A DNA stretch of 64,000 bases from Actinophytocola algeriensis (lineage in GTDB: Bacteria; Actinomycetota; Actinomycetes; Mycobacteriales; Pseudonocardiaceae), in assembly GCF_014203735.1 (NCBI RefSeq), contig NZ_JACHJQ010000005.1:1-64000 (forward strand), given 5' to 3'. The position numbers and the translations under genes are program-made. The notes under the pieces are model-generated. The model did no database searches, was not told the origin of the DNA, and saw only the letters and a list, made by a program, of their open reading frames with translations. Position 1 is the stretch's first letter. The number at the start of each line of letters is the position of its first letter. Below, piece after piece: positions 1 through 64,000 of the stretch.

Positions 1-62
1 TCTACGACGAAACCACCGCCTGGGCACACCACACCCAGAAAACCAGCAAGACTGCCGCTTGA
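1..62 (+). mobile_element. 3' end of an IS110-like transposase gene (partial)
   Basis: In the frame starting at base 3, 19 codons end at a TGA (60-62) and read as a protein tail containing YDETTAWAHHT. From memory, many actinobacterial IS110-family transposases end in a similar tyrosine/aspartate then TAWAH tail, so I read this as the last codons of such a transposase lying outside the window. Only the tail is visible: no catalytic residue or element end can be checked. The 180 bases after it hold no gene, but do hold a copy of a repeat also seen near 25.3 and 35.6 kb. Confidence 0.45.
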
Positions 63-127
63 CACCCAAGCTCCTGGGATGTCTTTCACGGCACAAGGGG
101 GATGTCATGAGGGTGCGCAGGGCGCCG

Positions 128-161
128 GAGACCTGCCCCTCCGGCGAGGAGCCGCCGGAGG
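128..161. repeat. Dispersed repeat, copy 1 (hairpin-forming)
   Basis: The core at 128-150 (GAGACCTGCCCCTCCGGCG plus AGGA) recurs at 25338-25360 with one change and at 35591-35613 exactly. Here CTCCGGC at 139-145 can pair with GCCGGAG at 154-160 to make a short hairpin. It sits in the gap between the transposase tail and the broken DUF402 gene, which otherwise holds nothing I recognise. Confidence 0.6.
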
Positions 162-240
162 CAAAGCCCGTCCGGCAGGGACAAACCACGAACCCACCCA
201 GGCCAACGTATGGTGCAGGGCAGGGTCAGTGGCCTGATGG

Positions 241-878
241 TCAGCCTGGTGCGGTGACGACCGGGCCCAGCGGGCTGGGGAGCGCGGCCAGGTCCCGCAG
301 CCGCTGGGGTGGGAAGTCGGTCCACGTCTCGCTGGGGTCGCGGGCGGCGTGCAGGTGCCGGTCGAGGAAGCGTTGCCAGCGGCGCAGTCCGTCGACGGCG
401 GTGGCGACGTCGAGTTGCCCCGCTTCGATCGCGTCGGCGAACTCGTCGAGATCGAGCAATCGCTGGTGGCGTCCGTCGGTGGGGACGAGGACATCGGCGT
501 AGAGGTCCCGGACGGTGATCGAGTCCTGCGTGGTCGAGACGTGCACGAGGTCCACGTACCAGTGGTCGGTCCGGCCTTGGTGCGGTCGGTTCCGAGGGTG
601 GACCGCCAGGCGGGAATGGACATGCTCACACCGAGGTCGAGCAACACGAACACGCGTTCCAGCAGCGTGCCTCCGGGCCATGGCACGAAGCTGTCCGGCA
701 GCCGGAACTCGTAGGCGAGCGTGTCACCGAGGCGGATGCCTGGCAGCGGCCCGAACGACGGCGTCGGATCGCCATGAGCGCCTCGCCAGACGTCAACCTG
801 TTTCACGAACCATTCGTACCCGACAGGGCGGCTGACGTCCGAGGAAAGAACAAGACTGTTTCTTCGTGAGGTCGCCAT
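241..878 (-). pseudogene. DUF402-family protein gene, frameshifted
   Basis: The ATG at 878 opens a good coding frame (MATSRRNSLVLSSDVSRPV, then WFVKQVDVWRG) that turns to low-complexity Ser/Thr/Arg after about 100 codons. The neighbouring frame then carries the rest: DHWYVDLVHVS, ITVRDLYADVLVPTDGR, LLDLDEFADAIEAG, ending at 241. Joined, these make a protein of about 212 residues with the DUF402 layout (tryptophan-rich N-terminal half, then the WYVD...VRDLY.DV...LD.DEFADA signature). DUF402 proteins bind a divalent cation; some act on nucleotides or take part in RNA metabolism. The switch falls near 560-625, so a one-base indel is needed. It is either a true pseudogene or a sequencing error. 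Its start is 43 bases from the divergent helD start. Confidence 0.75.
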
Positions 879-921
879 GCACCCTCGGTGTCACTGATCA
901 CCGGATCTCGGGAGCTCAAGG

Positions 922-3015
922 GTGCCAAGCAGGAGTGGGATCGACAGTGAGTTCAGCATCGAACAGGGGTATCTGACGGGCCTGTACGCCCGGCTGGACG
1001 CGATGCGCGACCAGGCGGCGACCCGGCTGGCCACGGCGCGGGCTGCCGGCACGGACCGGGACGCGACGGCGTTCTGGCAGGCGGAACTGGTCCGCCTGGA
1101 ATCCGTGGAGGACAGGTTGTGCTTCGGGCGGCTGGACATGCGGGACGGGCGCCGGGTCTACATCGGACGGTTGGGTCTGTTCCCGGACGAGGACGACGAG
1201 CCGTTGCTCGTCGACTGGCGGGCACCGGTGGCCGAGCCGTTCTACACCGCGACCATGGCCGCCCCGCACGGGGTGCGGCGGCGGCGACGCATCACGACGC
1301 GTGGCCGGGTGGTCCTCGCGCTGGACGACGAACTGCTCGACCCGGACACCGCTGTCACCGGCGGGGACCGTCTGGTCGGGGAGGGTGCGTTGGTCGCGGC
1401 GCTGACCGCGGATCGCACCGGGCGGATGCGCGACATCGTGACCACCCTGCAGGCCGAGCAGGACCGCATCGTCCGCGACGCGTATCCCGGGGTGCTGGTG
1501 GTGCAGGGCGGCCCGGGAACGGGCAAGACGGCGGTCGCGCTGCACAGGCTGGCTTACCTGCTCTACACCCGCCCGTACCTGCGCACCCGGGGTGTGCTGA
1601 TCGTCGGCCCCACCCAGGTTTTCCTGGACTACATCGGGCAGGTCCTGCCCGGCCTGGGCGAGCACGCCGTGGTGACGGCGACCATCGCCGACCTGTGTCC
1701 GGGCATGGTGGTCAGCCGCACGGACTCGCCCGAGACCGCCGAGGTCAAGGGCCGGGCCGACATGGCAGGCCGGATCGCGGAGGCGGTGCGGTCGGCGGTG
1801 CGCACAGCCGGCGAGCCGGTCGAGGTGGTGTTCGAGCAGCAGACGATCCGGCTGGACCCGCGGGACTGCCTCCGCGCCGCGGACACCGCCGCACGCGCGG
1901 GACTACCGCACAACCAGGCCAGACTCGTGTTCCAGCAGCGGATGGTCGACCTGCTCGCGCAGCGCCTGACCGATCGCCTGGAGAGTGTGGCGTTCACCGA
2001 GACCGGCGAGGCCATCGACGGTGGCAGCGCCGACGGCAGGCTCGGCGCGGCCGATCTACGCGCCTTGGCCGCCGCGGGTGTGGTGATCCACCCCGGTCAG
2101 GACGACGATGTCGACGGTCCGAGACGCATGCTCGACGAGACCGACAGAGCCCGGCTGCGGAACGCGTTGCTGGCCGACACCGAGGTGTGCCACGCGCTGG
2201 ACGAGTTGTGGCCGCGGCTGACCGCGCGGCAGGTGGTGGCCGGCCTGTTCGCCACCCCAGCAGCCACCGGCTGGAGCGCCGCGGACATCCCGCTGCTGGA
2301 CGAGGCCGCCGCGGTGATCGGCGACCCCGTCGATGCGGCCAGGGACGGGGCGACGTACGGGCACGTGGTCGTCGACGAGGCGCAGGAACTGTCCGCGATG
2401 GCCTGGCGGATGGTGCTGCGTCGATGCCCCACCAGATCGATGACCATCGTCGGCGACCTCGCCCAGACCAGCGATCCGGCGGGCGCCTCGTCCTGGGACC
2501 GGATGCTGCGACCGCATGTGGACGATCACTGGCGGCTGGCCCAGCTCACCATCAACTACCGCACCCCGGCGGAGATCATGGCCGTCACCACCGACCTGTT
2601 CATCGCGCACCACCCTGGCCTGCGGCTGCCCCGTTCCGTCCGCGCGGGCGGCGAACCACCCTGGCGCCGTCGCACCACCCTCGCCGACCTGCCCCACGTC
2701 ATCGCCGAGATCGTTGCGGCGCACAGCGACGGCCAGTTGGCGATCATCACCCCGCCGCCGCACCTCGCCCGGCTCAGGGCGGCCTTGTCCCTCGCCACGC
2801 CACTCGATGCCACCGACCCCGTCGTGGTGCTCGTGCCCGGTGAGGCCAAAGGACTGGAGTTCGATTCCGTGGTGATCGTCGATCCGGCCGCCATTCTCAC
2901 CGCACCCCTTGGCCACAACGACCTGTACGTCGCCATGACCAGGGCCACCCGGCGACTGGGGATCGTGCATCCCGGCCCACCCCCAGCGGAGCTGTCGCGC
3001 GTCCGGGAGTCTTGA
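922..3015 (+). CDS. helD: HelD-like RNA polymerase recycling motor (UvrD/Rep superfamily helicase)
   Basis: This 697-residue protein has the full order of a UvrD-type ATPase: an N-terminal helical segment (EQGYLTGLYARLD, residues about 12-24), Walker A GGPGTGKT at about 196-203, a Walker B-like VVDEAQELSAMAW near 483, GEAKGLEFDSV near 642 and YVAMTRATRR near 669. The N-terminal QxYxxxLYARLD helix and the length match actinobacterial class II HelD, which binds RNA polymerase, clears stalled complexes and can protect against rifampicin; in that family the motor releases RNAP rather than unwinding DNA. GTG at 922 is chosen because GGAG lies eight bases upstream and the HelD helix starts just after it. 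It is divergent from the broken DUF402 gene. A generic UvrD helicase is the alternative. Confidence 0.88.
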   Translation: MPSRSGIDSEFSIEQGYLTGLYARLDAMRDQAATRLATARAAGTDRDATAFWQAELVRLESVEDRLCFGRLDMRDGRRVYIGRLGLFPDEDDEPLLVDWRAPVAEPFYTATMAAPHGVRRRRRITTRGRVVLALDDELLDPDTAVTGGDRLVGEGALVAALTADRTGRMRDIVTTLQAEQDRIVRDAYPGVLVVQGGPGTGKTAVALHRLAYLLYTRPYLRTRGVLIVGPTQVFLDYIGQVLPGLGEHAVVTATIADLCPGMVVSRTDSPETAEVKGRADMAGRIAEAVRSAVRTAGEPVEVVFEQQTIRLDPRDCLRAADTAARAGLPHNQARLVFQQRMVDLLAQRLTDRLESVAFTETGEAIDGGSADGRLGAADLRALAAAGVVIHPGQDDDVDGPRRMLDETDRARLRNALLADTEVCHALDELWPRLTARQVVAGLFATPAATGWSAADIPLLDEAAAVIGDPVDAARDGATYGHVVVDEAQELSAMAWRMVLRRCPTRSMTIVGDLAQTSDPAGASSWDRMLRPHVDDHWRLAQLTINYRTPAEIMAVTTDLFIAHHPGLRLPRSVRAGGEPPWRRRTTLADLPHVIAEIVAAHSDGQLAIITPPPHLARLRAALSLATPLDATDPVVVLVPGEAKGLEFDSVVIVDPAAILTAPLGHNDLYVAMTRATRRLGIVHPGPPPAELSRVRES

Positions 3016-3074
3016 CTGGCGGAAACCGGGCCGGCCGGTGTCCGCGACCGGCGGCGGTTCGAGCAGCTCTCGCG

Positions 3075-3253
3075 GAACGACTGCTGTTCGCCGCCGTGCC
3101 CGCCGCGGTCGCACTGGCCGTCGCCGTCGATGTTGAGGCGCCGGGCCATGCGCGGGCCCTCGACCGCGCGCTCCAGATTCCGGTGTGGACGGTCCGGCCC
3201 TGCCAGGTGACGTCCTTGGGCAGGCCCACGTTGACCGACAGCAGAGTGGCCAT
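3075..3253 (-). pseudogene. MOSC-domain protein, N-terminal remnant with a frameshift
   Basis: An ATG at 3253, nine bases after the CGNR gene stop and preceded by GGAG, starts MATLLSVNVGLPKDVTWQG then TVHTGIW, which matches the N-terminus of actinobacterial MOSC-domain proteins. After IW the frame degenerates, but one frame over it continues KRAVEGPRMARRLNIDGDG (one base restored) and GGHGGEQQ, the expected next block. After about 60 residues the similarity stops, before the MOSC core and its cysteine. It is therefore a one-base deletion plus loss of the C-terminal two thirds, up against the helD 3' end. MOSC proteins transfer sulfur from the molybdenum cofactor or handle N-hydroxylated substrates. 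This copy cannot be functional. Confidence 0.7.
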
Positions 3254-3262
3254 GGCTGCTCC

Positions 3263-3742
3263 TCAGTTGTCGCGGGTGCGCTCGTAGTGGCGGCGGGCCT
3301 TCATCCTGTTGCCGCACACCGCCATCGAGCACCACCGCGCCTTGTTCGGTTTGCTGTGGTCGACCAGGAACAACGCGCACTCGGGGTTCGCGCACGGGCG
3401 CAGCCGCCCGGGGCTGGTGCGGTGGACCACGTCCCAGGCCAGCACCGCCCGCACGGCGGGCCGTCGTGCGTCCGGTGCCTCGACCGTCCATTCGACACCG
3501 TCGGCGGTGACCGACGGGTGGCGGACCACACCGTCGAGCAGCGGGGCCAGCGCCTCGGGTCCGGTCTCTCCGCGGACGAGTGCCTGCAGGGCATCCCGCG
3601 CTTCACGGGCCGCCTGCCACTCGCCGGGCGAGCCGGTGCCGTCGTGCGCGCGCAGCCAGTCCGCGTCCAGCACGTCCTGCTGGGTGCCGTCGACGACGGG
3701 GGTGCTGTTGAGCAGGTCGAGCAGGAACGTCTCGTCGACCAT
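3263..3742 (-). CDS. CGNR zinc-finger (ABATE-type) transcriptional regulator
   Basis: This 159-residue protein has the ABATE arrangement: an N-terminal ligand-sensing half (ETFLLDLLNSTPVVDGTQQD) and a C-terminal zinc finger beginning PCANPEC and ending RWCSMAVCGNRMKARRHY, where four cysteines and the CGNR signature form a DNA-binding treble-clef-like finger. Length is normal for the family. It is divergent from the alpha/beta hydrolase gene at 3832 across an 89-base gap with two matching spaced inverted repeats, so it probably controls that gene and itself. The gene behind it, a MOSC protein, is broken. Confidence 0.85.
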   Translation of the reverse strand: MVDETFLLDLLNSTPVVDGTQQDVLDADWLRAHDGTGSPGEWQAAREARDALQALVRGETGPEALAPLLDGVVRHPSVTADGVEWTVEAPDARRPAVRAVLAWDVVHRTSPGRLRPCANPECALFLVDHSKPNKARWCSMAVCGNRMKARRHYERTRDN

Positions 3743-3747
3743 CAGCT

Positions 3748-3827
3748 TCTAACCTCCAAATTCTTCTTGACAGGTTATAGCACGGCGTGCGACGGTCTAA
3801 CCAGTAAAACAACGCAAAGGAGTTAGA
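3748..3827. promoter_or_regulatory. Divergent promoter with duplicated TCTAAC-N20-GTTA(T/G)A operator candidates
   Basis: Two 32-base units, 3748-3779 (TCTAAC ... GTTATA) and 3796-3827 (TCTAAC ... GTTAGA), have the same half-sites, spacing and orientation, 48 bases apart. A TTGACA -35-like hexamer lies at 3767-3772 between the half-sites of unit 1. The first unit overlaps the CGNR start region and the second the ribosome-binding site of the alpha/beta hydrolase, which is what autorepression with divergent control would need. Confidence 0.45.
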
Positions 3828-3831
3828 GATC

Positions 3832-4701
3832 ATGGCCGTCATTCACCACCGCCACGCCACCGTCCGAGGGCACCGGCTCTTCTACCGCGAGGCTGGTCCG
3901 GCCGACGCGCCGGTTTTCCTGCTGCTACACGGGTTTCCGACCAGCTCGTACATGTTCCGGGACCTGATCCCGCTGCTCGCCGACCGCTACCACGTGATCG
4001 CACCGGACCACCTCGGGTTCGGGCTGTCCGACGCGCCGGGCGTGGCCGAGTTCGACTACACGTTCGACGCGCTGACCGACCTGACCGAGGAGCTGCTCGC
4101 CGGGCTCGGCGTCACCCGGTACGCCGTCTACGTCCAGGACTACGGCGCCCCCATCGGCTGGCGGCTCGCACTGCGCCACCCCGAGGCCGTGACCGCGATC
4201 GTCACCCAGAACGGCAACGGCTACGACGAGGGCTTCGTCGAGGACTTCTGGCGCCCGGTCTGGGCCTACCACCGCGACGAGAACCCGGAGACCGAAGCCG
4301 CCATGCGCGGCGCGCTGACCCTCGAGGCCACCCGCTGGCAGTACGTGACCGGCGTGCCGGACGAGACGCTGGTCAACCCGGAGGCCTGGCACCACGACCA
4401 CGCGCTGCTGTCCCGGCCGGGCAACGACGAGATCCAGCTGGCGCTGTTCCGCGACTACGCCACCAACCCGCCGCTGTACCCGCGACTGCACCGGTACCTG
4501 CGTGACAGTGCCGTCCCGGTGCTCGCGGTGTGGGGCAAGGGCGACGAGATCTTCGGGCCCGAGGGCGCGAAGGCGTTCGCCACCGACGCGCACGACGCGG
4601 AGATCCACCTGCTCGACGGTGGACACTTCCTGCTGGAGAGCGCGGTCGACGAGGCCGCCGCCCTCATCGGCGACTTCCTGGACCGCAAGGTGGCGGCGTG
4701 A
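3832..4701 (+). CDS. Alpha/beta hydrolase, haloalkane dehalogenase/epoxide hydrolase type
   Basis: This 289-residue protein has the fold's landmarks: LLLHGFPTSS oxyanion-hole region at about 31-40, PDHLGFGLSD at about 59-68, nucleophile elbow VQDYGAPIG with Asp near 103, and the C-terminal catalytic His in LLDGGHFLLES near 265. An aspartate nucleophile points to carbon-halogen or epoxide chemistry (alkyl-enzyme intermediate) rather than a serine esterase; the true substrate cannot be told. AAAGGAG lies about nine bases before the ATG. It is divergent from the CGNR regulator, which likely represses it. No signal peptide, so cytosolic. Confidence 0.85.
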   Translation: MAVIHHRHATVRGHRLFYREAGPADAPVFLLLHGFPTSSYMFRDLIPLLADRYHVIAPDHLGFGLSDAPGVAEFDYTFDALTDLTEELLAGLGVTRYAVYVQDYGAPIGWRLALRHPEAVTAIVTQNGNGYDEGFVEDFWRPVWAYHRDENPETEAAMRGALTLEATRWQYVTGVPDETLVNPEAWHHDHALLSRPGNDEIQLALFRDYATNPPLYPRLHRYLRDSAVPVLAVWGKGDEIFGPEGAKAFATDAHDAEIHLLDGGHFLLESAVDEAAALIGDFLDRKVAA

Positions 4702-4750
4702 TGCTCGTCCCGGAGGTCGTCACGCGGCCCTGTGCCACCGGCGCCCGTGC

Positions 4751-5650
4751 TCAGCGGTCCCGTTGCTGCTCGGCGAGGAACCGTTCCAGCTCGGCACCCA
4801 GCTCGTCCCCGCTCGGCACGGGTTCTCCGTCGGCGACCAGCAGGTTCTCCGAGGTGCTCGTGAACGCGTCGTACTGCCGCTCCAGCGCCTCGACCACCTG
4901 CGCGACCTCGGCGGACTCGGCCACCTGGCGGGTGATCTCGGCGTCGGTGCGGTTCGCCGCCTCCTGCAGGCCCTCGGCCTGGATGGCCAGGCCGGTCGCC
5001 TTGGTCAGCGCGTCGAGGAGCGAGACCGAGGCGGCCGGGTAGGTGCCCTGGGCGAGGTAGTGGGGGACGTAGGCGACCAGGCCCATGGCGTCATGGCGGC
5101 CCTCGCCGAGGCGGAACTCCAGCAGCGCCGACAGGTTGCCCGGCACCTGCACGCGGTTGAACGGCGACTTCTCCGTCACCAGCTCGGGCCGGGTGGCGTG
5201 GGAGATCACCGAGAGCTTGCGGGTGTGGGGAACACCCATCGGGATGCCGTGGAAGCCGACCGTGAGCCGGACACCCCACCGCTCGACCAGTGAGCGGACC
5301 GCGGCCGCGACCGCCTCCCACCGCCGGTCCGGCTCGGGGCCGGTCAGCAGCAGGAACGGCGTGCCGATCGTGTCGTGCAGCAGGTGCACCACCAGCTCGG
5401 GGGCGTCGTACTCCTCCCACCGGTCCGTGGCGTAGGTCATCATCGGGCGTCGCGCCCGGTAGTCGATCAGGTCGTCGACGTCGAACCGGGCGACCACACG
5501 GTGCTCATGCGCCGCCAGCAGGTGCTCGACCAGCGTCGAACCGGCCGAACCGGCATCCATGAAGCCGTCGAAGTGGTGCAGCAGCACCGCTCCGGTCAGG
5601 TCCGGGACGTCGGAGTCGACCTCGTACAGCTCCTCCGGGTCCAGCGCCAC
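4751..5650 (-). CDS. PAC2 family protein
   Basis: About 299 residues, with the PAC2 sequence LLHHFDGFMDAGSAGSTLVE near the start, VVARFDVDDLIDYRARRP, FLLLTGPEPDRRW, VGFHGIPMGVPHTR and ISHATRPELV. PAC2 proteins resemble proteasome-assembly chaperones in fold and are widespread in actinobacteria; a role with the proteasome is often suggested but unproven. GTG at 5650 is chosen because GGGAGG lies upstream and homologues begin close to the LDPEELYEV block; further upstream the same frame loses coding character and overlaps the divergent methyltransferase gene. A C-terminal helical region (about 240-295) looks coiled-coil-like. Confidence 0.85.
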   Translation of the reverse strand: MALDPEELYEVDSDVPDLTGAVLLHHFDGFMDAGSAGSTLVEHLLAAHEHRVVARFDVDDLIDYRARRPMMTYATDRWEEYDAPELVVHLLHDTIGTPFLLLTGPEPDRRWEAVAAAVRSLVERWGVRLTVGFHGIPMGVPHTRKLSVISHATRPELVTEKSPFNRVQVPGNLSALLEFRLGEGRHDAMGLVAYVPHYLAQGTYPAASVSLLDALTKATGLAIQAEGLQEAANRTDAEITRQVAESAEVAQVVEALERQYDAFTSTSENLLVADGEPVPSGDELGAELERFLAEQQRDR

Positions 5651-5797
5651 CTCATGCCTCCCGCAATGATCACGTGCCCTAGTCCTTCCCTCTGCCAACG
5701 CGCGGGCGCCGTCAGGCATTCCCGAGGGTTGGGCTCTTCGAGTGGTTTCGCTGCCCGGCGGGTAGGCACGCGCCGTCGCCGGTGCCATGAAAGGGCC

Positions 5798-6808
5798 ATG
5801 ACGAAACCAGTCGAAGACCCGACACAATACGTTCTCGACGAGGCCATGGCGTACATCCATGCCGCGGCACTGCGGGCGGCCACCGTGCTCGGGGTCGCCG
5901 ACCACCTGGTCGACGGCCCGCGTGCCGCGGGAGAACTGGCGGAACTGACCGGCTCGCACGGCCCGTTCCTGCGGCGCGTGCTCAGGCTGCTGGCCACGCG
6001 GGGCATCTTCCGCGAGGACGACGACGGCCGGTTCCACCTGACGCCGCGCGCCGACGTGCTGCGTGCGGACGCGCCGGGCACGATCCGCGCGGGCGTGCTC
6101 GCGGTGACCTCGGAGGTCTACTGGCAGTCCACCGGTGACCTCACCGAGGCGGTCCGGCACGGCGAGCTCGCGTTCGACCGCCGCTACGGGAAGCCGTTCT
6201 TCTCCTACCTCGTCGCGCACCCGGACGTGGGCGCGATGTTCAACGAGGGCATGGCGAACTTCTCCGCCGGTGAGGTCGAGCGCATCGTCGCGAGCTACGA
6301 CTTCCCGGCGTCGGGGGTGCTGGTGGACCTCGGCGGCGGGTTCGGCGGGCTGCTGCTGGCGGTTCTGCGCGCCCGGCCCGGGCTGCACGGCGTGCTGTTC
6401 GACCGCGAGACGGTGCTGGCGGGGCACGTGCTCGGCCGGCTCGGCGCGGACGACCGCTGGGAGGCCGTCGCGGGCGACTTCTTCGAGGCCGTGCCAGCCG
6501 CGGACTTATACCTGGTCAAGAACGTGCTGCACGACTGGACCGACGACGAGTGCGTGCGCATCCTGACCAACTGCCGCCGCGCGATGAACCCCGGCGCGAA
6601 GCTGCTGATCGCCGAGCTGGTGCTCCCGGAGGGTAACGAACCGCACTACGGCAAGGTCCTCGACCTGTTCATCATGTTGCTCCTCCCCGGGTTGGAGCGG
6701 ACCCGCGCCGAGTACGAGCGCCTCTTCGACCAGGCCGGGCTGCGGGTCACGCGTATGCTCCCGACGCCGTCCGCGTACTCCCTCATCGAGGCGGAGGCCG
6801 CGAACTGA
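5798..6808 (+). CDS. SAM-dependent O-methyltransferase (plant-type small-molecule OMT fold)
   Basis: This 336-residue protein has an N-terminal helical dimerisation domain (AYIHAAALRAATVLGVADHL, winged-helix segment to about 90) and a C-terminal Rossmann methyltransferase domain with VDLGGGFGGLLLAVL near 175 and KNVLHDWTDDECVRIL near 245, typical of the acetylserotonin/hydroxyneurosporene-like methyltransferases that modify aromatic or polyketide hydroxyls. Leu 237 is encoded by TTA (6506-6508), a very rare codon in such genomes and the classic target of bldA control in Streptomyces. The ATG at 5798 has a purine tract (AAAGGG) very close to it. It is divergent from the PAC2 gene. No biosynthetic cluster surrounds it, so the substrate is unknown. 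Confidence 0.85.
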   Translation: MTKPVEDPTQYVLDEAMAYIHAAALRAATVLGVADHLVDGPRAAGELAELTGSHGPFLRRVLRLLATRGIFREDDDGRFHLTPRADVLRADAPGTIRAGVLAVTSEVYWQSTGDLTEAVRHGELAFDRRYGKPFFSYLVAHPDVGAMFNEGMANFSAGEVERIVASYDFPASGVLVDLGGGFGGLLLAVLRARPGLHGVLFDRETVLAGHVLGRLGADDRWEAVAGDFFEAVPAADLYLVKNVLHDWTDDECVRILTNCRRAMNPGAKLLIAELVLPEGNEPHYGKVLDLFIMLLLPGLERTRAEYERLFDQAGLRVTRMLPTPSAYSLIEAEAAN

Positions 6809-6887
6809 GCCGAGGGGCTGGTAGTTTCACGGCCGGTGCAGCATAGTTGGTTACTGCCTAACAGATCTGCGGTCGGGGTGTGGTCTG

Positions 6888-8057
6888 ATGCGGTACAGGC
6901 GCGCGGTGTTGCTCGCCGGGCTGGTGGTCCTGGCGTTGCTCGGCGGGACGACGAGTGCGGTGGGACAACCGCCGCTGACGCCCGCCGGGGAGCGGCAGCT
7001 GCTCTACGACGACGGCGCCAGCTATCCGCGGGTCATCCGGCTCGAGCACAACGGCGCGGCCAACGGCCGGGTGCTGGCCTCGGTCGGCACGACCGACGGC
7101 AGCGCACTGGGCGTCATCATGGAGAGCACCGACGGGGGCACCACGTTCCAGCAGGTCGGCAACATCGCCGACCCGGACGGCGCGAACGGGCGCGGCATGT
7201 GCTGCGGCACCCTGTTCGAGCTGCCGTCCCCGGTCGGTGACCTGCCCGAGGGCACCCTGCTGTGGGCGGGCACGTTCGGGTACAAGGTGCCCGAGGCGGA
7301 CCGGCACACCAAGCAGCGCCTGTGGTTCAGCCGCGACCTCGGCCGCACGTGGACCTTCCGGTCCGACATCTACACCTCGCCCAACCAGTACAACGGGTGG
7401 GAGCCGGACTTGTCGGTGGCCGCCGACGGGCAGCTCGTCGCGCACTTCTCCGACGAGTCGGACAAGCCCGACCACGACCAGAAGCTCGTGCGCATGCGGT
7501 CCGCCGACGGCATCACCTGGACCGACTACACGGAAACGGTGAAGAACGCGGACTTCTTCGTCCGCCCCGGCATGGCGGGAGTGCGGAAGCTGGCCGACGG
7601 CAGGTACTTCCTCGTCTACGAGGTGTGCAACCTCGACGAACCCATGTGCAGCATCTACTTCCGCACCTCCGCGGACGGCTGGGACTACGGCGACCCCCTC
7701 GACCTCGGCACCAGCGTGCGCACCGAGGACGGCAAGTGGGTGCGGCACACGCCGACCATCACCGTCAGCTCGACCGGCGCGATCATCCTCGTCGCCGAGA
7801 TGCTGGTGAACGCCGACGGCAGCAAGGCCGAGGGCAACGGGAAGACGTTGCTGGTCAACGAGAACGACGGTGCGGGGCCGTGGCGGGAGATCCCCGCGCC
7901 GGTCGAGGTGCCGTCGCCGGACAACCACGGGTGCATGAACTTCAGCCCGGCGCTGCTCGCGTCACCGGACGGCAGCAGCGTCCTCCAGATCGCGACCGAC
8001 GTCGTGGACGGTGTCTGCCACGCCTTCTACGCGACGGGACCGATCCCGCCCGCGTAG
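6888..8057 (+). CDS. Secreted sialidase-fold (BNR/Asp-box) glycosyl hydrolase-like protein
   Basis: 389 residues with a clear Sec signal peptide (MRYRR, a hydrophobic core VLLAGLVVLALLGG, cleavage near residue 26). The mature part carries Asp-box-like turns STDGGTTF near 80 and SRDLGRTWTF near 145, and repeated beta-blade patterns ending SPALLASPDGSSVLQIATD, as in six-bladed sialidase/exo-arabinanase propellers. It is likely an extracellular exo-acting hydrolase of plant or microbial glycans; sialidase proper and GH93-type arabinanase cannot be separated by eye. Six cysteines in the mature part are consistent with export. Short 79-base upstream gap after the methyltransferase. Confidence 0.7.
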   Translation: MRYRRAVLLAGLVVLALLGGTTSAVGQPPLTPAGERQLLYDDGASYPRVIRLEHNGAANGRVLASVGTTDGSALGVIMESTDGGTTFQQVGNIADPDGANGRGMCCGTLFELPSPVGDLPEGTLLWAGTFGYKVPEADRHTKQRLWFSRDLGRTWTFRSDIYTSPNQYNGWEPDLSVAADGQLVAHFSDESDKPDHDQKLVRMRSADGITWTDYTETVKNADFFVRPGMAGVRKLADGRYFLVYEVCNLDEPMCSIYFRTSADGWDYGDPLDLGTSVRTEDGKWVRHTPTITVSSTGAIILVAEMLVNADGSKAEGNGKTLLVNENDGAGPWREIPAPVEVPSPDNHGCMNFSPALLASPDGSSVLQIATDVVDGVCHAFYATGPIPPA

Positions 8058-8183
8058 GTCACTGCTCGCCGGGGCGGCGGGCGGGTGCCGGTGTCGCGTG
8101 TGGACGGTCGAAGCGGCCCGGCCGGTACGGGCGCGGCCGAGGATCCGTCCACCTCGGAACCGACCGACCACCTCCACCCCGGG

Positions 8184-8639
8184 TCACACCGGCGGTGGCG
8201 CGCCGACCCCGCGGAAGGGGAGGGTCTGCGTGTAGACGATGTTGGTCGTGGTGGTGCCGAGCGCGGTCAGTTCGTACGAGAGCTGTTCGAGGTGCTGCAT
8301 CGAGGTGGCGGCGATCTTGAGCGTGTAGCAGTCCTCGCCCGTGGTGCGCAGGCACTCGAGGATCTCGGTGCGGTCGGCGAGCAGCTTGTGCAGTGGCTGG
8401 TGCTGGTTGCCGGGGTACTTGAGGCGCACCAGTGCGAGGACGCCGAACCCGGCCTTCTCCAGGTCGACGGTCGCGCGGTAGCCGGTGATGACGCCGATGT
8501 TCTCGAGGCGCTTGACCCGCTCGGTCGTGGCCGACGCGCTCAGGTTGACCCGGCGGCCCAGCTCCGTGAGCGCCACCCGGCCGTCCTGCTGCAGCTCGGC
8601 GAGGATGGCCCAGTCGGTCGTGTCCAGACTCTCGGTCAT
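8184..8639 (-). CDS. Lrp/AsnC family transcriptional regulator
   Basis: 151 residues: an N-terminal winged-helix HTH (LDTTDWAILAELQQDGRVAL, then LGRRVNLSASATTERVKRLE at about 26-45) and a C-terminal ligand-binding RAM domain (GVITGYRATVDLEKAGFGV, CLRTTGEDCYTLKIAA). Such proteins sense amino acids or related metabolites and usually control adjacent genes. It is divergent, 94 bases away, from the LLM oxidoreductase-deaminase-nitrilase operon and is the obvious candidate regulator for it. Confidence 0.9.
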   Translation of the reverse strand: MTESLDTTDWAILAELQQDGRVALTELGRRVNLSASATTERVKRLENIGVITGYRATVDLEKAGFGVLALVRLKYPGNQHQPLHKLLADRTEILECLRTTGEDCYTLKIAATSMQHLEQLSYELTALGTTTTNIVYTQTLPFRGVGAPPPV

Positions 8640-8732
8640 CCCGCCAATCTACCGGGGAATCCACGGCGAACGGCCCCGAACGCCGTGGACGGTCCCTTCA
8701 ACTCCGCCGACCGCCGACATAGTCTTGGGCCC

Positions 8733-9566
8733 GTGAAGATCGGTGTGAATGTTCCCAACTTCGGCCCCGGCACCCGGCCTGCCGTGCTGCGCGACTGGGC
8801 GCGGACAGTCGAAGGACTCGGGTTCGACCTGCTCATGGTGTCCGACCACGTGGCGATCACGCCCGACGTGGCCGCCCAGTACCCGGCTCCCTTCTACGAC
8901 CCGTTCACGACGCTGTCCTGGCTCGCCGGGGTCACCGAGCGGGTCACGCTCGGCACGACCGTGCTCATCGCGCCCTACCGGCACCCGCTGCTCGTGGCCA
9001 GGATGGCCGCGAACCTCAACGACCTGAGCGGCGGCCGGTTCGTGCTCGGCGTGGGCATCGGCTGGGCCCGGCAGGAGTTCGAGGCGCTCGGCGTCCCGTT
9101 CCACCGCCGCGGCGCGCTCACCGACGAGCTGATCACGACCGTCCGCGAGGCGTGGCGGGACGAGGACTACCGCGCCGGTGACATCCCGGTCTGGATCGGC
9201 GGGCACAGCGACGGCGCGCTGCGCCGCGTGGTCCGGCTCGGCGACGCATGGCATCCGCTGCGCCAGACCCCCGACGACTGGCGCGACACCCTGGCCCGGC
9301 TGAAGAAGATCGCCGCCGAGGAGGACCGCCCGGTGCCCGCCCTGGCGCCGCGCATCCTGGTGCGGCTGACCGACGAGCCCATCGCCGCCGGCCGGCGGCT
9401 CGGTGAGGGCACCCTCGACCAGGTCCGCGCCGACCTGGAACTGCTGCGCGCGGACGGGGTGCAGGCCATCGTGCTCGACCCGTTCGCGGGAGATCCCGAG
9501 GAAACGCGACACCCGGAAGACGCATGGGCCATGCTTGCCACGGTGCGAAAGGAGATCATCAGTTGA
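8733..9566 (+). CDS. LLM-class (luciferase-like, probably F420-dependent) oxidoreductase
   Basis: 277 residues starting at GTG 8733. The LLM TIM-barrel pattern is clear: MKIGVNVPNFGPGTRP, GFDLLMVSDHV near 32-42, YDPFTTLSWLAGVTERVTLG near 56-75, LSGGRFVLGVGIGWARQEFE near 99-118, and IPVWIGGHSDGALRR. Actinobacterial members like this usually use coenzyme F420, though FMN monooxygenases share the fold. The stretch between VREAW and IPVWIGG is several residues shorter than in typical members. First gene of an operon: its TGA overlaps the TTG start of the deaminase. Regulator: probably the divergent Lrp protein. Confidence 0.85.
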   Translation: MKIGVNVPNFGPGTRPAVLRDWARTVEGLGFDLLMVSDHVAITPDVAAQYPAPFYDPFTTLSWLAGVTERVTLGTTVLIAPYRHPLLVARMAANLNDLSGGRFVLGVGIGWARQEFEALGVPFHRRGALTDELITTVREAWRDEDYRAGDIPVWIGGHSDGALRRVVRLGDAWHPLRQTPDDWRDTLARLKKIAAEEDRPVPALAPRILVRLTDEPIAAGRRLGEGTLDQVRADLELLRADGVQAIVLDPFAGDPEETRHPEDAWAMLATVRKEIIS

Positions 9567-9976
9567 ACACCGAACACCTGCGGCGGGCGATCGCGCTGGC
9601 GGCGGAGGCGCTGGAGAGCGGCAACCCGCCGTTCGGGTCGTTGCTGGCCGGGCCGGACGGCGTGCTGGTGGAGGAGCGGAACACCACGCGCACGGACAAC
9701 GACATCTCGGCCCACCCGGAGCTGAAGGTGGCCCGCTGGGCGGCCGCCAACCTGGACGCGGCCACCGCCGCGAAGACCACCATGTACACCAGCTGCGAAC
9801 CCTGCGGCATGTGCGCCGGCGCGCTGGCCCGGTCGGGGATCGGGCAGGTGGTGTTCGCGCTGTCGGCCGCGCAGTACAGCGAGCTGACGGCGTTCGGCGG
9901 GTTCCCCGCGGTGCCCGGCGACGGCCCGCACCTGTTCGAGGAGGCGAAGGCGCCCATCGAGGGGTACCGCCCATGA
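9563..9976 (+). CDS. Nucleoside/cytidine deaminase-like zinc hydrolase
   Basis: 137 residues of the cytidine deaminase-like fold with both zinc motifs: SAHPELKVARWAA (H-x-E near 51-53) and SCEPCGMCAGAL (P-C-x-x-C near 80-84), as in TadA/guanine-deaminase relatives. NPPFGSLLAG near 20 is also typical. The start is TTG at 9563, overlapping the preceding TGA (TTGA), with AAAGGAG about nine bases upstream; no better start exists. Deaminates an amino-heterocycle or nucleoside; the substrate is probably small given the absence of tRNA-binding additions. Its stop overlaps the nitrilase ATG. Confidence 0.85.
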   Translation: MNTEHLRRAIALAAEALESGNPPFGSLLAGPDGVLVEERNTTRTDNDISAHPELKVARWAAANLDAATAAKTTMYTSCEPCGMCAGALARSGIGQVVFALSAAQYSELTAFGGFPAVPGDGPHLFEEAKAPIEGYRP

Positions 9977-10899
9977 CGAAGGTCGCGGTGGTGCAGGCCG
10001 CGCCCAGCCTGTTCGACACCCCCGAGACGCTCCACCGGTTCGAGCAGCTGCTGGGCGAGGCCACGTCGGCGGGTGCCGAGCTGATCGTGTTCCCGGAGGC
10101 GTTCGTCGGCGGGTACCCGAAGGGCGCGACGTTCGGGGCCACGGTCGGCGCGCGCAGCGACGAGGGGCGGGCGCTGTTCGCCCGCTACCGCCGGTCGGCG
10201 ATCGACATCCCGGGGCCGGACTTCGACCGGCTGCGGTCGGTGGTCGGCACGCACAAGGCGCACGTCGTGGTCGGGGTCATCGAGCGCGCCGGGAACACGC
10301 TGTACTGCGCCTCGCTGCTGTTCGCGCCCGACGGCACCGTGCTCGGCCACCACCGCAAGCTCGTGCCCACCGGCGCCGAGCGCCTGATCTGGGGACAGGG
10401 CGACGCGTCGGACATCGCCGTGATCCACACCGACCTCGGCCGGATCGGCATGGCGATCTGCTGGGAGAACTACATGCCGCTCTACCGGAGCGAGCTGTAC
10501 CGGCAGGGCGTCCAGCTCTACGTCGCGCCGACGGTCGACAGCCGCGACACGTGGGCGTCGACCATGCGCCACATCGCCGTCGAGGGCCGCTGCTTCGCGC
10601 TGTCGGCAACGCAGTACGCGGTCCGTGGCGACTACCCGGCGGACTTCCCGCTGCCCTCCGGCGATGCTTCCGAGGACACGGCCGACGCGGTCGTGATCCG
10701 CGGCGGCAGCTGCGTGGTCGACCCGTACGGCGCGCTGCTCACCGGGCCGGTGTTCGACCGCAAGGACGTGCTGGTGACCGACATCGACATGGACGTGCTG
10801 GACGGCGCGTACCTGGACCTCGACGTGTCCGGTCACTACGCGCGCCCCGACCTGTTCTGGCTGGCGACTACCCAAAGCCCCCGTCGCGGATATCAGTGA
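9973..10899 (+). CDS. Nitrilase (carbon-nitrogen hydrolase, branch 1-like)
   Basis: 308 residues with the Glu-Lys-Cys triad of the nitrilase superfamily: VFPEAFVGGYPKGATFG (Glu near 43), LGHHRKLVPTGAERLIWGQG (Lys near 127) and GMAICWENYMPLYR (Cys near 163). The GGYPKG and CWEN wording is that of true nitrilases (nitrile to acid plus ammonia) more than of amidases or beta-ureidopropionase. ATG at 9973 overlaps the deaminase TGA, so the three genes are translationally coupled. The last 32 bases overlap the convergent LysR gene. Confidence 0.9.
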   Translation: MTKVAVVQAAPSLFDTPETLHRFEQLLGEATSAGAELIVFPEAFVGGYPKGATFGATVGARSDEGRALFARYRRSAIDIPGPDFDRLRSVVGTHKAHVVVGVIERAGNTLYCASLLFAPDGTVLGHHRKLVPTGAERLIWGQGDASDIAVIHTDLGRIGMAICWENYMPLYRSELYRQGVQLYVAPTVDSRDTWASTMRHIAVEGRCFALSATQYAVRGDYPADFPLPSGDASEDTADAVVIRGGSCVVDPYGALLTGPVFDRKDVLVTDIDMDVLDGAYLDLDVSGHYARPDLFWLATTQSPRRGYQ

Positions 10900-11806
10900 C
10901 GGGGAGCCACTGCCGGGCGGGGTCGAACGGTTCGTACCCGGCGGTGACGTGGTCGATGAGTCGTGGCAGCGCGGGGTGGCGGTTGCGCCGCAGCCACACC
11001 ATCGACCACGGGTAGACCGGCGTCGGGTCGACGACCGGGATCTGCACGACCCCGGGGTGCCACGGCACCCGCATCGCCTCGCCGGTGAACATGTAGCGGT
11101 CCGGTGCCGCCGCGAGCGCGTCGATCAGGTGGTCCAGCCCGAAGTCCGGGCCGTCGACACTGATGCGCAGGCCGAACTCGCGGCGCATCTCGGTGTACAG
11201 GTCGGTCCACTCGCTGCCCGGTTCGTTGCCGGGCATCCACGCGACCGAGCCCGCCAGGTCGGCGAGCCGGACACGGCGGCGGCCGGCGAGCCGGTGTTTG
11301 CGGCTCGCGAGGAAGCGGTGCGGCTCCGCGTAGGCCGGGATGTGCGCGAACCGCGGGTCGAGCACACCCGTCACGCGCGCGAACGCGGCGTCGACCGTGC
11401 CGTTCGCGAGCGCGGACAGGCCGGTCCGCAGCCCGCGCGAGGTCACGATGTCGATCTCCACGTCGCGGTGCGCGTCGTGGAACCGCCGGATCAGCTCGGT
11501 CGGCGCCAGGCGGGTGCCGAGCACGTCCACCCGCAGCGGCCGGTCCCGCCCGCCCAGTGACGCGACGGCCGCTTCCGCCATCGCGATCAGGGCGCGGGCG
11601 TGGGGGAGGAACGCCACACCGTCGTCGGTGAGCGCCGTGCCCGTGCGGTCGCGGTGCAGCAGCGTCACGCCCAGCCCCGACTCCAGCTTGGCGATCCGCT
11701 TCGAGACCGCCTGCTGTGACAGGCCGAGCCGGTCCGCGGCCGCGCCGAAGTGCCGGTCGTCGGCCACCGCGACAAAGGCCCGCACGGTCCCGAGATCGAG
11801 ATCCAT
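10868..11806 (-). CDS. LysR family transcriptional regulator
   Basis: 312 residues with an N-terminal LysR HTH ([40 protein letters not shown] at about 24-43) and a substrate-binding domain ([29 protein letters not shown]). Start ATG 11806 has GGGAGG just upstream; the open frame extends much further but overlaps dnaE and loses coding character. It converges on the nitrilase gene with a 32-base overlap and is divergent from dnaE; because it faces neither an obvious target nor a second operon, its regulon is uncertain (the nitrilase operon or distant genes). Confidence 0.9.
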
Positions 11807-11841
11807 GGCTCCTCCCACAACTGGTGGTGGTCGACGTGGTG

Positions 11842-11912
11842 TGTCGGTTGTTGGACGACCCGTTGTGCTGTCGAGTGCAATGCGGGTCGCCCGGCCGACA
11901 GTACAACCGACA
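11842..11912 (+). promoter_or_regulatory. Nested inverted repeats in the dnaE leader
   Basis: TGTCGGTTGT (11842-11851) pairs perfectly with ACAACCGACA (11903-11912), and inside it CGACCCG (11856-11862) pairs with CGGGTCG (11883-11889). The 3' arm ends immediately before the GGAG ribosome-binding site of dnaE (11913-11916), so a folded transcript would place the helix against the Shine-Dalgarno sequence. It could be an RNA leader structure or a protein operator between divergent LysR and dnaE. Confidence 0.45.
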
Positions 11913-11923
11913 GGAGTGGCGGG

Positions 11924-14900
11924 ATGCGGTCCTTCGTCCACCTGCACGTGCACACCGAGTACTCGATGCTCGACGGTGCGGCGAAGATCGCGCCGCTGTT
12001 CGCGGAGGCGGCCCGGCTCGGCATGCCCGCGGTCGGGATGACCGACCACGGCAACATGTACGGCGCCGACCAGTTCTACCAGGAGGCGGTGAAGGCCGGG
12101 ATCACGCCGGTGATCGGCATCGAGGCCTACGTCGCGCCGGAGTCGCGGTTCGTGAAGCGGCCGGTGTTCTGGGGTGAGGCGCGGCAGCGCGGCGACGACA
12201 TCTCCGGTGGCGGCGCGTACACGCACCTGACGATGCTGGCGCGCAACGCGACCGGGCTGCGCAACCTGTTCCGGCTGTCGTCGCTGGCGAGCATGGAGGG
12301 CTACTACCGCAAGCCGCGGATGGACCGTGAGCTGATCGCGGAGCACGCCGATGGCGTCATCGCCACGACCGGGTGCCCGTCGGGGGAGGTGCAGACCCGG
12401 TTGCGGCTGGGCCAGTTCTCCGAGGCCGTCCAGGCCGCGGCGGACTACCGGGACATCTTCGGTGCGGAGAACTTCTTCCTGGAGCTGATGGACCACGGAC
12501 TGCCGATCGAGCGGTCGGTGCGCGAGGGCCTGCTGGCGGTCGGGTCGAAGCTCGGCATGGAACCGTTGGCCACCAACGACTCGCACTACGTCACGAAGGA
12601 CCAGGCCGAGGCGCACGCCGCGCTGCTGTGCGTGCAGTCGGGCAAGACGCTGTCGGACCCGAACCGGTTCTCCTTCGACGGTGACGGCTACTACCTCAAG
12701 TCGGCCGAGGAGATGCGCGCGTACTGGGACGCCGAGGTGCCTGGCGCGGCCGACACGACGCTGCTGGTCGCCGAGCGCGTCGAGTCCTACGCGGAGGTCT
12801 ACACCCACTCCGACCGGATGCCGGTCTTCCCGGTGCCCGACGGCCACGACGAAGCCAGCTGGCTGCACCACGAGGTGACGGCCGGGCTGGCGTGGCGCCT
12901 GCCAGGTGGTGTCCCGGACGCCTACCGCGAGCGGGCGGCCTACGAGCTGGACGTGATCGTCCAGAAAGGATTCCCCGGCTACTTCCTCATCACCGCCGAC
13001 CTCATGGCGCACGCGCGCCGCACCGGCATCCGCGTCGGCCCCGGCCGCGGCTCGGCGGCCGGGTCGCTCGTCGCCTACGCGCTGGGCATCACCAACCTCG
13101 ACCCGCTGCACCACGGCCTGCTGTTCGAGCGGTTCCTGAACCCGGAACGGGTCTCCATGCCCGACATCGACATGGACTTCGACGACCGCCGCCGCGGCGA
13201 GATGATCCGCTACGCCACCGACAGGTACGGCGCCGACCGGATCGCGCAGGTCATCACGTTCGGCACCATCAAGACCAAGGCCGCGCTCAAGGACGCCGCC
13301 CGTGTCCACTTCGGACAACCCGGCTACGCCATCGCGGACCGGATCGCGAAGGCGCTGCCGCCGCCGGTCGCGGCGAAGGACATCCCGCTGTCCGGCATCG
13401 TGGACCCCGGGCACGAACGCCACGGCGAGGCCGCCGAGGTGCGTGCGCTGATCGAGTCCGACGCCGAGGTGTCGACGATCTTCGGCACCGCCCGAGGGCT
13501 GGAGGGCCTGATCCGCAACGCCGGTGTGCACGCCTGCGCGGTCATCATGTCCAGCGAGCCGCTGCTGGACGCGATCCCGTTGTGGCAGCGCGACGACGGG
13601 TCGGTCGTCACCGGCTGGGACTACCCGTCCTGCGAGGCCATCGGTCTGCTGAAGATGGACTTCCTCGGACTGCGGAACCTGACCGTCATCGGCGACGCCA
13701 TCGACAACATCAAGGCCAACCGCGGCACCGAGATCGATCTCGACGGGCTGGGCCTCGCCGACGCGAACACGTTCGACCTGCTGGCACGCGGCGACAGCCT
13801 CGGCGTGTTCCAGCTCGACGGCGGCGCCATGCGAGACCTGTTGCGGCGCATGCGTCCCACGGGCTTCGGGGACATCGTGGCCGTGAACGCGCTGTACCGG
13901 CCGGGGCCGATGGCGATGAACACGCACAACAACTACGCCGACCGCAAGAACGGCCGCCAGCCCGTCGAGCCGATCCACGCCGAACTGGCGGAGCCGCTGC
14001 GCGAGATCCTCGCCGAGACCCACGGCCTGGTCGTCTACCAGGAGCAGATCATGCAGATCGCGCAGAAGGTGGCAGGTTACTCGATGGGCCGCGCGGACGT
14101 GCTGCGCCGCGCGATGGGCAAGAAGAAGAAAGCGGTGCTGGAGGAGGAGTTCGCGGGTTTCCACGACGGCATGCGTGCCAACGGTTTCTCCGCGGGCGCC
14201 GTGCAGGCGCTGTGGGACACCATCCTCCCGTTCGCCGGCTACGCGTTCAACAAGTCCCACGCGGCGGGCTACGCGCTGGTCGGCTACTGGACGGCGTACC
14301 TGAAGGCGAACTTCCCGGCCGAGTACATGGCAGCACTGCTGACCTCGGTGGGCGACAACAAGGACAAGTCGGCGGTGTACCTGTCGGAGTGCCGCAGGCT
14401 CGGCATCCGGGTGCTGCCACCGGACGTCAACGAGTCGGGCCCGCGGTTCGCCGCGGTCGGCGACGTGATCCGCTTCGGCATGGGCGCGGTCCGCAACGTC
14501 GGCGCGCACGTGGTCGAGTCGATCGTCAAGGTCCGCGCGGAGCAGGGGAAGTACGCGTCGTTCACCGACTTCCTCGACCGGTCGGAGCTGGTGGCCTGCA
14601 ACAAACGCGTGCTGGAGTCGCTGATCAAGGCGGGTGCCTTCGACTCGCTCGGCGAGACGCGGCTGTCGATGGTCCAGGTGCACGAGGACGCCGTGGACGC
14701 GGTGGTGCCGCTGAAACGCCGCGCGGCGATGGGCCAGTTCGACCTGTTCGGCCCCGCCGCCGCCGACACGACCACGTCACCGCTGGCGCACCTGAGGTTC
14801 GGTGAGGAGGAGTGGCCGCGCAAGCAGTTGTTGTCATACGAGCGCGAGATGCTGGGCCTGTACGTGTCGGCACACCCGCTGGACGGTGCGGAACCGGTGC

Positions 14901-15424
14901 TGCGCAGGCACGCCCCCCGGCCCATCGCGGCGATCCTCGACAACCCGCCGAAGGAAGGCGAACTGGTGGTCGCCGGTCTGATCACCGCGCTGGAGCGGCG
15001 GGTGAACAAGAAAGGCGAGCCGTGGGCGATCTGCACGGTCGAGGACATGGACGCCGCGCTGGAGGTGCTGTTCTTCCCGAAGTCGTACGGGTTGTTCGCC
15101 GCGGCCCTGGTCGAGGACAACGCGGTGCTGGTGAAGGGCCGCGTCAACTGGCGGGAGGAACGCATGTCGGTGTTCGGGAGCGGCCTGGCGCCACTGGACC
15201 TGACCCAGCCCGGCGAGGCCCCGCTCGTGCTGCACGCCCGGCCGGGCGTGGTGGACCTGCCGGTCGTCCTGGAACTGGAGCGGACCCTGGTGGCGCACAA
15301 GGGGGACACGCCGGTGCACGTCCACGTCGGGCAGCGGGCGTTCGCGCTGGACCGCTACCCGGTGGCGGTGACCCCGATGCTGCTGGGTGAGCTGAAGACG
15401 ATCCCGGGGATCACGGTCGGTTAG
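11924..15424 (+). CDS. dnaE: DNA polymerase III alpha subunit, DnaE1 type
   Basis: 1166 residues, full family length. The PHP domain begins [19 protein letters not shown] with metal ligands and TDHGNMYG near 45, consistent with an active PHP exonuclease as in actinobacterial DnaE1. The polymerase active-site aspartates are present: [12 protein letters not shown] (Asp 414, 416) and [12 protein letters not shown] (Asp 579). [17 protein letters not shown], the FNKSHAAGY finger motif, [14 protein letters not shown] and an OB-fold near the C-terminus follow; there is no long epsilon-binding tail. ATG 11924 has GGAG seven bases upstream. Sequence and order resemble the essential mycobacterial DnaE1 rather than DnaE2, yet the neighbours are unrelated accessory genes, so this may be either the replicase or a second copy. 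Confidence 0.95.
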
Positions 15425-15774
15425 AACAACGGCGTGAAGACGCACTCGAACCCGGCCTTCATGCCGGGCTTGTGGGTGGCGGCCATCCAGTACTCGCCGG
15501 GCCGCACCACGGTGCCCATGTAGGAGTTGATCTCCGAGCCGGAGTTCGCGTAGCCGACGCTCGTGGTGGGCGGGCTTTCTGTGCCCACCAGCAGGTGCAT
15601 CCGCGCGGTGCGCCCGCCGACGAAGTACACCGCCACGTACCCGTGGGTCGTGGCCTGGTACACGGTGTCGAGCGCCGCCTCGAACCGGCCGGCGCCGGAC
15701 TTGGTCAGCCGGTCGAGCCGCTCCTCCAGTTGCCGGACGCGGGCGTACAGGGCCTCGTCGTGTGGTTCGTCCAT
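15421..15774 (-). CDS. Small protein of unknown function
   Basis: 117 residues from the ATG at 15774 ([20 protein letters not shown]). Residues about 8-25 look like a short coiled coil, followed by a beta-rich domain ([38 protein letters not shown]). No signal peptide and no family I recognise. Its stop overlaps the dnaE stop by four bases, tail to tail. The open frame reaches upstream to 15909, but those residues are basic and proline-rich and unlikely to be translated. Confidence 0.65.
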
Positions 15775-15864
15775 GCCGGGCACGGTATGGGCGCGCGCAG
15801 GCCAACCGGTCCCAGGTTCGGTTTCCGGGATCGGTAGACGGGGTGGCCCGCGACGCTTTCCGGC

Positions 15865-16617
15865 ATGTACCAGAACCCACCGCGGTACGCCCCGGGCCCA
15901 CCCGTGCACGAGGCCGAGCCGCCACCCCAGCGCAGCCTGCTCATGCGGCTCGTGTTCCGGTTCGTGGTCGTCGCCGTGGCGGCCTTCGCGATCTCCTACG
16001 GGGCCATGTCGGACCCGGAGATCACGGTGCTGCCGGGCATCACGTACGCCGACGGCACGTTCCAGGTGCCGTACGAGCGCGACGGCAACCGGGGCCTGTT
16101 CCAGCTGCTGACGCAGGACGGCGAACAGGTGCGGATGGCGTCGGTGGATGCCCTCACCGGTGAGGTGCGCTCGGACACGAGGTTACCCGGCCCGCCGGCC
16201 GCGCCCGCGTCCACGCCGACCGCGACGGAGGTGGCGCTCCCCGGCACCCGGGAGAAGGTGGTCCTGCGTGAGCTGCCGTTCGGCCTGCCGGGCCTGGAAC
16301 TGGTCCACGTCACCGAGGACGGCCGGTCGCGCTCGATGGGCGGCGCCATGTTCCAGGGCGTCAGCCTGGTCTCCGCCGCGGTGCCGGGACACGTGCTGGT
16401 CCAGCACCAGGGCGCGGGCATCGAGCTGTCGGTGGTCGCGGTGGCGACCGGCCTGGTGACCGGCACTCTGACGGTCGACCAGCCGGTGACCAGCGCGGTC
16501 GCGGGCCAGAACAGCGTCGCCGTCACCGCGGGCCCGGCGCTGGTGCTGGCCCACGCCGACGGCCGCCTCACCAAGCTCGAGATCGGCGAGGTCGACTTCT
16601 TCGGTTCGGTCAGCTGA
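15865..16617 (+). CDS. Single-pass membrane protein of unknown function
   Basis: 250 residues: a proline-rich cytosolic leader (MYQNPPRYAPGPPVHEAEPP), one transmembrane segment at about 27-46 (LVFRFVVVAVAAFAISYGAM), then about 200 residues outside with beta-strand patterns (GITYADGTFQVPYERDGNRG, ELVHVTEDGRSRSMGGAMFQ). It could form a small beta domain or propeller fragment. Leu 107 is TTA (16183-16185), rare in this genome. I recognise no family. It is divergent from the 117-residue gene and its end touches a RidA remnant on the other strand. Confidence 0.65.
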   Translation: MYQNPPRYAPGPPVHEAEPPPQRSLLMRLVFRFVVVAVAAFAISYGAMSDPEITVLPGITYADGTFQVPYERDGNRGLFQLLTQDGEQVRMASVDALTGEVRSDTRLPGPPAAPASTPTATEVALPGTREKVVLRELPFGLPGLELVHVTEDGRSRSMGGAMFQGVSLVSAAVPGHVLVQHQGAGIELSVVAVATGLVTGTLTVDQPVTSAVAGQNSVAVTAGPALVLAHADGRLTKLEIGEVDFFGSVS

Positions 16618-16750
16618 CGACCGCCGTGGCCTCGACCTCGACCAGGTGCTCCGGCACGTCCAGCGCGGCGACCCCGATCAACGTGCCGGGCGGCACGGGC
16701 GTGGCACCGAGCTTGTCGGCGGCACGCCGAGCGAGCCGACTGGACGGACC
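16610..16750 (-). pseudogene. RidA/YjgF-family C-terminal remnant
   Basis: Reading leftwards to the stop at 16610 gives ARRAADKLGATPVPPGTLIG followed by VAALDVPEHLVEVEATAVVS. This is the usual ending of RidA-family (enamine/imine deaminase) proteins (GTLxGVxALAxPExLVEVEA). Upstream of about 16750 the frame has no RidA sequence and no start, so only about the last 45 residues survive. Its tail overlaps the end of the membrane-protein gene by eight bases. Confidence 0.6.
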
Positions 16751-16783
16751 GCCCGCTGCGCTGACTGCCGGGCGTTGCACGGG

Positions 16784-16996
16784 CTACCGGCTGACACGCC
16801 GTTCGAAGGTGATCAGGATGCCGTCCACACCACCGGGACCGATGCGGCCCTTGACCTCCGCGGTCGTGATGGCCTTCAGTTGCCAGCCCTGCGCGGCGTG
16901 CTCGTTGAGCAGGCCCTCGAGCTTGGCGCCGGACATCTTGCCGCCGAGCAGCTTCTCGCGCAGCTCCACGACCTTGTACTCGAACTGTTCGGTCAT
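16784..16996 (-). CDS. DUF4177 domain small protein
   Basis: 70 residues from ATG 16996, with GGGAG just before it. FEYKVVELREKLLGGKMSGA, then LEGLLNEHAAQGWQLKAITT and a final basic strand (ILITFERRVSR) match DUF4177, a small alpha-beta protein common in actinobacteria, function unknown. It may share a transcript with the AfsR-like gene upstream on the same strand (46-base gap). Confidence 0.8.
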   Translation of the reverse strand: MTEQFEYKVVELREKLLGGKMSGAKLEGLLNEHAAQGWQLKAITTAEVKGRIGPGGVDGILITFERRVSR

Positions 16997-17042
16997 GGCT
17001 CCCATGGTGACCGAGGCCGGGGGCCCGCGCTCGGTCACCGGC

Positions 17043-20030
17043 TCAGGCCGAGATCCCGCCGCTCCCGTACCACGGCGGGAGGTACAGGCTCGCCTCACCG
17101 AGCCGCATCTCACCGAGGAGTTCGGTCGCCTCGCCCCGGCACGCGGCCGCCTGGCCCGCGTCGCCGGTGGCGAGGTGGGCCGCGCCGAGACGGGCCAGGG
17201 TCGCCGCCACCTCGAACGTCGAGCCGATGCGCCGCCAGATCTCCGCCGCCGACGTCAGCCACTCGATCGCCGCGGCCCAGTCACCGCGCAGGGCAGCCAG
17301 GTCGCCGGTCGACCGCAGCGCCTCGGCGTAGCCGTCGCCCTCACCGATGCGCTGGTGGGTCTCCCGGGACCGCTCGAGCCGTTGCGCCGCGCTGCCCAGG
17401 CGGCCACGCCGCATGTCGACGTCGGCGAGCACCTGCTGGACATACGCCCACAGGGTGTCCTCGCCGTACCGGAGCGAGACCTCCAGTGCCGGGGTCAGTA
17501 CCGCCTCCGCCTCCTCCGGCAGGCCGGCGCGGGTCAGGCACCCGCCGAGGTGGTACCGGTTGAGCGCGGCCACGATCACGTCCTGCTGTTCCTCCGAGAG
17601 CCGCAGCGCGGTACGGAAGAGCGGCATCGCCTCGTGCGGCCTGCCCAGGTACACGAGGTTCGCGGCGAGAGCGGACTTCGCGCTCCGGGACAGCGACGCG
17701 GCCACGCCGGGCCGACTCGCGCAGGCCGCCGCGCGTTCGAGCCACTCGATCGCCGCGGCGAAGTCGCTGTGCCGGTTCGCGGCGCGGCCCGCGTTGAGCA
17801 GTGCCAGCGCCTCCTCCTCGGGATCACCGAGCGCACGGGCCAGCGCGAGCTGTTCCTCGGCGAGCGCTGCGAGCGGCGCGTGCCGGTCGCGGCGCAGGCA
17901 GGCGATGAAGAGCGCGCCGAGCAGGCGGACCAGCAGCTCGCGGTCGCCGGCGGCCCTGGCGTGCCTGATCGCCGTCGCCAGCACGTAGTCCGCGTCGTCG
18001 CGGTAGGAACGCAGTTCGAGGAACCCGCAGGTGTGCAGGGCCAGCATGCCCACCAGCTCCGTGTGCCCGAGTGCCGCGGCCGTCGCCACGGCGGCGATCA
18101 GGCTGTGCCGTTCCGCCTCGAACCAGGCCGTCGGGCTGTGCCGCGCCAGGGCGGCCGCGGCGGGCGGGGCCACCACGCGGGACCGCTCCGGCGCCCGCGC
18201 CCAGTCGTGCGGGATCCGTTCGTCGGCCGTCGCGGCGAGCGCCGCCCACGCGTGCACCACGCGTTCGAGTGCGCCGTCCCGGTCGGCCGCCGTGTCCTCG
18301 GCCCGTGCCCGCTCCGCGGCGAACGCGGCGACCAGGTCGTGCAGCCGGTACCGGTGCTGGCCTGCGTCGTCCTTGCCGAGCTGCTCGACGAGGTGTGCGT
18401 CGACCAGCTGCTCGAGCAGCCGCGCCGCGGGTGCACCGGTGAGCGGTTCGACCACCCACGCCGGCCAGCTCGGCGCGGTGAGCAGACCGAGCCGCCGGAA
18501 CAGCAGCCGCAACGGCGGGGTCAGCGCGGCGTGGCTCAGCGCGATGCTCGCCCGCACGTCCAGATCGCCGATGCTCAGCTCGTCCAGCCGCCCGTGCTCG
18601 TGGTCCAGCCGTTCGCGCAGCTCGTCCAGTGTCCAATGTGGACGGGCGGCGAGACGCGCGGCGGCGATGGACACCGCGAGCGGCAGCCCGCCGCACAGGC
18701 GGGCGATCTCTCCCGCGGTGCCCGGCTCGGCGTCCACCCTTGCCGGGCCCGCGGTCGCGGCGAGCAACCGCACGGCGTCGTCCTCGGCGAGCACCGGCAC
18801 GCGCCACCGCGCCGACGTCACCAGCGCACCGAGCTGGTGGCGGGAGGTGACCACCGTGCGGCACCCGGCCGCGGCGAGCAGCAGCGGGCGGACCTGGTCC
18901 TCGGACCCGGCGTCGTCGAGCACCAGCAGCACACGCCGGGCCGCGAAATGGGACCGGTACAGCGCGACCCGCTCCTCGCGGTCGTCGGGCAACGCCGTGT
19001 CGAGCACCCCGGCGGCGCGGAGGAACCGGCCGATGACCGCGTGCGGCTCGACCCCGCCGCCCTGGCTGCCCGCCAGGTTCGCGTACAGCTGGCCGTCCGG
19101 GAAGTCGTCCGCGAGCCGGTGCCCGGCGGCGACGGCCAGCGCGGTCTTGCCGACTCCGCCCGGCCCCACGAGCACCGCGGGCGACACGTCCCCGGAGCGG
19201 ACGGTCGTGACCAGTTCGCCCAGCAGGTCGTCGCGTCCGGTCAACGCGCCAGAGGGTGGCAGCTGGCGGGGGACGGGACTCGCCGGCGTCGCGCCGGTGA
19301 ACCGGTCGCCCCGCAGGATCCGCTGTTCCAGGTCGCGCAGCGCCGCACCGGGTTCGACACCCAGCTCGTCGGCGAAACTCCGGTACGTCCGCCGGTAGTG
19401 CTCCAGCGCGTCCGCACGGCGCCCGGTCGCGAGCAGCGCACGCATCCGCTTCTCGTGCAGGCTTTCCCGGTACGGGTGCTCGTCGATCAGCGGGGCCACG
19501 GACCGCAGGACGTCGTCGAACCGCCCGAGCACCAGGTCGGCGTCGAGGGCGGCCTCGGCGATGGCCAGCTGTTCGGCGTGCAGGGCCCGCCGGGCGTCGC
19601 CGAGCAGTTCGTCGGCCATGTCGGCGAGTGCCGGGCCACGCCACAGGGCCATCGCGCCGGTGAACAACCGCACGGCCGTGTCGTGCTCCCCCCGGTCGGC
19701 GGCCGCCCTGCCGGTCGTCGCCAGCCTGCGGAACTCGAGGAGGTCGAACTCGTGCGGCCCGAGGTTCAGCTGGTAGCCGGTCGTCCTGAACTCGATGAGC
19801 CCGCCCTCGGTCCGCAGGCGCTTGCGCAGGTTGCTGATCATGTTGTGCAGCTGCGATCGCGCCGACCTCGGCGGCGCGGCCCACAACGCGTCGACGAGCT
19901 GGTCGACGTGGGTCAGCCGGCCCGCGTTGAGCAACAGCGAGGCGAGGACGAAACGTTCGCGGGCACTGCCGACGGGCAGCGCCCGCCCGCCCTGCCAGAC
20001 CTCGACCGGCCCCAGCACTCCGAACCGCAC
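17043..20030 (-). CDS. AfsR/SARP-type regulator: HTH-BTAD-NB-ARC-TPR
   Basis: About 995 residues. Domains in order: OmpR-like winged helix (FGVLGPVEVWQGG, SQLHNMISNLRKRLR) to about 90; bacterial transcriptional activator domain (FDLLEFRRLATTGRAAADRG through ELGVEPGAALRDLE) to about 245; STAND NTPase with P-loop VLVGPGGVGKTALAVA near 290, RVLLVLDDA Walker B and GLPLAVSIAAARLA; and a long helical TPR region from about 650. Such proteins activate antibiotic or developmental genes, often after Ser/Thr phosphorylation and ATP binding. GTG at 20030 gives the usual MRFGVLGPVEVW start; TTG at 20042 is the alternative. No secondary-metabolite genes adjoin it, so its target is elsewhere or is the divergent hutG-like gene 50 bases away. 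Confidence 0.9.
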   Translation of the reverse strand: MRFGVLGPVEVWQGGRALPVGSARERFVLASLLLNAGRLTHVDQLVDALWAAPPRSARSQLHNMISNLRKRLRTEGGLIEFRTTGYQLNLGPHEFDLLEFRRLATTGRAAADRGEHDTAVRLFTGAMALWRGPALADMADELLGDARRALHAEQLAIAEAALDADLVLGRFDDVLRSVAPLIDEHPYRESLHEKRMRALLATGRRADALEHYRRTYRSFADELGVEPGAALRDLEQRILRGDRFTGATPASPVPRQLPPSGALTGRDDLLGELVTTVRSGDVSPAVLVGPGGVGKTALAVAAGHRLADDFPDGQLYANLAGSQGGGVEPHAVIGRFLRAAGVLDTALPDDREERVALYRSHFAARRVLLVLDDAGSEDQVRPLLLAAAGCRTVVTSRHQLGALVTSARWRVPVLAEDDAVRLLAATAGPARVDAEPGTAGEIARLCGGLPLAVSIAAARLAARPHWTLDELRERLDHEHGRLDELSIGDLDVRASIALSHAALTPPLRLLFRRLGLLTAPSWPAWVVEPLTGAPAARLLEQLVDAHLVEQLGKDDAGQHRYRLHDLVAAFAAERARAEDTAADRDGALERVVHAWAALAATADERIPHDWARAPERSRVVAPPAAAALARHSPTAWFEAERHSLIAAVATAAALGHTELVGMLALHTCGFLELRSYRDDADYVLATAIRHARAAGDRELLVRLLGALFIACLRRDRHAPLAALAEEQLALARALGDPEEEALALLNAGRAANRHSDFAAAIEWLERAAACASRPGVAASLSRSAKSALAANLVYLGRPHEAMPLFRTALRLSEEQQDVIVAALNRYHLGGCLTRAGLPEEAEAVLTPALEVSLRYGEDTLWAYVQQVLADVDMRRGRLGSAAQRLERSRETHQRIGEGDGYAEALRSTGDLAALRGDWAAAIEWLTSAAEIWRRIGSTFEVAATLARLGAAHLATGDAGQAAACRGEATELLGEMRLGEASLYLPPWYGSGGISA

Positions 20031-20080
20031 CCCGCCCCCCAACCCACTCTCCCGGGTCCCCGACCAGACAGGATATCCGC

Positions 20081-20863
20081 ATGCCGAGCTTCGACGTCCG
20101 CCCCGGCGACGCCGCGTCCCCGGTGGTCCTGCACGTCCCGCACGGTTCCCGGGCGCTGACCGCCCACGCCAGGGACCGGATCCTGCTCGACGACGCCGCG
20201 TTGGCCGAGGAGCTGGACCACATGACCGACGCGCACACCGGGCTCATCGCCGCCCGCGCCGCCGCGGCCGCCCGCGTGACCCCGTGGCTGTTCGCCAACC
20301 GGCTGTCCCGCCTGGTCGTCGACCCAGAACGGTTCCCCGACGACCGCGAGGAGATGCGTGCGGTGGGGATGGGCGCGGTGTACCTGCGCACCTCCCACGG
20401 CGAGCCACTGCGTGCCGACGACCCGGACCACGTCGAGGACCTGCTGACCCGGCACTTCCACCCGTACGCGCGGGCGATGACCGACCTGGTGAACGCGCGC
20501 CTCGCCGCGGTCGGCCGGGCCGTGGTCCTCGACGTGCACTCCTATCCCAGCCGCGCCCTGCCGTACGAGCTCCACGCCGACGGCGACCGGCCGGCCGTCT
20601 GCCTCGGCGTGGACCCGTGCCACACCCCCGGCCTGCTGCACGAGCGGGCGGCGCTGGCGTTCTCCCCCGTGGGGGACCTGGCCGTGAACACCCCTTTCGC
20701 AGGCGCCTACGTGCCTCTCGAGCACTACGGGCGAGCCGGGAACGTGACCGCGTTGATGATCGAGATCCGCCGGGACGTGTACATGGCGGAACCCGGCGGC
20801 GCGCAGCACAGCGGGATCGACGCGGTCGCCGCCGCGCTCACCAGGCTCGTCGACACCCTCTGA
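20081..20863 (+). CDS. N-formylglutamate amidohydrolase family protein
   Basis: 260 residues with the family's metal and substrate blocks: VVLHVPHGSRAL near 15, LFANRLSRLVVDPERF near 69-84, VVLDVHSYPSRALPYE near 148-163, and TALMIEIRRDVYM near 226. The fold is a zinc carboxypeptidase-like hydrolase that releases formate from N-formyl-L-glutamate in histidine degradation. No other hut genes are near, so a general N-formyl or N-acyl amino-acid hydrolase role is as likely. It is divergent from the AfsR-like regulator. Confidence 0.82.
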   Translation: MPSFDVRPGDAASPVVLHVPHGSRALTAHARDRILLDDAALAEELDHMTDAHTGLIAARAAAAARVTPWLFANRLSRLVVDPERFPDDREEMRAVGMGAVYLRTSHGEPLRADDPDHVEDLLTRHFHPYARAMTDLVNARLAAVGRAVVLDVHSYPSRALPYELHADGDRPAVCLGVDPCHTPGLLHERAALAFSPVGDLAVNTPFAGAYVPLEHYGRAGNVTALMIEIRRDVYMAEPGGAQHSGIDAVAAALTRLVDTL

Positions 20864-20919
20864 CGGGACCGGTCCCGGGCGGTGTCCCTACGGTGCGACT
20901 CCGAGGTGAGGAGGTCGTC

Positions 20920-21375
20920 GTGACACCGGAGATGCGATACCCGGGTGGTGTGCTGCTGTCCAGCGGCCACGCCAGCCTGGCACGCGGGGTCGCGCGTGCC
21001 ACGCCCGGCTCGGTGCACGCCCTCGCGCTCGGCGGCGGCTACACCGTCGGCCCCGGCGAGGGCCGGACCGTCTACTTCGGACGCAACCGCCCGCTGGTGC
21101 ACATCTGCCTCGGCGAGGACGACCGGGAGGTCAGCCGCAGGCACGGCGAGCTCACCTGCCAGGACGGTCGCTGGTGGCTGCGCAACACGGGCCGCAGGCC
21201 GATCCGGCTGCCCCGCTCGCAGTGGCTGTTCGCGGAGGAGGACGCGATCCCGCTCACCGAGGGCTACACGCCGCTGTACGTGCCGGGCACGCAGGACCGC
21301 GAGCACCTCCTCGAGATCTTCGTGGCAGGTCCCGACGGCGGTGCGCCCTGTCCCGCCGAGGAGCGCCCGACCTGA
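20920..21375 (+). CDS. FHA-domain protein, C-terminally truncated
   Basis: 151 residues from GTG 20920, with GAGGAGG five bases before it. The FHA core is visible: VYFGRNRPLVHICLGEDD, then REVSRRHGELTCQDGRWWLR (GR and SxxH motifs), which binds phosphothreonine peptides. The frame then ends at TGA 21373 soon after LLEIFVAGPDGGAP. Homologues I recall carry a further C-terminal domain ending in an LTREEVGEPVGN block; that block exists just downstream but out of frame (next entry). So the expressed product, if any, is the FHA domain alone. Confidence 0.75.
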   Translation: MTPEMRYPGGVLLSSGHASLARGVARATPGSVHALALGGGYTVGPGEGRTVYFGRNRPLVHICLGEDDREVSRRHGELTCQDGRWWLRNTGRRPIRLPRSQWLFAEEDAIPLTEGYTPLYVPGTQDREHLLEIFVAGPDGGAPCPAEERPT

Positions 21376-21488
21376 CGCGCGAGGAGGTCGGTGAGCCCGT
21401 CGGCAACAGCCTCGACGACAACCTGATCCGGGGGCTCGTCCGAGCGGCCGCGCGCACACCGAAGGACCTCGACCTGCTGGACCGGTAG
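21370..21488 (+). pseudogene. Detached C-terminal end of the FHA gene
   Basis: Starting within the last codons of the FHA frame but one frame over, DLTREEVGEPVGNSLDDNLI then RGLVRAAARTPKDLDLLDR runs to a TAG at 21486-21488. It has no start codon or ribosome-binding site of its own and reads like the tail of FHA proteins of this type. The simplest explanation is an internal deletion of some 50-70 codons that also shifted the frame. Confidence 0.5.
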
Positions 21489-21539
21489 GCCACCGAGGAC
21501 CCTAGGGTGGATCTTGCCGATCGACCCGAGGGGGTGTGG

Positions 21540-23783
21540 ATGGCGAGCCAGTTCGGCCCGCTGTTGCGCCGGTTCCGGACCCGTGCCGGGCAGACGCAGG
21601 AGGTGCTGGCCGAACGGGCCGGGCTGGGCGTGCGCACCGTCCGGCGCCTGGAGACCGGCGACCACGGCGATCCGCGGATGGGCACCGTCGACGCGTTGTC
21701 GGCCGCGCTCGGGCTCACGCGGGCCGAACGGATGGAGCTGCTCGCCGCCGCGGGCAGGCACACGCCTCCCACCACCGGTCCGCCTCCGCCCGATGCGGCG
21801 CCCGGCCCACCGGACCCGCTCGCCGAGGCCGCGGGCCTGCTCGCCTACGAGCTGCGTGCGCGCCTGCGGCGCGAGGAGGAGCAGCGGCAGATCCACGACC
21901 CGGTCCCGCTGCCGGTCCGGTGGACGCCCGCGCCCGCCGAGCTGACCGACTCCTGGCTCAACATCCGGCAGGCCGGGCCGGGGGAGTCCGCCGAACCCGT
22001 GCCCCTCGGCGGCGAGCTGGACGACATCGTCGCCGTCTACCGCAGGCTCCCGTCGGGCAGGCTCGTGGTGCTCGGCCGCGCCGGGTCCGGCAAGACGATC
22101 CTCACCATCCGCTTCGTGCTGGGGATGCTCGACGTGGCGGCGCCCGGCGACCCGGTGCCGGTGGTCTTCGGCGTCGGCTCGTGGCACCCCGCCACCACCG
22201 CGCTGCGGGACTGGCTCATCGACCAGCTCCTGCGCGACCACCCGGGGCTCGCCGCGCCCGGCCCGGACGGCGTGACCCTCGCGGCGGCGCTCGTGGAGAC
22301 CGGCCGGATCCTGCCGGTGCTGGACGGCTTCGACGAGATCGGCGGCGGCCTGCACCGCGCGGCGCTCGCCGCGTTGAACACCACCACCCTGCCGCTCGTC
22401 GTGACCAGCCGGATCGACGAGTACCGCGCCGCCGTCGAGTCGACCGACGTGCTGACCTCGGCAGGCGCCGTCGTGCTCGGCGACCTCACGGCGGCCGACC
22501 TCGCCGACTACCTGCCCCGCACGACCCGCAAGCGTGGCCAGGACGGCACCGCGTGGGAACCGGTGCTGACCGAGGTCCGCGAGCACCCGGACGGCGACCT
22601 CGCCGCCGTGCTGACCACGCCGCTGATGGTCAGCCTCGCCAGGACCGTCTACAGCGACACCCCCGACCACGACCCGGCCGAGCTGCTCGACACCGGCCGC
22701 TACGCCACCAGGGAGGCGATCGAGCGCCACCTGCTCGGCACCGTCGTGCCGGCCGCCTACAAGGACCAGCCCGGCCGCGCCGCGCACGAGACGGACCGCG
22801 TCGAGCACTGGCTCGGTTTCCTCGCCCACCACCTCGACCGGCTCGGCACGCACGACCTCGCGTGGTGGCAGCTCGGCGACCGGACGCCCGGCTGGCTGCG
22901 GATGGTGGTGAGCGGGATGGTGCTGGGGCTGGCCGCCGGGATCCCGTCCACCTGCGTGATCGGCCTGAGCCACCTGTTCGGCGTCGGCACCGCGAACGGC
23001 GGGTTCGGCACCGGGCTGGCCGCGGCGCTGGCCGCCGGACCGATGGAAGGGCTCGCGGTGGCGCTGACCGTCGGCCTCGCCCACGGTGCCGTGCTCGCAC
23101 TGGGTGGTGCCGTGTTCGCGCCGTCGCGGGTGCGGATGCGGCTGCGCGGCAGGAGCCGTTCCGGGGCGACGTTCCTGCGCAGGCTCGCCGTCGGGGTCGC
23201 CGTGGGGACCGGGCTCGGCGCGGGCCTCGGGATCGCGAACGTGCTCGGCGCGACGTTCTGGATCGTCGGCCGGATCGGGACCACCGTCGAGGCCACGATC
23301 GTGTTCGGGCTGACGTTCGGCCTGTTGTGGGGTCTGTCGTGGGGTGTGCTGGCGTACTTCGAGGCGCCCGTGGACATCAGCTCGGCGATCAGCCCGGTGG
23401 ACCTCCTGAGCGGCAACCGCCGCAACGTCGCAGTCCAGGCGCTGGTGTTCGGGCTGGTGACGTGCCTCGGGTACACGGTGACGGTCGCCGTGGTGCACGG
23501 GCCGCGGCTGGGGCTGGCGTACGGCATGACCTACGGGGTCGCGCTCGGTCTCGTGGTCGGGTTCTGCGTCGCGAGCCTGACGGCGTGGGGCACGTGGTTC
23601 GTGTTCGCGCGCGTCTGGCTGCCGCTGAACGGGCGGCTGCCGTGGACGCTCCCGGCGTTCCTCGAGGACGCCTACCAGCGCGGGGTGCTGCGCCGGTCGG
23701 GTGCGGTCTACCAGTTCCGGCACGCCCGCCTCCAGGACCACCTGACGCAGACCTACCGGGAGAAGCGCTTCCACCGACCCTGA
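21540..23783 (+). CDS. XRE HTH - NACHT NTPase - multi-membrane-helix STAND protein
   Basis: 747 residues. An N-terminal XRE-type HTH (FGPLLRRFRTRAGQTQEVLA, RAGLGVRTVRRLETGD) is followed by a proline-rich linker, a NACHT-type NTPase (P-loop VLGRAGSGKTILTIRFVLG near 178, Walker B ILPVLDGFDEIGGG near 260, VVTSRIDEYR sensor), a helical region, and then about seven or eight membrane helices from near residue 455 to 700 (MVVSGMVLGLAAGIP ... ALGLVVGFCVASLTAWG). It ends with a cytosolic FRHARLQDHL segment seen in related actinobacterial proteins. ATG 21540 has GAGGGGG upstream. The architecture couples DNA-binding or signal sensing to a membrane output; comparison with NACHT antiphage or cell-death ATPases is an inference. 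Confidence 0.82.
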   Translation: MASQFGPLLRRFRTRAGQTQEVLAERAGLGVRTVRRLETGDHGDPRMGTVDALSAALGLTRAERMELLAAAGRHTPPTTGPPPPDAAPGPPDPLAEAAGLLAYELRARLRREEEQRQIHDPVPLPVRWTPAPAELTDSWLNIRQAGPGESAEPVPLGGELDDIVAVYRRLPSGRLVVLGRAGSGKTILTIRFVLGMLDVAAPGDPVPVVFGVGSWHPATTALRDWLIDQLLRDHPGLAAPGPDGVTLAAALVETGRILPVLDGFDEIGGGLHRAALAALNTTTLPLVVTSRIDEYRAAVESTDVLTSAGAVVLGDLTAADLADYLPRTTRKRGQDGTAWEPVLTEVREHPDGDLAAVLTTPLMVSLARTVYSDTPDHDPAELLDTGRYATREAIERHLLGTVVPAAYKDQPGRAAHETDRVEHWLGFLAHHLDRLGTHDLAWWQLGDRTPGWLRMVVSGMVLGLAAGIPSTCVIGLSHLFGVGTANGGFGTGLAAALAAGPMEGLAVALTVGLAHGAVLALGGAVFAPSRVRMRLRGRSRSGATFLRRLAVGVAVGTGLGAGLGIANVLGATFWIVGRIGTTVEATIVFGLTFGLLWGLSWGVLAYFEAPVDISSAISPVDLLSGNRRNVAVQALVFGLVTCLGYTVTVAVVHGPRLGLAYGMTYGVALGLVVGFCVASLTAWGTWFVFARVWLPLNGRLPWTLPAFLEDAYQRGVLRRSGAVYQFRHARLQDHLTQTYREKRFHRP

Positions 23784-23784
23784 C

Positions 23785-25270
<1,486 letters not shown>

Positions 25271-25282
25271 CCTGTTCGCCAC

Positions 25283-25321
25283 GAGCCGCCGCCGGTGTGC
25301 CTGCCGCACCGGCGGCGGCTC
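25283..25321 (+). terminator. Strong stem-loop after argG
   Basis: GAGCCGCCGCCGGTG (25283-25297) pairs perfectly over 15 bp with CACCGGCGGCGGCTC (25307-25321) around a 9-base loop, 12 bases after the argG stop. There is no clear U-tract, as is usual for high-GC intrinsic terminators. It is placed to end argG transcription before the convergent WYL gene. Confidence 0.85.
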
Positions 25322-25328
25322 GCGCCTT

Positions 25329-25360
25329 GCCATCCCAGAGACCTGCCCGTCCGGCGAGGA
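25329..25360. repeat. Dispersed repeat, copy 2
   Basis: GCCATCCCAGAGACCTGCCC (25329-25348) followed by GTCCGGCGAGGA is the same as 35582-35613 apart from one base, and its last 23 bases match 128-150. It lies between the argG terminator and the 3' end of the WYL gene, where no gene is seen. Confidence 0.65.
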
Positions 25361-25405
25361 CATTCCTGGATCACCTCGAGACCAACCGGCGAGGCAACCC
25401 GCCGT

Positions 25406-26338
25406 TCAGTGTGCGGCCTTCGCGTAGCGGTCCGCGAGAAGTGCGCACGCCTCCTTGAGCTCCGCCGGGCCGACCACCTCGATGTCCGCGTCGAAGCGGC
25501 CGATCGCCGCGGCGAGACCGGGCCACGACCACGACCCCGCGACGAGCCGGCAGCGGTCCGGGCCGAGTTCCTCGACGAGCCCGTCCTGGACGTAGCGGGA
25601 CACCTCGGCGGCGGGCAGGTCGAGGATCACCTCGCCGCGGCACGGCCAGTTGCCCGAGCCGCCGCGGAACCGGCCGGCCACGAAGGCGGCCACGTCACCG
25701 CCGGGCAGCTCACGCGGTGTGAACCGGGGACCGGTCGGGATGCGCGGGCTGATCCGGTCGGCCCGGAAGGTGCGCCAGTCCGCGCGGTCGAGGTCCCACG
25801 CGACCAGGTACCAGCGCCCGCCCCACGTGACCAGGTGGTGCGGCTCGGCCCGGCGTGGCTCGGACCGGTGGTCGAACCGCAGCACCTCGCGGGCGTGCAC
25901 GGCGGCGCTCAGCGCCACGAGCACCCCGCTCTCGACCGGCGCCACCGTGGACCGCTCGACGGCCGTGATCCGGAACGTGTCGATCCGGTGCCGGAGCCGG
26001 GCGGGCATGACCTGCCGGACCGTGTTCAGCGCCCGCGCCGCGGCCTCCTCGATGCCCGCGCCCGTGGTGGCGGCGACCTGGAGCGCGACGGCCAGCGCGA
26101 CGGCCTGTTCGTCGTCGAACAGCAGGGGCGGCAGTTCCGTGCCCGCGCCGAGCCGGTACCCGCCATCAGGACCCTTCGTGGCCTCGATCGGATAGCCGAG
26201 CTCACGCAGCCGGTCGACGTCGCGGCGCACGGTGCGCTGGCTGATGTCGAGCCGGTCCGCCAGCAGCGCGCCCGGCCAGTCGCGGCGCGTCTGGAGCAGC
26301 GAGAGCAACGCCAGCAGTCGAGCTGAGGTCTTCGGCAT
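25406..26338 (-). CDS. WYL-domain helix-turn-helix regulator (YafY/PafC-like)
   Basis: 310 residues: HTH_11-type N-terminus (ARLLALLSLLQTRRDWPGAL, ISQRTVRRDVDRLRELGYPI), a helical linker, a WYL domain (HHLVTWGGRWYLVAWDLDRA near 165-185, then RTFRADRISPRIPTGPRF) and a WCX C-terminal extension. WYL domains sense nucleic acid or nucleotide ligands, often DNA-damage-linked. Divergent from the DinB-like gene at 26445 across about 106 bases and probably its regulator. Confidence 0.92.
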   Translation of the reverse strand: MPKTSARLLALLSLLQTRRDWPGALLADRLDISQRTVRRDVDRLRELGYPIEATKGPDGGYRLGAGTELPPLLFDDEQAVALAVALQVAATTGAGIEEAAARALNTVRQVMPARLRHRIDTFRITAVERSTVAPVESGVLVALSAAVHAREVLRFDHRSEPRRAEPHHLVTWGGRWYLVAWDLDRADWRTFRADRISPRIPTGPRFTPRELPGGDVAAFVAGRFRGGSGNWPCRGEVILDLPAAEVSRYVQDGLVEELGPDRCRLVAGSWSWPGLAAAIGRFDADIEVVGPAELKEACALLADRYAKAAH

Positions 26339-26444
26339 TCCTCAATTCTGCCGGAAGTAGAGGACACACCCTGGCCGCTATGCCTGCGAGTCTTGTCGTG
26401 TGCCAGACAGCCACGACGAACACCACAACAACCCGGAGCGCACC

Positions 26445-27005
26445 GTGACCACCACCCTCGACACCGAGCGGGCCGAGCTGCTCGCCGAGCTCGCCGACGC
26501 GCGTGCCGCGCTGACCGCCACCGTCCACGGGCTGACCGACGAACAGGCCGGTGAGCGCCCGACGGTCAGCGCGCTGTGCCTCGGCGGCCTGGTCAAGCAC
26601 GTCACCGCCATGGAGGAGGCGTGGCAGCGGTTCGTGGTCGACGGCCCGTCGGCGATGCGCCACGAGCTGCCCGACGGCGTCACCTGGGCCGACATCCTCG
26701 CGGGCACGGCCAGTGAGTTCCCGCAGTGGATGATCGACCACCAGAACCAGTTCCGCATGCTGCCCGGCGACACCGTCGCCGGGATCCTCGCGCACTACGA
26801 CGAGGTCGCCGCGCGCACCGAGGAGGTCATCGCCGCCGTGCCGGACCTGTCGGTGACGCGGCCGCTGCCGGTGGCGCCGTGGCACGAGCCGGGCGCGGTG
26901 AGCAGCGTGCGGCGGGTGCTGACGCACCTCATCAGGGAGACCGCGCAGCACACGGGCCACGCCGACATACTGCGCGAGACGCTCGACGGTCACACCTCGA
27001 GCTGA
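26445..27005 (+). CDS. DinB-superfamily protein (DUF664/mycothiol-dependent-like)
   Basis: 186 residues from GTG 26445, with GGAG seven bases upstream; an earlier in-frame GTG at 26400 lacks a site. A four-helix DinB bundle is suggested by LVKHVTAMEEAWQRFVV (first metal His near 46), MIDHQNQFRMLPGD and VLTHLIRETAQHTGHADILR (H-x3-E-x2-QH-x2-H metal motif near 158-169). Many actinobacterial members are mycothiol-dependent transferases or isomerases, and others have no known substrate. Controlled, presumably, by the divergent WYL protein; the next gene follows after 19 bases. Confidence 0.82.
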   Translation: MTTTLDTERAELLAELADARAALTATVHGLTDEQAGERPTVSALCLGGLVKHVTAMEEAWQRFVVDGPSAMRHELPDGVTWADILAGTASEFPQWMIDHQNQFRMLPGDTVAGILAHYDEVAARTEEVIAAVPDLSVTRPLPVAPWHEPGAVSSVRRVLTHLIRETAQHTGHADILRETLDGHTSS

Positions 27006-27024
27006 CCTGGGAGGAACGAACACC

Positions 27025-28185
27025 GTGACCGTGCTGGACACCAGGACCCTCAACCGTGCGACGCTCGCCAGGCAGCTGCTGCTCGACCGGGCGGACCTGC
27101 CGGCCCGCGACGCCGTCGCGGACCTGCCGGCCCGCGACGCCGTCGCGGACCTGCCGGCCCGCGACGCCGTCGCGCACCTGTGCGGCCTGCAGGCGCAGGA
27201 ACCACAGGAACCGTTCGCCGGGCTCTGGTCCCGGTTGCGTGCGTTCGACGCGGCCGAACTGTCGGACCTGCTGACCGGGCGTCAGGTGGTGCGGACCCAC
27301 CTGATGCGTCGCACGGTCCACCTCGTCACGGCCGAGGACGTGCTGGCGTGGCGCGCCCGCCACGACGCGATGCTGCGCCAGCGGGTGCTCGGGGTGTACC
27401 GCCGCGAGCTCGCCGGGATCGATCTCGACGAGCTCGCGGCGGCAGGCCGCGCGGTGCTGGCCGACGGCGAAGCGCGGTCCATGCCCGAGCTGGCGCGGGC
27501 CTTGAAGTCTCGTTGGTCCCGCTGGCCCGACGCGGACACGCGGGCGCTGGGCGAGCTGCTGGTCGCCGGGCTGATCCCGATGGTGCAGCTCCCGCCGCGC
27601 GGGGTGTGGCGCACGAAGGGCGGGGTGCGGAACCTGCCGGTGTCCGCGTGGCTGGGCCGCGAGGTGGACCCGGCCGCCCCGGACGGCACCGACCCGGTCG
27701 GCGAGGAACTGGTCCGGCGCTACCTCGCCGCGTACGGTCCGGCCGCCACCGCCGACGTGCGCGCGTGGTCCGGTCTCGCCGGGCTCCCGGCCGCGGTCAA
27801 GGCGGTGCGCGCGGAGCTGGTGTCCTATCGCGACGAACGGGGCCGGGAGCTGCTCGACCTCCCCGGCGCGCCGCTCCCGGACGCGGAAACCCTTGCCCCG
27901 GTTCGGTTCCTGCCCGCGTTCGACAACGCGGTCCTCGGCTACGACGACCGCGGCCGGATCATCGACGACGAGCACCGCGGCCTGTCCATCACGGGGGCGC
28001 GCTTCGTCCTGGTCGACGGCCGCGTCGCCGGGACGTGGACCGTCGAGGACGGCACCGTGGTCGTCGCGCCGCTGCGCCGTTTCTCGCGCGCGGAACGGGA
28101 TGCCGTGGCGGAGGAAGGTCAGGCGCTGGCGCTTTTCCTGTCGGACAAGGAAAGCGACCGCGTGCGGGTCACGCCTTGGCGATGA
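27025..28185 (+). CDS. Winged-helix DNA-binding domain protein (HTH_42 family) with internal 9-residue triplication
   Basis: 386 residues from GTG 27025 (GGGAGGAA upstream). Family blocks: TLNRATLARQLLLDRADLP, HLCGLQAQEPQEPFAGLWSR, VVRTHLMRRTVHLVTAEDVL, and VRFLPAFDNAVLGYDDR near 290. HTH_42 proteins include the AlkZ/YcaQ DNA glycosylases that unhook interstrand cross-links; the catalytic QxQ-type motif appears here as GLQAQEP, so a glycosylase-like role is plausible but unproven. Residues 23-49 contain three perfect copies of ADLPARDAV where relatives have one. The last 17 bases overlap the convergent TetR gene. Confidence 0.8.
   Translation: MTVLDTRTLNRATLARQLLLDRADLPARDAVADLPARDAVADLPARDAVAHLCGLQAQEPQEPFAGLWSRLRAFDAAELSDLLTGRQVVRTHLMRRTVHLVTAEDVLAWRARHDAMLRQRVLGVYRRELAGIDLDELAAAGRAVLADGEARSMPELARALKSRWSRWPDADTRALGELLVAGLIPMVQLPPRGVWRTKGGVRNLPVSAWLGREVDPAAPDGTDPVGEELVRRYLAAYGPAATADVRAWSGLAGLPAAVKAVRAELVSYRDERGRELLDLPGAPLPDAETLAPVRFLPAFDNAVLGYDDRGRIIDDEHRGLSITGARFVLVDGRVAGTWTVEDGTVVVAPLRRFSRAERDAVAEEGQALALFLSDKESDRVRVTPWR
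27091..27171 (+). repeat. In-frame 27-bp tandem repeat, three exact copies
   Basis: A 27-bp unit starting GCGGACCTGCCGGCCCGC and ending GACGCCGTC is repeated three times without a mismatch, encoding ADLPARDAV each time, and is followed by a partial copy (GCGCACCTG, AHL). Perfect identity suggests recent slippage and possible copy-number variation. Confidence 0.95.
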
Positions 28186-28816
28186 TGGCGGTCAGCACGT
28201 TCGCCACGACGGCGGGCAGGTCGCGCACCGCGTTGTCGTCGTCGCAGAGGTGGCGCAGCAGCGCCTGTTCGAAGATGCCGTCGAGCATGGCGTAGGCGAT
28301 GCGCGGCGCGACGGTGACGGTCGCCCCGGCCAGCTCGGCGTAGCGGTCGACGACGCGCCAGATCATGTCCGTGCGGCGTTCGTCCAGCTCCAGCACGTCT
28401 TTCCGGAACGAGTCGTCGAACAGGCTCTGGTTGCGCAGGTCGTACCAGAGCCGGTGCACGCGGGCGTCCGCGGCGAGCGTGGCGGCCATGGCGTCCGCGA
28501 AACCGGTCCGGAGCCCGTCGGCCGACGTCGCCGCGGCGACGAGCTCGTCGTACCTGGTGACGCAGATTTCCTCGAACTGGCGCACGGCCTCGGTGAGGAG
28601 ATCGGCCTTGTCGCTGAAGTAGTAGTGCAGGACGCCGTGGGAGAACTCGGAGTTCTGCGCGATCTCGCGCAGGCTCGTGCGCGCGAAACCCAGTTCCGCG
28701 AGCGTGTGCAGCGCGGCGGCGGCGAGCTCGGCGCGACGTTCGCCGAACTTGTCGACCTGGCGGCGCGCGATCCGCGCCCGCCTCGTCTCGACCGCCTCAC
28801 TCACAGTGTTTCCCAT
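28169..28816 (-). CDS. TetR/AcrR family repressor
   Basis: 215 residues with the TetR HTH at about 30-75 (RRAELAAAALHTLAELGFAR, TSLREIAQNSEFSHGVLHYY) and an all-helical ligand domain (MIWRVVDRYAELAGATV, AYAMLDGIFEQALLRHL). It is divergent from the SDR operon across 189 bases carrying two matching dyads (CTTGACA.GTGTCAAG type), so it most likely represses that operon and itself; the acyl-CoA synthetase in the operon suggests an acyl-CoA or aromatic-CoA inducer. It overlaps the winged-helix gene tail to tail by 17 bases. Confidence 0.92.
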   Translation of the reverse strand: MGNTVSEAVETRRARIARRQVDKFGERRAELAAAALHTLAELGFARTSLREIAQNSEFSHGVLHYYFSDKADLLTEAVRQFEEICVTRYDELVAAATSADGLRTGFADAMAATLAADARVHRLWYDLRNQSLFDDSFRKDVLELDERRTDMIWRVVDRYAELAGATVTVAPRIAYAMLDGIFEQALLRHLCDDDNAVRDLPAVVANVLTAIIAKA

Positions 28817-28870
28817 CGTTTTCCCGCATCCGATGCCCCGGGATTCGTGATCAGTCTATCGCGCCACCGC

Positions 28871-28930
28871 CTTGACAGGTGTCAAGTGAAAACGCGACAT
28901 GCGTCAAAGGAACTGTTGACGCCTGTCAAG
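28871..28930. promoter_or_regulatory. Paired TetR operator candidates
   Basis: CTTGACAGGTGTCAAG (28871-28886) and GTTGACGCCTGTCAAG (28915-28930) share the dyad YTTGAC-N4-GTCAAG and are 44 bp apart centre to centre in the gap between the divergent TetR gene and the SDR operon. The TTGACA/TTGACG arms also resemble -35 hexamers, so bound repressor would cover the promoters. Confidence 0.7.
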
Positions 28931-29005
28931 TTGTCGCTACGCTGTGACCTGTGCCGCCCTGGACCCGGCGGTGTCGGCAGCGTCATCTCGAGGAGGAGAT
29001 GCACG

Positions 29006-29806
29006 ATGAGCTACGACCTTGCTGGGCGGAAAGCCCTGGTAACCGGCGGGGCGCGTGGCCTCGGAGCCGGCATGGCCGCGGCGCTGACCAGGGCAGGCGC
29101 CGCGGTCGCCATCGCCGATGTGCGGGACGATCTCGGCAAGGCGACCGTCGAGTCGCTCCGGGAGTCGGGCGCCACCGCCGAGTTCGTGTCACTGGACGTG
29201 ACCGACGACGCCCAGTGGGAGCGGGCCGTCGCCGACACCTGTGACGCGCTGGGCGGCCTGGACATCCTCGTCAACAACGCGGGCGTCGAGATCACCAGCC
29301 TGATCACCGAGCTGGATCCCGACGACGTGCGGACGATGCTCGAGGTGAACGTGCTCGGCACCGCACTCGGGCTCAAGCACGGCCTGCGTGCCATGCGCCC
29401 TGGCGGCATCGCGGGCAACGGCGGCTCGATCATCAACATCTCGTCGGTCGCCGCCACCATCGCGTGGCCGTCGATCGCCGTGTACTCCGCGACCAAGTCG
29501 GCGGTCGACCGGCTCACCAGGGTCGCGGCCACGGAGGCGGGCAAGCTCGGCTACGGCGTCCGCGTCAACTGCGTGTACCCGGGCCTCGTGCCGACCGAGA
29601 TGGGTGCCCGGCTCGCCCAGGACGTCGCCGACGTCGGGCTGTTCCCCGACGCGCAGGCGGCGGTCGCGTCGGTGATCGAGCAGACCCCGGCCGGACGGCT
29701 CGGCGAGGTCGCCGACATGGCGGACGCGGTCGTGTTCCTGGCCTCCGACGCCGCGCGGTTCATCACCGGCGCCGGGCTGCCGGTCGACGGCGGCATGGGC
29801 ATGTGA
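29006..29806 (+). CDS. Short-chain dehydrogenase/reductase (classical SDR)
   Basis: 266 residues. Classical SDR motifs: cofactor loop VTGGARGLGAGMAAAL at about 12-27 with Asp in ADVRDD after strand 2 (NAD preference), LVNNAGVEI near 89, catalytic Ser in IINISSVAA near 143, YSATKSAVDRL (Tyr-x3-Lys near 157-161), and GAGLPVDGGMGM at the C-terminus. AGGAGGAG lies before ATG 29006. First gene of a three-gene operon with a saccharopine-dehydrogenase-like protein and an acyl-CoA synthetase, under the divergent TetR protein. Probably oxidises or reduces a hydroxy/keto intermediate of a catabolic route. Confidence 0.92.
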   Translation: MSYDLAGRKALVTGGARGLGAGMAAALTRAGAAVAIADVRDDLGKATVESLRESGATAEFVSLDVTDDAQWERAVADTCDALGGLDILVNNAGVEITSLITELDPDDVRTMLEVNVLGTALGLKHGLRAMRPGGIAGNGGSIINISSVAATIAWPSIAVYSATKSAVDRLTRVAATEAGKLGYGVRVNCVYPGLVPTEMGARLAQDVADVGLFPDAQAAVASVIEQTPAGRLGEVADMADAVVFLASDAARFITGAGLPVDGGMGM

Positions 29807-29819
29807 GGGGGAGACAACA

Positions 29820-30947
29820 GTGAGCACCGACAAGCCAGTCGTCGTCTACGGCGCCTCCGGCTACACCGGCCGGCTGGTCTGCGAGTACCTGCGCGAGTAC
29901 AACGTCCCGTTCGTCGCGGCAGGCCGGGACAAGGCCCGGGTGCGGGAAGCACTCGACGCGGTACCCGGTCTCGACACGGTCGACCACGAGGTCGTCGAGG
30001 TCGCGCACGAGGTCGGCCCGCTGACCGAGCTGTTCCGCGGCGCGCGCGTCGTGTGCAACACCGTCGGGCCGTTCACCCGGTACGGCCACGAGGTCGTCGA
30101 GGCCTGTGTCGCCGCGGGAACCCACTACCTCGACACGACCGGCGAGCAGGACTGGCTGATCGACTGCGACGAGAAGTACGGCAGCGACATGGCCGCGCAG
30201 GGCCTGCTGCTCTCGCCCGGCGTCGCGCACATGTACACCACCGGTGAGATCGCGGCGAACATCTGCCTCGAGACCCCCGGGCTGGACACCCTGGACATCC
30301 AGGTGTTCTGGAAGGGCTTCCCGACCGTGGCCTCGACGTTGACGATCCTGGTCAACGCCGCCATGTCGAAGGCATACCACCTGGAACAGAACTCCTACGT
30401 CGAATGGCCCGCCGACACCGGCCTGCAGACGGTGACCGTGCCGGGCCAGCACGAGACCGGCCTCGCCCTGCCGTGGGGCGGCACGTCGCACCCGGTCTGG
30501 TTCCGGCGCGACCCGCGCGTCGCGAACGTCAAGGTGCTGGGCGGGGTGTTCAACCGGGAGCTCATGCTCGGGGTCCCGCAGATCGTGGCCGGCGTGCTGG
30601 AGCAGGTGCGGGACCTGCCGGACGACGAGAAGCACCGGGTGCTCGCCGACCAGGCCGCGGCGGTGCGCAGCGAGATGCCGCCGAGGGAGAACCCGAGGAT
30701 CAACACCTCGGTCGACTCGGTGCACGCCTCCGGCCCGCTCGGCCGCGCCCACTGCGTGATCTACGGCAACTGCAACTACAAGCAGACCGGTCTGCTGCAG
30801 GCCTTCGCCGCGTACTCGCTGCTGCAGCAGCCACCGCGCCGTGCCGGGTTCGCGTCCGCCTGCCAGGCGTTCGGCCACCGCGAGCTGCTCGGCGTGCTGC
30901 GGGCCTTCGGACTGGTCATGGAGCCGGTCCTGACCGTCCACAAGTGA
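29820..30947 (+). CDS. Saccharopine dehydrogenase-like NAD(P)-binding protein (DUF5938-like)
   Basis: 375 residues from GTG 29820, 13 bases after the SDR stop. The N-terminus is a Rossmann fold of the saccharopine dehydrogenase type (VVVYGASGYTGRLVCEYLRE), with VCNTVGPFTRYGHEVVEACV and THYLDTTGEQ, as in trans-acting enoyl reductases and related proteins. The remainder (TVTVPGQHETGLALPWGG, VIYGNCNYKQTGLLQAFAAY) is conserved in actinobacterial catabolic operons but uncharacterised. A redox role on a CoA- or ring-bound substrate is likely; lysine metabolism is not indicated by the context. Confidence 0.82.
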   Translation: MSTDKPVVVYGASGYTGRLVCEYLREYNVPFVAAGRDKARVREALDAVPGLDTVDHEVVEVAHEVGPLTELFRGARVVCNTVGPFTRYGHEVVEACVAAGTHYLDTTGEQDWLIDCDEKYGSDMAAQGLLLSPGVAHMYTTGEIAANICLETPGLDTLDIQVFWKGFPTVASTLTILVNAAMSKAYHLEQNSYVEWPADTGLQTVTVPGQHETGLALPWGGTSHPVWFRRDPRVANVKVLGGVFNRELMLGVPQIVAGVLEQVRDLPDDEKHRVLADQAAAVRSEMPPRENPRINTSVDSVHASGPLGRAHCVIYGNCNYKQTGLLQAFAAYSLLQQPPRRAGFASACQAFGHRELLGVLRAFGLVMEPVLTVHK

Positions 30948-30960
30948 CAGTGGGAGTACC

Positions 30961-32526
30961 GTGCAGCTGACCGACTTCCTCGACAAGGGTGTCTCGCTCG
31001 GCCCGGGGTCGGCGTGCCTCACCATGAACGGCACCACGCTCACCTACCGCGAGGTCCAGCAGCTGTCGTGGACGATCGGGCGGGCGCTGCGCCGGTCCGG
31101 GGTGCGCCCCGGGCAGACGGTGGCGGTCCTGTCCGCCAACGACGTGCTCGCGTTCACGTGTGTCTTCGGCATCTCCCGCGCCGGTGCCGTGTGGTGCCCG
31201 GTCAACCCGCGCAACGAGGCGGGCGAGAACCGGGAGCTGCTCGACCTGCTCGACTGCTCGTGCCTGATCTTCCAGGAGTCGTTCGCGCCGCTGGTCGAGC
31301 GGATCCGGCCGGACCTGCCGAAGCTGACCACGTTGGTGTGCCTGGACGGTTCTCCGTCGGGCGCCGTGCCCTTCGACGACTGGATCGCGGGGCTTTCCGC
31401 CACGCCGTGGCAGGCGGAGCCTGCCGACGACACGTGCATGCTCGTCGGCACCGGCGGCACCACCGGCCGCCCGAAGGGGGTCGTGCTGACCGGGCACAAC
31501 CTCGAGACGATGACCGCGCTGACGTTGATGAGCTACCCGTTCGACCCACGCCCGGTCTACCTCGCGCTGGCACCGCTCACGCACGCCGCCGGTGTGCTGT
31601 GCTTCCCGGTCATGACGCTGGGCGGCGAGATCGTGGTCATGCCCCGGCCGGAGCTCGGCGAGTTCGTCGCGCTCGCGGAACGGCACCGCGTCACGCACAC
31701 GTTCCTGCCGCCGACGCTGATCTACATGCTGCTCGACCACCCCGCGCTGGCCGGCGCGGACCTGAGTGCCCTGCGCTGCCTGTGGTACGGGGCCGCGCCC
31801 ATGTCCGTCGCCCGCCTCGAACAAGCCATCGACCGGCTCGGACCGGTGCTGGGACAGCTGTTCGGCCAGACCGAAGCACCGATGATGATCTCCACCCTCG
31901 CGCCCGCCGACCACCTCCGCGCCGACGGCTCGATCGCACGCGAACGCCTGTCGTCCGCCGGGCGGCCGACCCCGCTCACCCAGGTCGCGATCATGGCGGG
32001 CGACGGATCGCTGCTGGCGCCGGGGGAGCGCGGTGAGATCGTGGTGCGCGGCCCGCTGGTGATGGCCGGTTACCACAAGGACCCCGCCGCCACCGAGGAA
32101 GCGGGCAGGCACGGCTGGCACCACACCGGCGACATCGGCTACCTCGACGAGGACGGCTACCTGTTCATCGTCGACCGCGCCAAGGACATGATCATCACCG
32201 GTGGTTTCAACGTGTACTCGGCGGAGGTCGAACAGGTGCTGCTGGCCCACCCCGCCGTGCAGGACTGCGCGGTCATCGGGCTGCCGGACGACAAGTGGGG
32301 CGAACGCGTCACCGCGGTCGTCCAGCTCCGCGGAGACCACACGGTGTCCGTCGCCGACCTGCACGAGTTCGTCAGAAGCCGCCTGGGTGGCGTGAAAGCC
32401 CCGAAACAGATCGAACTCTGGCCCGACCTGCCCCGGTCGCGCGTCGGCAAGGTGCTGAAGACGGAGATCAAGTCCCACCTGGTGCCCGGAGCGGTGTCCC
32501 CTAGCCGATGCCGCCCCGAGCAATGA
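30961..32526 (+). CDS. Acyl-CoA synthetase (AMP-forming, FadD-like)
   Basis: 521 residues from GTG 30961. ANL-superfamily motifs in order: A3 GTGGTTGRPKGVVLTGHNLE near 160, A5 GQLFGQTEAPMMI near 300, A7 HHTGDIGYLDEDGYLFIVDR near 380, and A10 SRVGKVLKTEI with the adenylating Lys near 500. It activates a carboxylic acid to its CoA thioester through an acyl-adenylate. Third and last gene of the TetR-controlled operon. The C-terminus (VSPSRCRPEQ) is a few residues longer than usual. The acid could be a branched, aromatic or terpenoid one; the sequence alone does not say. Confidence 0.92.
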   Translation: MQLTDFLDKGVSLGPGSACLTMNGTTLTYREVQQLSWTIGRALRRSGVRPGQTVAVLSANDVLAFTCVFGISRAGAVWCPVNPRNEAGENRELLDLLDCSCLIFQESFAPLVERIRPDLPKLTTLVCLDGSPSGAVPFDDWIAGLSATPWQAEPADDTCMLVGTGGTTGRPKGVVLTGHNLETMTALTLMSYPFDPRPVYLALAPLTHAAGVLCFPVMTLGGEIVVMPRPELGEFVALAERHRVTHTFLPPTLIYMLLDHPALAGADLSALRCLWYGAAPMSVARLEQAIDRLGPVLGQLFGQTEAPMMISTLAPADHLRADGSIARERLSSAGRPTPLTQVAIMAGDGSLLAPGERGEIVVRGPLVMAGYHKDPAATEEAGRHGWHHTGDIGYLDEDGYLFIVDRAKDMIITGGFNVYSAEVEQVLLAHPAVQDCAVIGLPDDKWGERVTAVVQLRGDHTVSVADLHEFVRSRLGGVKAPKQIELWPDLPRSRVGKVLKTEIKSHLVPGAVSPSRCRPEQ

Positions 32527-32572
32527 CGACCGACCCGGCGTGCGGCGGCACGCGAGCAGGGTCGGCCAGAGG

Positions 32573-32701
32573 TGGTGGGTCGCCGGGGACTCGAACCCCG
32601 AACCTGCCGGGCCAATGAGAAGGAAGCGCCTCCATGCCCGCATGCGCGGAAGGCGGACGCGCTAAGTCAGCCGGCTGCTCTGCCAGTTGAGCTAACGACC
32701 C
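32573..32701 (-). tRNA. tRNA-Lys-like gene interrupted in the anticodon loop
   Basis: On the minus strand all tRNA arms except the anticodon loop are canonical. The acceptor stem GGGTCGT (32695-32701) pairs with GCGACCC (32577-32583). The D-arm is GCTC-N8-GAGC, the anticodon stem GCCGG (32671-32675) pairs with CCGGC (32606-32610), the variable loop is AGGTT, the T-arm is CGGGG-TTCGAGT-CCCCG, the discriminator is A, and CCA is encoded. The anticodon loop, normally 7 bases, is 60 bases (32611-32670), about 53 too many, and contains its own CGCCT...AGGCG stem. Acceptor, D- and T-arms resemble actinobacterial tRNA-Lys (CUU). It is probably a non-functional, interrupted tRNA; a self-removed insert cannot be excluded. 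Confidence 0.65.
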
Positions 32702-32809
32702 AGGTGCCGCACGGGAAGGCCATGCCCGCTCCGGCGGGACCAATCATGACCATCTCCGCCGGTGCGGTCAACATCATTTACCGGTCCGGAGTCCGGCTGT
32801 CCGCCGTGG

Positions 32810-33562
32810 TCACTCGGTGGCCCACGCGGCGAGGCGGGGTTCCAATGCGCGGTAGAAGTCGGGGTGCAGTGCCATGCCCGTGTGGCTGCTGCGGATGTCC
32901 ACGCATTCGGCGGACGGGTCCTGGCACAGCCGCCACGGCGCGATCCGGTCCAGACGGGACGACACGGCCAGCGCGGGCACCTCGGCCGGCAGGGCCGCGG
33001 CGAGTGCCTCGGAGTGGGCGCGGTAACAGGAGCCGGTGAAGCAGTCCGCGTTCAGGAGGCCCGGCACGCCCAGTGTGGACAGTCGCGTCAGGAGGCGGGC
33101 GACCCGGACCGCCTTCGGGTGCGCGCCAAGCGGGTCGAGCACCGGGCTGCCCGCCATGACGAGGCCTCGTGCGAGGTCCGGCCTGCGGGCCGCCACGAGC
33201 CTGCCGAGCCAGCCGCCGCGGCTCTGTCCCAGCAGGACCACGCGGCGCCCGGTCGTTTCCGCGTGCGCTTCGAGCTGTCGTTCGATGCGGTCCACCAGTT
33301 CGGTCGTGCAGCCGACGTTCAGCCCGATCCGCGCGTCGGCAGGCCGGTAGCCGCGGGCCCGCAACCAGGTGCGGGTCAACGTGAGGGTGTGGGAGCCGCA
33401 CCCGAACCCGGGCACCAGGAGCACGCCGAGACCAGCGCCCTGGGTCTTCTTCACCTGACGCCAGGCGGAGTCCCGCAACAGCCTCGGCACCATGCCGAGC
33501 AGCACGAGGAGCATCTGCTCCTGTACATCGATCCGCCGCAACAACTCCCTGACACGTCGCAT
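32810..33562 (-). CDS. Alpha/beta hydrolase, lipase/esterase-like
   Basis: 250 residues from ATG 33562 (GGAGGGAG upstream). The fold is marked by LGVLLVPGFGCGSHTLTLTR near 43-62, nucleophile elbow VVLLGQSRGGWLGRL (Ser near 112), an acidic segment SSRLDRIAPW, and the last catalytic His in SSHTGMALHPDFYRAL near 230. Serine nucleophile, so an esterase/lipase or acyltransferase. A hydrophobic helix near residue 14-28 (QMLLVLLGMVPRLL) could associate with membrane. A short ORF lies 34 bases upstream on the same strand. Confidence 0.82.
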   Translation of the reverse strand: MRRVRELLRRIDVQEQMLLVLLGMVPRLLRDSAWRQVKKTQGAGLGVLLVPGFGCGSHTLTLTRTWLRARGYRPADARIGLNVGCTTELVDRIERQLEAHAETTGRRVVLLGQSRGGWLGRLVAARRPDLARGLVMAGSPVLDPLGAHPKAVRVARLLTRLSTLGVPGLLNADCFTGSCYRAHSEALAAALPAEVPALAVSSRLDRIAPWRLCQDPSAECVDIRSSHTGMALHPDFYRALEPRLAAWATE

Positions 33563-33596
33563 GTCCCGCTCCCTCCGTGCCGGAAGGGGTACCCGA

Positions 33597-33746
33597 TCAA
33601 CGGCGGCTGACACCCGCGCGGGGTTCACGGCGGTCGATCACGGGCGGAAACCACGCGATCAGGCGATCCTTGACCGGTCCGGACGGCAGCCGGTCGACGT
33701 GGGACGTGAGGTTCTCGTACCTGCGGAGTTCGAGCCACTGCTCCAC
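33597..33746 (-). CDS. Short ORF or gene remnant upstream of the hydrolase
   Basis: From GTG 33746 a 49-codon frame reads MEQWLELRRYENLTSHVDRL, then PSGPVKDRLIAWFPPVIDRR and a basic tail to a TGA at 33597. Third positions are almost all G or C, as in real genes here. The same frame runs on upstream without a clear start, so this may be the surviving end of a larger gene rather than a small protein. It is the only gene-like sequence in the 336-base gap between the two hydrolase genes. Confidence 0.35.
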   Translation of the reverse strand: MEQWLELRRYENLTSHVDRLPSGPVKDRLIAWFPPVIDRREPRAGVSRR

Positions 33747-33898
33747 GGAAAGTTCTGGTGCCGCTCCCGGAACCGGTGCGCCAGGGTGCCAGGGCCGCGG
33801 CCGTGTGCGGGGCCTGTGCGCGGGTGGCGCCGCACCGGATCCGTTCGCCCGTATGGTTTGCGGCCGGAGCGGGGCGACGAGCGAAGGTGGGGGTTGTG

Positions 33899-34633
33899 GT
33901 GAGCGAGCGGATGAAGACCACGCGGCGGCGGTTGCTCAAGGCGGGGGCCGTCGGTGCCGTCGCGGTCGGGAGCTCGTTCCTGGTGGCGGGGGAGGCGGCC
34001 GCGGACGGTTACGGTTCCGGCGCGCTCGGGCCGTGGGAGAACCTGTCCAAGCGGATCTCGACCCTCACCCAGATCCGGCCGGTCCTCGACACCGACGGGC
34101 TGTTCATGTTCGGCGACAGCATCTCCGTGCAGGACGGGTACTCGCTGGCGGTGCGGCTGCAGAGCCGGACCGGCGACCAGCTCGCCGTGCACAACTGGTC
34201 GGGCAGGCCGACCGCGCCCGCCGTCGACGCGCTGGCCGGGTGGGCCCAGGCCTACGGTCTGCCGCGCCGGATCCTGATGGCGACCGGGTCGAACGACATC
34301 TTCACGCCGCCCGTGTTCGCCGCGCAGGTGGACCGCACGATGGCCATCGCGGGGCCGGCGCGGACCGTGATCTGGGTGAACGTCCAGGTCGCCAGGACCG
34401 GTCAGTCCGCCGCCGTCCAGCTGGCCGACCAGCGCAACAGCGGCTGGATCAACCTGCAGCTGGCCGACGCCCAGAAACGGCACCCGAACCTGCGCGTCGT
34501 CCACTGGGCCGAGTTCCTCGCCGCCAAGCCGTCCCGGCTCACGATGTACCTGTCCGACGGCGTCCACACCACGGTGCCGCTGGGCCAGGACGCCCGCAAC
34601 GAGCTCATCGTCCAGTCGATCGAGGCGACCTGA
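33899..34633 (+). CDS. Tat-exported SGNH/GDSL hydrolase
   Basis: About 244 residues from GTG 33899 (33896 is an equally placed alternative). Residues 1-35 are a twin-arginine signal (TRRRLLKAGAVGAVAVGSSF, cleavage near AAADG). The SGNH blocks follow: LFMFGDSISVQDGYS (Ser in GDS near 75), TGSNDIF (Asn near 130) and DGVHTTVPLGQ (Asp/His near 220). It should deacylate or de-esterify lipids or glycans outside the cell, folded before export. It is divergent from the alpha/beta hydrolase and the short ORF. Confidence 0.85.
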   Translation: MSERMKTTRRRLLKAGAVGAVAVGSSFLVAGEAAADGYGSGALGPWENLSKRISTLTQIRPVLDTDGLFMFGDSISVQDGYSLAVRLQSRTGDQLAVHNWSGRPTAPAVDALAGWAQAYGLPRRILMATGSNDIFTPPVFAAQVDRTMAIAGPARTVIWVNVQVARTGQSAAVQLADQRNSGWINLQLADAQKRHPNLRVVHWAEFLAAKPSRLTMYLSDGVHTTVPLGQDARNELIVQSIEAT

Positions 34634-34715
34634 GCGGACCGGCGGCTTCAGCGATCCTCTATGCCGTTTGCGTAAGAATGTGGTCTCCTCGGCAGTTTCG
34701 CGGTGGGAGGTCCGC

Positions 34716-35183
34716 ATGGCGGAGGTCGTACCGGGTCGGATGACCCACCAGCACGACGGCGAACTCGTGGTCTTCCTCATCGGCATGACCATCAACAAGC
34801 CGTGGCGGCCGGACCTGTGGTGGCCCGCGTTCCGGGCGATGCCGAAGATGTTGCGCGAGCTGTCGGACATCGAGGACTCCGGGCTGCTGGGGCACCGCCT
34901 GATGCTGGAGGGGCGCCACCCCACCCTGGTCCAGTACTGGGACAGCCTGGAGAAGCTGTACGCCTACGCGAGCGAACGCGACGCGGAGCACCTGCCCGCG
35001 TGGCGCGCGTTCAACCGCCGTGCCCACCGCGCGGGTGACGCGGTCGGCATCTGGCACGAGACGTACGTGTCGACCTACGCGGAGACGGTCTACGTCAACA
35101 CCCCGGAGATGGGGCTGGGGAAGTTCACCGGGCTGACGGAGCTGAACCGGACCCAACCGCTGTCACCGACCGAGGCCGAGTGA
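34716..35183 (+). CDS. DUF4188 family protein (monooxygenase-like)
   Basis: 155 residues from ATG 34716, with GGGAGG five bases upstream. Family wording is clear: VVPGRMTHQHDGELVVFLIG, MTINKPWRPDLWWPAFRAMP, LVQYWDSLEKLYAYA, VGIWHETYVSTYAETVYVNT. These are ferredoxin-like dimeric alpha-beta barrel proteins related to fungal aurovertin/fumagillin 'af470' monooxygenases; their substrates are unknown in bacteria. It stands alone, 82 bases after the SGNH gene, and runs into the repeat island. Confidence 0.85.
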   Translation: MAEVVPGRMTHQHDGELVVFLIGMTINKPWRPDLWWPAFRAMPKMLRELSDIEDSGLLGHRLMLEGRHPTLVQYWDSLEKLYAYASERDAEHLPAWRAFNRRAHRAGDAVGIWHETYVSTYAETVYVNTPEMGLGKFTGLTELNRTQPLSPTEAE

Positions 35184-35189
35184 CAGCCA

Positions 35190-35324
35190 GGACCCCTTCG
35201 CAACACCCGCAGCGATGAAGGACCCCTTCGTTGCGTCCGGTGTGATGAAGGACCCCTTCGTAACACCCGGTGCGATGAAGGACCCCTTCGTTGCGTTCAC
35301 CGTGATGAAGGGCCCCTTCATCAC
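35190..35324. repeat. 30-bp periodic repeat array, five units, ending in a 23-bp near-palindrome
   Basis: GACCCCTTCG (last unit GGCCCCTTCA) begins at 35191, 35221, 35251, 35281 and 35311, exactly 30 bp apart. From the second unit on it is preceded by an ATGAAG that completes a GAAGG-ACC-CCTTC dyad; the 13 bases between are variable. The last unit is enlarged to GTGATGAAGGG-C-CCCTTCATCAC (35302-35324), an 11-bp-arm near-perfect palindrome. It sits just after the DUF4188 stop and before the convergent GH43 gene, so the hairpins may end transcription from both sides. Both strands stay open through the repeats, but the MKDPFV-type peptides they encode look fortuitous. Confidence 0.9.
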
Positions 35325-35403
35325 ACCGGGCCACGTCCTGAAAGCGCCTTTCACGGCACGAAGGCCAACCGAGCAAAGGCGGAAGCCGACCACCAAGGGG
35401 CTC

Positions 35404-35540
35404 CCTGCCATCCCGTCGACCTGGCGAAGCCCGATCACACCGGTTCAAGGGGGCACCAACAACCCAAACCGGCGGCAAAACTCGGAACCGCCCCCTTGAG
35501 CCGGTGTGATAGCCCGTAGGGAGGTCGACGGGATGGCAGG
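35404..35540. repeat. Large inverted repeat with 51-bp arms
   Basis: The left arm 35404-35454 and right arm 35490-35540 are inverted copies. The outer 19 bp are identical (CCTGCCATCCCGTCGACCT), about 11 bases in the middle differ, and the inner 21 bp (ATCACACCGG.TCAAGGGGGC) have one mismatch. The loop is 35 bases. This is the largest dyad in the window and could be a small non-autonomous mobile element or a structured RNA; no gene lies within it. Confidence 0.85.
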
Positions 35541-35581
35541 CAGACCCGCACCCAACCGCAGCCAAACAACGAAACCGGGGA

Positions 35582-35624
35582 GCCATCCCAGAGACCTGCC
35601 CCTCCGGCGAGGAGCCCCGGAGGG
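35582..35624. repeat. Dispersed repeat, copy 3 (hairpin-forming)
   Basis: GCCATCCCAGAGACCTGCCC (35582-35601) followed by CTCCGGCGAGGA matches copy 2 at 25329-25360 with one difference and copy 1 at 128-150 exactly over the core. CCTCCGG (35601-35607) can pair with CCGGAGG (35617-35623). From here to the GH43 stop at 35731 I see only one more repeat fragment (GCGCCTTTCACAGCA, 35707-35721), similar to GCGCCTTTCACGGCA at 35344-35358. Confidence 0.65.
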
Positions 35625-35730
35625 CACACCGTCAGCAGCTGCGGGCGCAGCGGAACGCGCAGCCACCACACGACCGACAACAGCAAGATCCAGGGCCGGT
35701 AACGCGCCTTTCACAGCAGAAGGTCGGCTG

Positions 35731-37113
35731 TCACGGCGTGACCCGGAACGTCGCGTCCTGCCGGTCACTCGCGCTGGACGACGAACTGAGCGGGTCGATC
35801 CGCAGCACGAAACCGGCGTGCCGCAGGTAGTACGTCGGGTAGTTGTGCGAGCGGAACGACGACCAGCCCGAGTCGGCGAGCCCCGCGGTGCGGTGGAAGG
35901 TCGCGTCGGCGCGGAAGGCGGCCGTGCCGTCGTTGGCCGCGAGCTGGATCGCGAGGTTGTGGTGCCGCAGGTACTCGCCGGGGTAGTTCACGGACTCGAA
36001 CGACACGCCCGAGGAGTCGGCGAGGCCGGGAACCAGCCGCCACAGCTGGTCCTGGTACGGGTCGAACGGGTACGTGTCCAGCCGCCCGACGTGGTCCGCG
36101 TGCCGCACGAAGCGGTCCGGGTGGTTGGTGGACTTCAGCCGGATCCAGTCCGGGGTGCCCCAGCGGGTGACGAGCGCGTTGTACTCCGCGGTGGAGATGC
36201 CCGCGATCGAGCCGTGCTTGGCGTTCAGCGGTGGGGTGTAGTCGCGCTGGTTCATCGCGGTCCACGAACCGCCGCCGATGTTCGAGCTCGACCAGGCGTA
36301 GTAGTCGTTGTTGACCGGGCTGAACGAGTCGCCCCACAGCCGCCACCCGGTGCCCTCGTTGTTCTTGACCAGGAGCGGCGCCTCGATCGCGTTCCCCTGC
36401 CGCAGCCCGCTCGTGTAGGTGCTGAAGCTGTTCGGTGCGCCGGTCGACGACCGCGCCCCGTACAGCAGGCCGTTGGACAGGTTCTTGTAGTACAGGTAGG
36501 TGGTGCCGCCGTCCACGACGACGTCGCCGTCCAGGACACCGAAGCCGGGGCTGAAGAACACCTGCGGCGTGCTCACCGTGCGGAAGTCCGAGGTGTAGTT
36601 CACCAGGAACACGTCGCTGCCGTTGTTGGCGGAGTACACGATCCCGTACTGCCCTCTGGCGGCGTCCCAGAACGCGGTCGGTGCCCAGGTGTGCGTGGTC
36701 AGCGTGTGCATCCGGAGCCGGCGGTACCCGGTGAAGCTGGTCAGGTTCGTCGAGTCCCACACGTGCAGGTACTGGTTGTTCTGCGTGAAGTCCGTGCCGT
36801 TGAGGTCGGTCGCCAGCACGACGAACGTGCCGTCCTGCTTGCGGAAGACGAACGGGTCGCGCAGGCCCAGGGTGCCCGAGGTCGGGGTGGCCGCGGGGTT
36901 GTTCCCGTTGAGCGGCGTCCAGTTCGCGCCGTCCTGGCTGACGGCGAGGTGCAGGCCGTAGTTCGCGCCTGTCATCTGGGGTGACTCGGTGAAGTACGAC
37001 ATGACATAGGCGGTGTTCGCGGCGGCCGCGTGCGGCGCGTTGACCACCACGGTCGCGGTGGCCGCGAGGAACAGACTGGCGAACAGCGACAACACTCTCC
37101 GGGAAATGCGCAT
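35731..37113 (-). CDS. Secreted GH43 family glycosidase with C-terminal AbfB (CBM42-like) domain
   Basis: 460 residues: Sec signal peptide (RVLSLFASLFLAATATVVV, cleavage near AAAAN at about 32), a GH43 five-bladed propeller (GLRDPFVFRKQDGTFVVLAT near 86-105, TWAPTAFWDAARGQYGIVYS near 143-162, DGDVVVDGGTTYLYYKN, NAIEAPLLVKNNEGTGWRLW), then an AbfB beta-trefoil from about 320 (IRLKSTNHPDRFVRHADHVG, SVNYPGEYLRHHNL, SHNYPTYYLRHAGF: three similar repeats). AbfB domains bind arabinofuranose side chains, so the enzyme likely releases arabinose from plant arabinoxylan or arabinan. A LacI-type palindrome lies upstream. Confidence 0.88.
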   Translation of the reverse strand: MRISRRVLSLFASLFLAATATVVVNAPHAAAANTAYVMSYFTESPQMTGANYGLHLAVSQDGANWTPLNGNNPAATPTSGTLGLRDPFVFRKQDGTFVVLATDLNGTDFTQNNQYLHVWDSTNLTSFTGYRRLRMHTLTTHTWAPTAFWDAARGQYGIVYSANNGSDVFLVNYTSDFRTVSTPQVFFSPGFGVLDGDVVVDGGTTYLYYKNLSNGLLYGARSSTGAPNSFSTYTSGLRQGNAIEAPLLVKNNEGTGWRLWGDSFSPVNNDYYAWSSSNIGGGSWTAMNQRDYTPPLNAKHGSIAGISTAEYNALVTRWGTPDWIRLKSTNHPDRFVRHADHVGRLDTYPFDPYQDQLWRLVPGLADSSGVSFESVNYPGEYLRHHNLAIQLAANDGTAAFRADATFHRTAGLADSGWSSFRSHNYPTYYLRHAGFVLRIDPLSSSSSASDRQDATFRVTP

Positions 37114-37230
37114 GGCGGTCGAACTCCCTTGGCCGAACGCAGGATGTGATCGTTAACAGGACGTGCGCAGGAGTGCATCGCCTTAACAGACGGGAGGTAG
37201 CAGGACTCATTGCTGTGACCGGCGTCTTGT

Positions 37231-37244
37231 TGTTAACGCTAACA
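37231..37244. promoter_or_regulatory. LacI-family operator candidate upstream of the GH43 gene
   Basis: TGTTAACGCTAACA is a dyad TGTTA-N4-TAACA with a CG centre, the shape bound by LacI-family sugar repressors. It lies about 118 bases upstream of the GH43 start. Two more TTAACAG half-sites (37153-37159, 37183-37189) lie between it and the gene. No lacI-type gene is in the window, so the repressor would act from elsewhere. Confidence 0.6.
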
Positions 37245-37341
37245 GATGGCGGCGAAGTGCTCAAGACCGGGGAAATAATTGACTCCGCAATGGCCGACGG
37301 TCTCGACTGGCGGATTCGTTTACCGGCGGTATGGTCTGGTC

Positions 37342-37473
37342 ATGTCGGATTCATCAGTGATGATCACGCCGATATTCGACCAGCTCGTCGAAGAGTTCCG
37401 TCAGCGTGAGAATTCGCCATCAGAGCCCGCGGCTCAGGACCAGGCGGTGGCGGACGAGGGGGTCCGTCCATAG
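37342..37473 (+). CDS. Small hypothetical protein
   Basis: 43 residues from ATG 37342: MSDSSVMITPIFDQLVEEFR, then an acidic/polar tail (ENSPSEPAAQDQAVADEGVRP). It has an amphipathic N-terminal helix and no membrane segment or family I know. Base composition is less GC-rich than the neighbours and the ribosome-binding site is weak, so expression is uncertain. It lies in the 440-base gap between GH43 and the FAD monooxygenase. Confidence 0.35.
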   Translation: MSDSSVMITPIFDQLVEEFRQRENSPSEPAAQDQAVADEGVRP

Positions 37474-37557
37474 CGGACGGCTGCTGCCCTCTTCAACGTA
37501 TAGCGCACCGGGGGGCTTGTGGCAAGACCCAGGTCGTGCCGCAGGATACGGCCCGTG

Positions 37558-39090
37558 ATGGATACCGATGTGATCATTGTGGGGGCGGGCCCGGTGGGCC
37601 TGATGCTGGCCGGGGAGCTGTGCCTGGCCGGGGTGCGGCCGCTGGTGCTGGAGCGGCAGCCCGCGGCCCGTGACATTCCGAGGGCCAACGGTCTTGGCGG
37701 GCAGGTCCTGGAGTTGCTGCGCCACCGCGGGGTGCTGCCGCGGTTCAGCGACGCCGCCACCGACCCCAGTCCGAAGCCCGTCTTCCCGTTCGGCGGCGTG
37801 CACGTGGATCTCACGCGGCTGGCCGGTTCGCCGCTGCACGCGCTGCAGATCCCGCAGGCACAGGTCGAGAGCCTGCTCGCCGACCGTGCCCGTGAGCTGG
37901 GCGCCGACATCCGCGTCGGGCACGAGCTGGCCGGGGTGGCCCAGGACGGCGCGGGGGTGACCGTGGACGTGCGGGGTCCGTCCGGTCCGCTCCGGCTGAC
38001 GGCCAGGTACGTCGTCGGCTGCGACGGCGGGCGCAGCAAGGTCCGCGATCTCGTGGGCATCCCGTTTCCCGGCACCACCTATCCGGAGGTCAACCGGTTC
38101 AGCCAGGTCACGATGCCCGACTCGGTGACGCGGCTCGACAACGGCGACCTCGACGTGCCCGGCGCGGGCCGGATCAGTGCCGGTTTCACCAGGACGGACC
38201 GCGGCGTCTTCGGGCTCGGGTGGCTCGACCCCGAGGTGGCGCTCGTCTTCACCACCGAGGACGAGTCCAGCGTGGACGGGTACAGCGACGACGAGCCGAT
38301 GACACTGGCCGAGCTGCGGGACAGCGTCCGGCGTGTGCTCGGCGTCGACCTGCCGCTGGGCGAGCCGCGCCGGCTGTCGCGCTTCACGTTCCAGGCGCGG
38401 CAGGTGCCGCGCTACCGCGACGGCAGGATCCTGCTGGCAGGCGACGCGGCGCACCTGCTGCCCGCCACGGGTTCGTCGCTGAACGTGGGCATGCTCGACG
38501 CGGTCAACCTGGCGTGGAAGCTGGCCGCTGACCTGCACGGCTGGGCGCCGCCGAACCTCCTGGACACCTACCACGACGAACGTCACTTCGCCGGTGCGCG
38601 GGCGCTGCTGCAGACGCAGGCGCAGGTGGCGTTGCGACGCGGGCACGACCCGGCCGCCGACGCGTTGCGTGCGGTGTTCCAGGAGCTGCTCACCGACGAG
38701 CAGCCTGCGCGCCGCGTTGCCGCGCTCATCGCGGGGGCCGACGTCCGCTATCCGTTGCCGGGCGCCGACCGGCACGAGCTGACCGGCGCGTTCGCCCCGG
38801 ACTTCGTCCTGGACACCGTGGCGGACGCCATGCGGGCCGGACGGCCGGTGCTGCTGGACCTGGCCGACCGCCAGGACCTCCGCGACGCCGTCCGCGAGTG
38901 GGACCACCGCGTCGACGTCCGCACCGCGCAGCTGGCCGACCGCCCTGCCGACGCCGTCCTGATCCGTCCGGACGCGCACGTCGCGTGGGCCGCGCCCGTC
39001 GGCGAACCGGCCGACTCGGCCACGCGGTCGTTGCGGGACGCGATGGCGAGCTGGTTCGGCGCGGCCGTCGAAGCCCCCGCGCTGGGCTGA
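37558..39090 (+). CDS. FAD-dependent aromatic monooxygenase (PHBH/RdmE class)
   Basis: 510 residues. FAD motifs of class A hydroxylases are complete: GxGxxG in VIIVGAGPVGLMLAGELCLA at 6-25, the DG motif YVVGCDGGRSKVRDLVGI near 154-171, and GD motif GRILLAGDAAHLLPATGSSL near 289-308, followed by NVGMLDAVNLAWKLA. It ends with a thioredoxin-like C-terminal domain (DVRTAQLADRPADAVLIRPD) as in phenol hydroxylase and polyketide hydroxylases such as RdmE or PgaE. It should hydroxylate an aromatic ring with NAD(P)H and O2. ATG 37558 is chosen over the adjacent GTG 37555. It converges with the dapA-like gene. Confidence 0.92.
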   Translation: MDTDVIIVGAGPVGLMLAGELCLAGVRPLVLERQPAARDIPRANGLGGQVLELLRHRGVLPRFSDAATDPSPKPVFPFGGVHVDLTRLAGSPLHALQIPQAQVESLLADRARELGADIRVGHELAGVAQDGAGVTVDVRGPSGPLRLTARYVVGCDGGRSKVRDLVGIPFPGTTYPEVNRFSQVTMPDSVTRLDNGDLDVPGAGRISAGFTRTDRGVFGLGWLDPEVALVFTTEDESSVDGYSDDEPMTLAELRDSVRRVLGVDLPLGEPRRLSRFTFQARQVPRYRDGRILLAGDAAHLLPATGSSLNVGMLDAVNLAWKLAADLHGWAPPNLLDTYHDERHFAGARALLQTQAQVALRRGHDPAADALRAVFQELLTDEQPARRVAALIAGADVRYPLPGADRHELTGAFAPDFVLDTVADAMRAGRPVLLDLADRQDLRDAVREWDHRVDVRTAQLADRPADAVLIRPDAHVAWAAPVGEPADSATRSLRDAMASWFGAAVEAPALG

Positions 39091-39093
39091 CCG

Positions 39094-39999
39094 CTACGCG
39101 ACCGCCGGAGTCGTGAAGGTCGCGGCCAGGGCGGCCCGCAGCTGCGCGAGGTGCGACGGCTCCGCATCGAGCAACGGGAGTCGCACCGTCGCGTGCGGGA
39201 TGATCCCCAGCTCGGCAAGGGCCGCCTTCGCCATCACGGCACCGGGGGACGTGTGCATGACGGCAGCCACCAGCGCGATCAGCGATCCGTTGATCGCCCT
39301 GGCGGTGGCCAGGTCGCCCGCGCGGACCGCGCGGATGAGGTCCGCGTTGCGGTCGGCGGCGACGTTGCCCACCACGCTGAGCACGCCGGTGGCGCCGGCC
39401 GCCAGGTACGGCAGGTTCAGTTCGTCGATGCCGCAGTAGTAGGCCAGCGAGGTGCTGGTCATGACGGACATCGCCTCGAACAGGTCGCCCTTCGCGTCCT
39501 TCACCGCCTGGATGCGCGGGTGTCCGCCGAGTTCGGTCAGCGTCGCCGCCGTCATCGCGAGGCCGGTTCTGGCGGGGACGTCGTAGAGCATCACCGGAAG
39601 CTCTGTCGCGTCGGCCACCGCCGTGCAGTGGGCCACCACCCCGGCCTGCGTCGGCCTGTTGTAGTACGGGCAGACGAGCAGCAGCGCGTCCGCGCCCGCC
39701 GCCTCGGCGACGCGGGCGCGGCGGACGCTGGCGGCGGTGTCGTAGGTGCCGACCCCGGCGATCACCCGCGCGCGGGGCTTCGCCTGCGCCGCCACCGCGC
39801 GGACCAGCCGGACCGCCTCCGCGTCGGTCAGTGTGGGGGACTCGCCGGTGGTCCCGCCGACGACGATGCCGTCGCAGCCGGTGGTCAGGAGGTGGTCGAC
39901 GAGGTTGACCAGCCCAGGCTCGCTCAGCGCGCCGTCGGGTCGCATCGGGGTCGCCATGGCGACGAGATTCGTGCCGAAGAGCTGGGCAGCGGTGGTCAT
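39094..39999 (-). CDS. Dihydrodipicolinate synthase family aldolase (DapA-like)
   Basis: 301 residues with the class I aldolase motifs of the family: GTNLVAMATPMRPDGALSEP near 9-28, VVGGTTGESPTLTDAE near 46-61, Tyr in VMLYDVPARTGLAMTAATL near 135-153, and the Schiff-base Lys in IQAVKDAKGDLFEA near 162-175. It could make 4-hydroxy-tetrahydrodipicolinate for lysine and cell wall synthesis, but the divergent LysR gene and lack of dapB or nearby lysine genes leave room for a related keto-acid aldolase. It converges on the FAD monooxygenase with three bases between stops. Confidence 0.85.
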   Translation of the reverse strand: MTTAAQLFGTNLVAMATPMRPDGALSEPGLVNLVDHLLTTGCDGIVVGGTTGESPTLTDAEAVRLVRAVAAQAKPRARVIAGVGTYDTAASVRRARVAEAAGADALLLVCPYYNRPTQAGVVAHCTAVADATELPVMLYDVPARTGLAMTAATLTELGGHPRIQAVKDAKGDLFEAMSVMTSTSLAYYCGIDELNLPYLAAGATGVLSVVGNVAADRNADLIRAVRAGDLATARAINGSLIALVAAVMHTSPGAVMAKAALAELGIIPHATVRLPLLDAEPSHLAQLRAALAATFTTPAVA

Positions 40000-40037
40000 G
40001 AGATCGATCGTGCCGAGGTCGACCGGTGCGGTCCAGC

Positions 40038-40067
40038 GATGCTTTCTTGTCGATATCGCTTAGCATC
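40038..40067. promoter_or_regulatory. LysR-type dyad between dapA-like and lysR genes
   Basis: GATGCT (40038-40043) and AGCATC (40062-40067) form an inverted repeat with an 18-base centre holding a CGATATCG dyad (40051-40058), in the 73-base gap between the divergent genes. This is where a LysR activator controlling both would bind. Confidence 0.45.
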
Positions 40068-40072
40068 ACTTC

Positions 40073-40969
40073 ATGATCGATGTGGGTGCCCTGCGGGCGC
40101 TGCGGTCGGTGGCGGCGCTCGGGACGCTGGCCAGGGCGGCCGACGAGCTCGGGTTCACGGCCTCGGCGGTGTCGCAGCAGATCAAGCGGCTCGAACGCCA
40201 GGTCGGGGTGCCCGTGCTCGCACAGGCGGGCCGAGGGGTCGTGCTCACCCCGGCCGGGCAGGCCATCGTCGACTCGGCACCCGAGGTGTTCCAGGCGCTG
40301 GAGCGCTGCGCCGAGGCGGCCCAGTCGGTCTCGGAGGGCGCACCACGCGGCGTGCTCCGCGTGGTCGCCTTCTCGACCGGGGTGCGCGGGCTGCTCGCAC
40401 CCGCCATGCCGCGGCTCGCGGCGCGCTGCCCGGAGCTGCGCCTGCACATCACCGAGCAGGACCCCGGCCAGGCCCTGCACAGCGTCGAGACGGGCACGGC
40501 CGATCTCGCGCTCGTCCACGACGCCGACGGGCTGCCCGCGCCACTGCCACCGGCACTGACCCAGCACCACGTGCACACCGACATCGGCGACGTCGTCATG
40601 AACCGGGCGCATCCGCTCGCACGGCTCGACCGGCCGCTCAAGAGCGCCGACCTCGCGGGCCACGCGTGGGTGACCAGCCCGCCCGGCACGGTGTGCCACC
40701 AGTGGTTCCGGCGGCTGTTCGCCGGCGCGCCGGCGGACCCCGACGTGCGCCACCTCGTGGACGACTTCGCCACACAGCTGTCGCTGGTCGACTCCGGCGA
40801 CGTCATCGCCCTCGTCCCTCGGCTCGCCCGCCCGCCGTTGGGGGAGGGGCTCGTCGCGCGGCCGCTGCCGCGGCAGCCGAGGCGCGAGGTGCACGCGGCG
40901 TGGCGGCGCAGCGCCGACGCCAGCCCGTCGATCCGGGCCGTGCTCGCGGAGCTCGGGCCGCGGCGGTAG
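40073..40969 (+). CDS. LysR family transcriptional regulator
   Basis: 298 residues. N-terminal HTH (LRALRSVAALGTLARAADEL, GFTASAVSQQIKRLERQVGV at about 28-47) and LysR effector domain (GVLRVVAFSTGVRGLLAPAM, TADLALVHDADGLPAP). Divergent from the dapA-like aldolase gene with a dyad between them, so the aldolase is its probable target. Its stop is four bases from the convergent DUF4386 gene. Confidence 0.9.
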   Translation: MIDVGALRALRSVAALGTLARAADELGFTASAVSQQIKRLERQVGVPVLAQAGRGVVLTPAGQAIVDSAPEVFQALERCAEAAQSVSEGAPRGVLRVVAFSTGVRGLLAPAMPRLAARCPELRLHITEQDPGQALHSVETGTADLALVHDADGLPAPLPPALTQHHVHTDIGDVVMNRAHPLARLDRPLKSADLAGHAWVTSPPGTVCHQWFRRLFAGAPADPDVRHLVDDFATQLSLVDSGDVIALVPRLARPPLGEGLVARPLPRQPRREVHAAWRRSADASPSIRAVLAELGPRR

Positions 40970-40973
40970 CGGG

Positions 40974-41600
40974 TCATGGACGGTCCGCGCCTGCGAGGGA
41001 GCGACGGTCGTCCCTGGCAGCGGCGGTGCCTCCCTTGACGAGGAGCCAGCACATGAACAGCACCTCGCCGACGAACGTGAACGTGGCGAGGCCCGTCGAG
41101 AAGCCCGCGACGCTCCCGGCCCCGTCCACCGCGTACCCGAGCCCGGCGGCGGCGAGCAGCACGGCCAGCGCGGTGGGCACGTTCGCCGACCGGTACGCCA
41201 GCAGGCCGAGCAACAACAGATGGCCGCCGAACAGGATCAGGCCGAGGTCCCAGAGCCCGCGGAAGTCCTCGATCCGCGCGAGGGCGTCCGGCTCCCCGAC
41301 GGCGGCGGACAGCTGCGCGATCGCGACGAGGAACACCGCCGCGTACACGAGCCGGAACCACGCCGTGAGCGTCGACAGCGCGTGGTCCACCGGCGAGAAG
41401 AACTCCCGCAACGCCAACGCGACCAGCGTGTCGAGCGCGACCACCAGCACCAGGGCGAGCACGCCGGCGCGGAACAGCGGTGTCGCCGCGTCGGCGGGGG
41501 TGACCACCTGCTCGACGACACCGAAGTTGGCGAAACCGGCGAGCACGGACATGGCCAGGAGGCCGATCCCCGCTACCCGGCCCGCGTGCGGCCCGGTCAT
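40974..41600 (-). CDS. DUF4386-like membrane protein
   Basis: 208 residues with about six membrane helices (RVAGIGLLAMSVLAGFANFG, LFRAGVLALVLVVALDTLVA, WFRLVYAAVFLVAIAQLSA, DLGLILFGGHLLLLGLLAYR, ALAVLLAAAGLGYAVDGAG, FVGEVLFMCWLLV). The RVAG...FRAGVLALVLVVALD...FRLVYAAVF...GGHLLLLG pattern is that of DUF4386. ATG 41600 overlaps the stop of the upstream gene (ATGA), so the two are co-translated. Function unknown; the divergent TetR suggests inducible expression. Confidence 0.75.
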   Translation of the reverse strand: MTGPHAGRVAGIGLLAMSVLAGFANFGVVEQVVTPADAATPLFRAGVLALVLVVALDTLVALALREFFSPVDHALSTLTAWFRLVYAAVFLVAIAQLSAAVGEPDALARIEDFRGLWDLGLILFGGHLLLLGLLAYRSANVPTALAVLLAAAGLGYAVDGAGSVAGFSTGLATFTFVGEVLFMCWLLVKGGTAAARDDRRSLAGADRP

Positions 41601-42142
41601 CGGCGAACACCGCCGCTCGTGCGCGTGAAACCCTTGGCGAGCAACAGGATCGGGAACACCAGCTCGAACAGGCCGCCGGGCACGTAGAACGCGAGCCCGG
41701 GCCCGGAGTCCAGTTCGGACACCCCGGCCAGCTCGCTCACGACCCCGGTGAGCAGTGCCGCGTACCCCACGACGCCCAGCACCGCCAACCACTTCGGGAC
41801 GAGTCCCGACCGCAGCAGCAGACCGGACAGCACGAGCCCGCCCGCACCGGAGAACGCGTAGACGAGCGGTTCGTAGCCCGTGACCGGGTGCCCGCTCGTG
41901 GCGAGGTAGAGCGCGGCCGCCAGCAACGTGAGGCCCTCCGCGGTGCGCAGGACGAGATATCCCGTCGCGAGGCCTGCTCCGTGCGGCCGCAGGACGGGGA
42001 ACAGCGCGATCCCGATCCCGGCGACCGCGAGTCCGGTGTAGGCGACCAGCAGTGCCCCGGCTACGTGCGCGCTCGCGGCGAAGGCCGCCGTGGACGTGAG
42101 GAACAGGAGCCCCACGACCACGGCGGTGGTTCTCATGGACAT
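41597..42142 (-). CDS. DUF4386-family membrane protein
   Basis: 181 residues with about six membrane helices (TTAVVVGLLFLTSTAAFAAS, GALLVAYTGLAVAGIGIALF, LVLRTAEGLTLLAAALYLAT, AFSGAGGLVLSGLLLRSGLV, LAVLGVVGYAALLTGVVSEL, FELVFPILLLAKGF). YLVLRTAEG and LLRSGLVPKWLAVLGVVGY are DUF4386 hallmarks. First gene of a two-gene unit. A 26-bp perfect palindrome lies between it and the divergent TetR gene, overlapping its ribosome-binding region. Confidence 0.85.
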   Translation of the reverse strand: MSMRTTAVVVGLLFLTSTAAFAASAHVAGALLVAYTGLAVAGIGIALFPVLRPHGAGLATGYLVLRTAEGLTLLAAALYLATSGHPVTGYEPLVYAFSGAGGLVLSGLLLRSGLVPKWLAVLGVVGYAALLTGVVSELAGVSELDSGPGLAFYVPGGLFELVFPILLLAKGFTRTSGGVRR

Positions 42143-42154
42143 CGATCAACCTCC

Positions 42155-42200
42155 CTTACAACGTAAGCTTACGTTGTAAGTAGTACACTTACGGCGTAAG
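42155..42200. promoter_or_regulatory. TetR operator: 26-bp perfect palindrome plus 13-bp dyad
   Basis: CTTACAACGTAAG repeated head-to-head (42155-42180) forms a perfect 26-bp palindrome around AAGCTT. A second dyad, CTTACGGCGTAAG (42188-42200), has the same half-site. Both lie in the 78-base gap between the divergent DUF4386 and TetR genes. Half-site CTTAC...GTAAG is thus present three times. Confidence 0.8.
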
Positions 42201-42220
42201 CGACGTCAAGGGAGGGACGG

Positions 42221-42874
42221 ATGAGCGACTCGCGAGGCAGGCTGAACCGGGACCAGGTCCTGCGGGCGGCCGTCGCGCTCGCCGACGCCAACGGGCTCGA
42301 GTCGCTCACCATGCGCAAGCTCGGGGTGGAGCTGGGGATCGAGGCGATGTCGCTGTACAACCACGTCGCCAACAAGGTCGACCTGCTCGACGGCATGATC
42401 GACTGCGTGTTCGCCGAGATCGAGCTGCCTGCCGGCGAGGCGGACTGGAAGACCGCCGCCCGGCGGCGGGCGATCTCGGCCCGCGAGGTCCTGTCCCGCC
42501 ACCGGTGGGCGACCGCGCTGATGGAGTCGCGGACCTCACCGGGTCCGAAGACGCTGCGCCACCACGACGCGGTGCTCGGGCTGCTGCGCGGCGCGGGCTT
42601 CTCGATCGAGATGGCCGCGCACGCCTACTCGCTGATGGACAGCTACATCTACGGTTTCGCGCTCCAGGAGACCAGCCTGCCGTTCGACTCGGGCGAGTCG
42701 ACGACGAAGGCCGCGCAGGCGATCATGGCCCGCTTCGCCGCCGGCGAGTACCCCAACCTCACCGAACTGGCGACCCAGCACGTGATGCGCCCCGGCTACG
42801 ACTACGGCGACGAGTTCGAGTACGGCCTCGACCTGATCCTCGACGGCCTCGAACGGGCGGTCAGCACCGGGTGA
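42221..42874 (+). CDS. TetR family repressor (TetR_C class)
   Basis: 217 residues with HTH near 10-55 ([40 protein letters not shown]) and a C-terminal ligand domain of the tetracycline-repressor-like class ([20 protein letters not shown]). The recognition helix end [17 protein letters not shown] is typical of that class. It should bind the adjacent palindromes and repress itself and the two DUF4386 genes. Confidence 0.92.
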
Positions 42875-42916
42875 GTGCTGCCGGTCCGCGGGTCAGGACC
42901 TCCCGAGCCGGATGCC

Positions 42917-43720
42917 TCAGCCCACCCGGCGGTAGCGCGCGTCGAAGAAGGTGAACACCGCGAACGCGGCCAGGCCCGCGGCGGTCAGCGCCAGGAGCGC
43001 CGTGCCGTACGGCTGGGCGGCGAGCGTCCTCAGCGCGACGTCCAGCCCGATCGCCTTCTCCGGCTTGCTCTGGACCGCCGCGGCCACGACCAGTGCACCG
43101 GCGATCCCGTACACGGCACCGAGTGCGGTGTAGCCGACCTGGCCCAGCCTCGGCACGGCCGTCCGCACCGGGCGGCCGGCCGATGCGAGGTCGTGCTCCT
43201 CCGCGAAGCGTTTGGTCAGGCCGTGGCGGACCACGAACAACCCGGCGACGACGATCAGCACCCCGAGCGCGACGACCACCGGCTTGCCCCAGGACTCGCC
43301 GAGCAGGGTGCCGACGAGGCCGAGCTGTGCCTGGTCGGTCGACGACGCGGGGGACCCCGCCGCGAGCTTGCCCGCGCTGAACGCCAGGTACCCGAACAGG
43401 ACCGCCTCGCCGAGGTTCATCAGGCGCAGGCTGGTCCGGTCGCCGGTGGCCGCCTCCAGCAGCTGCCACAGCGCGCTCACCCCGAGCCCCACGGCGATCA
43501 GCCACAGCACCACGTCTCCGCCCGCGTTGGACGACAGCGACTGGAGCGCGCCGGTCTTGTCCGCCTTGCCGACGCCATCGCCGTCGAGGTCGCCGAACGC
43601 CACCTGGAGCGCCAGCCACGCGACGAGGACATGCACCACCCCGTACGCCACCAGGCCGAGCCGCACCACCAGCCGGAAGGGAGCGCTTCGGGTGACCTGT
43701 TCGTGCGCCGGTCTCGCCAT
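42917..43720 (-). CDS. DUF1206 membrane protein
   Basis: 267 residues from ATG 43720 with six membrane helices in three similar pairs, the DUF1206 layout: LGLVAYGVVHVLVAWLALQV, VVLWLIAVGLGVSALWQLLE, LGEAVLFGYLAFSAGKLA, VVALGVLIVVAGLFVVRHGL, VGYTALGAVYGIAGALVVAA, LLALTAAGLAAFAVFTFFDA. Repeated GxxxYG motifs and the YRRVG ending are family features. Function unknown. Stands between TetR and GntR genes with no operon partner. Confidence 0.9.
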   Translation of the reverse strand: MARPAHEQVTRSAPFRLVVRLGLVAYGVVHVLVAWLALQVAFGDLDGDGVGKADKTGALQSLSSNAGGDVVLWLIAVGLGVSALWQLLEAATGDRTSLRLMNLGEAVLFGYLAFSAGKLAAGSPASSTDQAQLGLVGTLLGESWGKPVVVALGVLIVVAGLFVVRHGLTKRFAEEHDLASAGRPVRTAVPRLGQVGYTALGAVYGIAGALVVAAAVQSKPEKAIGLDVALRTLAAQPYGTALLALTAAGLAAFAVFTFFDARYRRVG

Positions 43721-43800
43721 GTGCGGAACCGTACTCCCGGCACATACCCGGCGGTGAACCAAAAGGGGAGTGGACCGGACACGTCCGGTGGCTGAGCGGT

Positions 43801-44472
43801 TCAGATCTCGTGCGTGCTCGCGCGGATCGTGTGCCACGCGGCGCGCACGTGGCTGCACATCACCGACTCCGCCCAGTCGGGGTCGCGGGCGGTCAGTGCC
43901 GACACCAGCTCGTGGTGGTGGGCGAGGCTGCGCCGCAGTGCTTCCGGGGTGTACCGGGAGAAGGTGCGCCACACGAGCGGGAGCTGGATGACCGACGAGA
44001 TCACGTTCGTCAGCCGGGTGTTGTCCGCGGCCTCCAGGACGGTGCGGTGGAACAGGTTGTTCAGTTCGGTCAGCTTGTCGACGTCCGATGGGCGGCCGTC
44101 CGGGGCCAGCTCGTCCATGCGGTTCGCCAGGTCGGCCAGTTCGACGACGTCGAGGCTCCCCGACACGGCGGCGAGCCTGCTGCCCCACGGTTCCAGCACG
44201 GACCGCAGGCTGAAGATCTCGTCGACGTCCCGGACGTTCCAGCTCTGCACCTGCACACCGCGGTGCCGTTCGTAGCGGACCAGGCCTTCCGCGGTGAGCC
44301 TGCGCAGCGCCTCGCGGACGGGGGTGCGGCTCACGCCGGTCCACTCCGCCATCTCGCTCTCGCGCAGCCACTCGCCGCCCGCTCGCCTGCCGGTGAGGAT
44401 CTCGTCGCGGATCAGCCGGTAGGCGTGGTCGGCCGCGGGGCCGGTGTCGGTCTCGCCAGGGACGTCGTTCAT
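43801..44472 (-). CDS. GntR/FadR-family transcriptional regulator (FCD domain)
   Basis: 223 residues: winged-helix GntR HTH (AYRLIRDEILTGRRAGGEWL, SEMAEWTGVSRTPVREALRR, LTAEGLVRYERHRGVQV at about 17-75) and an FCD ligand domain (LNNLFHRTVLEAADNTRL near 135-152, SLAHHHELVSALTARDPDWA with metal-type His residues). Divergent from the CoA-transferase/HyuAB operon with two TTGTATGCAA sites in between, so it is almost surely the repressor of that operon, with a carboxylic acid pathway intermediate as inducer. Confidence 0.92.
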   Translation of the reverse strand: MNDVPGETDTGPAADHAYRLIRDEILTGRRAGGEWLRESEMAEWTGVSRTPVREALRRLTAEGLVRYERHRGVQVQSWNVRDVDEIFSLRSVLEPWGSRLAAVSGSLDVVELADLANRMDELAPDGRPSDVDKLTELNNLFHRTVLEAADNTRLTNVISSVIQLPLVWRTFSRYTPEALRRSLAHHHELVSALTARDPDWAESVMCSHVRAAWHTIRASTHEI

Positions 44473-44485
44473 CGCGGACGACGAT

Positions 44486-44603
44486 ACTAACTCCGTTAGT
44501 TGTATGCAATGCCTTCACGGATCGTTGACACCGCAGATACTTCGGCCTAGTTTTCGGGCAGCTGAGGTCGATGTGGATCACTTTGGGCAATCGTTGTATG
44601 CAA
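44486..44603. promoter_or_regulatory. GntR operator sites flanking the divergent promoters
   Basis: TTGTATGCAA occurs twice, at 44500-44509 and 44594-44603, 94 bp apart (about nine helical turns). It fits the TTGTATACAA-like sites of FadR-subfamily GntR repressors. An extra perfect dyad ACTAAC-TCC-GTTAGT (44486-44500) abuts the first site, beside the GntR start; the second lies 17 bases before the CoA-transferase ATG. Confidence 0.65.
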
Positions 44604-44620
44604 CTTCGGATTGGTGGGCT

Positions 44621-45820
44621 ATGCGTAACCCGTTGCCGCTGGACGACGTGCGGGTGGTGGAGCTCGGGCAGCTCCTCGCGGGACCGTTCTGCGGGCAGCT
44701 CCTCGGGGACTTCGGCGCCGAGGTGATCAAGGTCGAGGACCCGAAGCACGGCGACCCGATGCGGCAGTGGGGGCGCGAGCGGCCGTACGGCAAGTCGCTG
44801 TGGTGGCCGGTCGTGGCGCGCAACAAGAAGTCCGTCACCGCCGACCTGCGCACCGAGCGGGGCCAGGACCTCGTGCGGGAGCTGATCGCCCGCGCCGACG
44901 TGCTGATCGAGAACTTCCGGCCCGGCACCCTCGAACGCTGGGGGCTGTCGCCGGAGCGGCTGTGGGAGATCAACCCGCGCCTGGTCGTCACCCGCGTGAG
45001 CGGTTTCGGACAGTCCGGCCCGTACTCGGCGCGGGCCGGCTTCGGGTCCATCGGCGAGGCGATGGGCGGGATCCGGTACGTCACCGGCGACCCCGACCGC
45101 TCACCCGCCCGTACCGGCGTTTCGCTCGGCGACTCACTGGCCGCGACCTTCGCGTGCCTCGGCACGCTCGTCGCGCTGCACCAGCGTGGCCGCACCGGCC
45201 GGGGCCAGGTCGTGGACTCGGCCATCTACGAGGCGGTGCTCGCGCTGATGGAGTCGCTGATCCCCGAGTACCAGATCGCCGGCTACCAGCGCGAACGCAC
45301 CGGCACCACGCTGCCGAACGTGGCGCCCAGCAACGTCTACCCGGCCGCCGACGGCGAGCTGGTGCTGATCGCGGCCAACCAGGACACCGTGTTCCGCAGG
45401 CTGGCCGAGGCCATGGGCCGCCCCGAGCTCGCCGCCGACGAGCGGTACGCCACGCACGGCGCGCGCGGCGCCGCCATGGCAGAACTGGACGACCTGATCG
45501 CGGCATGGAGCGCGACCCACGAGGCCGACGCGCTCCTGGAGCTGCTCAACGAGCACGGTGTGCCCGCCGGGCGCATCTACACGGCGCGCGACATGCTCGC
45601 CGACCCGCACTTCGCGGCGCGCGACGCGATCGTGCGCCTCGCACACCCCGACTTCGGCGAGTTCGCCATGCACAACGTGGTGCCGAAGCTGTCGGCCAGC
45701 CCCGGCCGCGTCCGGCACGTCGGCCCGGCGCTGGGGGAGCACAACGACGAGATCTACCGCGGCCTGCTCGGCCTGCCCGACGACGAGGTGGCGTCGTTGC
45801 GCGAGGCCGGGGTCATCTGA
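44621..45820 (+). CDS. CaiB/BaiF (family III) CoA-transferase
   Basis: 399 residues. Family III features: VRVVELGQLLAGPFCGQLLG near 9-28, VIKVEDPKHGDPMRQWG, VARNKKSVTADLRTERGQDL, and the catalytic Asp in TGVSLGDSLAATFACLGT near 170, with GRGQVVDSAIYEAVLALM after. It moves CoA from a donor such as succinyl-CoA to a carboxylic acid. First gene of a GntR-controlled operon. The Shine-Dalgarno is weak (TTGGTGGG). Given the HMG-CoA-lyase-like protein at the operon's end, the acceptor may be a branched hydroxy-dicarboxylate. Confidence 0.92.
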   Translation: MRNPLPLDDVRVVELGQLLAGPFCGQLLGDFGAEVIKVEDPKHGDPMRQWGRERPYGKSLWWPVVARNKKSVTADLRTERGQDLVRELIARADVLIENFRPGTLERWGLSPERLWEINPRLVVTRVSGFGQSGPYSARAGFGSIGEAMGGIRYVTGDPDRSPARTGVSLGDSLAATFACLGTLVALHQRGRTGRGQVVDSAIYEAVLALMESLIPEYQIAGYQRERTGTTLPNVAPSNVYPAADGELVLIAANQDTVFRRLAEAMGRPELAADERYATHGARGAAMAELDDLIAAWSATHEADALLELLNEHGVPAGRIYTARDMLADPHFAARDAIVRLAHPDFGEFAMHNVVPKLSASPGRVRHVGPALGEHNDEIYRGLLGLPDDEVASLREAGVI

Positions 45821-45830
45821 GGAGGAGACC

Positions 45831-47909
45831 ATGACCTACCGGCTCGGTGTGGACGTCGGAGGGACGTTCACCGACATCCTGCTGATCGACGAGGCGACCG
45901 GTGACACGTACCGGGCGAAGACCTCGTCCACCCCCGACGACCAGTCCGTCGGGGTGTTGCGCGGCATCGAACGCGCGTGCGCCGAGGCCGGGGTGTCCAT
46001 GTCGGACATCGCGGAGGTCTTCCACGGCACCACGGTCGCCACCAACGCGATCCTCGAGGGCAAGGGCGCGCGCGTCGGGCTGGTGACCACCGAGGGCTTC
46101 CGGCAGGTGCTGCAGATCGCCAGGTCCTTCGTGCCCGGCGGGCTCGCGGGCTGGATCATCTGGCCGAAACCGGAACCCCTCGCGGCACTCGAGGACACCG
46201 TCGAGGTCCGCGGCCGGATCGCCGCCGACGGCTCGGTCGTGACCGACCTGGACGAGACCGACGTGCGCGCCAAGCTCGCGATGCTGAAGGGCGCGGGCAT
46301 CGAGGCGCTGAGCGTGTCCCTCATCAACTCCTACGCCAACCCCGACCACGAGCGCCGGGTCGGCGAGCTGGCCGCCGAGGTGCTGCCGGACGTGCCGGTG
46401 TCGCTGTCCTCCTCGGTGCTGCCGGAGCTGCGCGAGTACGAGCGGACCGTCACGACCGTGGCCAACGCCGCCGTGCAGCCACAGGTCGCCCGGTACGTGG
46501 CCAACCTGGCCGGGCAGCTGCGGGAGTCCGGTGTGGACGGCAGGCTGTGCATCCTGCGCAGCGACGGCGGCCTGGTCTCCGCCGACGTCGCCGCGGACAA
46601 CCCGGTGAACCTGCTGCTGTCCGGCCCGGCCGGTGGCGTGACCGGCGCGACCTGGGTGGCGGAACAGGCCGGGTACCCGGACTTCCTCACGTTCGACATG
46701 GGCGGCACCTCCACCGACGTGGCCCTCGTGCAGGGCCTGACGCCCCGCGTCGGCCGCGAGACCGTCGTCGGTGACCTCACCGTGCGCGCCACCTCGGTCG
46801 ACGTGCGGACCGTCGGCGCGGGTGGCGGGTCGATCGCGCACGTGCCGCCGCTGACCCAGGCGCTGCGGGTCGGGCCGCAGTCCGCGGGCGCCGCGCCCGG
46901 CCCGGCCGCCTACGCCGCGGGCGGTACCGCGCCGACGGTCACCGACGCGAACGTCGTGCTCGGCCACCTGCCCACCGACCTGGCAGGCGGTGAGATCACG
47001 CTCGACCGGGCGGCCGCGCGTGCCGCGGTGAAGTCGATCGCCGACGCCACCGGGCTCGACTCGGTGGAGGCCGCCGCCGCGGGCATCGTCGACATCGTCA
47101 ACGAGAACATGTTCGGCGCGCTGCGGCTGGTGTCGGTCCAGCAGGGCTTCGACCCGCGCGACTTCGCGCTCGTCGCCTTCGGGGGCGCGGGTCCCCTGCA
47201 CGCCAACGCACTCGGGCGGCTGACGGGTTCCTGGCCGGTGATCATCCCGCCGTCGCCGGGTGTGCTGTGCGCCTACGGCGACGCGACGACCAACCTGCGC
47301 GACGAGGCCGTGCGCACCCTGGTCCGCCGGTTCGGTGAGCTGACCGACGCGAGCGTGCGGGACCTGCTGACCGAACTGGCCGACAAGGCGAGGGCCACCC
47401 TGTCCGAGCAGGGCGTCGCGGTCGAGGACCAGCGGGTGGTCTACGCCGCCGACCTGCGCTACCACGGGCAGGGCTTCGAGATCCCCGTGCCGCTCGACGC
47501 CGACAGCTTCGGCGACGGCACAACGGGTCTGGCTGCCCTGCGCGCCGCGTTCGACGCCGAACACCAACGGCTGTTCTCGTTCGTGCTGGACGCCGAGCAC
47601 GAACTGGTGACCGTCCGCGCCACCGCACACGGGCCCCGGCCGCAGGTCTCGGCCGCCCGGCTGACCGGCGGCGGCCCGGACGCGAGCCACGCGCGGTCGG
47701 GCGCCACCGCCATCTGGGTCGACGGCGCCGAGGCCGAGGCCGGTGTCTACGACCGGGCACTGCTGCGCGCCGGGAACGTCGTGACCGGACCCGCGATCGT
47801 CACCGAGATGGACTCCACCACGCTCGTGCTGCCCTGGCACGCGGCCACCGTCCACCCGAGCGGCTGCCTGCTGATCAACCCTGTCGACCACCCCGGCGAG
47901 GAGAACTGA
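45831..47909 (+). CDS. Hydantoinase/oxoprolinase family, subunit A (ATP-dependent)
   Basis: 692 residues beginning YRLGVDVGGTFTDILLIDEA, the N-terminal phosphate-binding strand of the HyuA actin-like ATPase, with VFHGTTVATNAILEGKGARV near 64-83, TVTTVANAAVQPQVARYV, FDMGGTSTDVALVQG near 288-302, TVGAGGGSIAHV and VAFGGAGPLHANALG. It pairs with HyuB to hydrolyse cyclic amides (5-oxoproline, N-methylhydantoin) or carboxylate ketones with ATP. GGAGGAG precedes ATG 45831; the gap to the CoA-transferase is 10 bases. Confidence 0.92.
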   Translation: MTYRLGVDVGGTFTDILLIDEATGDTYRAKTSSTPDDQSVGVLRGIERACAEAGVSMSDIAEVFHGTTVATNAILEGKGARVGLVTTEGFRQVLQIARSFVPGGLAGWIIWPKPEPLAALEDTVEVRGRIAADGSVVTDLDETDVRAKLAMLKGAGIEALSVSLINSYANPDHERRVGELAAEVLPDVPVSLSSSVLPELREYERTVTTVANAAVQPQVARYVANLAGQLRESGVDGRLCILRSDGGLVSADVAADNPVNLLLSGPAGGVTGATWVAEQAGYPDFLTFDMGGTSTDVALVQGLTPRVGRETVVGDLTVRATSVDVRTVGAGGGSIAHVPPLTQALRVGPQSAGAAPGPAAYAAGGTAPTVTDANVVLGHLPTDLAGGEITLDRAAARAAVKSIADATGLDSVEAAAAGIVDIVNENMFGALRLVSVQQGFDPRDFALVAFGGAGPLHANALGRLTGSWPVIIPPSPGVLCAYGDATTNLRDEAVRTLVRRFGELTDASVRDLLTELADKARATLSEQGVAVEDQRVVYAADLRYHGQGFEIPVPLDADSFGDGTTGLAALRAAFDAEHQRLFSFVLDAEHELVTVRATAHGPRPQVSAARLTGGGPDASHARSGATAIWVDGAEAEAGVYDRALLRAGNVVTGPAIVTEMDSTTLVLPWHAATVHPSGCLLINPVDHPGEEN

Positions 47910-47910
47910 C

Positions 47911-49785
47911 ATGGCCCGCCTCATCGAGACCGCGACCGAGCCACTGCGCGCCGTCGACGTCGACGTGGTGACCCTCGACCTCATCGAGAACGGGCTGCGC
48001 AACGCCCGGCACGAGATGGACGAGGTGCTGTTCCGGACCGCGCTGTCGCCGGGGATCCGCGAGCAGCACGACGAGTTCCCGCTGATCGCCAACCGCGACG
48101 GCAAGATGGTCGTCGGCCAGTTCGGACTGTCCATCCCGGACTTCCTGGCGAACTTCCACGCCGACATCGAGGAGGGTGACGTCCTCCTGACGTCCGACCC
48201 CTACTCGTGCGGCGCCGCGATCAGCCACGCCAACGACTGGCTCGTGGTCCTGCCGATCTTCTTCGAGGGCCGGATCGTGGGCTGGGCGGCGATGTTCGGC
48301 CACATGTCCGACGTGGGCGGCAAGTCACCGGCGTCCATGCCGACCGACGCGCGCACGATCTACGAGGAGGGCGTGGTCATCCCGCCCTTCAGGCTGTACA
48401 AGAAGGGCGTCCTCGACGACGACGCGCTGCGGATCATCCTCAACCAGGTCCGCAAGCCGGACTGGAACCGCGCCGACCTCAACGGCATCGTCGCCGCCTG
48501 CCGCACCGCGGCCCGCCGCGTCCAGGAGATGTGCACCCGGTTCGGGGTGGACACCTACCACTCCGGGCTCGACGCCCTGCTGGACCGCAACCACCGGGCG
48601 ATGAAAGTGTTGCTGCAGGCGGTGTTCAAGGACGGCGAGACGCTCTCGTTCACCGACTACATCTGCGACGACGGCCTCGGCTACGGCCCGTACGAGCTGA
48701 AGATGAGCCTGACCCGCACGGGCGAGAAGGTGCTGCTCGACCTGTCCGGCAGCAGCCCGCAGGCGCAGGGCCCGATCAACTACTTCATCAACGAGAACCT
48801 GATCCGCATGTTCTTCGGGATCTACATGATCACCGTCGCGGACCCGCAGATCCTGTGGAACGACGGCTTCTACCCGCTGGTGGACGTGAAGATCCCGGAG
48901 GACTCGTTCTGGAAGCCGAAGTTCCCCGCCGCGCTCAACGCCCGCAACCACGGGATCGGCCGCGTGTTCGACCTGTTCGGCGGCCTGCTCGGGCAGACCA
49001 ACCCGGACCTGCTCAACGCGGCGGGCTTCTCGTCGTCGCCGCACTTCATGTACTCCGGCACGTACAGCCAGGGGGAGCGGAAGGGCGAGTGGTTCCAGCT
49101 TTACTCGATCGGTTTCGGCGGCATCCCCGGCCGCCCGCTCGGCGACGGTCCCGACGGGCACTCGCTGTGGCCGTCCTTCGTGAACATCCCCTGTGAGTAC
49201 CTGGAGTCCTACTACCCGCTGCGGATCGAACGCTGGGAGACCGTCGCCGACACCGGCGGTGCCGGCGCGCACCGCGGCGGCAACGGCGTCGACGTCGCCT
49301 ACCGGTTCCTGGAACCGGGCACCATCGCCATCCACGACGACCGGTGGCTGACCTACCCGTGGGGTGTCAACGGCGGCGACCCCGGCGCGCGTGGCCGCAA
49401 GTGGCTCGAACGCGCCGACGGCACCACCGAGGTCCTCGGCAGCAAAGTGCACGACGTGCCCGTGCGGCCGGGCGACCTGCTGCACTTCGTGACGTGGGGT
49501 GGCGGTGGCTGGGGTGATCCGCTGGTACGTGACCCCGCACTGGTGGCGCTGGAGGTCCGTCGCGGCCTGGTGACCGCCGACGGCGCGCGCCGCTACGGCG
49601 TGGTGTGCGACGAGCGCGGCGTGGTCGACGAGGCCGCCACGGACGCGTTGCGTGCCGAGTCGCGTGCGGACCGGCCCGACCCGCTGCCCATCTTCAACCG
49701 CGGCCCGGACATCGGGACGATCCTCGAACGTGCGCTCGAGGAAACCGGTCTGCCCGCACCGAAACCGCCGGTCGTGATGCCGTGA
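47911..49785 (+). CDS. Hydantoinase/oxoprolinase family, subunit B
   Basis: 624 residues, typical HyuB: LDLIENGLRNARHEMDEVLF near 21-40, VLLTSDPYSCGAAISHANDW near 90-110 (usual DPYxxGTHxxD, here with GAAISHANDW), GHMSDVGGKSPASMPTDA near 130-147, the GGTGAHRGGNG-type motif here as GGAGAHRGGNGVDVAYRF, and WGGGGWGDPLVRDPA near the end. One base separates it from hyuA. The changed histidine context in the GAAISHANDW block may alter substrate relative to oxoprolinase. Its stop overlaps the next gene (GTGA). Confidence 0.92.
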   Translation: MARLIETATEPLRAVDVDVVTLDLIENGLRNARHEMDEVLFRTALSPGIREQHDEFPLIANRDGKMVVGQFGLSIPDFLANFHADIEEGDVLLTSDPYSCGAAISHANDWLVVLPIFFEGRIVGWAAMFGHMSDVGGKSPASMPTDARTIYEEGVVIPPFRLYKKGVLDDDALRIILNQVRKPDWNRADLNGIVAACRTAARRVQEMCTRFGVDTYHSGLDALLDRNHRAMKVLLQAVFKDGETLSFTDYICDDGLGYGPYELKMSLTRTGEKVLLDLSGSSPQAQGPINYFINENLIRMFFGIYMITVADPQILWNDGFYPLVDVKIPEDSFWKPKFPAALNARNHGIGRVFDLFGGLLGQTNPDLLNAAGFSSSPHFMYSGTYSQGERKGEWFQLYSIGFGGIPGRPLGDGPDGHSLWPSFVNIPCEYLESYYPLRIERWETVADTGGAGAHRGGNGVDVAYRFLEPGTIAIHDDRWLTYPWGVNGGDPGARGRKWLERADGTTEVLGSKVHDVPVRPGDLLHFVTWGGGGWGDPLVRDPALVALEVRRGLVTADGARRYGVVCDERGVVDEAATDALRAESRADRPDPLPIFNRGPDIGTILERALEETGLPAPKPPVVMP

Positions 49786-50402
49786 CGGACCGGGGCATCG
49801 ACGCGGGGTTCGACGGCAGGCTCACCCCCGGCCGTCGTCCCGCGGTGGTCTCGATCGACCTGATGCGGGCCTACTTCGACGCGGACAGCCCGCTGTGCCT
49901 GCCGTCCGGCGACTGCCTGGCCGCGGCGGCGCGGGTGCTCGGCGCGGCGCGGGAACACGGGGTGCCGGTGCTGCACACGAGGGTCGCGTACGGGCCGGAC
50001 GGGGTCGACGGCGGCGTGTTCGTCCGCAAGGTCCCCGCGCTGCGCCACCTGTTCGACGGCGGCGGCCCGCTCGGTGAGCTGATGCCCCCGGTCGCGCCGG
50101 TCGGCGGTGAGCTGGTGCTGGTCAAGCAGTACGCCAGCGCGTTCTTCGGCACCACCCTGGCGTCCACGTTGCTGGCACAGGGCATCGACACGGTGGTCCT
50201 GGTCGGTGTGAGCACGAGCGGGTGCATCCGCGCGAGCGCGGTGGACGCCATCCAGCACGGGTTCGTGCCGCTGGTGGTGCGCGACGCGGTGGGTGACCGG
50301 ACCGCGGAGACCCAGTCGTCTAACCTGTACGACCTGCAGGCCAAGTACGCCGAGGTGGTCAGCGAGGCGGAGGCCGTGGCGTACCTGGGGGCGTGGCGGT
50401 GA
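49782..50402 (+). CDS. Isochorismatase-fold cysteine amidohydrolase (N-carbamoylsarcosine/maleamate amidase-like)
   Basis: 206 residues from GTG 49782, overlapping the hyuB stop. The catalytic triad of the cysteine hydrolase superfamily is present: Asp 26 in VVSIDLMRAYF, Lys near 117 in LVLVKQYASAFFGT, and Cys 148 in VGVSTSGCIRASAVDA. SAFFGT and TSGC wording match N-carbamoylsarcosine amidohydrolase and maleamate amidase rather than true isochorismatase. It would release ammonia (and CO2 if a carbamoyl) from the product of HyuAB. Its end overlaps the HMG-CoA-lyase-like gene by ten bases. Confidence 0.85.
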   Translation: MTDRGIDAGFDGRLTPGRRPAVVSIDLMRAYFDADSPLCLPSGDCLAAAARVLGAAREHGVPVLHTRVAYGPDGVDGGVFVRKVPALRHLFDGGGPLGELMPPVAPVGGELVLVKQYASAFFGTTLASTLLAQGIDTVVLVGVSTSGCIRASAVDAIQHGFVPLVVRDAVGDRTAETQSSNLYDLQAKYAEVVSEAEAVAYLGAWR

Positions 50403-51286
50403 TCGAGATCGTCGAGATGTCGCCGCGGGACGGGCTGCAGAACGAGGACGCCGTGCTGTCCACATCGGACAAGGTCGAGCTGGTGTCGCGGGCGGTCCGT
50501 GCGGGTGCCAGGCGGATCGAGGTGACGAGCTTCGTCAACCCTCGCCGGGTGCCCCAGATGGCGGATGCGGACGAGTTGATGGCCGCGCTCCCGCGGTATG
50601 AGGGGGTGTCGTACGCGGGGCTGGTGATGAACGGCCGTGGGCTGGACCGTGCGCTGGCGGCCGGAGTGGACGAGGTCGACGTCGTGGTCGTCGCCACTGA
50701 CACCTTCTGCGGGCGGAACCAGGGCATGACAACGGAAGAGGCTTGTGTTCTGGCGGCTTCTCTCGTGTCGGAGGCCCGGTCGGCGGGAGTGTTCACCACG
50801 GTCACGGTCGGTGCCTCGTTCGGCTGCCCGTTCGAGGGCGAGGTGTCTCTCGACCGGCTGCGGGAGGTGCTCGGCCGGGTGGTCGACGCGGCCCCGGACG
50901 AGCTGGCGCTGGCGGACACGATCGGTGTCGCGGTACCGGCGGACGTCACGGCCCGGCTGGCGCTGGCCCGCTCGCTGACCGACCTGCCGCTGCGGCTGCA
51001 CCTGCACGACACCCGGCACACCGGAGTCGCGAACGCGGTCGCCGCGGTGGCGGCCGGGGTGTCCACACTGGACGCGAGCATCGGTGGTGCCGGCGGTTGC
51101 CCGTTCGCTCCCGCCGCCACCGGCAACGTGGCGACGGAGGACCTCGTGTACCTGTTCGGGCGGAGTGGTCAGTCGACGGGCCTGGACCTGGCGGAGACGA
51201 TCACGGCGGCGGAGTGGCTGGAGGAACGCCTTGGCACGCGGCTGCCGAGCGCGTTGCTGCGGGCGGGCGGTTTCCCTTCCGGCTGA
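50393..51286 (+). CDS. Hydroxymethylglutaryl-CoA lyase-like protein
   Basis: 297 residues from GTG 50393. The DRE-TIM lyase motifs are complete: IVEMSPRDGLQNEDAVLST near 6-24 (catalytic Arg-Asp), IEVTSFVNPRRVPQMADADE near 42-61, GASFGCPFEGEVSLDRL, LHLHDTRHTGVANAVAA (metal His residues near 203-205), and the Cys-containing loop GGAGGCPFAPAATGNVATED near 233-252. It cleaves 3-hydroxy-3-methylglutaryl-CoA or a similar tertiary hydroxyacyl-CoA to acetyl-CoA plus a keto acid. Last gene of the operon; stop adjacent to the convergent HNH gene. Confidence 0.88.
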   Translation: MAVIEIVEMSPRDGLQNEDAVLSTSDKVELVSRAVRAGARRIEVTSFVNPRRVPQMADADELMAALPRYEGVSYAGLVMNGRGLDRALAAGVDEVDVVVVATDTFCGRNQGMTTEEACVLAASLVSEARSAGVFTTVTVGASFGCPFEGEVSLDRLREVLGRVVDAAPDELALADTIGVAVPADVTARLALARSLTDLPLRLHLHDTRHTGVANAVAAVAAGVSTLDASIGGAGGCPFAPAATGNVATEDLVYLFGRSGQSTGLDLAETITAAEWLEERLGTRLPSALLRAGGFPSG

Positions 51287-51946
51287 CTACTTCGGGCAGC
51301 TCGCCAGCACCGACGCGATCGCGTCGTGTTCTGCCTGGTCCACCGACAGGTTGTACTTCTTCTTCACCGTGACCCAGGCCGTCACGTAGAGGCACGGTTC
51401 CTGGCTGGGCAGCCACCTCGCCGGGTCGCCGTCGGACTTCGACTGGTTGCTCGACCCCGTCACCGCGACCAGGCCCTCGACGTCGTTCGCGTAACCCTCG
51501 CGTTGTGCGGGGGGCCAGTCGCCGGGGCGTTGACGACGGCCGTCCACCACCGGGCCCGAACGCGCGGCCTCGGCCAGGGGGACCACGTGGTCGATCTCCA
51601 GGTCCTCCGGGTCGCTGGTGGTGACGCCGTCGTAGCCGCTGTGCCACGTGCCCGCGGTCGGCCTGCAGTACCGGTCCACCGTGACGCCCTGGCCCTGTTG
51701 CCGCAGCACGGTTTCCCGTGTCGTGCACTCGCCGTTGGTGGCCCAGCCGGTCATCCAGTCGTCGCGGTCGTAGTGGGCACCCGTGTCCTCCGGCTGGATC
51801 TGCAGCTGCGCCAGCAGTTCGGTCGCCGGGCCCGCCGGTGCGGGTGGCGGTGCGGGCGCGGCGGACTCGGGCAGCGCCTGCTGCAGTTGTTCGCAGCCGG
51901 TCAGCAGTGCCACGGACGCGACGCAGGCGAGCAGGCGAGCTTTCAC
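51287..51946 (-). CDS. HNH-nuclease-fold lipoprotein
   Basis: 219 residues from GTG 51946 (GGAGG upstream). A lipoprotein signal with lipobox LLTGC sits near residue 20, then a Pro/Ala-rich linker. The C-terminal domain has the actinobacterial secreted HNH pattern: DLEIDHVVPLAEAARSG (Asp-His near 121), YANDVEGLVAVTGSSNQSKS (Asn/Asp pair near 155) and a final His-less helix with WVTVKKKYNLSV. HNH endonucleases of this exported class may degrade extracellular DNA. It converges on the lyase gene with no gap. Confidence 0.85.
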   Translation of the reverse strand: MKARLLACVASVALLTGCEQLQQALPESAAPAPPPAPAGPATELLAQLQIQPEDTGAHYDRDDWMTGWATNGECTTRETVLRQQGQGVTVDRYCRPTAGTWHSGYDGVTTSDPEDLEIDHVVPLAEAARSGPVVDGRRQRPGDWPPAQREGYANDVEGLVAVTGSSNQSKSDGDPARWLPSQEPCLYVTAWVTVKKKYNLSVDQAEHDAIASVLASCPK

Positions 51947-52059
51947 TGTGCCTCCAACGGTTTCACCCATGATCCTGCCGCAGGACCCGGGTGCCGTGGT
52001 GACGAGCGGCGCCGCCTTCGGTCAACCGGCGGAGCGGTCTGCTCCTTCCGCACGAGTGC

Positions 52060-53181
52060 TCACCGGCGGAGCACGCCGGTCAGCGGGTCGTAGCGGAGGA
52101 CGCGGTGGCGGGATTCGGGCCGGTCCGCGAGACCGTCCACGCCGACCACCAGCACACCGGTTCTCACCAGATCCCGGGTGGTCACCCGCAGCCACGGCAG
52201 GCCGGCGCGCAACACGGTCACCTCCTCCAGGAGGGTGCCGTCCCGGCCTGCCGCGATGGCGTACCCGGGACCGTCCGCCGGTGCGATGTCCAGGCCGCCG
52301 TCCGCGCGGATCGTGAAGGTGACGACCAGGTCGCCCCGGCCGCCGTTGGCGTCGCCGACGAAGTCGTAGACGGGTGCGGGGTCGCCGACGTAGTGCTTCA
52401 GCCTGCCGAGCCCGGTGACGTCCATGCCGTTGTAGAACGTGCGGCCTTGCGCGTCGAGCCAGAAGTGCGGGTTGTGGGTCTTCGCGCTGAAGTCCGCGCC
52501 CGAGTTGTAGGAGATGTGCCAGTGCGGCGGGTTGTCGGCGTGCAGCGTGTTGTTGGTCTCGAACCCCATGAGCACGAACCGGTGCCCCTTGGCGGCGGCG
52601 CGGGCGATCATGCCGGAGTCCTGCCAGATCACGTGCGCCGCGATGAGCTGGTGCACGACCGACCGCACCTGACCGGCCGGCCACGCCACCGTCGTCCACG
52701 GCCCGGCCACCCGGTCCGGGTCGTTGTGCTCGATGCGGAAGTTCATGCCAGGTGACACGTCCGGGAAGCTCCACACCTGCAGCGTCGGCTGGTTCGCGTC
52801 GGCGGTGGGCAGGGTCACCGGCAGCGTGAACCCGACGCCGTCGCGGTCGCGGCGCAGGTCCAGCCGCGACTCCTGGTGGACCACGGCCCGCACCGGCACC
52901 CCGGGCCACGTGACGCGGACGTCGATGCCGTCGGCCACCGGCCCGCGGACGAACGTGTAGTACTCGGCACGGCTGGCCACGGAGTACTTCGCCCCTGGCA
53001 CGATCTCGTACCCGGCGGGCAGCGTGATCTCCGGCGCCGAGGGCTCGCCCGGCCGCACCCGCACCACGCGGAACGCGGCGTAGCCGAGCTGTTGCGCGGT
53101 GGCGGTGCCGGGCAGCGCGAGCGCCAGCCCGGCGGCGGACGCCCCGGCGAGCAGCGTGCGCCGGGTCAGGTGTGTGGACAT
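52060..53181 (-). CDS. Tat-exported protein of unknown function
   Basis: 373 residues. The N-terminus is a twin-arginine signal (LTRRTLLAGASAAGLALALP, cleavage near TATAQ). The mature part is beta-rich with aromatic and histidine blocks: WHISYNSGADFSAKTHNPHF, VVHQLIAAHVIWQDSGMIAR, VYDFVGDANGGRGDLVVTFT. The HWHISYNSG...HNPHF run could bind metal. I recognise no characterised family. It is 113 bases downstream (on its own strand, after) no operon partner; the HNH lipoprotein follows on the same strand. Confidence 0.7.
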   Translation of the reverse strand: MSTHLTRRTLLAGASAAGLALALPGTATAQQLGYAAFRVVRVRPGEPSAPEITLPAGYEIVPGAKYSVASRAEYYTFVRGPVADGIDVRVTWPGVPVRAVVHQESRLDLRRDRDGVGFTLPVTLPTADANQPTLQVWSFPDVSPGMNFRIEHNDPDRVAGPWTTVAWPAGQVRSVVHQLIAAHVIWQDSGMIARAAAKGHRFVLMGFETNNTLHADNPPHWHISYNSGADFSAKTHNPHFWLDAQGRTFYNGMDVTGLGRLKHYVGDPAPVYDFVGDANGGRGDLVVTFTIRADGGLDIAPADGPGYAIAAGRDGTLLEEVTVLRAGLPWLRVTTRDLVRTGVLVVGVDGLADRPESRHRVLRYDPLTGVLRR

Positions 53182-53286
53182 GTCACCAGTCCTCGCCTCT
53201 TATCGACGGTTTCTCACCAATCTTGGCTGTGACGGGCCGCGATGACCAGAGGGGACGGCACTGTTCACACACGCTTCTCGCCGCGG

Positions 53287-53673
53287 TCAGTCCCGAGGGT
53301 GCAGCCGCAGCGTGACGTGCGTGGCGTGCTCACCGGTGACCGTGCCGACGACCGCCGCGCCGTGGTGGTCGTATTTGGCGTGGTAGACCGCGTCGATGTC
53401 GGCGTGTGCCGGAGCGTCCGGAGCCTGGCGGTCGAACTCGACGTCGCGTTCGACGCCACCCGCCTGGATGCGCCCGCGGCCCGCGGCGACGGCCCGGCGG
53501 AACCACGGGTTGTCCGCGCCGTGGCCGGACCGCACGTAGACGGCGTCGCCGGTGGTGGCGGTCCAGATGGTGACGTACGGGCGCAGGGTGCCGTCCGGCC
53601 GGCAGGACGCGATCCGCAGCTCGGCCGCGTCGCCGATGCGGCGGAGTTCGTCGGGGGTCCACGTGGTGCTCAT
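53287..53673 (-). CDS. DUF2255 family protein (split-barrel nitroreductase-like)
   Basis: 128 residues from ATG 53673, eight bases after the stop of the response-regulator/oxidoreductase gene, with no clear ribosome-binding site, so probably translated by coupling. WTPDELRRIGDAAELRIASC, YVTIWTATTGDAVYVRSGHG, NPWFRRAVAAGRGRIQAGGV and KYDHHGAAVVGTVTG match DUF2255, a flavin-type split beta-barrel family. It may use F420 or FMN. A redox partnership with the upstream gene is inferred from the linkage. Confidence 0.85.
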   Translation of the reverse strand: MSTTWTPDELRRIGDAAELRIASCRPDGTLRPYVTIWTATTGDAVYVRSGHGADNPWFRRAVAAGRGRIQAGGVERDVEFDRQAPDAPAHADIDAVYHAKYDHHGAAVVGTVTGEHATHVTLRLHPRD

Positions 53674-53681
53674 GGTGTGAG

Positions 53682-55343
53682 TCAAACACCCGCCGCGTAC
53701 TGGTGGATCTGCGTCACGGCAAGTGCTCCCTCGCCCACGGCGGAGGCGATGCGCTTCACCGAGTCGGCACGGACGTCGCCCGCCGCGAACACCCCGGGCG
53801 CGCTCGTCTCGAGCAGCATCGGTGCGCGGGGCAGGTCCCAGCTCTCGTCGAGCCCGCCAGCCAGCGCGGGTCCGGTGAGCAGGTACCCGCCCGCGTCCCT
53901 GCGCACCGCGCCCGCGAGCCACTCGGTGCGCGGGCGGGCGCCGATGAAGCTGAACATGGACTCCGCCGCGATCTCGTCGGTGGCACCGGAGTCGTTGTCC
54001 CGCAACGTGATCCGTTCCAGGTGCGCCGACCCGCCCACGGTCTCGACCTCGGTCGTCACGCGTACCTCGATGTTCGCCGTCCCGTCGATCTCGTCCACCA
54101 GGTAGCGCGACATGCGGCTCGCCAGCGACGTCGCCCGCACGAGCATCGTCACCCGCTCGGCGTGCTTCGCGAAGTGCAGCGCCGCCTGACCGGCCGAGTT
54201 CGCGCCACCGACGATCACCACGTGCTGGCCCGCGCACAGGGCGGCCTCGGAGTTGGTGGACCCGTAGTAGATCCCCGCGCCCTCGAAGCGGTCGCAGCCG
54301 TCGATCGCGAGGCGGTGGTAGGACAGGCCGGTGGCCAGCAGCACGCTGCCCGCGCCGATCTCGCGGCCGTCGGACAGGCCGATCAGGTGCGCGCGGCCCG
54401 CCCTGCGCAACGACACAGCACCGACCGGGGCGAGTAGTTCGGCGCCGAACCGGCGGGCCTGCGCCACCGCGCGCCGCGTCAGCTCGGCACCGCTCACCCC
54501 GGCCGGGAACCCGAGGTAGTTCTCGATCCGGCTGGACATGCCTGCCTGGCCGCCGGGCACGTGCGCGTCCAGCAGCAGCGTCGACAGGCCCTCCGACGCG
54601 CCGTACACCGCGGCGGCCAGCCCGGTGGGCCCGCCGCCCACGATGACCAGGTCGTAGTGCGGGCGGGACAACTCGCCACGCAGGCCGAGCGCGTCCATCA
54701 GGCCGGCCCGCGTCGGCCGCACCAGCCGCCTGCCGTCCGGCAGCTCCACCGCGGGCACCTCGCCATCGTGTTCTGAGCCGTCGGCCGCCACGTCGACGAA
54801 GCGGAACGGCTGCAACAGGCGGGTGAGGAGGTCCCGGAGCTGGTGCGTCGCGGGGGAGAACCGGTGGCCGATCACCCGGATGCCCTCGTACGGCGGCTCG
54901 TAGGTCGACTGCCACTCCGCCAGCTGGTCGTCCAGCACCGGGTACAGCCGCTCCGCGGGCGGCTCCCACGGCTTGACCAGGTAGTGGTGCAGCTTCACCT
55001 GGTTGATCGCGTCGATCGCGGCCGTCGTGTCCGCGTAACCGGTCAGCAGCACCCGCCGTGCCGACGGAAACCGGTTCAGCGACTCGGCGAAGAACTCGAT
55101 GCCCGTCATCTCCGGCATGCGCTGGTCGACGAGGAGGAGCGCGGGCTCCTCCCGGCGTTCCGCGAGCTGGTCGAGGATGCGCAGCCCGTCGGCGGGCGAG
55201 GTCGTGCACAGCACCCGGTAGCGGTCGCCGTAGGCGCTGAGCAGGTCCCTGCGGACGGCCCGCAGCACGTGCGTGTCGTCGTCGACGGCGAGCAGAGCCG
55301 GGCGGTGCCTCGGCGGTGTGGACGGCGGCGTGGACACGGTCAT
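53682..55343 (-). CDS. Response-regulator receiver fused to thioredoxin-reductase-like FAD oxidoreductase
   Basis: 553 residues from ATG 55343. Receiver at about 15-140: acidic triad AVDDDTHV, phospho-Asp 73 in LLVDQRMPEMTG, YLVKPWEP with Lys. A short beta/thioredoxin-like linker (VIGHRFSPATHQLRDLLTRL, VPAVELPDGRRLVRPT) spans 150-235. The FAD domain starts YDLVIVGGGPTGLAAAVYGA near 250, then GGQAGMSSRIENYLGFP, a second NAD(P) loop VVIVGGANSAGQAALHF near 385, and FAAGDVRADSVKRIASAVGE near 525. The redox CxxC of thioredoxin reductase is replaced (GIYYGSTNSEA), so it cannot reduce thioredoxin in the usual way. No histidine kinase is adjacent. It is divergent from the DJ-1/ThDP/GlgX operon. Confidence 0.88.
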   Translation of the reverse strand: MTVSTPPSTPPRHRPALLAVDDDTHVLRAVRRDLLSAYGDRYRVLCTTSPADGLRILDQLAERREEPALLLVDQRMPEMTGIEFFAESLNRFPSARRVLLTGYADTTAAIDAINQVKLHHYLVKPWEPPAERLYPVLDDQLAEWQSTYEPPYEGIRVIGHRFSPATHQLRDLLTRLLQPFRFVDVAADGSEHDGEVPAVELPDGRRLVRPTRAGLMDALGLRGELSRPHYDLVIVGGGPTGLAAAVYGASEGLSTLLLDAHVPGGQAGMSSRIENYLGFPAGVSGAELTRRAVAQARRFGAELLAPVGAVSLRRAGRAHLIGLSDGREIGAGSVLLATGLSYHRLAIDGCDRFEGAGIYYGSTNSEAALCAGQHVVIVGGANSAGQAALHFAKHAERVTMLVRATSLASRMSRYLVDEIDGTANIEVRVTTEVETVGGSAHLERITLRDNDSGATDEIAAESMFSFIGARPRTEWLAGAVRRDAGGYLLTGPALAGGLDESWDLPRAPMLLETSAPGVFAAGDVRADSVKRIASAVGEGALAVTQIHQYAAGV

Positions 55344-55439
55344 GGGCACCAGTGTCGCCGCGTACCAGGGAATTCCCCGACAACCTGACGAAGTGGCCGG
55401 AAGCCGGCGCGGACTTCGTGGAGTAGGGGGCCCGGTTCT

Positions 55440-55453
55440 TGTTAGCCCCAACA
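55440..55453 (+). promoter_or_regulatory. Imperfect TGTT...AACA dyad before the 55.5-64 kb operon
   Basis: TGTTAGCCCCAACA lies 21 bases before the GTG start of the first operon gene. It resembles the dyad upstream of GH43 (TGTTAACGCTAACA) at both ends but not in the centre, so a LacI-type sugar control is only a possibility. The 131-base gap to the divergent fusion gene holds nothing else I can name. Confidence 0.3.
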
Positions 55454-55474
55454 GATGCGGATTCACTCGATGGC

Positions 55475-56296
55475 GTGACGAAGATACTCATCATTCTCTC
55501 GGAATACGGCTACTGGGGCGAGGAACTCCTCGGACCGCTCGTGGCTTTCGACGAACGCGGCTACCAGAGCGTGTTCGCCACGCCGACCGGCAAGCGCGCG
55601 CACGCGCTGCCGCCGAGCCTCGACCCCGGCTACATCGATCCGCCCCTCGGCCGTTCGGTCACCACACCGGAGGTCGCGGTGGCGGCGCGGGAACTCGACG
55701 AGTCGTCCCGTTTGGACAATCCGATCAGCCTCGAACAGTGGATCCCCGACCGGCCATACCAGAGCGAGCAGGATCCGCTGCGCAGGATGGAGGCCTACTA
55801 CCGCGAGCTCGCGACCCTGGACACCGACGTCGAGCAGTACGACGCGCTCGTGGTCGTCGGCGGCAGCGGGCCCATCGTCGACCTCGCCAACAACGGCAGG
55901 CTGCACGAGCTGGTCCTCGCGTTCGTGCGTGCGGACAAGCCCATTCTCGCGCTGTGCTACGGCGTCGCCGCCCTCGCGTTCGCCCGCGACTGGGAGGACC
56001 GCAAGAGCATCATCTGGGGCAAACACGTCACCGGGCACTGCAAGGAGTACGACTACAAGGACGGCACGGGGTTCCTCGGCGTCGACTTCAACATGGGCCC
56101 GCCGCCGTACCCGCTGGAGTACATCCTGCGCGACGCGACCGGCCCGGACGGGCGCTACCACGGCAACGTCGGCAAGGAGACCTCGGTCATCGTCGACCAC
56201 CCGTACGTCACCGCACGGTCCACTCCGGACTCCTTCCTCGGCGGCAGCAAGCTCGTCGAGGTGCTCGAGTCCGGTCTGCGCCGGTACGGCTGGTAG
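55475..56296 (+). CDS. DJ-1/PfpI superfamily protein (first of two)
   Basis: 273 residues from GTG 55475 (no strong Shine-Dalgarno). VTKILIILSEYGYWGEELLG opens the class I glutamine amidotransferase-like fold; YDALVVVGGSGPIVDLANNG near 124-143 and the nucleophile elbow KPILALCYGVAALAFARDWE (Cys near 158) follow, then FLGVDFNMGPPPYPLEYILR. The Cys elbow is typical of glyoxalase/hydratase, chaperone or amidase members (Hsp31-like). Longer than simple DJ-1 proteins. First gene of the nine-gene operon; six bases from the ThDP enzyme. It may detoxify or process a reactive carbonyl. Confidence 0.8.
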   Translation: MTKILIILSEYGYWGEELLGPLVAFDERGYQSVFATPTGKRAHALPPSLDPGYIDPPLGRSVTTPEVAVAARELDESSRLDNPISLEQWIPDRPYQSEQDPLRRMEAYYRELATLDTDVEQYDALVVVGGSGPIVDLANNGRLHELVLAFVRADKPILALCYGVAALAFARDWEDRKSIIWGKHVTGHCKEYDYKDGTGFLGVDFNMGPPPYPLEYILRDATGPDGRYHGNVGKETSVIVDHPYVTARSTPDSFLGGSKLVEVLESGLRRYGW

Positions 56297-56302
56297 GCCG
56301 CC

Positions 56303-57895
56303 ATGCACGCGCGACCCGGCAAGATCGCGATCTTCGAGCAGTTCGCGGCGGACGGCATGACCACCATGTTCGGCAACCCCGGCACCGTGGAGCAGGGCTT
56401 CCTGGACATCGTGGACCAGCTGCCCGCGTTCGACTACGTGCTGGCGTTGCAGGAGACCGTCGCGGTCGGCATCGCGGACGGGTACTGCCGGGCCGCGGCC
56501 GCGCCCGCACTGGTGCAGCTGCACACCGGTGTCGGTCTCGGCAACGGGATCGGCATGCTGTACCAGGCGAAGCGCGGCCACTCGCCGCTCGTGGTGATCG
56601 CGGGCAGCTCCGGCGTGCGCTACGACGCCATGGACTCGCAGATGGCCGCCGACCTCGTCGCCATGGCGCGGCCGGTGACCAAGTACGCGACCAGGGTCAC
56701 CGACCCCTCCTCGGTGCTGCGGGTGCTGCGCCGCGCGGTGAAGATCGCCATGACCCCACCGCGCGGGCCGGTGTTCGTCGAGCTGCCCATGGACGTGCTC
56801 GACGCGCCGACCACGGAACCCGCGATCCCGGCGAACATCCCGAGCCGCGCGACGCTCCCGCCGCACTCCGAACTGGACCGCGCGGCCGAGCTGCTGCTCG
56901 GCGCGCAACGCCCGGTGATCCTCATCGGTGACGGGGTCGCGGTGTCCGAGGCGCAGAACGAGCTGACCGAGGTGGCTGAACGGCTCGGCGCACCCGTGTG
57001 GGGCGTGGACACGTCCGAGGTGAACATGGACACCACGAACCCGTTGTACCGCGGGGAGACCGGTCACATGTTCGGCGAGGTGTCCGCCAAGGCGGTCGCG
57101 GACGCGGACGCCGTGCTGATCGTCGGCACGTACGTGTTCCCGGACGTGTTCCCCTTGCTGGACAACCCGTTCGGCGACGCGAAGGTCGTGCACATCGACC
57201 TGGACGAGTACGAGATCGGCAAGAACCACCCGGTGGACCTCGGACTGGTGGCCGACCCGAGGATGACCCTCGCCGGCCTCGCGGCCCGGCTGCCCGACCG
57301 GCGGGGCGAGCGGACCGGCTGGCGCAGGCCGCCGGTCGACCAGGGCGACCCGCTGATCGAGCAGTTCGCCGCGGCGCTCGCCGACCGGGTGACCGGTGAG
57401 CTGGTGGTGTTCGACGAGGCGCTGACGGCGTCCCCCGGCCTCCGGCGCCACCTGCCGCCCCGGGTACCGGGGAGCTACTTCGCCACCCGGGGCGGTTCCC
57501 TCGGCGTCGGGATCCCGGGCGCCATCGGGACCAAGCTCGCGCGGCCGGCCGCGGAGGTGGTCGGGTTCACCGGTGACGGCGGCAGCATGTACACGGTCCA
57601 GGCGTTGTGGACGGCAGCGCGGTACGGCGTCGCGGCCAAGTTCGTCATCTGTGACAACGGCCGGTACCGCTTGCTGGACAACAACATCGAGCAGTACTGG
57701 CGGGAACGGGACATCCAGCCGCACGCCTACCCTGGCTCGTTCGACCTGACCACACCGCCGATCGGCTTCGTGGCGCTGGCGGAGAGCATGGGCGTGCGGG
57801 GCGTCAAGGTCGAGAAGGCGGCCGACGTCGAGCAGGCGGTGGCCGACATGCTCGACCACGACGGCCCGTTCCTGGTTCACCTGATCACGTCCTGA
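56303..57895 (+). CDS. Thiamine-diphosphate-dependent 2-oxoacid decarboxylase/synthase
   Basis: 530 residues, three-domain ThDP enzyme. N-terminal Pyr domain: FGNPGTVEQGFLDIVDQLPA near 23-42 and catalytic Glu in VLALQETVAVGIADGYCRAA near 50. Middle domain: RPVILIGDGVAVSEAQNELT. PP domain: GVGIPGAIGTKLARPA and the GDG...NN signature, VGFTGDGGSMYTVQALWTAA with FVICDNGRYRLLDNN near 450-465. Resembles benzoylformate decarboxylase/glyoxylate carboligase/acetolactate-synthase relatives; no separate small subunit is present. It would make or cleave a C-C bond next to a carbonyl. Between two DJ-1 genes, which fits glyoxal/glyoxylate or alpha-keto aldehyde chemistry (inference). Confidence 0.88.
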   Translation: MHARPGKIAIFEQFAADGMTTMFGNPGTVEQGFLDIVDQLPAFDYVLALQETVAVGIADGYCRAAAAPALVQLHTGVGLGNGIGMLYQAKRGHSPLVVIAGSSGVRYDAMDSQMAADLVAMARPVTKYATRVTDPSSVLRVLRRAVKIAMTPPRGPVFVELPMDVLDAPTTEPAIPANIPSRATLPPHSELDRAAELLLGAQRPVILIGDGVAVSEAQNELTEVAERLGAPVWGVDTSEVNMDTTNPLYRGETGHMFGEVSAKAVADADAVLIVGTYVFPDVFPLLDNPFGDAKVVHIDLDEYEIGKNHPVDLGLVADPRMTLAGLAARLPDRRGERTGWRRPPVDQGDPLIEQFAAALADRVTGELVVFDEALTASPGLRRHLPPRVPGSYFATRGGSLGVGIPGAIGTKLARPAAEVVGFTGDGGSMYTVQALWTAARYGVAAKFVICDNGRYRLLDNNIEQYWRERDIQPHAYPGSFDLTTPPIGFVALAESMGVRGVKVEKAADVEQAVADMLDHDGPFLVHLITS

Positions 57896-57981
57896 GTCGA
57901 TGCTCACTCCGCGAGCTCCGTCTGGGTCGATGCTCACTCCGCGAGCTCCGTCTGGGTCGATGCTCACTCCGCGAGCTCCGT
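57896..57981 (+). repeat. Three tandem 30-bp repeats between the ThDP and second DJ-1 genes
   Basis: The unit GTCGATGCTCACTCCGCGAG plus CTCCGTCTGG is repeated with period 30 (ATGCTCACTCC at 57900, 57930, 57960); the third copy loses its last bases. The array starts directly after the ThDP stop and ends 15 bases before the DJ-1 start, filling the only long gap in the operon. Each unit carries an ATG in frame with the next gene and reads MLTPRAPSGS. Confidence 0.95.
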
Positions 57982-57995
57982 TCGAAAGGACAATC

Positions 57996-58628
57996 GTGAA
58001 CACCATCCTCCGCGAGGGCGGACGGCTGGCAGGACGCAGCGTCGCCGTGTTGATGGAGACGGACTACGTCGAGCCGGAGCTGTGGTACTACCTCCGCCGG
58101 TTCGCGGAGGAAGGTGTCCAGCCGCAGCTGATCACGAGGTTGTGGGGTCAGCCGTCGATCACGTTCACCGGGCACGAGCACCAGCTGCCGATCACGGTGG
58201 ACGGTGACCTCGAGTCGATCGACGTGTCGACTTTGGACGCACTGATCGTACCGTCCGGCATGGTGTCCGACCGGCTGCGCTACTCCGAACACGTCGACGA
58301 GCCGGCTCCCGCGGTGCGGTTCGTGCGGGCGGCGTTCGCGGATCCCGGTGTCCTCAAGGGGATCATCTGCCACGGCATGTGGCTGGTCTCGCCGATCGCG
58401 GAGGTGGTCCGCGGCAGACGGGTCACCTGCCACAACAACCTGATCGGCGACGTGCGCAACATGGGGGCGGTCTACACCGACCAGGACGTGGTGGTCGACG
58501 GCGACCTGGTGACCGCCCGCAGCGCCGACCACTGCCACCTGTTCGCCCGCACGGTCATCGACCTCGTCGCCGCGCGGGCGGGCAGCACCCGGAGGTCCGT
58601 CGTGGACCGGATGGCGAGAAGGGCATGA
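57996..58628 (+). CDS. DJ-1/PfpI superfamily protein (second)
   Basis: 210 residues from GTG 57996, preceded by AAAGGA seven bases away; in-frame ATGs inside the upstream repeats would add up to 32 residues of repeat-coded sequence. GRSVAVLMETDYVEPELWYY, LDALIVPSGMVSDRLRY near 82-98, nucleophile elbow GIICHGMWLVSPIAEVVRGR (Cys near 122, usual AxCHGPW), CHNNLIGDVRNMGAVYTDQD. Closest to PfpI/YhbO-type deglycase or peptidase-like proteins. Its TGA overlaps the AGE gene ATG. Confidence 0.88.
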   Translation: MNTILREGGRLAGRSVAVLMETDYVEPELWYYLRRFAEEGVQPQLITRLWGQPSITFTGHEHQLPITVDGDLESIDVSTLDALIVPSGMVSDRLRYSEHVDEPAPAVRFVRAAFADPGVLKGIICHGMWLVSPIAEVVRGRRVTCHNNLIGDVRNMGAVYTDQDVVVDGDLVTARSADHCHLFARTVIDLVAARAGSTRRSVVDRMARRA

Positions 58629-60481
58629 CCGTGCACTCGGATCTCACCGCGCACCTGATCGCGCGCAACGGCCACACCACACCCGTCGGCGCCTCGGAGT
58701 ACACCGTCTCCGACCTGATCGCTGGTTACGTCACCGGGACCGACGGGTCCTCGGTCGAGCTGCGGACCTCGGACGGGCGGGCGCAGCGGATCGTCATCGG
58801 GCACAACACCTCCGCGGAGTTCCTGCGGAACCTGGGGGAGCCGTACGTCGACGCGACCGCGCAGGTGCCGGAACTGCTGGCTCGGGGCGCCTACCTGTAC
58901 GCCTACGGGGTCCGCTACCCCGACGGGATGTTCGACGCGAAGCGGCTGATCTTCCTCGGCCGCAGGCCGGGGGACTACAACTTCGAGGACCCCCACTGGT
59001 GGGCGCGGCAGCTGGGGGAGATCGCGCGGTTCTACCGGCGGGCGCAGTTCGGCGACAAGCGGCCGGTCGACTTCGCCGACTACCGCACCGTGCTGCGCCT
59101 CGGCGGCGACAAGAGCGACCACTTCGTGCAGGAGACGGACACGATCTCCCGCCTGGTGTACGGGATGGCGTCGGCCTACCTGCTCACCGGCGACGACGAC
59201 TTCCTCGACGTGGCCGAGCGCGGCGTGGACTACCTGCGCGACCACATGCGGTTCGTGGACCGCGACGAGGACGTCGTGTACTGGTACCACGGCATCGACG
59301 TGCGCGGCGGCACCGAGCGCAAGCTGTTCACGTCCGAGTTCGGCGACGACTACGAGGCGATCCCGGCCTACGAGCAGATCTACGCGCTGGTCGGGCAGAC
59401 CCAGACCTTCCGGGTCACCGGCGACCAGCGGATCAGGAGCGACATCGACGCGACGATGCGGCTGTTCCACCGCTTCTTCCGCGACCCGGAGCGCGGCGGG
59501 TACTACTCGCACGTCGACCCGGTGCTGCTGTCCCCGCACCAGGAGTCGCTGCGGCACAACCGGTCGCGCAAGAACTGGAACTCGGTCGGCGACCACGCGC
59601 CCGCGTACCTGATCAACCTCTACCTCGCGACCGGGGACGAGCGGCACGCCGACATGCTGGCTGAGACGTTCGACCTGATCACCGAGCACTTCCCGCGCGA
59701 GGACAGCCCGTTCGTGCAGGAACGGTTCCACGACGACTGGACCCCGGACCAGGAGTGGAGCTGGCAGCAGGACCGGGCGGTCGTGGGGCACAACCTGAAG
59801 ATCGCCTGGAACCTGATGCGGATGAACGCGATCCGGCCCGACCCCCGCTACGTGGAACTGGCCGAACGGCTCGGCCGGACCATGCCGGGCGTGGGCAGCG
59901 ACCGGCAGCGCGGCGGCTGGTACGACGTCGTGGAACGGGTGCTCGCCGACGGCCGCGACCAGCACCGGCTGGTGTGGCACGACCGCAAGGCCTGGTGGCA
60001 GCAGGAACAGGCGATCCTCGCCTACCTGATCCTGGCGGGCAACACCGGCGACACCGATTTCCGGCGGCACGCGCGGGAGGCGTCCTCGTTCTACAACAGC
60101 TTCTTCCTCGACCACGACGAGGGCGGCGTGTACTTCAACGTGCTCGCCGCGGGCACTCCGTACCTGCTCGGCACCGAGCGGCTCAAGGGCAGCCACTCGA
60201 TGAGCATGTACCACAGCAGCGAACTGTGCTTCCTCGCCACCGTGTACCAACGGCTCCTCCTGACCGGCGAGCCGCTCACCCTCTGGTTCCGCCCCAGGCC
60301 CGATGCCGACCGGGTACTGCGCACCGCGCCGGACGCGCTGCCGCCGGGAAGGGTGCGGCTGTCGTGGGTCGAGGTCGACGGACGGCCGTACTCCGCCTTC
60401 GACGCGGACGAGATGACCGTGAAACTGCCCGACACCAGGCACGCGCTCACGGTGCGTGCTCATCTGTCCCCTGTGGACTGA
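58625..60481 (+). CDS. N-acylglucosamine 2-epimerase (AGE)-fold enzyme with N-terminal extension
   Basis: 618 residues from ATG 58625 (ATGA overlap). About 100 N-terminal residues (SDLIAGYVTGTDGSSVELRT, VIGHNTSAEFLRNLGEPYVD) look like a small beta domain; then an (alpha/alpha)6 barrel: DTISRLVYGMASAYLLTGDD, AYEQIYALVGQTQTFRVTGD, NWNSVGDHAPAYLINLYLAT, WQQDRAVVGHNLKIAWNLMR, WWQQEQAILAYLILAGNTGD, SHSMSMYHSSELCFL. His/Glu/Arg residues at helix ends fit AGE-family active sites (mannose, cellobiose or N-acylglucosamine 2-epimerases), but length and extension make the substrate uncertain. Next gene after 15 bases. Confidence 0.8.
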   Translation: MTVHSDLTAHLIARNGHTTPVGASEYTVSDLIAGYVTGTDGSSVELRTSDGRAQRIVIGHNTSAEFLRNLGEPYVDATAQVPELLARGAYLYAYGVRYPDGMFDAKRLIFLGRRPGDYNFEDPHWWARQLGEIARFYRRAQFGDKRPVDFADYRTVLRLGGDKSDHFVQETDTISRLVYGMASAYLLTGDDDFLDVAERGVDYLRDHMRFVDRDEDVVYWYHGIDVRGGTERKLFTSEFGDDYEAIPAYEQIYALVGQTQTFRVTGDQRIRSDIDATMRLFHRFFRDPERGGYYSHVDPVLLSPHQESLRHNRSRKNWNSVGDHAPAYLINLYLATGDERHADMLAETFDLITEHFPREDSPFVQERFHDDWTPDQEWSWQQDRAVVGHNLKIAWNLMRMNAIRPDPRYVELAERLGRTMPGVGSDRQRGGWYDVVERVLADGRDQHRLVWHDRKAWWQQEQAILAYLILAGNTGDTDFRRHAREASSFYNSFFLDHDEGGVYFNVLAAGTPYLLGTERLKGSHSMSMYHSSELCFLATVYQRLLLTGEPLTLWFRPRPDADRVLRTAPDALPPGRVRLSWVEVDGRPYSAFDADEMTVKLPDTRHALTVRAHLSPVD

Positions 60482-60496
60482 ACGGTCGGAGGAGCC

Positions 60497-60832
60497 ATGG
60501 AGTTGGCGAAGTACATGCGTGGCCGCGTCACCGTGCTGGCGCTCGAGGGCGAGCTGGACAGCGCCACGTCCGGTGAGGCGCGCAAGCGGATCAGCGAGCT
60601 GGTGCCGTCGGACGGTGCCGCGCTGCTCGACCTCGGTGGCATGACATACATGTCCAGCGCCGGGTTGCGGGTGCTGTTACTCGTCTACCGGCAGGTGCGG
60701 CAACTGGGGGTGCCGCTGGCGCTCGCCCGGCTCAACCCGGACGTGGCCGAGGTGATGACCGGAACCGGGTTCATCGACTTCTTCACGGTCGTGGACTCGG
60801 TCGACGACGGTGTGGAGGCACTGAGCGGATGA
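60497..60832 (+). CDS. STAS-domain anti-sigma factor antagonist (first)
   Basis: 111 residues. ALEGELDSATSGEARKRISE, LLDLGGMTYMSSAGLRVLLL with the phosphorylatable Ser in SSAGL near 55, and ALARLNPDVAEVMTGTGFID are the anti-anti-sigma (SpoIIAA/RsbV) pattern. Unphosphorylated protein would bind the HATPase anti-sigma kinase and free a sigma factor. Leu 61 is encoded by the rare TTA (60677-60679), within the signature helix. Four-base overlap with glgX. Confidence 0.92.
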   Translation: MELAKYMRGRVTVLALEGELDSATSGEARKRISELVPSDGAALLDLGGMTYMSSAGLRVLLLVYRQVRQLGVPLALARLNPDVAEVMTGTGFIDFFTVVDSVDDGVEALSG

Positions 60833-62976
60833 GCGTGCAGTGGATGGACACCGTGCCGGCGACGGCGGCCGCGCAGTCCCTGTCCCCCGACAGCGACCCG
60901 TGCCCGACGGGCCGGATCGCCGGGCTCGACGTGCGGGCGGGCAGGCCGCTGCCGTTCGGCGCGACGCGGGTGCCCGGCGGGATCAACTTCTCCGTGTACT
61001 CGACGGGAGCGACCGCCGTGACGCTCGTGCTGTTCCGGCGCGGTGCGGAGGAACCGTTCGCGGAGCTGGTGTTCCCGGACTGCTACCGCACCGGTTCGGT
61101 CTACGCCATGACGGTGTTCGGCCTGTCCGCCGACGACTTCGAGTACGGCTACCGCATCGACGGTCCGTGGCAGCCGGAGCGGGGCGACCGGTACGACTCG
61201 AGCCACATCCTGACCGACCCGTACGCGACGGCGCTCGGCGGCCGCGAGACCTGGGGCGAACCGGACGACCGGAAGTACCGCTACCGCGCGCGGGTGGCGC
61301 CGGACGACTTCGACTGGGCCGGTGACCGGCCGCTCAACCTGCCCATGCAGGACCTCGTGATCTACGAGGCGCACGTGCGCGGCTTCACCCGCCACCCGTC
61401 GTCCGGCGTGCACTGGCCCGGCACGTTCGCCGGGCTCGCCGAGCGCATCCCGTACCTGGTCGAGCTGGGTGTCAACTGCGTCGAGCTGATGCCGGTCCTG
61501 GAGTTCGACGAGAACGAGAACCGGCCGTCCGGGCTGCACAACTACTGGGGGTACAGCACCGTCGGGTTCTTCGCGCCCAAGGCGTCCTACGCGGCGGCGA
61601 GCCGCTACGGCCGCCAGACCGACGAGCTGAAGAACCTCGTCAAGCAACTGCACGCGGCGGGCATCGAGGTCATCCTGGACGTGGTGTTCAACCACACCGC
61701 GGAGGGCGACGAGCGCGGGCCGACACTGTCCTTCCGCGGACTGGACAACCGGGTCTACTACATGCTGACCCAGGACGGCCACTACTACAACTTCAGCGGC
61801 ACCGGCAACACCGTGAACTGCAACCACCCGGTCGTGCTCCGCTTCGTGCTGGACTGCCTGCGGTACTGGGTGTCCGAGTACCACGTCGACGGGTTCCGGT
61901 TCGACCTGGCCGCGGTGCTCGGCCGCGACTCCGACGGTTCCCCGCTCGCCAACCCGCCGCTGCTGGAGACGCTCGCGACCGACCCGATCCTCATGCACAC
62001 CAAACTGATCGCGGAGGCGTGGGACGCGGGCGGGCTCTACCAGGTGGGCAGCTTCCCGGACTACTGCCGGTGGTCGGAGTGGAACGGGCGCTACCGGGAC
62101 GCGATCCGCCGGTTCCTCAAGGGGGAGCCGGGCACGGTCAGCGAGATGGCCGACCGGATCGTCGGATCACCAGACATGTACCTGCGGCGCGGCCCGGTGG
62201 CGTCGGTCAACTTCGTGACCTCGCACGACGGGTTCACGCTGCACGACCTGGTCGCCTACAACGACAAGCACAACGAGGCCAACGGCGAGCACGGCGCGGA
62301 CGGCGACAACGCCAACCACTCGTGGAACTGCGGGCACGAGGGCCCATCGGCCGACCCCGGGGTGCTGGCGCTGCGGCGCAGGCAGATGCGCAACGCGCTG
62401 GTGCTGCTGCTGACGAGCCACGGCGTGCCGATGCTGCTCGCGGGGGACGAGGTCGCCCGCACCCAGCACGGCAACAACAACGCCTACTGCCACGACAGCG
62501 AGCTGTCGTGGTTCGACTGGCACGGCCTCGCGGCGAACGCCGACCTGCTGCGCTTCACCCGGCGCGCCATCGCGTTCCGGCACGCGCATCCGGTGCTGCG
62601 CAGGCGCTGGCACGCCTCCGGCCACGCGCACGGCGCGCTGTTCCCGGACGTGAGCTGGCACGGCGTGCGCGCGTGGACCCCGGACTGGTCGGCGCACGGC
62701 AGGCTGCTGGCGGTCATGTTCCACGCCGAGTCGACCGGCGCCGCGGAGGGCGCGCCGGACACCGTGTACGTGGCCGCGAACGCGCACTGGGAGGGCCACG
62801 ACCTCGAGCTGCCCGGCCTGCCCGCCCACCTGGCGTGGCACCTGTTCGCGGACACCCACAGCGAGCCGTACGCGGCGGAGCCCGGCGCCGAGCCGCGGCT
62901 CGGCGACCAGGAACGGGTCCACATCGGACCGAGGACGGTGCTCGTGCTGGTGGCGCGGGAGCCGGGAGGGAGTTGA
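60829..62976 (+). CDS. glgX: Glycogen debranching enzyme (isoamylase type, GlgX)
   Basis: 715 residues. CBM48 N-terminal module (LPFGATRVPGGINFSVYSTG, YRIDGPWQPERGDRYDSSHI, LTDPYATAL) precedes the GH13_11 barrel: IYEAHVRGFTRHPSSGVHWP, VELMPVLEFDENEN, VVFNHTAEGDERGP, nucleophile Asp in VDGFRFDLAAVLGRD near 355, acid/base Glu in LIAEAWDAGGLYQVGSFPD near 394, and TSHDGFTLHDLVAYNDKHN near 464. It hydrolyses alpha-1,6 branches of glycogen. Usually found with treY/treZ or glg genes; here it is set between two STAS genes, overlapping the first by four bases, two bases from the second. Confidence 0.94.
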   Translation: MSVQWMDTVPATAAAQSLSPDSDPCPTGRIAGLDVRAGRPLPFGATRVPGGINFSVYSTGATAVTLVLFRRGAEEPFAELVFPDCYRTGSVYAMTVFGLSADDFEYGYRIDGPWQPERGDRYDSSHILTDPYATALGGRETWGEPDDRKYRYRARVAPDDFDWAGDRPLNLPMQDLVIYEAHVRGFTRHPSSGVHWPGTFAGLAERIPYLVELGVNCVELMPVLEFDENENRPSGLHNYWGYSTVGFFAPKASYAAASRYGRQTDELKNLVKQLHAAGIEVILDVVFNHTAEGDERGPTLSFRGLDNRVYYMLTQDGHYYNFSGTGNTVNCNHPVVLRFVLDCLRYWVSEYHVDGFRFDLAAVLGRDSDGSPLANPPLLETLATDPILMHTKLIAEAWDAGGLYQVGSFPDYCRWSEWNGRYRDAIRRFLKGEPGTVSEMADRIVGSPDMYLRRGPVASVNFVTSHDGFTLHDLVAYNDKHNEANGEHGADGDNANHSWNCGHEGPSADPGVLALRRRQMRNALVLLLTSHGVPMLLAGDEVARTQHGNNNAYCHDSELSWFDWHGLAANADLLRFTRRAIAFRHAHPVLRRRWHASGHAHGALFPDVSWHGVRAWTPDWSAHGRLLAVMFHAESTGAAEGAPDTVYVAANAHWEGHDLELPGLPAHLAWHLFADTHSEPYAAEPGAEPRLGDQERVHIGPRTVLVLVAREPGGS

Positions 62977-62978
62977 CC

Positions 62979-63302
62979 ATGGAGTTCCAGGGGAAGATGC
63001 ACGCGGAGAACGGTGTCGCCACCATCCGGCTGATCGGCGAGGTGGACTCGCGGTCCGCGCACCGGCTCAACGAGCTGATCGTCGCGGCGGCCGGCCGGAC
63101 CCCCCGGCGGCTGGTGCTGCTCGCCGAGGATCTCACCTACCTGTCCTCCGCCGGGCTGCGCTCGCTGGTGTTCGCGCACCAGAAGATGGGGCGCGACGTG
63201 GAGATCGTACTCGTCGGCGTGCGGCCGGAGGTGGCGGAGACCATCCGGCTCACCGGGTTTGACCGCAGCATCGTGATGCAGGAGGCGGTGGAGGAACGAT
63301 GA
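62979..63302 (+). CDS. STAS-domain anti-sigma factor antagonist (second)
   Basis: 107 residues from ATG 62979. ATIRLIGEVDSRSAHRLNEL, LVLLAEDLTYLSSAGLRSLV with target Ser in SSAGL near 54, then VEIVLVGVRPEVAETIRLTG. Same class as the first STAS protein but clearly diverged, so the two probably bind different partners or respond differently. ATGA overlap with the kinase gene. Confidence 0.92.
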   Translation: MEFQGKMHAENGVATIRLIGEVDSRSAHRLNELIVAAAGRTPRRLVLLAEDLTYLSSAGLRSLVFAHQKMGRDVEIVLVGVRPEVAETIRLTGFDRSIVMQEAVEER

Positions 63303-63745
63303 TCGCCGTGCGAGCCCGTGGCATCGACGAACTCGGTGTCATGATCCCCGCCATCGTGGACCGGCTCGCACGTGCGACGGGGCTGACGCACAGCCAGGCC
63401 TACCGCCTGCGGCTGGCAACCGAGGAGATCACCACCAACATCGTGACGCACGGGTACGGCGGCCGGGGCGGCACGGTCGACATCGACGCCGGGTACGACG
63501 AGGTCTGGGCGTGGGTGCGGATCGAGGACGACGCGCCCGGGTTCGACCCGACCACCTACGAGGTGGTGCCCCGGCTGACCGCGGATCCCGGCTGGCCCCC
63601 GCTCGGCGGTTTCGGGCTGTTCCTCGCACTGTCCAGTGTGGACCGGCTGGAGCACGCCCGCGTCGAGGGCCGCAACCGCAACCTGCTCAAGATCCGGCGC
63701 TCGGGAGGAACTGATGAGGAAGCCATGCGTGCTTATCGTGGCTGA
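63299..63745 (+). CDS. Anti-sigma factor serine kinase (HATPase_c_2, RsbW/SpoIIAB-like)
   Basis: 148 residues from ATG 63299. Bergerat-fold boxes: N box LRLATEEITTNIVTHGYGGR near 40-58 (EExxxN), G1-like WVRIEDDAPGFDPTT near 75-88, and G2-like PLGGFGLFLALSSVDRLEHA near 101-120. It should phosphorylate the STAS proteins and hold a sigma factor. No sigma factor gene is in the window; it may lie beyond 64 kb or elsewhere. It overlaps the next gene by 32 bases. Confidence 0.9.
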   Translation: MIAVRARGIDELGVMIPAIVDRLARATGLTHSQAYRLRLATEEITTNIVTHGYGGRGGTVDIDAGYDEVWAWVRIEDDAPGFDPTTYEVVPRLTADPGWPPLGGFGLFLALSSVDRLEHARVEGRNRNLLKIRRSGGTDEEAMRAYRG

Positions 63746-64000
63746 CGAGGCGGCCGGGACCACACAGCTGCCGGGACTGGCGCCCGCACTGTCCGATGGC
63801 GGGTTCGACGTGCGCACGGCCACCGAGGACGAGGTGCTGGCCTCGGACGAGCCGGACGGCCCGGACGGGTTGCTGGTGTCCGCCTCGCTCGGCCTGCAGC
63901 GGGTCGCGATGCTCGCCCGCCGGTTCGCGCACCTGCCGGCTCCGCCGACGACCATCGTGTTCCCGCAGGACGACCTCGACGCACTCGAGGCGTGCGTGCG
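63714..64000 (+). CDS. Receiver-like protein, 5' part (truncated by window end)
   Basis: From ATG 63714 (GGGAGG upstream) 95 codons are visible and run off the window. KPCVLIVADEAAGTTQLPGL, LAPALSDGGFDVRTATEDEV, then GLLVSASLGLQRVAMLARRF and TTIVFPQDDLDALEACVR have the strand-helix rhythm of a response-regulator receiver, but the first acidic pair is weak and the phospho-Asp position appears as Ser (LLVSASL), so it may be a pseudo-receiver. In partner-switching operons such an N-terminal domain often heads a SpoIIE/PP2C phosphatase; that would fit but cannot be seen here. Confidence 0.6.
   Translation, partial: MRKPCVLIVADEAAGTTQLPGLAPALSDGGFDVRTATEDEVLASDEPDGPDGLLVSASLGLQRVAMLARRFAHLPAPPTTIVFPQDDLDALEACV

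Follow-up and report, generated by a model that had tools for sequence, protein, structure and literature searches.

Introduction

The window, a stretch of 64,000 nucleotides from Actinophytocola algeriensis, contains a run of genes in which sugar and carbonyl enzymes are interleaved with the proteins of a partner switch. This arrangement raises the question of whether the switch acts on the enzymes themselves or only on a sigma factor encoded elsewhere. The link of a comparable operon, icfG, to carbon metabolism goes back to the 1990s. According to passages of two papers (PMC8670252, PMC12329169), the icfG operon of Synechocystis sp. PCC 6803 (slr1852-slr1862) carries genes for an epimerase, two STAS proteins, GlgX, a phosphatase and a kinase, so the statement in a first-pass annotation of the window that no system with this order had been described does not hold. 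Set against the published gene lists, as far as the excerpts give them, the window has icfG-type content: the order AGE-STAS-GlgX-STAS joined by a SpoIIE phosphatase and a SpoIIAB-like kinase. The core arrangement in cyanobacteria is thus known already, and the window holds, by its sequence, an actinomycete member of this type. We propose, in a judgement that we regard as evenly balanced, that STAS2 probably regulates AGE, and perhaps GlgX, directly.

Results

Gene content of the locus

Nine genes in the order DJ1a-ThDP-DJ1b-AGE-STAS1-GlgX-STAS2-HATP-SpoIIE run on the forward strand (window 55475..64000; Table 1), all of them present and co-directional as first annotated. Measurement bore out what was described there, ATGA at three junctions, one gap of 100 bases and a final overlap of 32, the distances being +6 (DJ1a/ThDP), +100 (ThDP/DJ1b), -4 (DJ1b/AGE), +15 (AGE/STAS1), -4 (STAS1/GlgX), +2 (GlgX/STAS2) and -4 (STAS2/kinase), with the phosphatase ATG at 63714 creating the overlap with the kinase gene. 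The identities of the operon proteins were taken from profile scores against Pfam and NCBIfam.

Table 1. Features of the locus, with window positions and profile matches
Feature	Position	Strand	Match or remark
TrxRR: receiver domain and pyridine nucleotide-disulphide oxidoreductase (FAD)	53682..55397	-	Pfam Response_reg 44.1, Pyr_redox_2 104.3 bits
Candidate operator ACCTGACGAAGT (tentative)	55383..55394	+	Between TrxRR and DJ1a
DJ1a: DJ-1/PfpI (ThiJ-like) protein	55475..56296	+	Pfam ThiJ_like 54.2 bits
ThDP enzyme, benzoylformate decarboxylase-like	56303..57895	+	Pfam TPP_enzyme N, M, C
30-bp repeat array, three copies, in ThDP/DJ1b gap	57899..57979	+	
DJ1b: DJ-1/PfpI protein	57996..58628	+	Pfam DJ-1_PfpI 82.5 bits
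AGE: N-acylglucosamine 2-epimerase-fold enzyme, additional N- and C-terminal parts	58625..60481	+	
STAS1: SpoIIAA-like antagonist between AGE and GlgX	60497..60832	+	TIGR00377 73.5 (cut-off 53.45)
GlgX: glycogen debranching enzyme, cluster-specific subfamily	60829..62976	+	TIGR02100 707.9 (cut-off 640.9)
STAS2: SpoIIAA-like antagonist	62979..63302	+	TIGR00377 73.2 (cut-off 53.45)
HATP: SpoIIAB/RsbW-like serine kinase	63299..63745	+	Pfam HATPase_c_2 56.5 bits
SpoIIE-family PP2C phosphatase, receiver-like N-terminus	63714..64000, on to 64964 (stop included)	+	Pfam SpoIIE 144.6 bits

The partner-switching module claimed for this locus is present, with a SpoIIAB/RsbW-type kinase, SpoIIAA-type antagonists and a PP2C phosphatase. 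The ninth gene had been described as a receiver-like protein, which applies to its N-terminal part; the protein as a whole is a SpoIIE-family PP2C phosphatase. The SpoIIE phosphatase that the annotation suggested looking for past 64 kb is thus the ninth gene itself, which crosses the end of the window (L009:9715-10965, where the window position equals the L009 position minus 1 plus 54000). Because of this identity, the switch is complete, with two STAS proteins, a kinase and a phosphatase. In the receiver-like part of the phosphatase, an Asp occupies the aligned phospho-acceptor column in 1 of 60 rows, 5 rows having gaps there.

AGE belongs to the fold and sequence family of AGE and cellobiose 2-epimerase, with three invariant His, and reached no NCBIfam equivalog cut-off. 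Compared with cellobiose 2-epimerase and D-mannose isomerase of the AGE superfamily, it shows 12-19% identity, and its chain is longer by about 100 residues on the N-terminal side of the barrel and by about 75 on the C-terminal side. GHNLK replaces the GHDIE of the aligned cellobiose 2-epimerase, with Lys in place of Glu, so AGE is termed epimerase-like here. From sequence identities, GlgX forms a cluster-specific subfamily, and its catalytic Asp, Glu and Asp are conserved in 77/77, 77/77 and 76/76 ungapped rows. An apparent GlgX-STAS2 fusion in L059/L137 was rejected, as the two GlgX pieces there are in different frames.

Conservation among related loci

One scan for relatives gave the best 80 of 512 confirmed, so the organisms named here are no census; all of its proteobacterial records and part of the cyanobacterial ones come from metagenome-assembled genomes. 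Across actinomycetes, cyanobacteria and proteobacteria, the last including Accumulibacter- and Competibacter-type relatives, 74 complete deduplicated loci retain the arrangement largely or entirely, and it is therefore more than chance. STAS2 is found in all 74, GlgX in 71, the kinase in 58 and STAS1 in 50; three loci keep AGE, STAS2 and the kinase without GlgX, and STAS1 never occurs without the kinase or GlgX in this set. The conserved AGE-STAS-GlgX-STAS synteny that the first-pass annotation proposed to look for was seen in three phyla. The same annotation had named a failure of enzyme and switch genes ever to co-occur as the observation against it, and they occur together, in order, over large distances. 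As a separate observation, locus L224 keeps STAS1 and the Ser, and no kinase was found in its stretch.

In the cyanobacterial loci L148, L216, L218 and L220, the order AGE-STAS1-GlgX-STAS2-SpoIIE-HATP is built from homologs of the window genes; the Synechocystis 6803 operon was compared by published gene lists, and sequence homology was shown to these other cyanobacterial loci. In the window operon, the kinase gene instead precedes the phosphatase gene. It also opens with DJ1a, a second DJ-1 protein, and the ThDP enzyme, which may be a further difference from Synechocystis. Judged by titles and the opening of abstracts, the open-access literature searched showed no paper on an actinomycete or proteobacterial icfG-type cluster, nor was any paper found there that joins acylglucosamine 2-epimerase and a STAS domain.

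The phospho-site of STAS2 and its fusion to AGE

Both STAS proteins of the window contain SSAGLR with the phospho-site serine, which we take to be the acceptor from alignment with SpoIIAA/RsbV. In STAS2, this serine is present in 74/74 kinase-bearing loci, whereas 9/25 kinase-less loci have it, a count that takes in L140 and L227 of uncertain kinase state. The kinase state is uncertain for 11 loci, owing to contig ends or a broken or distant AGE. After L114, L140, L150 and L227 were dropped on this ground, the tree comprised 95 STAS2 rows, 72 with a kinase, all having Ser, and 23 without, 8 of them having Ser. Fisher tests of Ser against kinase gave p values of 1.8e-8 and 1.8e-12, which ignore relatedness and are hence not strong statistics. 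Across the tree, the state of the kinase shifted only some five times, and of the independent pairs an average of 2.8 had Ser going with the kinase, 0 had it going against and 2.2 showed no difference, which is not significant. Loss of the phospho-site tracks loss of the kinase in a consistent direction, with too few events for significance.

STAS2 of kinase-less loci is still under purifying selection, as are the forms fused to AGE. This AGE-STAS2 fusion occurs in ten cyanobacterial loci, in which no kinase was found, and has one origin. A predicted model of the fused protein combines an epimerase fold and a SpoIIAA fold in a single chain; STAS-only rows, which misaligned to the N-terminus, were left out of the alignment used for the prediction. 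Of seven fused copies left after deduplication, four have an acidic residue, Asp or Glu, at the phospho-site, perhaps representing a locked state.

Discussion

Proposed control of AGE and GlgX

In the scheme that we propose, the phosphatase would receive a signal, perhaps via its receiver-like N-terminal part, and oppose the kinase, thereby setting the phosphorylation of the conserved STAS serine. Unphosphorylated STAS2 would dock on AGE, perhaps also on GlgX, and alter its activity; phosphorylated or kinase-held STAS2 would not dock on them. STAS1 would couple GlgX debranching to the same kinase, and DJ1b would act on the AGE side. Acting post-translationally, the module would gate the release of oligosaccharides from glycogen and then their conversion by AGE. 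HATP may in addition bind a sigma factor from another locus, in the way that Slr1861 binds SigC in Synechocystis. We infer that STAS2, as a protein of its own, binds AGE or GlgX, and likewise the sign of its effect, the substrates and the signal. By analogy, STAS2 may be no substrate of the phosphatase, since IcfG of Synechocystis, in the cited passages of papers including PMC12329169, dephosphorylates Slr1856 but not Slr1859. Also weighing against the scheme are the single origin of the fusion and the few changes of kinase state, the Ser retained in 9/25 kinase-less loci and in L224, the three loci lacking GlgX, the GHNLK of AGE and the binding of SigC by Slr1861.

A more specific form, which we hold tentatively, makes STAS2 a dedicated regulatory subunit of AGE, with GlgX coupled via STAS1 and the switch moving STAS2 between kinase and enzyme, so that the processing of sugar from glycogen would be turned on or off. 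On the same tentative reading, lineages that lost the kinase would have frozen the system, either through decay of the phospho-site or with STAS2 welded to AGE.

Control of an enzyme by such a switch has a likeness in SiaABCD of Pseudomonas aeruginosa. In the published excerpts on that system, the phosphorylation state of SiaC depends on the phosphatase SiaA and the kinase SiaB; in structure SiaC is similar to anti-sigma-factor antagonists, and it activates the enzyme SiaD by binding. However, the phosphorylated residue of SiaC is a Thr, and its target SiaD is a diguanylate cyclase rather than a sugar enzyme; the likeness is one of mode. For such a mode in the locus studied here, the natural AGE-STAS2 fusion is no more than suggestive. 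The SpoIIA/Rsb systems of Bacillus resemble this locus in their SpoIIAA-like, SpoIIAB/RsbW-like and SpoIIE-like proteins, but here enzymes are interleaved, and no homolog of the four region-3 sigma factors of the genome lies in or near the searched loci.

Competing readings

A sigma-factor partner switch is possible, if rather doubtful: HATP would restrain, as anti-sigma factor, a sigma factor whose gene lies elsewhere, with STAS1 and STAS2 only relieving it, and the enzymes would share the operon as members of the response. Passages of PMC12329169 report that in Synechocystis the Slr1861 kinase phosphorylates both STAS antagonists and binds SigC, and the N-box Glu and Asn of HATP are conserved in 60/60 rows, in keeping with such a role. 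However, the same passages place the gene for Ssr1600, the SigC antagonist studied there, outside the icfG operon. This 2025 paper gives the target sigma factors of both icfG antagonists as unknown. A sigma factor near the switch was something that the first-pass annotation suggested looking for; no homolog of the four sigma70 proteins of the genome that have region 3 was found in 136 stretches searched with a control run, a search confined to this non-ECF type. Moreover, STAS2 persists where no kinase gene was found, has often lost its phospho-site and is fused to AGE in one clade; a pure kinase antagonist is thus disfavored, because such a protein would have no reason to stay without the kinase.

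STAS2 could instead be a plain structural or oligomerization domain of AGE, recruited once, with phosphorylation control incidental. The kinase-less and fused forms under purifying selection fit this idea, but the invariance of Ser in kinase-bearing loci argues against it, as does the kinase gene lying within 300 bp of STAS2 in 56/58 kinase-bearing loci, the phosphatase gene also adjoining STAS2 in most loci that have one; we consider it unlikely. Least probable is a mobile mixed operon, a cassette spreading as a co-expressed block in which switch and enzymes are joined neither physically nor by regulation, for despite a patchy distribution (24/249 family genomes, none of five other Actinophytocola genomes, as many as three copies per genome) and transposase-like genes adjoining several loci, the order is tight with small gaps in three phyla, the GlgX subfamily is cluster-specific and the AGE-STAS2 fusion exists.

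Returning to direct regulation by STAS2, the unit of AGE, GlgX and two STAS proteins conserved in three phyla, together with the AGE-STAS2 fusion, offers a concrete candidate target for the icfG antagonists. If this is true, partner switching would offer direct control over enzymes of storage carbon, centered on a little-studied epimerase-like enzyme, and the reach of the icfG operon would extend beyond SigC to enzymes, in cyanobacteria, in wastewater bacteria of the Accumulibacter type and in actinomycetes.

Upstream region and leading genes

TrxRR is divergent from the operon and is a companion gene in 25 of the 74 complete loci. A 12-mer of the ACCTGACGAAGT type lies within 300 bp before DJ1a in 28/73 loci, at 1.78 per kb compared with 0.08 elsewhere in the loci, a count that is partly circular because some of the same loci had served to define the motif. 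SigB-like, hrdB-like and ECF-like promoter patterns were absent upstream of DJ1a in 23 loci. Cys161 of DJ1a is kept in 73/73 relatives, and Cys126 and Glu29 of DJ1b in 80/80. For the ThDP enzyme, benzoylformate decarboxylases are the best solved relatives, and the top NCBIfam match scores 308.5, under its cut-off of 493. The ThDP/DJ1b gap, annotated as repeat-filled, does hold an array of 3 x 30 bp; in Amycolatopsis circi (L091) the two genes lie about 10 bp apart and no repeats intervene. An alternative in-frame ATG at 57900 would place the repeats in the N-terminus of DJ1b, and contig C7 carries a sister array.

The operon and its published counterpart

The window, the opening 64 kb of contig C5 of the 9.73 Mb genome, ends inside a nine-gene operon, which encodes an N-acylglucosamine 2-epimerase-fold enzyme (AGE), the SpoIIAA-like antagonists STAS1 and STAS2, the debranching enzyme GlgX and a SpoIIAB/RsbW-like kinase (HATP). 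The measured junctions between the nine genes agree with the first-pass annotation, and the SpoIIE phosphatase it proposed to seek beyond 64 kb was found as the ninth gene itself (SpoIIE/PP2C, 144.6 bits).

Features of the operon, its surroundings and switch-like regions elsewhere in the genome
Feature	Position	Strand	Remarks
Nine-gene operon	window 55475 to 64964, past window end	+	DJ1a, ThDP enzyme, DJ1b, AGE, STAS1, GlgX, STAS2, HATP kinase, SpoIIE phosphatase
TrxRR	window 53682-55397	-	receiver joined to FAD/NAD oxidoreductase; divergent from operon
3 x 30 bp repeat array	window 57899-57979		in frame with DJ1b; not present in A. circi
Sister repeat array	G000:C7:33944-34024		one substitution; just upstream of SpoIIE-like gene on C7
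XRE/MmyB-type regulator, KS-AT-ACP polyketide synthase, AAA ATPase	L009:11043-16696		after operon, just beyond window
Transposase-like DDE gene (Pfam DDE_5)	L009:17788-19125		own genome, beside cluster
Debranching-type gene region (L233)	G000:C2:822000-841900		few kb downstream, non-adjacent: STAS gene at 48 bits, weak HATPase match at 12 bits
Second HATPase-, STAS-, SpoIIE-like region (L236)	G000:C7:25000-44900		24-119 bits against cluster models

The published icfG operon of Synechocystis sp. PCC 6803 (slr1852-1862) encodes Slr1855, annotated as N-acetylglucosamine 2-epimerase, the antagonist Slr1856, GlgX and IcfG (PMC8670252). Slr1861 is described as a kinase and anti-SigC factor with the putative antagonists Slr1856 and Slr1859, IcfG as a phosphatase and Slr1857 as an isoamylase (PMC12329169), and Slr1857 was expressed as a debranching enzyme (PMC4911114). 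This core equals that of the window operon, and the order AGE-STAS1-GlgX-STAS2-SpoIIE-HATP, present in several cyanobacterial loci (L148, L216, L218, L220), fits the Synechocystis slr gene numbers. The earlier statement that no system with this order had been described was therefore wrong. We class the window operon as an actinomycete representative of an operon type already known, headed here by a ThDP enzyme and a second DJ-1 gene. By titles and abstract openings, the literature searched nowhere linked icfG to actinomycetes.

Distribution and conservation

AGE is rare and patchy, and where present it mostly keeps the same neighbours. Counting the own genome, matches were found in 2 of 60 relatives and 24 of 249 family genomes; the seven among 396 phylum genomes were the own genome, one strong and five weak matches (E 8e-6 to 2.3e-4). 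The AGE-STAS2 protein of L145, a cyanobacterial locus, had a match in 30 of 292 cyanobacteria, 26 of these at 390 bits or more. A scan of a species-level genome collection with AGE yielded 512 confirmed relatives, the best 80 of which include actinomycetes (Saccharothrix, Nonomuraea, Streptomyces, Actinoplanes), cyanobacteria (Nostoc, Anabaena, Elainella, Pegethrix), Accumulibacter, Contendobacter and a Competibacteraceae bacterium; the closest from a named genome among these 80 is that of Amycolatopsis circi (87%).

Removing 29 near-duplicates (AGE at least 95%) from 111 loci left 82, of which 74 had enough flank. These contained STAS2 (74), DJ1b (72), GlgX (71), DJ1a (68), ThDP (67), HATP (58), SpoIIE (57), STAS1 (50) and TrxRR (25). 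Measured from matched domain to matched domain, neighbours lay within 300 bp for AGE/STAS1 (50/50), STAS1/GlgX (49/50), GlgX/STAS2 (68/70), STAS2/HATP (56/58) and HATP/SpoIIE (52/57). Some genomes (G247, G152, G794) carry two or three copies, and types with and without the kinase can share one genome.

The residues to which we presumptively assign functional roles are conserved: the kinase N-box Glu and Asn (60/60), SpoIIE Asp180 and Asp199 (58/58 ungapped, 60 rows), GlgX Asp336 and Glu373 (77/77) and Asp444 (76/76 ungapped, 77 rows), the Cys of DJ1a (73/73) and DJ1b (80/80), and ThDP Glu30 (73/73). AGE is strongly conserved, with a mean column identity of 71% over 18 actinomycete rows. Because its motif GHNLK replaces GHDIE of the aligned cellobiose 2-epimerase, AGE can be called only a putative 2-epimerase. 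The window GlgX shares 58-60% identity with GlgX of L148 and L138 (cyanobacteria) and L144 and L152 (proteobacteria), whereas the own genome's three other debranching-type enzymes reach 46, 42 and 35%; GlgX of L154, a fused-type Nostocales locus, is also distant (47%). By these identities, the cluster GlgX is a separate subfamily.

STAS2 and the kinase

STAS1 and HATP occurred together in 50 of the 74 loci, HATP alone in 8, neither in 16 and STAS1 alone in none; STAS1 never occurred without GlgX. L224, a cyanobacterial locus added later, contains STAS1, and no HATP was found within the 20 kb of its stretch; the same holds for L231, whose AGE is broken. The STAS2 phospho-site is Ser wherever HATP is present (60/60; 74/74 with additional cyanobacteria) and in 7/17 proteins without it (9/25 with the additions), the rest having Pro in 5, Thr and Asp in 3 each, Ala in 2, and Val, Glu and a gap in 1 each. 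Kinase presence changed five times on a tree built from 95 AGE rows. Among independent pairs, Ser followed the kinase in a mean of 2.8, opposed it in 0 and showed no difference in 2.2; the pairs are consistent in direction, too few for significance. STAS2 from kinase-less loci had dN/dS of 0.12-0.31 in the computable pairs, one pair being saturated, and three pairs from loci with the kinase gave 0.12-0.16. These ratios indicate that STAS2 without the kinase is under purifying selection.

Possible targets of the switch: enzymes or a sigma factor

The genome's four sigma70 proteins with region 3 gave no match at E 1e-3 in 136 stretches (2.73 Mb, duplicates included); in a control these queries did recover one another's relatives, with identities near 30%. 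The target may still be a sigma factor encoded at a distance, since the Synechocystis kinase Slr1861 binds SigC (PMC12329169). A weak HATPase match (18 bits) lies next to one of the four sigma genes.

We favour a mechanism in which STAS2 would directly control AGE, and perhaps GlgX, with the kinase and phosphatase switching its action. The comparison across loci lends this enzyme-directed switch support in the window operon type, and in some cyanobacterial loci in which no kinase was found AGE and STAS2 form one chain. The anatomy of the operon, its conservation, the co-occurrence of its parts and this fusion are shown; we infer the binding, the sign of the effect, the substrate and the signal. 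SiaABCD offers a precedent: SiaC resembles anti-sigma-factor antagonists, SiaB phosphorylates it, SiaA takes the phosphate off again, and SiaC activates the enzyme SiaD by binding to it. According to PMC11619594, cells lacking Slr1859, at the STAS2 position, have a growth defect in low carbon with glucose that cells lacking Slr1856 do not show, which fits direct STAS2 control; that IcfG did not dephosphorylate Slr1859 in vitro (PMC11619594) fits less well.

Genomic surroundings

TrxRR may be a member of the system. It is divergent from the operon in other actinomycetes as well, and in some cyanobacteria it follows AGE-STAS2 in the same orientation (L145:12460, L209:11497). Upstream of DJ1a, a double EthD-domain protein, a muconolactone isomerase-like protein and an ankyrin-repeat-like protein (ankyrin by eye only) recur in L062, L063, L066-L069, L071, L073, L074, L050 and L052; other loci have SnoaL-like, glyoxalase-like and GMC oxidoreductase-like genes (GMC by eye only). 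Such neighbours hint at small-molecule chemistry alongside the sugar enzymes. GlgE-, trehalose synthase- and maltokinase-like genes, identified by eye, adjoin the cluster upstream in L055-L061 and L074 and would be a second tie to alpha-glucan metabolism.

Relatives of the polyketide synthase and of the XRE/MmyB-type regulator each lie near 9 of 31 loci. Genes of the transposase-like family f13, similar by eye, lie near 10 of 31 loci, partly after STAS2 or GlgX in L062-L073; transposase-like genes beside the cluster fit horizontal spread.
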